Shown here in pieces: positions 1-10,596 of a DNA stretch of 10,596 bases. Positions within the stretch are counted from its first letter, which is position 1. Every line of letters begins with the position of its first letter. The stretch covers positions 1-10,596 of the forward strand of contig NZ_JAHXBN010000052.1 of NCBI RefSeq assembly GCF_019924045.1, given 5' to 3'. Under the pieces are notes generated by a model. The model was not told where the DNA came from. It saw only the letters and a list, made by a program, of their open reading frames with translations, and searched no databases. The translations under genes were made by a program, and so were the position numbers. Source of the stretch: Dyadobacter fermentans. Its GTDB lineage: Bacteria; Bacteroidota; Bacteroidia; Cytophagales; Spirosomataceae.

Positions 1-198
1 GCACCTGGCCCGATGGACACCCCGTTCTTTTACGGTCAGGAAAGCGACGATGCGGTTGCCTACCATAAATCGGCCGCCGCGCTCGGCGGATTGACCGACA
101 TCAGGGACATTGCTCCTTTGGTGGAGTTTCTGGTATCAGAGGGCTGGTGGATTACCGGTCAGACTATATTCGCTAACGGCGGATACACGACGCGGTAG
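1..198 (+). CDS. SDR-family oxidoreductase, C-terminal fragment
   Basis: This is the last 65 residues of a short-chain dehydrogenase/reductase; the open frame runs off the left edge from base 1, so the Rossmann fold and the catalytic Tyr-x-x-x-Lys lie outside the window. What remains fits the SDR C-terminus: an APGPMDTPFF segment (the post-catalytic PG motif followed by T-P-F), a helix containing DIAPLVEFLVSEGWW, and the typical ending WITGQTIFANGGYTTR, where ITGQ and NGG form the last strand and turn. SDR enzymes use NAD(P)H to reduce or oxidise alcohols and ketones; the substrate cannot be read from this end. The next gene starts 33 bp downstream on the same strand, so co-transcription is possible, but no functional link to the channels is evident. 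Confidence 0.9.
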   Translation, partial: APGPMDTPFFYGQESDDAVAYHKSAAALGGLTDIRDIAPLVEFLVSEGWWITGQTIFANGGYTTR

Positions 199-231
199 AA
201 GTTAGTTTGAGACAGGATTCCGGGATCGTTT

Positions 232-897
232 ATGAACATCGCGAAAAGGCTTGAAAAACGGAAGTATGAACTGCTGTTATTAGTACTGGTGCAGCATTTG
301 TTCGTCGGTATTTTCTTGCCTGATCTCGATTTTTATACCCGAGTGGTCTGGCCGGTGAATATACTGATACTAGGTGTCGGCAGCATTCTTACTTTTGCCG
401 GCAAACACAGCTGGAGACATTGGCTACGTAACTTACATTTCGTAGCCATCCTGTTGCTCCCGATCGGTATCCCGTTCTTCAAGGATGTTCCCTGGTACTT
501 TACCTTGCTCAATATCAATTATGTAGTCTTCTTTTGCTTTCTGTTTGCCGAATTGCTCAGTTTCCTTGTAAAGCCAGGTTATATTAATACCGACATCATT
601 TCCGCCGCGGCTTGCGGCTATTTATTACTTATAGAAATTTCCGTTTTCTTATTGCAGTATTTCCAGTACCAGGACCATCGGGCCTTCAACGGGATCGACA
701 CCTCTTCGCCTGCACACACTTTTATCGATCTTGTGTATTTCTGTTCTATTACCTTTACCAGCATCGGTTTTGGGGACATCACGCCCAACCTGCCTGCCAC
801 CAAGCTGGTTGCCGCATTCATCGGTATTGTAGGGCAGTTTTATACTGTTGTGCTGGTAGGCATTCTGATCAGTAAATTTTCTTCCAACAGCCAATAA
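232..897 (+). CDS. Potassium channel family protein (Ion_trans_2-type pore)
   Basis: A 221-residue integral membrane protein with about six hydrophobic helices (roughly residues 13-29, 37-56, 66-83, 90-113, 122-144 and 190-213). A re-entrant pore loop lies between the last two. The loop carries TSIGFGD at residues 176-182, matching the K+ selectivity filter TTVGYGD with Phe for Tyr (GFG, known in some K+ channels) and Ser for the second Thr. It therefore probably forms a tetrameric K+-conducting channel in the inner membrane. The four N-terminal helices lack an obvious arginine-rich S4, and no cytoplasmic RCK/TrkA domain follows, so gating is unknown. ATG 232 is chosen because it places a short basic stretch (AKRLEKRK) before the first helix. 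The bestrophin gene begins 4 bp after the stop, which implies translational coupling. TTAGTTTG at 202-209 is a 7/8 match to a -7 element but has no -33 partner. Confidence 0.85.
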   Translation: MNIAKRLEKRKYELLLLVLVQHLFVGIFLPDLDFYTRVVWPVNILILGVGSILTFAGKHSWRHWLRNLHFVAILLLPIGIPFFKDVPWYFTLLNINYVVFFCFLFAELLSFLVKPGYINTDIISAAACGYLLLIEISVFLLQYFQYQDHRAFNGIDTSSPAHTFIDLVYFCSITFTSIGFGDITPNLPATKLVAAFIGIVGQFYTVVLVGILISKFSSNSQ

Positions 898-901
898 CCT
901 A

Positions 902-1918
902 ATGAACACATCCAGCCATTACAACCTATATCATTTCATTCCCTGGACACGGACGAAAATCTACAAGATGCTTTTGATAAGCAGCGTTCCGACCACATTG
1001 TTCTATTTTCTGGATTGGAAATGGCTGGCCCTTCCCTGGGTGCCGGTGGCGCTGCTGGGTACAGCCACAGCGTTTATTTCCGGGTTTAGAAATACGCAGA
1101 CCTACAACCGGAGCTGGGAAGCAAGGCAGGTGTATGGAGCAATCATCAATAGTAGCCGTGCGATGGGAATCATGGTGAGGGATTTTCTAAGGACCCCCGA
1201 AAAGGCAAGTGAGGCGGCCCTTCACAGGCAGATTATTTACCGGCATCTGGCTTGGCTTACCGCGCTGCGCTTTCAGTTGCGCGAAACCAAAAGCTGGGAA
1301 AACGTTAAGACCCGCAGCTATAACCGCCAGTATCTGAAGTACTATAAAGTTCCGGAATGGGAAAGCACGCTGGACCAGGAGCTGAAAAGTTTTTTGAACT
1401 ACGAAGAACTGCAGTACATCCTATCCACTAAAAACAAGGCGGCACAACTCATCGCGACGCAGTCTGCACAGCTCAGAACGCTCAATGAGCTGGGTATGAT
1501 CGCTGATTACAGCTACGTGGCACTGGAAAGTCTGCTCAAAGACCTGTACGATCAGCAGGGCAAATGCGAACGCATTAAGAATTCTCCCTATCCACGCCAG
1601 TTTTCCAGCATCAATTTGTACTTCACCAATATGCTTTGCCTGATGCTGCCGTTGGGATTTCTTGGCGAGCTTTCCAAGCTGACCGACAGGCTGGGGGATA
1701 ATATTGTCTGGCTGGCCATACCGCTCAGCGTTTTGCTAGGCTGGGTCTTTTTGATCTTAGAGCAAATCGGTGAGTCTACTGAAAACCCATTTGAAGGTAA
1801 TGCGAACGACATCCCGGTTACTCAGATCAGCCGTAACATAGAGATCGATCTCAGGGAAATGCTGGGCGAGAGAGAGCTGCCCCAGCCATTGGTAGCAGTC
1901 AATAACATTTTGATGTAG
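902..1918 (+). CDS. Bestrophin family ion channel (UPF0187 type)
   Basis: A 338-residue bestrophin homologue, close to the usual bacterial length of about 300 residues. Visible family motifs are GFRNTQTYNRSWEAR (residues 61-75; the family pattern is FR-x-x-x-AY-x-RWWEAR), QGKCERIKNSPYPRQF (219-234, the conserved CERI-x-x-TP-x-P segment after the third helix region) and ENPFEGNANDIPV (294-306, equivalent to the conserved acidic E-x-PF-x-x-D-x-ND-x-P tail). Hydrophobic spans lie near 22-37, 42-60, 238-257 and 268-288. Family members form pentameric channels. Eukaryotic ones carry Cl- and HCO3-, while at least one characterised bacterial homologue is cation-selective, so selectivity is uncertain here. 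The gene follows the K+ channel by 4 bp and precedes an LCIB-type carbonic anhydrase-like gene by 52 bp, which favours a bicarbonate-related role by inference only. Confidence 0.9.
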   Translation: MNTSSHYNLYHFIPWTRTKIYKMLLISSVPTTLFYFLDWKWLALPWVPVALLGTATAFISGFRNTQTYNRSWEARQVYGAIINSSRAMGIMVRDFLRTPEKASEAALHRQIIYRHLAWLTALRFQLRETKSWENVKTRSYNRQYLKYYKVPEWESTLDQELKSFLNYEELQYILSTKNKAAQLIATQSAQLRTLNELGMIADYSYVALESLLKDLYDQQGKCERIKNSPYPRQFSSINLYFTNMLCLMLPLGFLGELSKLTDRLGDNIVWLAIPLSVLLGWVFLILEQIGESTENPFEGNANDIPVTQISRNIEIDLREMLGERELPQPLVAVNNILM

Positions 1919-1970
1919 GCAAACCTATGCCCGGTGGTTCGGGGCTTAAATCATTTAATTCCAAAAGAAC

Positions 1971-2720
1971 ATGAAAAATCAACATCTTGAAGCTGTTCGT
2001 CAGTGGTACCCTAATGCGATGACTTCCATCGACACCATTGATCGCCTGCTGGATGTCATCGAAAAGCATCTTGGCCTAAAACCAGAACAGCTAATGCACG
2101 CTGACAGCATGTGTTGTGACGACGTCAATGCGATTCAGTATCCGCCACGGGCTTATGAGATGATTGGCCCCTTCAAAATGGGAGGGCTCAATGGTTACCC
2201 TTTCGCAGGACTAACGGGTATGAATGCATTTGCCCACCACGTTCCTGAAAATGGCGCGGTGGTTGTATTTTACGCGCCTCATATCGGTATTACAAAAGAA
2301 GGTGTTATCGGTGAAATCAACAGAATCGGTCAGCAGGCGAATTCCGCTTGCTGTGGGGCTGCAAAGGGAGCCTTAAATAAGCTGCTGAGCAACCAGATCA
2401 TCGAGGGTAACATCAGTTCGCTGGATTTTCAGATGAATACCATTGAGCAAATTTTTTTACATAACCAGGCAAGAATCCTGAGCGCGTCCAATCATCTGTT
2501 CGAGGCAACCGAAGTGATGTACGAAGCCATTGATAATCGTATAGAGGTATTGGTCGGACAAACTCAGTACCCTTGTAAGTACGTCATTCTGGTCGGTGCT
2601 GTTTTTATCAACGGGGATCGGGATATGGGATCGTTCTGCCAATATAAGAAGTTCGACTATATTGATCTGGACACCAGCGAGCGGAGAAGCTTAATGAAAG
2701 AATATTTTCTGGAAGCATAA
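1971..2720 (+). CDS. LCIB/LCIC-type beta-carbonic anhydrase-like protein
   Basis: A 249-residue soluble protein that I recognise as the LCIB (limiting-CO2-inducible protein B/C) domain, a beta/theta-carbonic anhydrase-like fold. Supporting blocks are SMCCDDVN at 46-53; GGLNGYPFAGLTGMNAFAHH at 71-90, followed by VPENG; a Y-A-P-H-I-G-I segment at 101-107; and GQQANSACCGAA at 120-131. Candidate zinc ligands are Cys48 or Cys49, His89 or His90, and Cys127 or Cys128, with Asp50 or Asp51 as the nearby acid. The role would be interconversion of CO2 and bicarbonate in the cytoplasm. The Arg two residues after the Asp in the beta-CA C-x-D-x-R dyad is not seen (Val52 or Asn53 there), so activity is not assured. 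There is no signal peptide. ATG 1971 follows the A-rich stretch CCAAAAGAAC, as is common in Bacteroidota. It sits next to a bestrophin, as in the algal CO2-concentrating partnership. Confidence 0.82.
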   Translation: MKNQHLEAVRQWYPNAMTSIDTIDRLLDVIEKHLGLKPEQLMHADSMCCDDVNAIQYPPRAYEMIGPFKMGGLNGYPFAGLTGMNAFAHHVPENGAVVVFYAPHIGITKEGVIGEINRIGQQANSACCGAAKGALNKLLSNQIIEGNISSLDFQMNTIEQIFLHNQARILSASNHLFEATEVMYEAIDNRIEVLVGQTQYPCKYVILVGAVFINGDRDMGSFCQYKKFDYIDLDTSERRSLMKEYFLEA

Positions 2721-2812
2721 GAAGCTAAGGCGAAGATCAGACGAAAAAGAAATTATCAACAACTTTCCGATGCCGCTTAGAGGGCTACATCTAACGGTAT
2801 TGACATACTGTG

Positions 2813-3235
2813 ATGCTATTTATCAACCTTATTTATTTCTGTGCAATAACAACGCTCGCCGGGGCGGGCGATCTGTTCGTTAAGCATGTATCACACGCTG
2901 CATTAAACGAAGTAAGTCCCACAGAAAACGCGGGATATTTTTTTGCTTTACAAAAAGTGCCTTTGCATGCAAGACAATACATATTCACTGCTGATTTGTT
3001 GAAAAGGGCCATTTACATTGATGAAGGCCAAAGGGTGCCGCTGAGCTACACCATGACATTGAAGAATGGAAGAGGTTTTGATATGTATTTCTCCGGGGCC
3101 GATTATAGCGTGATATTGTCAGTTAAGCAGGAAACAGTCATTGATCAACAAACAAGTGAATACCAGGCTAGTTTGATTGTCCGGCACGGACGGCTTAAAC
3201 GTAAATACGCCGTACACGGAATATTAAACAAATGA
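2813..3235 (+). CDS. Hypothetical secreted protein
   Basis: A 140-residue protein I do not recognise. Residues 1-19 (MLFINLIYFCAITTLAGAG) look like a signal peptide with an AGA-type cleavage site near 17-20. Cys10 sits inside the hydrophobic core rather than in a lipobox, so a lipoprotein is unlikely. The mature part is polar and basic, with alternating hydrophobic stretches that suggest beta structure (for example YSVILSVKQ at 98-106 and YQASLIVRHG at 117-126) and a highly basic end (RLKRKYAVHGILNK). An in-frame GTG at 2810 gives one more residue; the ATG at 2813 is preferred. It lies 92 bp after the LCIB-like gene and 88 bp before the Kbp-like gene, all on the same strand. Location is probably periplasmic; function is unknown. 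Confidence 0.65.
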   Translation: MLFINLIYFCAITTLAGAGDLFVKHVSHAALNEVSPTENAGYFFALQKVPLHARQYIFTADLLKRAIYIDEGQRVPLSYTMTLKNGRGFDMYFSGADYSVILSVKQETVIDQQTSEYQASLIVRHGRLKRKYAVHGILNK

Positions 3236-3323
3236 TCTGCTGAGTTGGTAATTACCCTGTACTATTTTATTTCTATCAGAATATACCAGTGTCGATTAAT
3301 ATTCATTTAAACAGTTTTATTTT

Positions 3324-3791
3324 ATGGGTCTATTATCATTTATTAAAGGAGTTGGTGAGAAAATCTTCAAGAAAGACGAAGCTGGCACGGCGCCGCACCC
3401 CGCGGAAGTTGCCGAACCTCTGCGTGCGAGTGCTCTGCTCGCGCACATAAAGTCGCTGGGGCTTCCTTACAACAGCCTCAGTGTGAAAACATCCCAACAT
3501 ACCGTTATCCTGGAAGGGAGTGTAGCCCGGCAGGAGGATGCCGAAAAAATTGCGCTGGCTGTCGGTAATGTGGAAGATGTAGACTTGGTTGACAACCGTA
3601 TCGAGGTGGTTGCGCCCACTCCGGCCGCCCTGTTCCATACCGTTGAAAAAGGCGATACGCTCTCAAAAATCGCGCAGACTTATTATGGTGATATGAACCA
3701 ATATCCGGTCATTTTTGAGGCTAACAAACCTATGCTGAAAAACCCCGACCTGATCTACCCTGGGCAGGTGCTGAGGATCCCCGCATTATAA
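3324..3791 (+). CDS. kbp: BON-LysM protein, Kbp/YgaU-like potassium-binding protein
   Basis: A 155-residue cytoplasmic-type protein with the architecture and length of E. coli Kbp (YgaU, about 149 residues): a short amphipathic N-terminus (MGLLSFIKGVGEKIFKK, similar to the E. coli start), a BON domain at about 33-95 (ILEGSVARQEDAEKIALAVGNVEDVDLVDNRI) and a LysM domain at about 104-153. The LysM part includes HTVEKGDTLSKIA, then FEANKPMLKNPDLIYPGQ and VLRIP, which is nearly identical to E. coli Kbp. No signal peptide is visible despite the LysM domain. E. coli Kbp binds K+ and changes conformation; carrying that role over to this protein is inference. Its presence three genes after a K+ channel makes K+ handling a plausible theme. 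ATG 3324 is supported by the match to the E. coli N-terminus. The neighbouring GlsB-type gene begins about 12 bp downstream. Confidence 0.88.
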   Translation: MGLLSFIKGVGEKIFKKDEAGTAPHPAEVAEPLRASALLAHIKSLGLPYNSLSVKTSQHTVILEGSVARQEDAEKIALAVGNVEDVDLVDNRIEVVAPTPAALFHTVEKGDTLSKIAQTYYGDMNQYPVIFEANKPMLKNPDLIYPGQVLRIPAL

Positions 3792-3802
3792 ACAGGCTGC
3801 GT

Positions 3803-4099
3803 TTGCGTTATAGGTTTTACATAAATCCAATTACTAAGACAAATGTTTTGGTATCGATCCTGATCGGAGGTCTGGCAGGTTGGCTTGCCGACAAAGCATT
3901 CAGCCGTTTTTCGCTATCCTTGTGGGTTCAGATTTTACTGGGTATGCTTGGAGGGGTCGTAGGTGGGTGGTTGTTAGGGAATGACCTTCAGACGGTACTG
4001 GGATTCCCCGCGATTGTTTCCAGGTCCCTGACTGCGTTTATCGGGGCAATTGTTGTTCTGGGTGTAGTTGCATTGATCAAAGGGAATAAACCTACTTAA
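3803..4099 (+). CDS. GlsB/YeaQ/YmgE family stress-response membrane protein
   Basis: A small, very hydrophobic, glycine-rich protein with three helices (about residues 15-29, 40-59 and 74-93), matching the transglycosylase-associated GlsB/YeaQ/YmgE family: ILIGGLAGWLADKAF, then LLGMLGGVVGGWLLG, then a final TAFIGAIVVLGVVALIKG. These inner-membrane proteins are often induced by stress; their biochemical role is unclear. The start is uncertain because no in-frame ATG exists. TTG 3803 gives 98 residues with a basic leader, while TTG 3848 (residue 16) gives MVSILIGGLAGW, closer to the usual family N-terminus. The ATG at 3843 is out of frame. The gene follows the Kbp-like gene by 11 bp, suggesting a bicistronic unit, and is followed by a long hairpin. 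Confidence 0.75.
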   Translation: MRYRFYINPITKTNVLVSILIGGLAGWLADKAFSRFSLSLWVQILLGMLGGVVGGWLLGNDLQTVLGFPAIVSRSLTAFIGAIVVLGVVALIKGNKPT

Positions 4100-4126
4100 A
4101 AGGGCATCCGTAGTAACTTCGGGAAA

Positions 4127-4169
4127 ACATAAACTCACTAAAATGTAAAGCATTTTGGTGAGTTTATGT
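4127..4169. terminator. 19-bp hairpin between convergent genes, probable bidirectional terminator
   Basis: ACATAAACTCACTAAAATG (4127-4145) pairs with CATTTTGGTGAGTTTATGT (4151-4169) over 19 bp, with one T-G wobble and a 5-nt TAAAG loop. It lies 27 bp after the stop of the GlsB-type gene and 80 bp beyond the stop of the minus-strand hybrid sensor, the usual place for a shared terminator. The stem is AT-rich and has no clear U-tract on either side, so it may act as a 3'-end stabilising structure rather than a classical intrinsic terminator. Confidence 0.6.
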
Positions 4170-4248
4170 CCTATGCTGATGCTTGTGTAAAACACCAGGT
4201 CTTAGCAGCGCAATATCACCAGTTTCTGATAGTTAATTCATTTGTAAA

Positions 4249-7200
4249 TCAATTGCTTTCAGAGGAGCTGTCGGCGTGGCCGGGCATTTGATTTTTTATC
4301 TCTTTGGGTTTTTTTCCGTACGCCTTTGCGAATTCTTTGCTGAAATGTCTGCTATCTTCAAACCCGATGATAGTGGCAACTTCACTCACGTTGTATATCC
4401 CCGTCTCCAATAGCTTTTTAGCTTCACCGAGCCGAATTGTTTTCGTGAAATCATTAACCGTCATTCCGGTAAGTGATTTCAGTTTTCTGTAAAGCGCGGA
4501 TACACTCATACCGACCTGAAAAGCCAGCTCATTAACACCAAACTTCGGATCGGAAATATTCTCAATAAGCAGTGCCCTGAGCTTGCCGATAAATGCCTCG
4601 TTCACGTCCCGGGCAACACTGTTTGCAGCCCCGTCCACCAGTACCGACTCCCGGTAGCGCGTTCGCAGCTCGTCCCGTACGCGGATCAGGTTGTTGATTT
4701 TCAGTTCCAGAATCCGCGTGTCGAATGGTTTGGTGAGGTAGTCGTCCGCACGCGATTCGAGTCCTTCGATCACGTGCTGGTTCTGGGTTCGGGCGGTAAG
4801 CAGTACCACTGGAATGTGCGCCGTGGCTACATTATTTTTCAGCCGGCTGCATACTTCAAGCCCGCTCATTTCCGGCATCATCACATCGGACAGCACGATA
4901 TCCGGCAAATGCTCGTTGGCTAGTTCGAGCCCGCGCATGCCATTCTCTGCTTCCAATATATTGAAATCTCCTTCAAAAAGGTCTCGGATAAATACCCGCA
5001 ACTGGTCGTTGTCTTCGATGATCAGGATGGTATTGGCCTGCTTTCCGTCTGCCGCGTGGTTGCTGGCCGGCAAGGCCATCGTCTCGGCCAGCATGTCTTC
5101 CGTATACGACTGAACGTTGGTGGCTATTTGTTCGGGTGCGAAGTGCAGGTTTTTTCGCAACATGAGAATCGTCAACGTGGTGCCGCCGGGCGCCGCCTCG
5201 CCGGGCGCCGCCGCAATCCCATTTAGCGCGTAGCCGTTATGCAGGCGGCTTTCGGCGGTGAGGTAGCCATGGTGCTGCTCGACGATAGCCTTTGAAAGCG
5301 CCAGCCCGATGCCGTAGCCTGGTTTTTCGGAATCCGCCTGGTAGTAGTAGGTGAAAAGTTTCTGAAGATGCTCCTGCGACATACCCTTCCCATTGTCTTC
5401 CACGGTAATTTTTACTTCGTTGGAAGTCTCGGTAATGCGCACCGCCACCCGGCCGGCTTCATGGGTGAATTTATAGGCGTTGCTCAGCAGGTTGTAAAAT
5501 ACCTTCTGCATCTGGGCGATGTCAAACCACAGCAAAACAGGTGTTTCCGGGGCTATCAGTACAGTTTCGATGCCTTTTTCCCTGGCCATATGCTCGAATG
5601 CGGCGATTACATTCTTGATGATCTTCACTACATCATGCTCCTGTACCAGCAAGCGTGTGCCGCCACTCTGGATTTTGCGGAAATCAAGCAGTTCGTTCAC
5701 CAGGAGCATGAGCCTGTCGGAGCTCGTACGTGCGTAACTGAGGTAGTTTTTATTGTTTTTGCCCTCGACGGCCTGCTGGTAGGCTTTTTCCAATGGCCCG
5801 CTGATCAGCGAGAGGTGTGTGCGGATTTCGTGCGAAACGTTGGTGAAAAAATCGAGCTTGACCTGGTTCAGTGCGTTCTCCCTTCTGAATGAGCTCCGGA
5901 TCCAGAGGAAGCGCACAATGGCATATACGACGCCCGCCGCCAGCAGCAGATAAGCCAGGTAAGCCCACCAGGTCCGCCACCATGGCGGTAGTATATTGAT
6001 TTTAATTTGAAGCGGTTCTTTGGTCCAGATACCGTCGCCATTAGCCGCCTTGACCTGGAAGATGTAGCTGCCTGACGGGAGGTTCGTATAGGTTGCCGAT
6101 GGCGTTTCGACATAGTTCCAGCCCCGGTCGATGCCGTCTATTTTGTAGGCATAACGGTTTACGTCCGACCGCACATAATCCAGCAGCACGAAGTCGAGCG
6201 TAAAAATGCTCTGGTCATGCCGGAAGGTGATTTCTTTTAATTTTCCGACGGGTACAGGAAGAATGCCGGTGCTGTCGCGAGCCACTACCGTTTGGTTATA
6301 TAATTTCAATGAACTGAGAACAATAGGGGCGGAGCGGTTGGGAATGGATATCGCGGCCGGATCGAAGCTGAACATGCCCTTGTCGGTCACGAAATAGAGA
6401 TGTCCGTTCCGGTCGGTCGTGCCGGCGCCCTGCATCAGGGTCCCTTTGGCAGGCAGGCCGTCGTGTGCGCTGTACGATTGAAGTGTCTTTTCCCTAGGAT
6501 GGTAGCGGAATAATTTCGTACCTGCATTGATCCAGATATAACCCTTACTGTCGGGAACGACGTCGAGCGCGCCTTCCTGCGGAATGTTGGTACTCAGCTC
6601 AAACCGGTTCTTTCCGGGATTGTAGCTTAGCATTTGCGTCTCACAGGCGGCCCAGATTGTTCCCCACTTGTCTTCGTTCACACGCCATGAGATGACGAAC
6701 TCCGAATTCGAATGGATTTTTTCAATCACAGGTCTGGGGGCTTTGGCTGCCTCAGGTTTAATCCGGTATAGTCCAGCTTCTCCGCCGATCCAGATATTCC
6801 TGTGTGAGTCTTCCAAAATAGAGGTCGCGTAGTTAACCGCCGGGGCCTTGGAGAAGGTGCCGTTTTTTTTATCGAGCAGGAGCAGACCATAAGTTCCTCC
6901 TACCCAGAAATGCCCGTAACTATCCTCGGTGATCACGAAAGTACGTTTTTTTCGGAGTTTGGGCCCTCCCGGGACCGATAGGGGGTAATGACGGTAGGTG
7001 CCCCGTCGGATATCTAAACTGGTCAGCACGGCCTTGCCCCCAGCCCAGAGTACTTCGTTTTGGTCAATATAAAATGCATAATAATCTGCTTTGGCGTCTA
7101 GTTTTAGGGGAAACATCTCGGATTTTTTACCTGCGGTGTCGAAGAGCAGCAGTTTTTGCAGATCGTCCGAAACGCTCCACATACGATTCGTTTTACTCTT

Positions 7201-8298
7201 TCCAATCCATGCATTCACGAATGAGCCGGCGCGTGGGTCGTCCGGGCCGAATGGCCAGCGTTTGAAGCGGGGAGAGTTGAGGTGGACGTAGCAGATCCCA
7301 CCATAGTAGCTTCCCAGCCAAAGCCCGCCCTGGTTGTCGACGTAGGCAGCATAAAGCGAATTGTCAGACAGGCTCTGCGGCTCACCGGGTTGGTTCACAT
7401 ACCAATCCAGTTCCCCTGTCGACGGGTTGAAATGGGCCAGCCCCGAGTCGGTGGCAAGCAGCAACCTGCCACGTCGGTCCGAAATAATGTCCCGTACGAC
7501 CGGCAGGCCGCCGGTCGTGTTTTTCACACTGCTGATGGTGCTGAAAACTTCTGTCGCCGGGTCGAACCGGATTAGTCCGCCGCTGCTGTTTCCCAGCCAC
7601 ACAGCGCCATTGTTGTCCGTGAAAATAGTCATAAACTCGTTCCGCAGCGGTTCTGTTGCAGCCGGCGGCATCCGGTACAGTTTTGGCTTGTCGCCATTGG
7701 CTGGCATTCTGATCAGCCCGTCGGCCGAGCCCAGCCAGAGCGCTCCGTCTTCGCCTTCGGCCATGCATTTGATTTCGAGCGATGCGCCTTTGAATTCATT
7801 TTGCAGATAGCGGGATATGCTCACGGACCCATTACCGGCGATAATGCGGGTGAGCCCATGCTCGGTACCTGCCCAGATTTGCTTTTTGCTGTCTTCCATC
7901 ACACAGTTGACCCATGCATGGGATAGCGTATTAACGCGGGTCGAATCATGTTTGAAATGGGTAATATGGTCCGTATTGGGATCATAAAGCGTCAATTGTA
8001 AGCTACTAGCTACCCAAATTCGGCCCTGCGAGTCGGATATAATGTCCTTGATATCTGTAAAGACCTGCTTGCCGGCGGGGGCCGTCAGGTAGCGGGTCAG
8101 GCTACGGGTGTCGTACCGGATCAGCCCGTTTTGTGTACCAAACCACATCAAGCCGTCTTTGCCTTGTGCAATGGCAAATATGCCATTGATTGGCTCTTCT
8201 TCTTTTTCTGAAATGTTTTTAAACGATTGTGCCCCCGTGCGGGCGAGGGAGGCAAAAATAGCAATCAAGCTAAGCAGGATACTTTTATAACTGGTCAT
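4249..8298 (-). CDS. Hybrid two-component system sensor kinase/response regulator (HTCS) with AraC-type output
   Basis: A 1349-residue HTCS protein (numbering from ATG at 8298; TTG 8301 would add one residue). Order: signal peptide about 1-24; 14 propeller motifs of the W-x-G...GL...D type between about 48 and 650, enough for two seven-bladed propellers; Y_Y_Y domain about 688-771; one membrane helix about 778-798; HisKA with SHEIRTHL (phospho-acceptor His823); HATPase with N-box Asn940, DNGKG at 968-972 and GYGIGLAL at 995-1002; receiver about 1090-1205 with Asp1096, phospho-acceptor Asp1138, Thr1168 and Lys1190; AraC-type HTH about 1240-1335. The propellers should sense a ligand in the periplasm and the HTH acts on DNA. 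Family members usually control polysaccharide-utilisation loci, but no SusC/SusD or glycosidase gene is in view. Oddities are His828 in place of the usual Pro in the H-box and an Ala/Gly/Pro-rich insertion near 1020-1040. A candidate -7 element lies at 8336-8343. Confidence 0.96.
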   Translation of the reverse strand: MTSYKSILLSLIAIFASLARTGAQSFKNISEKEEEPINGIFAIAQGKDGLMWFGTQNGLIRYDTRSLTRYLTAPAGKQVFTDIKDIISDSQGRIWVASSLQLTLYDPNTDHITHFKHDSTRVNTLSHAWVNCVMEDSKKQIWAGTEHGLTRIIAGNGSVSISRYLQNEFKGASLEIKCMAEGEDGALWLGSADGLIRMPANGDKPKLYRMPPAATEPLRNEFMTIFTDNNGAVWLGNSSGGLIRFDPATEVFSTISSVKNTTGGLPVVRDIISDRRGRLLLATDSGLAHFNPSTGELDWYVNQPGEPQSLSDNSLYAAYVDNQGGLWLGSYYGGICYVHLNSPRFKRWPFGPDDPRAGSFVNAWIGKSKTNRMWSVSDDLQKLLLFDTAGKKSEMFPLKLDAKADYYAFYIDQNEVLWAGGKAVLTSLDIRRGTYRHYPLSVPGGPKLRKKRTFVITEDSYGHFWVGGTYGLLLLDKKNGTFSKAPAVNYATSILEDSHRNIWIGGEAGLYRIKPEAAKAPRPVIEKIHSNSEFVISWRVNEDKWGTIWAACETQMLSYNPGKNRFELSTNIPQEGALDVVPDSKGYIWINAGTKLFRYHPREKTLQSYSAHDGLPAKGTLMQGAGTTDRNGHLYFVTDKGMFSFDPAAISIPNRSAPIVLSSLKLYNQTVVARDSTGILPVPVGKLKEITFRHDQSIFTLDFVLLDYVRSDVNRYAYKIDGIDRGWNYVETPSATYTNLPSGSYIFQVKAANGDGIWTKEPLQIKINILPPWWRTWWAYLAYLLLAAGVVYAIVRFLWIRSSFRRENALNQVKLDFFTNVSHEIRTHLSLISGPLEKAYQQAVEGKNNKNYLSYARTSSDRLMLLVNELLDFRKIQSGGTRLLVQEHDVVKIIKNVIAAFEHMAREKGIETVLIAPETPVLLWFDIAQMQKVFYNLLSNAYKFTHEAGRVAVRITETSNEVKITVEDNGKGMSQEHLQKLFTYYYQADSEKPGYGIGLALSKAIVEQHHGYLTAESRLHNGYALNGIAAAPGEAAPGGTTLTILMLRKNLHFAPEQIATNVQSYTEDMLAETMALPASNHAADGKQANTILIIEDNDQLRVFIRDLFEGDFNILEAENGMRGLELANEHLPDIVLSDVMMPEMSGLEVCSRLKNNVATAHIPVVLLTARTQNQHVIEGLESRADDYLTKPFDTRILELKINNLIRVRDELRTRYRESVLVDGAANSVARDVNEAFIGKLRALLIENISDPKFGVNELAFQVGMSVSALYRKLKSLTGMTVNDFTKTIRLGEAKKLLETGIYNVSEVATIIGFEDSRHFSKEFAKAYGKKPKEIKNQMPGHADSSSESN
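5185..5214. repeat. In-frame 15-nt tandem duplication inside the HTCS ATPase domain
   Basis: Two adjacent 15-nt units (5185-5199 and 5200-5214) agree at 14 of 15 positions, each starting GCCGGGCGCCGCC. On the minus strand they encode AAPGE and AAPGG (about residues 1030-1039 of the hybrid sensor). The duplication lies in a GC-rich, flexible insertion before the last strand of the HATPase domain and keeps the reading frame. Confidence 0.8.
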
Positions 8299-8335
8299 CA
8301 ACGAAGCGCACTTGGTTAGAAACGAATGCTTTTTG

Positions 8336-8343
8336 CAAAATTA
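8336..8343 (-). promoter_or_regulatory. Candidate -7 promoter element of the HTCS gene
   Basis: Read on the minus strand, 8343-8336 is TAATTTTG, an exact match to the Bacteroidota -7 consensus TAnnTTTG, about 38 nt upstream of the ATG at 8298. This would give a leader of about 30 nt. No convincing TTG -33 element is seen at the expected distance, so it is only a candidate. It overlaps the palindrome TTTTGCAAAA (8331-8340), which could be a regulator site. Confidence 0.35.
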
Positions 8344-8551
8344 TGCAAAGGCACGACTTGTTACGTATATAGGCCCAGTATAGTTTCACAATGTTGTCGC
8401 ACAGGATCAGATGAAGTGCTTGATCTTAAAACCAGCATTTCGCGAGATTTATCCGTAAAACACTGATCTAAACAAAACTGCTTGGGTCACATTAACCCGC
8501 GTTGATCCGCATTCGTATAATAATGTGCGTTAGTTGCGCCGGATGGTATGA

Positions 8552-9214
8552 TCAGATGCTCATTTCCTTCGGCACCTTTTCCATTACTTCTGCCAGGTCG
8601 ATTACGTTGTTGACTTGCGTCTTTTTTAAAATGTTGGATTTGATTGTGCTTATCGTTGATATTTTTCTGCCCATTTCTCGGGCGATGAGCGATGGGCTTA
8701 ATCCTCTGACGAGGAGATTGGCAACCTTGGTTTCAGTCTGGGTCAGCAGCGGTTTTTTTCTGGAACGAACCGGTGGTGGAGTAATCATCAATTCAATGGC
8801 TATTTGCATGTTAACATAAATCCGGTTGGCAGCCAGAGCTGTAATACATTCCCTAAGTTCACTTTCGGTGAAATCGTCGGGGAGGTATCCACTGATTTTT
8901 TCCCGGAAGAAGGCAATAATGTTGGGGACGGGTTGCTGGTAACCATAAAGAACAATCTTGCATGTCTCTTGCAGCAATCGTAATTTTTTGATGTTGTGGA
9001 TAATGGTTTTGTCTGACATATTTCTGACGCTGATCATGAAGCAAGTAGAGCTTCCAATGTGTCTATCCAATAGCGAGTCAGCAAACAAATGGTGCTCCGA
9101 AAATCTGCATTCCGGTATCATCAATTCGACCCTCGATCTGATGCCGGCTCTATACATTGGTCGATTGTCTACAATAACCATTACATAATCTTCCTGGATG
9201 TTGTGGTTTTTCAT
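8552..9214 (-). CDS. LuxR/NarL-type response regulator with degenerate receiver
   Basis: A 220-residue protein with NarL/FixJ layout: receiver-like domain about 10-125 and LuxR-type HTH about 156-208 (LTQTETKVANLLVRGLSPSL, then IAREMGRKISTISTIKSNIL). The HTH keeps the family pattern of T-x-x-E near its start, G-L/S-x-x-x-I-A in the middle and T/S-V/I-x-x-H/I-K-x-x-I in the recognition helix, so DNA binding is likely. The receiver keeps Asp16 in the acidic pocket (VIVDNRP) but lacks the phospho-acceptor Asp (the stretch FMISVRNM at 59-66 has none) and the conserved Lys (Pro112 in SGYLPDD). It is therefore probably not controlled by phosphorylation. ATG 9214 is the first in-frame start; Met12 is an alternative. 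It lies 253 bp upstream of the HTCS gene on the same strand and diverges from the receiver-AraC gene at 9706. The target is unknown. Confidence 0.85.
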   Translation of the reverse strand: MKNHNIQEDYVMVIVDNRPMYRAGIRSRVELMIPECRFSEHHLFADSLLDRHIGSSTCFMISVRNMSDKTIIHNIKKLRLLQETCKIVLYGYQQPVPNIIAFFREKISGYLPDDFTESELRECITALAANRIYVNMQIAIELMITPPPVRSRKKPLLTQTETKVANLLVRGLSPSLIAREMGRKISTISTIKSNILKKTQVNNVIDLAEVMEKVPKEMSI

Positions 9215-9343
9215 GTTTGCGGGAGGTGTTGTTGATGGAATCGTAAAGTGATTTTAAGTTATCTGTGTCCGAACAGTTTTTTTGTTGGCCCAAATTGTCG
9301 CTTTATTTCCTAAGGTATGGGAGGTTAAATTGCCATTTTAGTC

Positions 9344-9374
9344 TGATTTTTTTTGTTCAAACAGAAAAAAATCA
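9344..9374. repeat. A/T-tract inverted repeat
   Basis: TGATTTTTTT (9344-9353) and AAAAAAATCA (9365-9374) form a perfect 10-bp inverted repeat around TGTTCAAACAG, whose TGTT and AACA can also pair. It overlaps the proposed minus-strand promoter. It could be an operator, a bent-DNA element or a weak terminator; the sequence does not decide. Confidence 0.4.
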
Positions 9375-9387
9375 AGGTGTATGCAAA
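9358..9387 (-). promoter_or_regulatory. Candidate promoter for the LuxR-type regulator
   Basis: On the minus strand, TTTG (9387-9384) is followed after 18 nt by TCTGTTTG (9365-9358). This is a 7/8 match to TAnnTTTG at near-standard spacing for the Bacteroidota primary sigma factor. The leader to ATG 9214 would be about 140 nt. The mismatch at the second position of the -7 box lowers confidence. Confidence 0.35.
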
Positions 9388-9520
9388 GGTTTCTGATCAG
9401 CAGATACTGATGGTTTGTGGAGTAGTGAATCAGCGATATTTTAGTTAGCCCGAGACGGTGGAAAATTTTGCCTATTTGGTGGGGATTTCGTGTTTATGTC
9501 TGATTTGCGCCTTTTACCCA

Positions 9521-9551
9521 TTGGTAGCAAGTGGACGTTGAGCTATGTTTG
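9521..9551 (+). promoter_or_regulatory. Candidate Bacteroidota-type promoter for the receiver-AraC gene
   Basis: TTG (9521-9523) is followed after 20 nt by TATGTTTG (9544-9551), a full match to TAnnTTTG at acceptable spacing. Transcription would start near 9557, leaving a leader of about 150 nt before ATG 9706 that contains the nested inverted repeat at 9611-9653. Confidence 0.5.
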
Positions 9552-9610
9552 TGCATCGTCGTCAGAAGCCGCATGAGTGGTTCTACTGATTTGCTCGATA
9601 TTACAATTAG

Positions 9611-9653
9611 GTGGCTGCCAGGTGTGATCCGATCACTTATTCGCCGCAGCCAC
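9611..9653 (+). promoter_or_regulatory. Nested inverted repeat in the leader of the receiver-AraC gene
   Basis: GTGGCTGC (9611-9618) and GCAGCCAC (9646-9653) form a perfect 8-bp outer stem. Inside it, GTGATC-C-GATCAC (9624-9636) is a second perfect dyad. The outer stem is GC-rich and is followed by a T-rich run (TTATTATTTG), so as RNA it could act as an attenuator or leader structure. As DNA the inner 13-bp dyad is a plausible operator for one of the adjacent regulators. It sits between the proposed promoter and the ATG at 9706. Confidence 0.5.
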
Positions 9654-9705
9654 TTATTATTTGTAATTCCCTTTTTAGTACAACTTATTATACATCGGAA
9701 GTGTT

Positions 9706-10464
9706 ATGAATTCGGAAGACAGGAGGCCGGTTCTGATTATTGACAAAAGTATTATTCGGAATAGTTTGGGAAGTGAAGCGCTGGCTAAAAACTTCGAGCT
9801 GATAGAAAGTAATAGTGATGAAGAGGTCCTTGCAATGGCCAGGGAGTTGAGCCCTGACGTGGTGGTCTGCGATGTGTCCGACCCGTCGCGCCGAGGACTG
9901 CTGATATGCCGGAAATTGAAATCTAACGCGTATACGGGGCATGTGTCTGTTATTTTGCTGGGGCAGATAGAGCACCGGATAGCCGGTTTGCAAGCAGGGG
10001 CTGACAGCTATATTTCAGTCCCAATCGACAGTCACGTATTGATGCTGAACATAGAAAACATGATTATGTTACGGGATGCAATGCGCGGCAGAACTGTACA
10101 GGAAATGTCGGTCCAAACGGAATTGGAAGGGATAAGCGGCCAGTTTGTTACAAAGTTGGAACAAATGGTATTTGAGAATATTTCTGATCCCAATTTTGGT
10201 GTTAAAGAGATGGCCGTTCGAACGGGGATAAGTGTTTCGGTTCTTTACCGCAGACTCCGGTTCTTTAAAGGTGTAACTGTAAATGAGTTTGTTAAGAAAA
10301 TCAAAATGGAGAGGGCGATGAAGATGTTGGAAGCCGGAGTCTATAGAGTTAGCGAAGTGGCCGCGTCTATCGGTTATGAGGATAGCAAATATTTTAGCAG
10401 AGAATTTCGAAAATTCTTCGGTAAAACCCCAATGGAAGTCAAGCATCGTATTCACAGACAATGA
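9706..10464 (+). CDS. Stand-alone receiver-AraC transcriptional regulator, paralogue of the HTCS output end
   Basis: A 252-residue protein with a receiver-like domain (about 8-125), a linker, and an AraC-type double HTH (about 150-247). From ENISDP (158) onward the C-terminal ~93 residues align without gaps to the end of the hybrid sensor at 4249-8298, about half identical by hand count (for example ENISDP, SVS-x-LYR, VSEVA, EDS, SREF). The receiver keeps the phospho-acceptor position Asp56 (VVVCDVSDP) but has only one pocket acid (Asp13, followed by Lys14), Gly86 for the conserved Thr and Val105 for the conserved Lys, so normal phosphorylation switching is doubtful. It has no membrane or kinase part. 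It may bind the same or similar DNA sites as the HTCS. ATG 9706 is clear, and a promoter match lies at 9521-9551. Confidence 0.92.
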   Translation: MNSEDRRPVLIIDKSIIRNSLGSEALAKNFELIESNSDEEVLAMARELSPDVVVCDVSDPSRRGLLICRKLKSNAYTGHVSVILLGQIEHRIAGLQAGADSYISVPIDSHVLMLNIENMIMLRDAMRGRTVQEMSVQTELEGISGQFVTKLEQMVFENISDPNFGVKEMAVRTGISVSVLYRRLRFFKGVTVNEFVKKIKMERAMKMLEAGVYRVSEVAASIGYEDSKYFSREFRKFFGKTPMEVKHRIHRQ

Positions 10465-10530
10465 AATAACGGTTTTAAGCCGGGTAAAATAATTGTATAA
10501 GATATTGCCGATGGTCGGCATACGTTGAGT

Positions 10531-10569
10531 AAAAAAATCACCCTTCCGGATTTCCGGAAGGGTTGATTT
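10531..10569. terminator. Strong rho-independent-type hairpin, best in the leftward direction
   Basis: ACCCTTCCGG (10540-10549) pairs perfectly with CCGGAAGGGT (10554-10563) around an ATTT loop, and the flanking AAATC/GATTT can extend the stem past a one-base bulge. A seven-A run (10531-10537) precedes it, so on the minus strand the stem is followed by a T7 tract: a good terminator for a leftward gene beyond the window edge. It can also end the rightward receiver-AraC transcript 67 bp after its stop. A smaller hairpin, GCCGA-TGG-TCGGC, lies at 10507-10519. Confidence 0.75.
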
Positions 10570-10596
10570 GTAAACCTGGCTGCAAGTGAATGAATT

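Follow-up and report, generated by a model that had tools for sequence, protein, structure and literature searches.

Gene organization of the locus

The window, i.e. the whole stretch of 10,596 nucleotides of a soil bacterium, Dyadobacter fermentans, that we analysed, is 99.1% identical over 8732 bp to the DNA of Dyadobacter jiangsuensis DSM 29057. Positions 1 to 198 (+ strand) encode the C-terminal portion of a short-chain dehydrogenase (SDR; PF13561, 33.5 bits), and three closely spaced genes follow on the same strand. These encode a K+-channel-type membrane protein of 221 aa (232 to 897; PF07885 Ion_trans_2), a bestrophin of 338 aa that is predicted to be an anion channel (902 to 1918, stop codon included; PF25539) and an LCIB-type carbonic anhydrase (CA) of 249 aa with a predicted PtLCIB4-like fold (1971 to 2720; PF18599). 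The earlier note had described a bestrophin gene located 52 bp 5' of an LCIB-domain gene. Coordinates, spacing and shared strand are confirmed, and so are both families: the bestrophin matches PF25539 with an E value of 4.8e-43 and 148 bits (cut-off 27), and the product of 1971 to 2720 matches PF18599 with 1.9e-66 and 224 bits (cut-off 25) over positions 2-223 of the 223 of the profile. However, the unit is not the pair that had been described, since it includes at least three genes. The K+-channel gene, overlooked in the note, ends only 4 bp before the bestrophin gene, and in relatives a Na+/H+ antiporter gene can take its place.

An SDR gene is also found 5' of the module in several relatives (L031, L191, L215 and others), with a variable adjacency. 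The 141-aa protein encoded downstream (2810 to 3235) had no family match above cut-off; since it is restricted, among 138 loci, to two loci that both belong to the species of the window, it was left out of the module. A scan of positions 1 to 4300 for promoters and terminators gave counts resembling those of shuffled sequence. A search for bestrophin-LCIB fusions with a joined query (7996 candidates scored) gave 3094 matches; the best 120 of them match PF25539 alone, none combining the two domains. A 582-aa open frame around LCIB in genome G598 (L302) was rejected as a fusion, tblastn having located a separate bestrophin in another frame that ends just before LCIB. Judging by titles and abstracts, we found no description in the literature of a bacterial gene set made of a channel, a bestrophin and an LCIB protein.

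The LCIB-type enzyme

The protein is assigned to the LCIB or theta-type (beta-like) carbonic anhydrases, and in a sequence search against PDB it matches an LCIB-family chain with an E value of 1.3e-25. TAL-effector chains were also retrieved, but they were discarded as relatives since no stretch passes alone. The best Foldseek matches of the predicted fold are the PtLCIB4 chains (E about 1e-14, TM 0.75-0.77). Jin et al. (2016) reportedly found PtLCIB4 to be a CA-active homologue and identified zinc-binding residues. The model has a pLDDT of 82, with low confidence at residues 50-55 and 68-77, i.e. near the active site.

Residues C48, D50, H90, R118, C127 and C128 are invariant in an alignment of 31 LCIB sequences. 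C48 and D50 (codons C48-C49-D50, 2112 to 2120) align with the Cys and Asp that flank S47 of PtLCIB4, and H90 (2238 to 2240) aligns with H88. These aligned and invariant residues are candidates for a Cys-His-Cys zinc site and an Asp-Arg dyad, in which C48 and H90 would be zinc ligands, D50 the dyad Asp and one of C127 and C128 the second Cys ligand, whereas R118 might be the dyad Arg (codons R118 to C127-C128, 2322 to 2354). The window protein has the Pfam family, the fold and the aligned candidate zinc-site residues in common with PtLCIB4 and further members of the LCIB family (PDB 5b5y, 6kfs). By contrast, identity in the structural match with PtLCIB4 is only about 24-25%, and the activity of the bacterial clade is a predicted one. 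Hydration of CO2 is the reaction that the window enzyme would be expected to catalyze; some LCIB proteins are inactive in vitro, according to passages of a review (PMC5876011).

The bestrophin and its neck

To our knowledge, little physiology has been assigned to bacterial bestrophins. The window bestrophin matches the chains of the bacterial channel KpBest (PDB 4wd7/4wd8), a member of the same family, with an E value of 6.6e-24. Its neck residues T54, F58 and F62 (codons T54 to F62, 1061 to 1087) align with KpBest I62, I66 and F70, provided that chain and KpBest numbering are offset by three residues, a mapping that fits the published I62/I66/F70 pattern. Hence, where KpBest has I-I-F, the window protein has T-F-F, an IFF-type neck with a middle Phe and T instead of I as first residue. 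F58 and F62 are invariant in 26 aligned bestrophins. Passages of a review (PMC8496536) report that KpBest, with its IIF neck, is a Na+ channel, that the I66F substitution turns it towards Cl- and that eukaryotic channels carry an IFF neck. Unlike KpBest, the window bestrophin and the LCIB-linked clade to which it belongs are therefore predicted, from one residue, to be anion-selective, and HCO3- may be among the anions that they transport.

All 78 distinct bestrophins encoded within two genes of LCIB have a [T/I]FF neck (TFF in 73, IFF in 5). As controls, 19 other bestrophin sites of the family were fetched, taken from the best PF25539 matches and from the window genome itself, and 18 were called. 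The central neck residue is I, L, M or V in 16 of these 18 (13 of the 16 were missed by the pattern and scored by eye), and the other two, both from the genome of the window, have TFF. Among 24 further bestrophins located away from LCIB, 22 have TFF and two SIF; these were mostly retrieved with the window's own bestrophin as query and are therefore mostly from the same clade. Since the motif is so frequent in bestrophins of this clade that have no LCIB neighbour, the FF neck is a trait of the clade and not a marker of linkage to LCIB.

Conservation of the bestrophin-LCIB linkage

LCIB matches were found in 40 of 200 genomes of the same family at an E value of 0.001, 39 of them over the cut-off. 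Out of 44 family matches, one below the cut-off (G091) was dropped and 43, sampled irrespective of their neighbours, were analysed together with as much as 6 kb of flanking sequence, depending on the extent of the contig, the window's own gene coming from a locus with 1.5-kb flanks (L001). A bestrophin gene is the immediate upstream same-strand neighbour of 25 of these 43 LCIB genes, these being non-independent observations since the genomes are related. We estimate the chance expectation at well under 1%; genomes of the family hold at most eight bestrophins each (E 1e-10). The other 18 have no adjacent bestrophin. They include L206, where a bestrophin lies five genes upstream; at L177, where the LCIB open reading frame had been missed by the gene caller, tblastn detected no bestrophin.

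Outside the family, the linkage is far less frequent. In a phylum-wide sample (395 genomes, 35 with LCIB), only two of the 33 LCIB genes from other families have an upstream bestrophin, both together with a K+ channel, and 31 have none. This rules out a universal adjacency in Bacteroidota. In a class-level sample of 295 genomes, searched with a narrower LCIB profile (A1), five of the 12 LCIB matches outside the family adjoin a bestrophin (one, L303, being a match of 164 residues), another (L304) keeps only a bestrophin-like remnant of 29 residues, and six have no bestrophin within 1.5-kb flanks. The contrast between 25 of 43 inside the family and two of 33 outside indicates that this arrangement is a property of particular LCIB clades. 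Neither of the two results that would have contradicted the earlier note was obtained, since the LCIB domain is matched and the adjacency is kept in related genomes, but this adjacency is not a feature of Bacteroidota as a whole.

A set of 80 named loci, chosen by similarity and hence biased, and overlapping with the family sample, gave a bestrophin within three genes on the same strand in 64 cases, with the order reversed (LCIB then bestrophin) in three of the 80 (L066, L073 and L075). The two genes are separated by no more than 35 bp in 63 of the 78 pairs measured, a count in which some loci appear twice. Bestrophin and LCIB distances are correlated (r 0.67 over 75 pairs), but the pairs are non-independent and the correlation was not used as a test. 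As a control, at least three of the 145 beta-carbonic-anhydrase genes listed in 101 same-family genomes have a listed bestrophin no more than 1 kb away, and none of 31 beta-CA loci has a bestrophin in flanks of up to 1.5 kb. Thus, the linkage is real, kept within certain clades and richer than first noted, and the mechanism proposed for the module below is a hypothesis.

The K+ channel and the exchangeable cation partner

The K+-channel protein (PF07885, 48.1 bits) has a layout of hydrophobic segments, pore loop and last helix, and its C-terminal part resembles K+ channels of known structure. Its selectivity-filter motif TSIGFGD (residues 176-182, 757 to 777) is conserved as TSIG[FY]GD in all 22 aligned sequences, T176 to D182 being invariant except for F180 (F or Y), in agreement with the TxG[FY]GD signature of K+ channels. 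The single-chain model of this protein, a candidate for a tetrameric channel fold, was poor (pLDDT 57) and was set aside. Channel and bestrophin genes lie at most 8 bp apart in 35 of 39 pairs, among which some loci were fetched twice.

This position is occupied by different genes in relatives. Directly upstream of the bestrophin, the 25 linked family loci carry a K+ channel (eight loci), a CPA1 Na+/H+ antiporter (four), other same-strand genes (eight) or no gene on the same strand (five); hence, 13 of them have no recognised cation partner at this place. In the 64 named loci with a bestrophin, the upstream gene encodes a K+ channel in 29, an antiporter in eight and LCIB in three, the remainder being others. 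The antiporter of L054, for instance, matches TIGR00831 a_cpa1 with 344 bits (cut-off 280). On a tree of 120 bestrophins, built by a quick method, the label "LCIB plus antiporter" corresponds to seven changes, at least three of which are forced by starred branches. The cation partner has therefore probably been swapped repeatedly. Such a replacement of a K+ channel by a Na+/H+ antiporter suggests that the set moves bicarbonate while balancing pH and charge. At L205 and L206, the genes after LCIB encode a flavodoxin-fold protein and a KefC-like one. At L051, an antiporter-bestrophin pair has LCIB three open reading frames downstream and is thus not counted among the pairs away from LCIB.

Proposed role of the module and alternative explanations

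From these gene identities and their order, conservation, partner swapping and neck motif, we infer a transport of HCO3-, its direction, an enzyme activity and a physiological role that would together make up a three-gene ion/CO2 module, a reading to which we give a probability of roughly 45%. The cytoplasmic LCIB-type enzyme would convert CO2 and H2O into HCO3- and H+. The bestrophin would then pass HCO3-, and probably Cl- too, outward, down the inside-negative membrane potential, while the K+ channel would let K+ out for charge balance, so that the cell would retain the proton and lose KHCO3. This would counter cytoplasmic alkalinisation or a cation load and, at the same time, rid the cell of respiratory CO2. 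In relatives, the Na+/H+ antiporter in the cation slot or, in one Dyadobacter lineage, the KefC-like antiporter encoded after LCIB would take cations out and protons in, i.e. in the same net direction as the K+ channel route.

A first alternative is a supply of bicarbonate: under CO2 shortage, the module would import HCO3-, or hold entering CO2 in the form of HCO3-, to feed anaplerotic carboxylases. By standard bioenergetics, an inside-negative potential drives HCO3- out through an anion channel as long as the external concentration exceeds the internal one by less than about a hundred-fold; a passive channel would thus be expected to leak HCO3- and not to accumulate it. Furthermore, the genome of the window already encodes two beta-carbonic anhydrases, one of them beside a SulP-type transporter, which also rules out that LCIB is its sole CA. 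Because of the membrane potential and of the direction of the cation partners, pH and ion balance with HCO3- efflux is favoured over supply, which we regard as improbable for this module. The earlier note had suggested either pH control or delivery of HCO3- to carboxylases: the former agrees better with the cation partners, the latter would need a passive inward flow that is electrochemically unfavourable. Its more general proposal of a bicarbonate-handling pair in a non-photosynthetic bacterium is plausible. The only RuBisCO-family match of the genome has OiaX as best NCBIfam model and lies beside an OiaK-like kinase gene, both below their cut-offs, and was thus rejected as a sign of carbon fixation. 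Supply stays alive for other LCIB genes, since SbtA and a PII protein are encoded within three genes of LCIB in eight of the 33 phylum-sample loci outside the family, and DabA and a DabB-like protein beside an LCIB without bestrophin at L199. H+-PPase genes adjoin LCIB at L182 and L185; they sit badly with the acid-retaining direction and fit neither efflux nor supply clearly. In Chlamydomonas, loss of LCIB/C or of BST1-3 is said, in passages of PMC6708349, to lower the accumulation of inorganic carbon, which is in line with supply.

A second alternative, which we also consider unlikely, is the release of salt or the control of membrane potential, K+ and anion channels together releasing KCl for hypo-osmotic relief with LCIB as a mere passenger. 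The bestrophin could indeed be a Cl- channel with such an osmotic or electrical function. Moreover, bestrophins of the same clade located away from LCIB have a TMEM175 K+ channel as neighbour at five loci (Pfam-confirmed in two) and an antiporter at two (L143 and L144). Hence, the pairing of a bestrophin with a cation transporter seems to be a wider theme, to which LCIB was added in some clades. However, a passenger CA is not expected to remain adjacent across several bestrophin clades and in either gene order.

Still less probable is a horizontally spread cassette whose genes would be held together by transfer and not by a joint function. The patchy presence of LCIB in the family, the recurrence of additional genes (SDR, DoxX, ALDH) and a bestrophin tree that mixes bacterial families, with the window sequence beside one of Chitinophaga (support 90), are what such a cassette would leave behind. 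But the core is constant while the flanks vary, the adjacency also occurs in reversed order, and transporters that are unrelated but similar in function come to occupy the cation slot. As for a non-catalytic LCIB protein acting as a CO2/HCO3- sensor or as a regulatory subunit of the bestrophin, it is the least probable of these readings in view of the invariance of the predicted zinc ligands and Asp in 31 sequences and of a closest fold, PtLCIB4, that is reported to be CA-active, even if some recombinant LCIB proteins lack activity (passages of the review PMC5876011) and an interaction of LCIB/LCIC with BST proteins is reported in Chlamydomonas (passages of PMC6708349).

Comparison with algal and other inorganic carbon systems

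In algae, the role of LCIB with bestrophins is still debated. A combination of an LCIB-family protein with a bestrophin is common to the module and to the LCIB/LCIC and BST1-3 proteins of Chlamydomonas. In the alga, passages of PMC6708349 report an interaction between LCIB/LCIC and BST proteins and the proposal that the latter take HCO3- from stroma to lumen. The topology would match as well, the algal LCIB being in the stroma with HCO3- going to the lumen, and the bacterial one in the cytoplasm with HCO3- going to the periplasm. Unlike the algal system, the bacterial one is a gene cluster that includes a cation transporter, in a genome whose only RuBisCO-family match is OiaX-like. The bestrophin subfamily also appears to differ, judging from comparisons with VCCN1 and PDB 7pl9. 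With a profile of 26 LCIB-linked bestrophins, plant VCCN1 reaches 53.6 bits and 7pl9 51.2 bits, compared with 150.7 and 160.3 bits for a profile of 15 other Bacteroidota bestrophins. 7pl9 is listed as a rhodopsin, and we take it to be an algal rhodopsin-bestrophin. The linked clade is simply more divergent, since its best score against KpBest is lower as well (155.6 bits, versus 268.6 for the other Bacteroidota bestrophins).

Because ordinary Bacteroidota bestrophins give the higher scores with those of plants and algae, the algal and bacterial pairings probably arose separately. Between the "ancient or convergent" origins left side by side in the earlier note, these profile scores thus do not support an ancient pairing and make convergence the better, although not proven, reading. 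If convergence is true, LCIB-type enzymes and bestrophins came together on two or more occasions, and this would speak for a physical advantage of their combination. A more specific scenario, possible but rather doubtful, is that Bacteroidota independently invented an electrically balanced module for HCO3- export. LCIB would feed an anion-selective bestrophin, and an exchangeable cation partner, which could be a K+ channel, TMEM175 or a CPA1/CPA2 antiporter, would set the charge and proton balance, as an analogue of the epithelial transport metabolon of CA, anion channel and NHE. Such a compact bacterial set, with LCIB, bestrophin and a defined cation partner, makes it possible to test directly whether the proteins form a complex, whether HCO3- permeates and in which direction, and whether its transport is coupled to pH.

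An inorganic-carbon transporter is also tied to carbonic anhydrase function, as in the module, in SulP transporters with a beta-CA, SbtA-SbtB and DabA-DabB. These are uptake systems, whereas in the module the carrier is a channel and the cation partner a distinct protein. For SbtA, BicA and DAB2, the uptake function is stated in passages of PMC13144422.

Association of carbonic anhydrases with bestrophins and other transporters

In genomes G003, G015 and G032, bestrophin genes have a beta-carbonic anhydrase gene at most 300 bp downstream (pairs at C2:2646916-2648468, C11:505748-507270 and C6:474764-476410, respectively). Therefore, the pairing of carbonic anhydrases with bestrophins extends to a second carbonic anhydrase family. 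At L304 (678-1363), a locus from a relative, an ORF identified by eye as beta-carbonic anhydrase-like is followed by a bestrophin C-terminal remnant of 29 residues, immediately 5' of the LCIB gene; this ORF is perhaps a substitute for the bestrophin. Furthermore, some bestrophins that belong to the clade of the window's bestrophin but stand away from LCIB are adjoined by genes of bacterial TMEM175 K+ channels (L148:869-1501, L154:2512-3147, L149, L150 and L165).

LCIB genes also neighbor inorganic carbon transporters. In the phylum sample, a gene encoding an SbtA-type Na+/HCO3- transporter, then one encoding a PII protein, are found near LCIB in the family coded f24. The SbtA-type gene adjoins LCIB at L226, L229, L236 and L241 and lies at most three genes away at L220, L225, L234 and L245. 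Both the SbtA and PII families were confirmed with Pfam at L124. At L199, a DabA gene (PF10070, 720 bits) and a candidate NuoL-like DabB gene, together at 5953-11424, are directly 5' of LCIB on the same strand. Moreover, LCIB is adjoined at L098 by an H+-pyrophosphatase gene (3110-5869) whose product carries an additional OmpA domain at its C-terminal end. Genes labelled as H+-pyrophosphatases also adjoin LCIB at L182 and L185.

Genes surrounding the module and other carbon-related genes

Several genes recur 5' of the module in relatives (L034, L064, L191, L195, L197 and L215), encoding an SDR, an aldehyde dehydrogenase, a DoxX_2-like membrane protein (115 aa) and a weakly SnoaL-like protein (about 145 aa). 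Downstream of the module, the window carries a gene for a BON and LysM protein that passes NF008399 (3324-3791, + strand) and, 11 bp past the end of this gene, an ORF for a small membrane protein (3803-4099). The ORF at 4249-8301 (- strand, 1350 aa), judged by eye from its sequence alone, resembles a hybrid two-component regulator, with repeats, a histidine-kinase-like part and receiver-like and HTH ends.

Elsewhere in this genome (G000), at L170 (C77:453068-453520), a beta-carbonic anhydrase gene adjoining a SulP-type transporter gene constitutes a second carbonic anhydrase system. G000 also encodes a RuBisCO-like protein (L266, C35:182298-183098), nearest to OiaX, adjoining an OiaK-like kinase, both scoring below model cut-offs. 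The RuBisCO-like protein is more likely to be involved in isoapionate catabolism than in carbon fixation.
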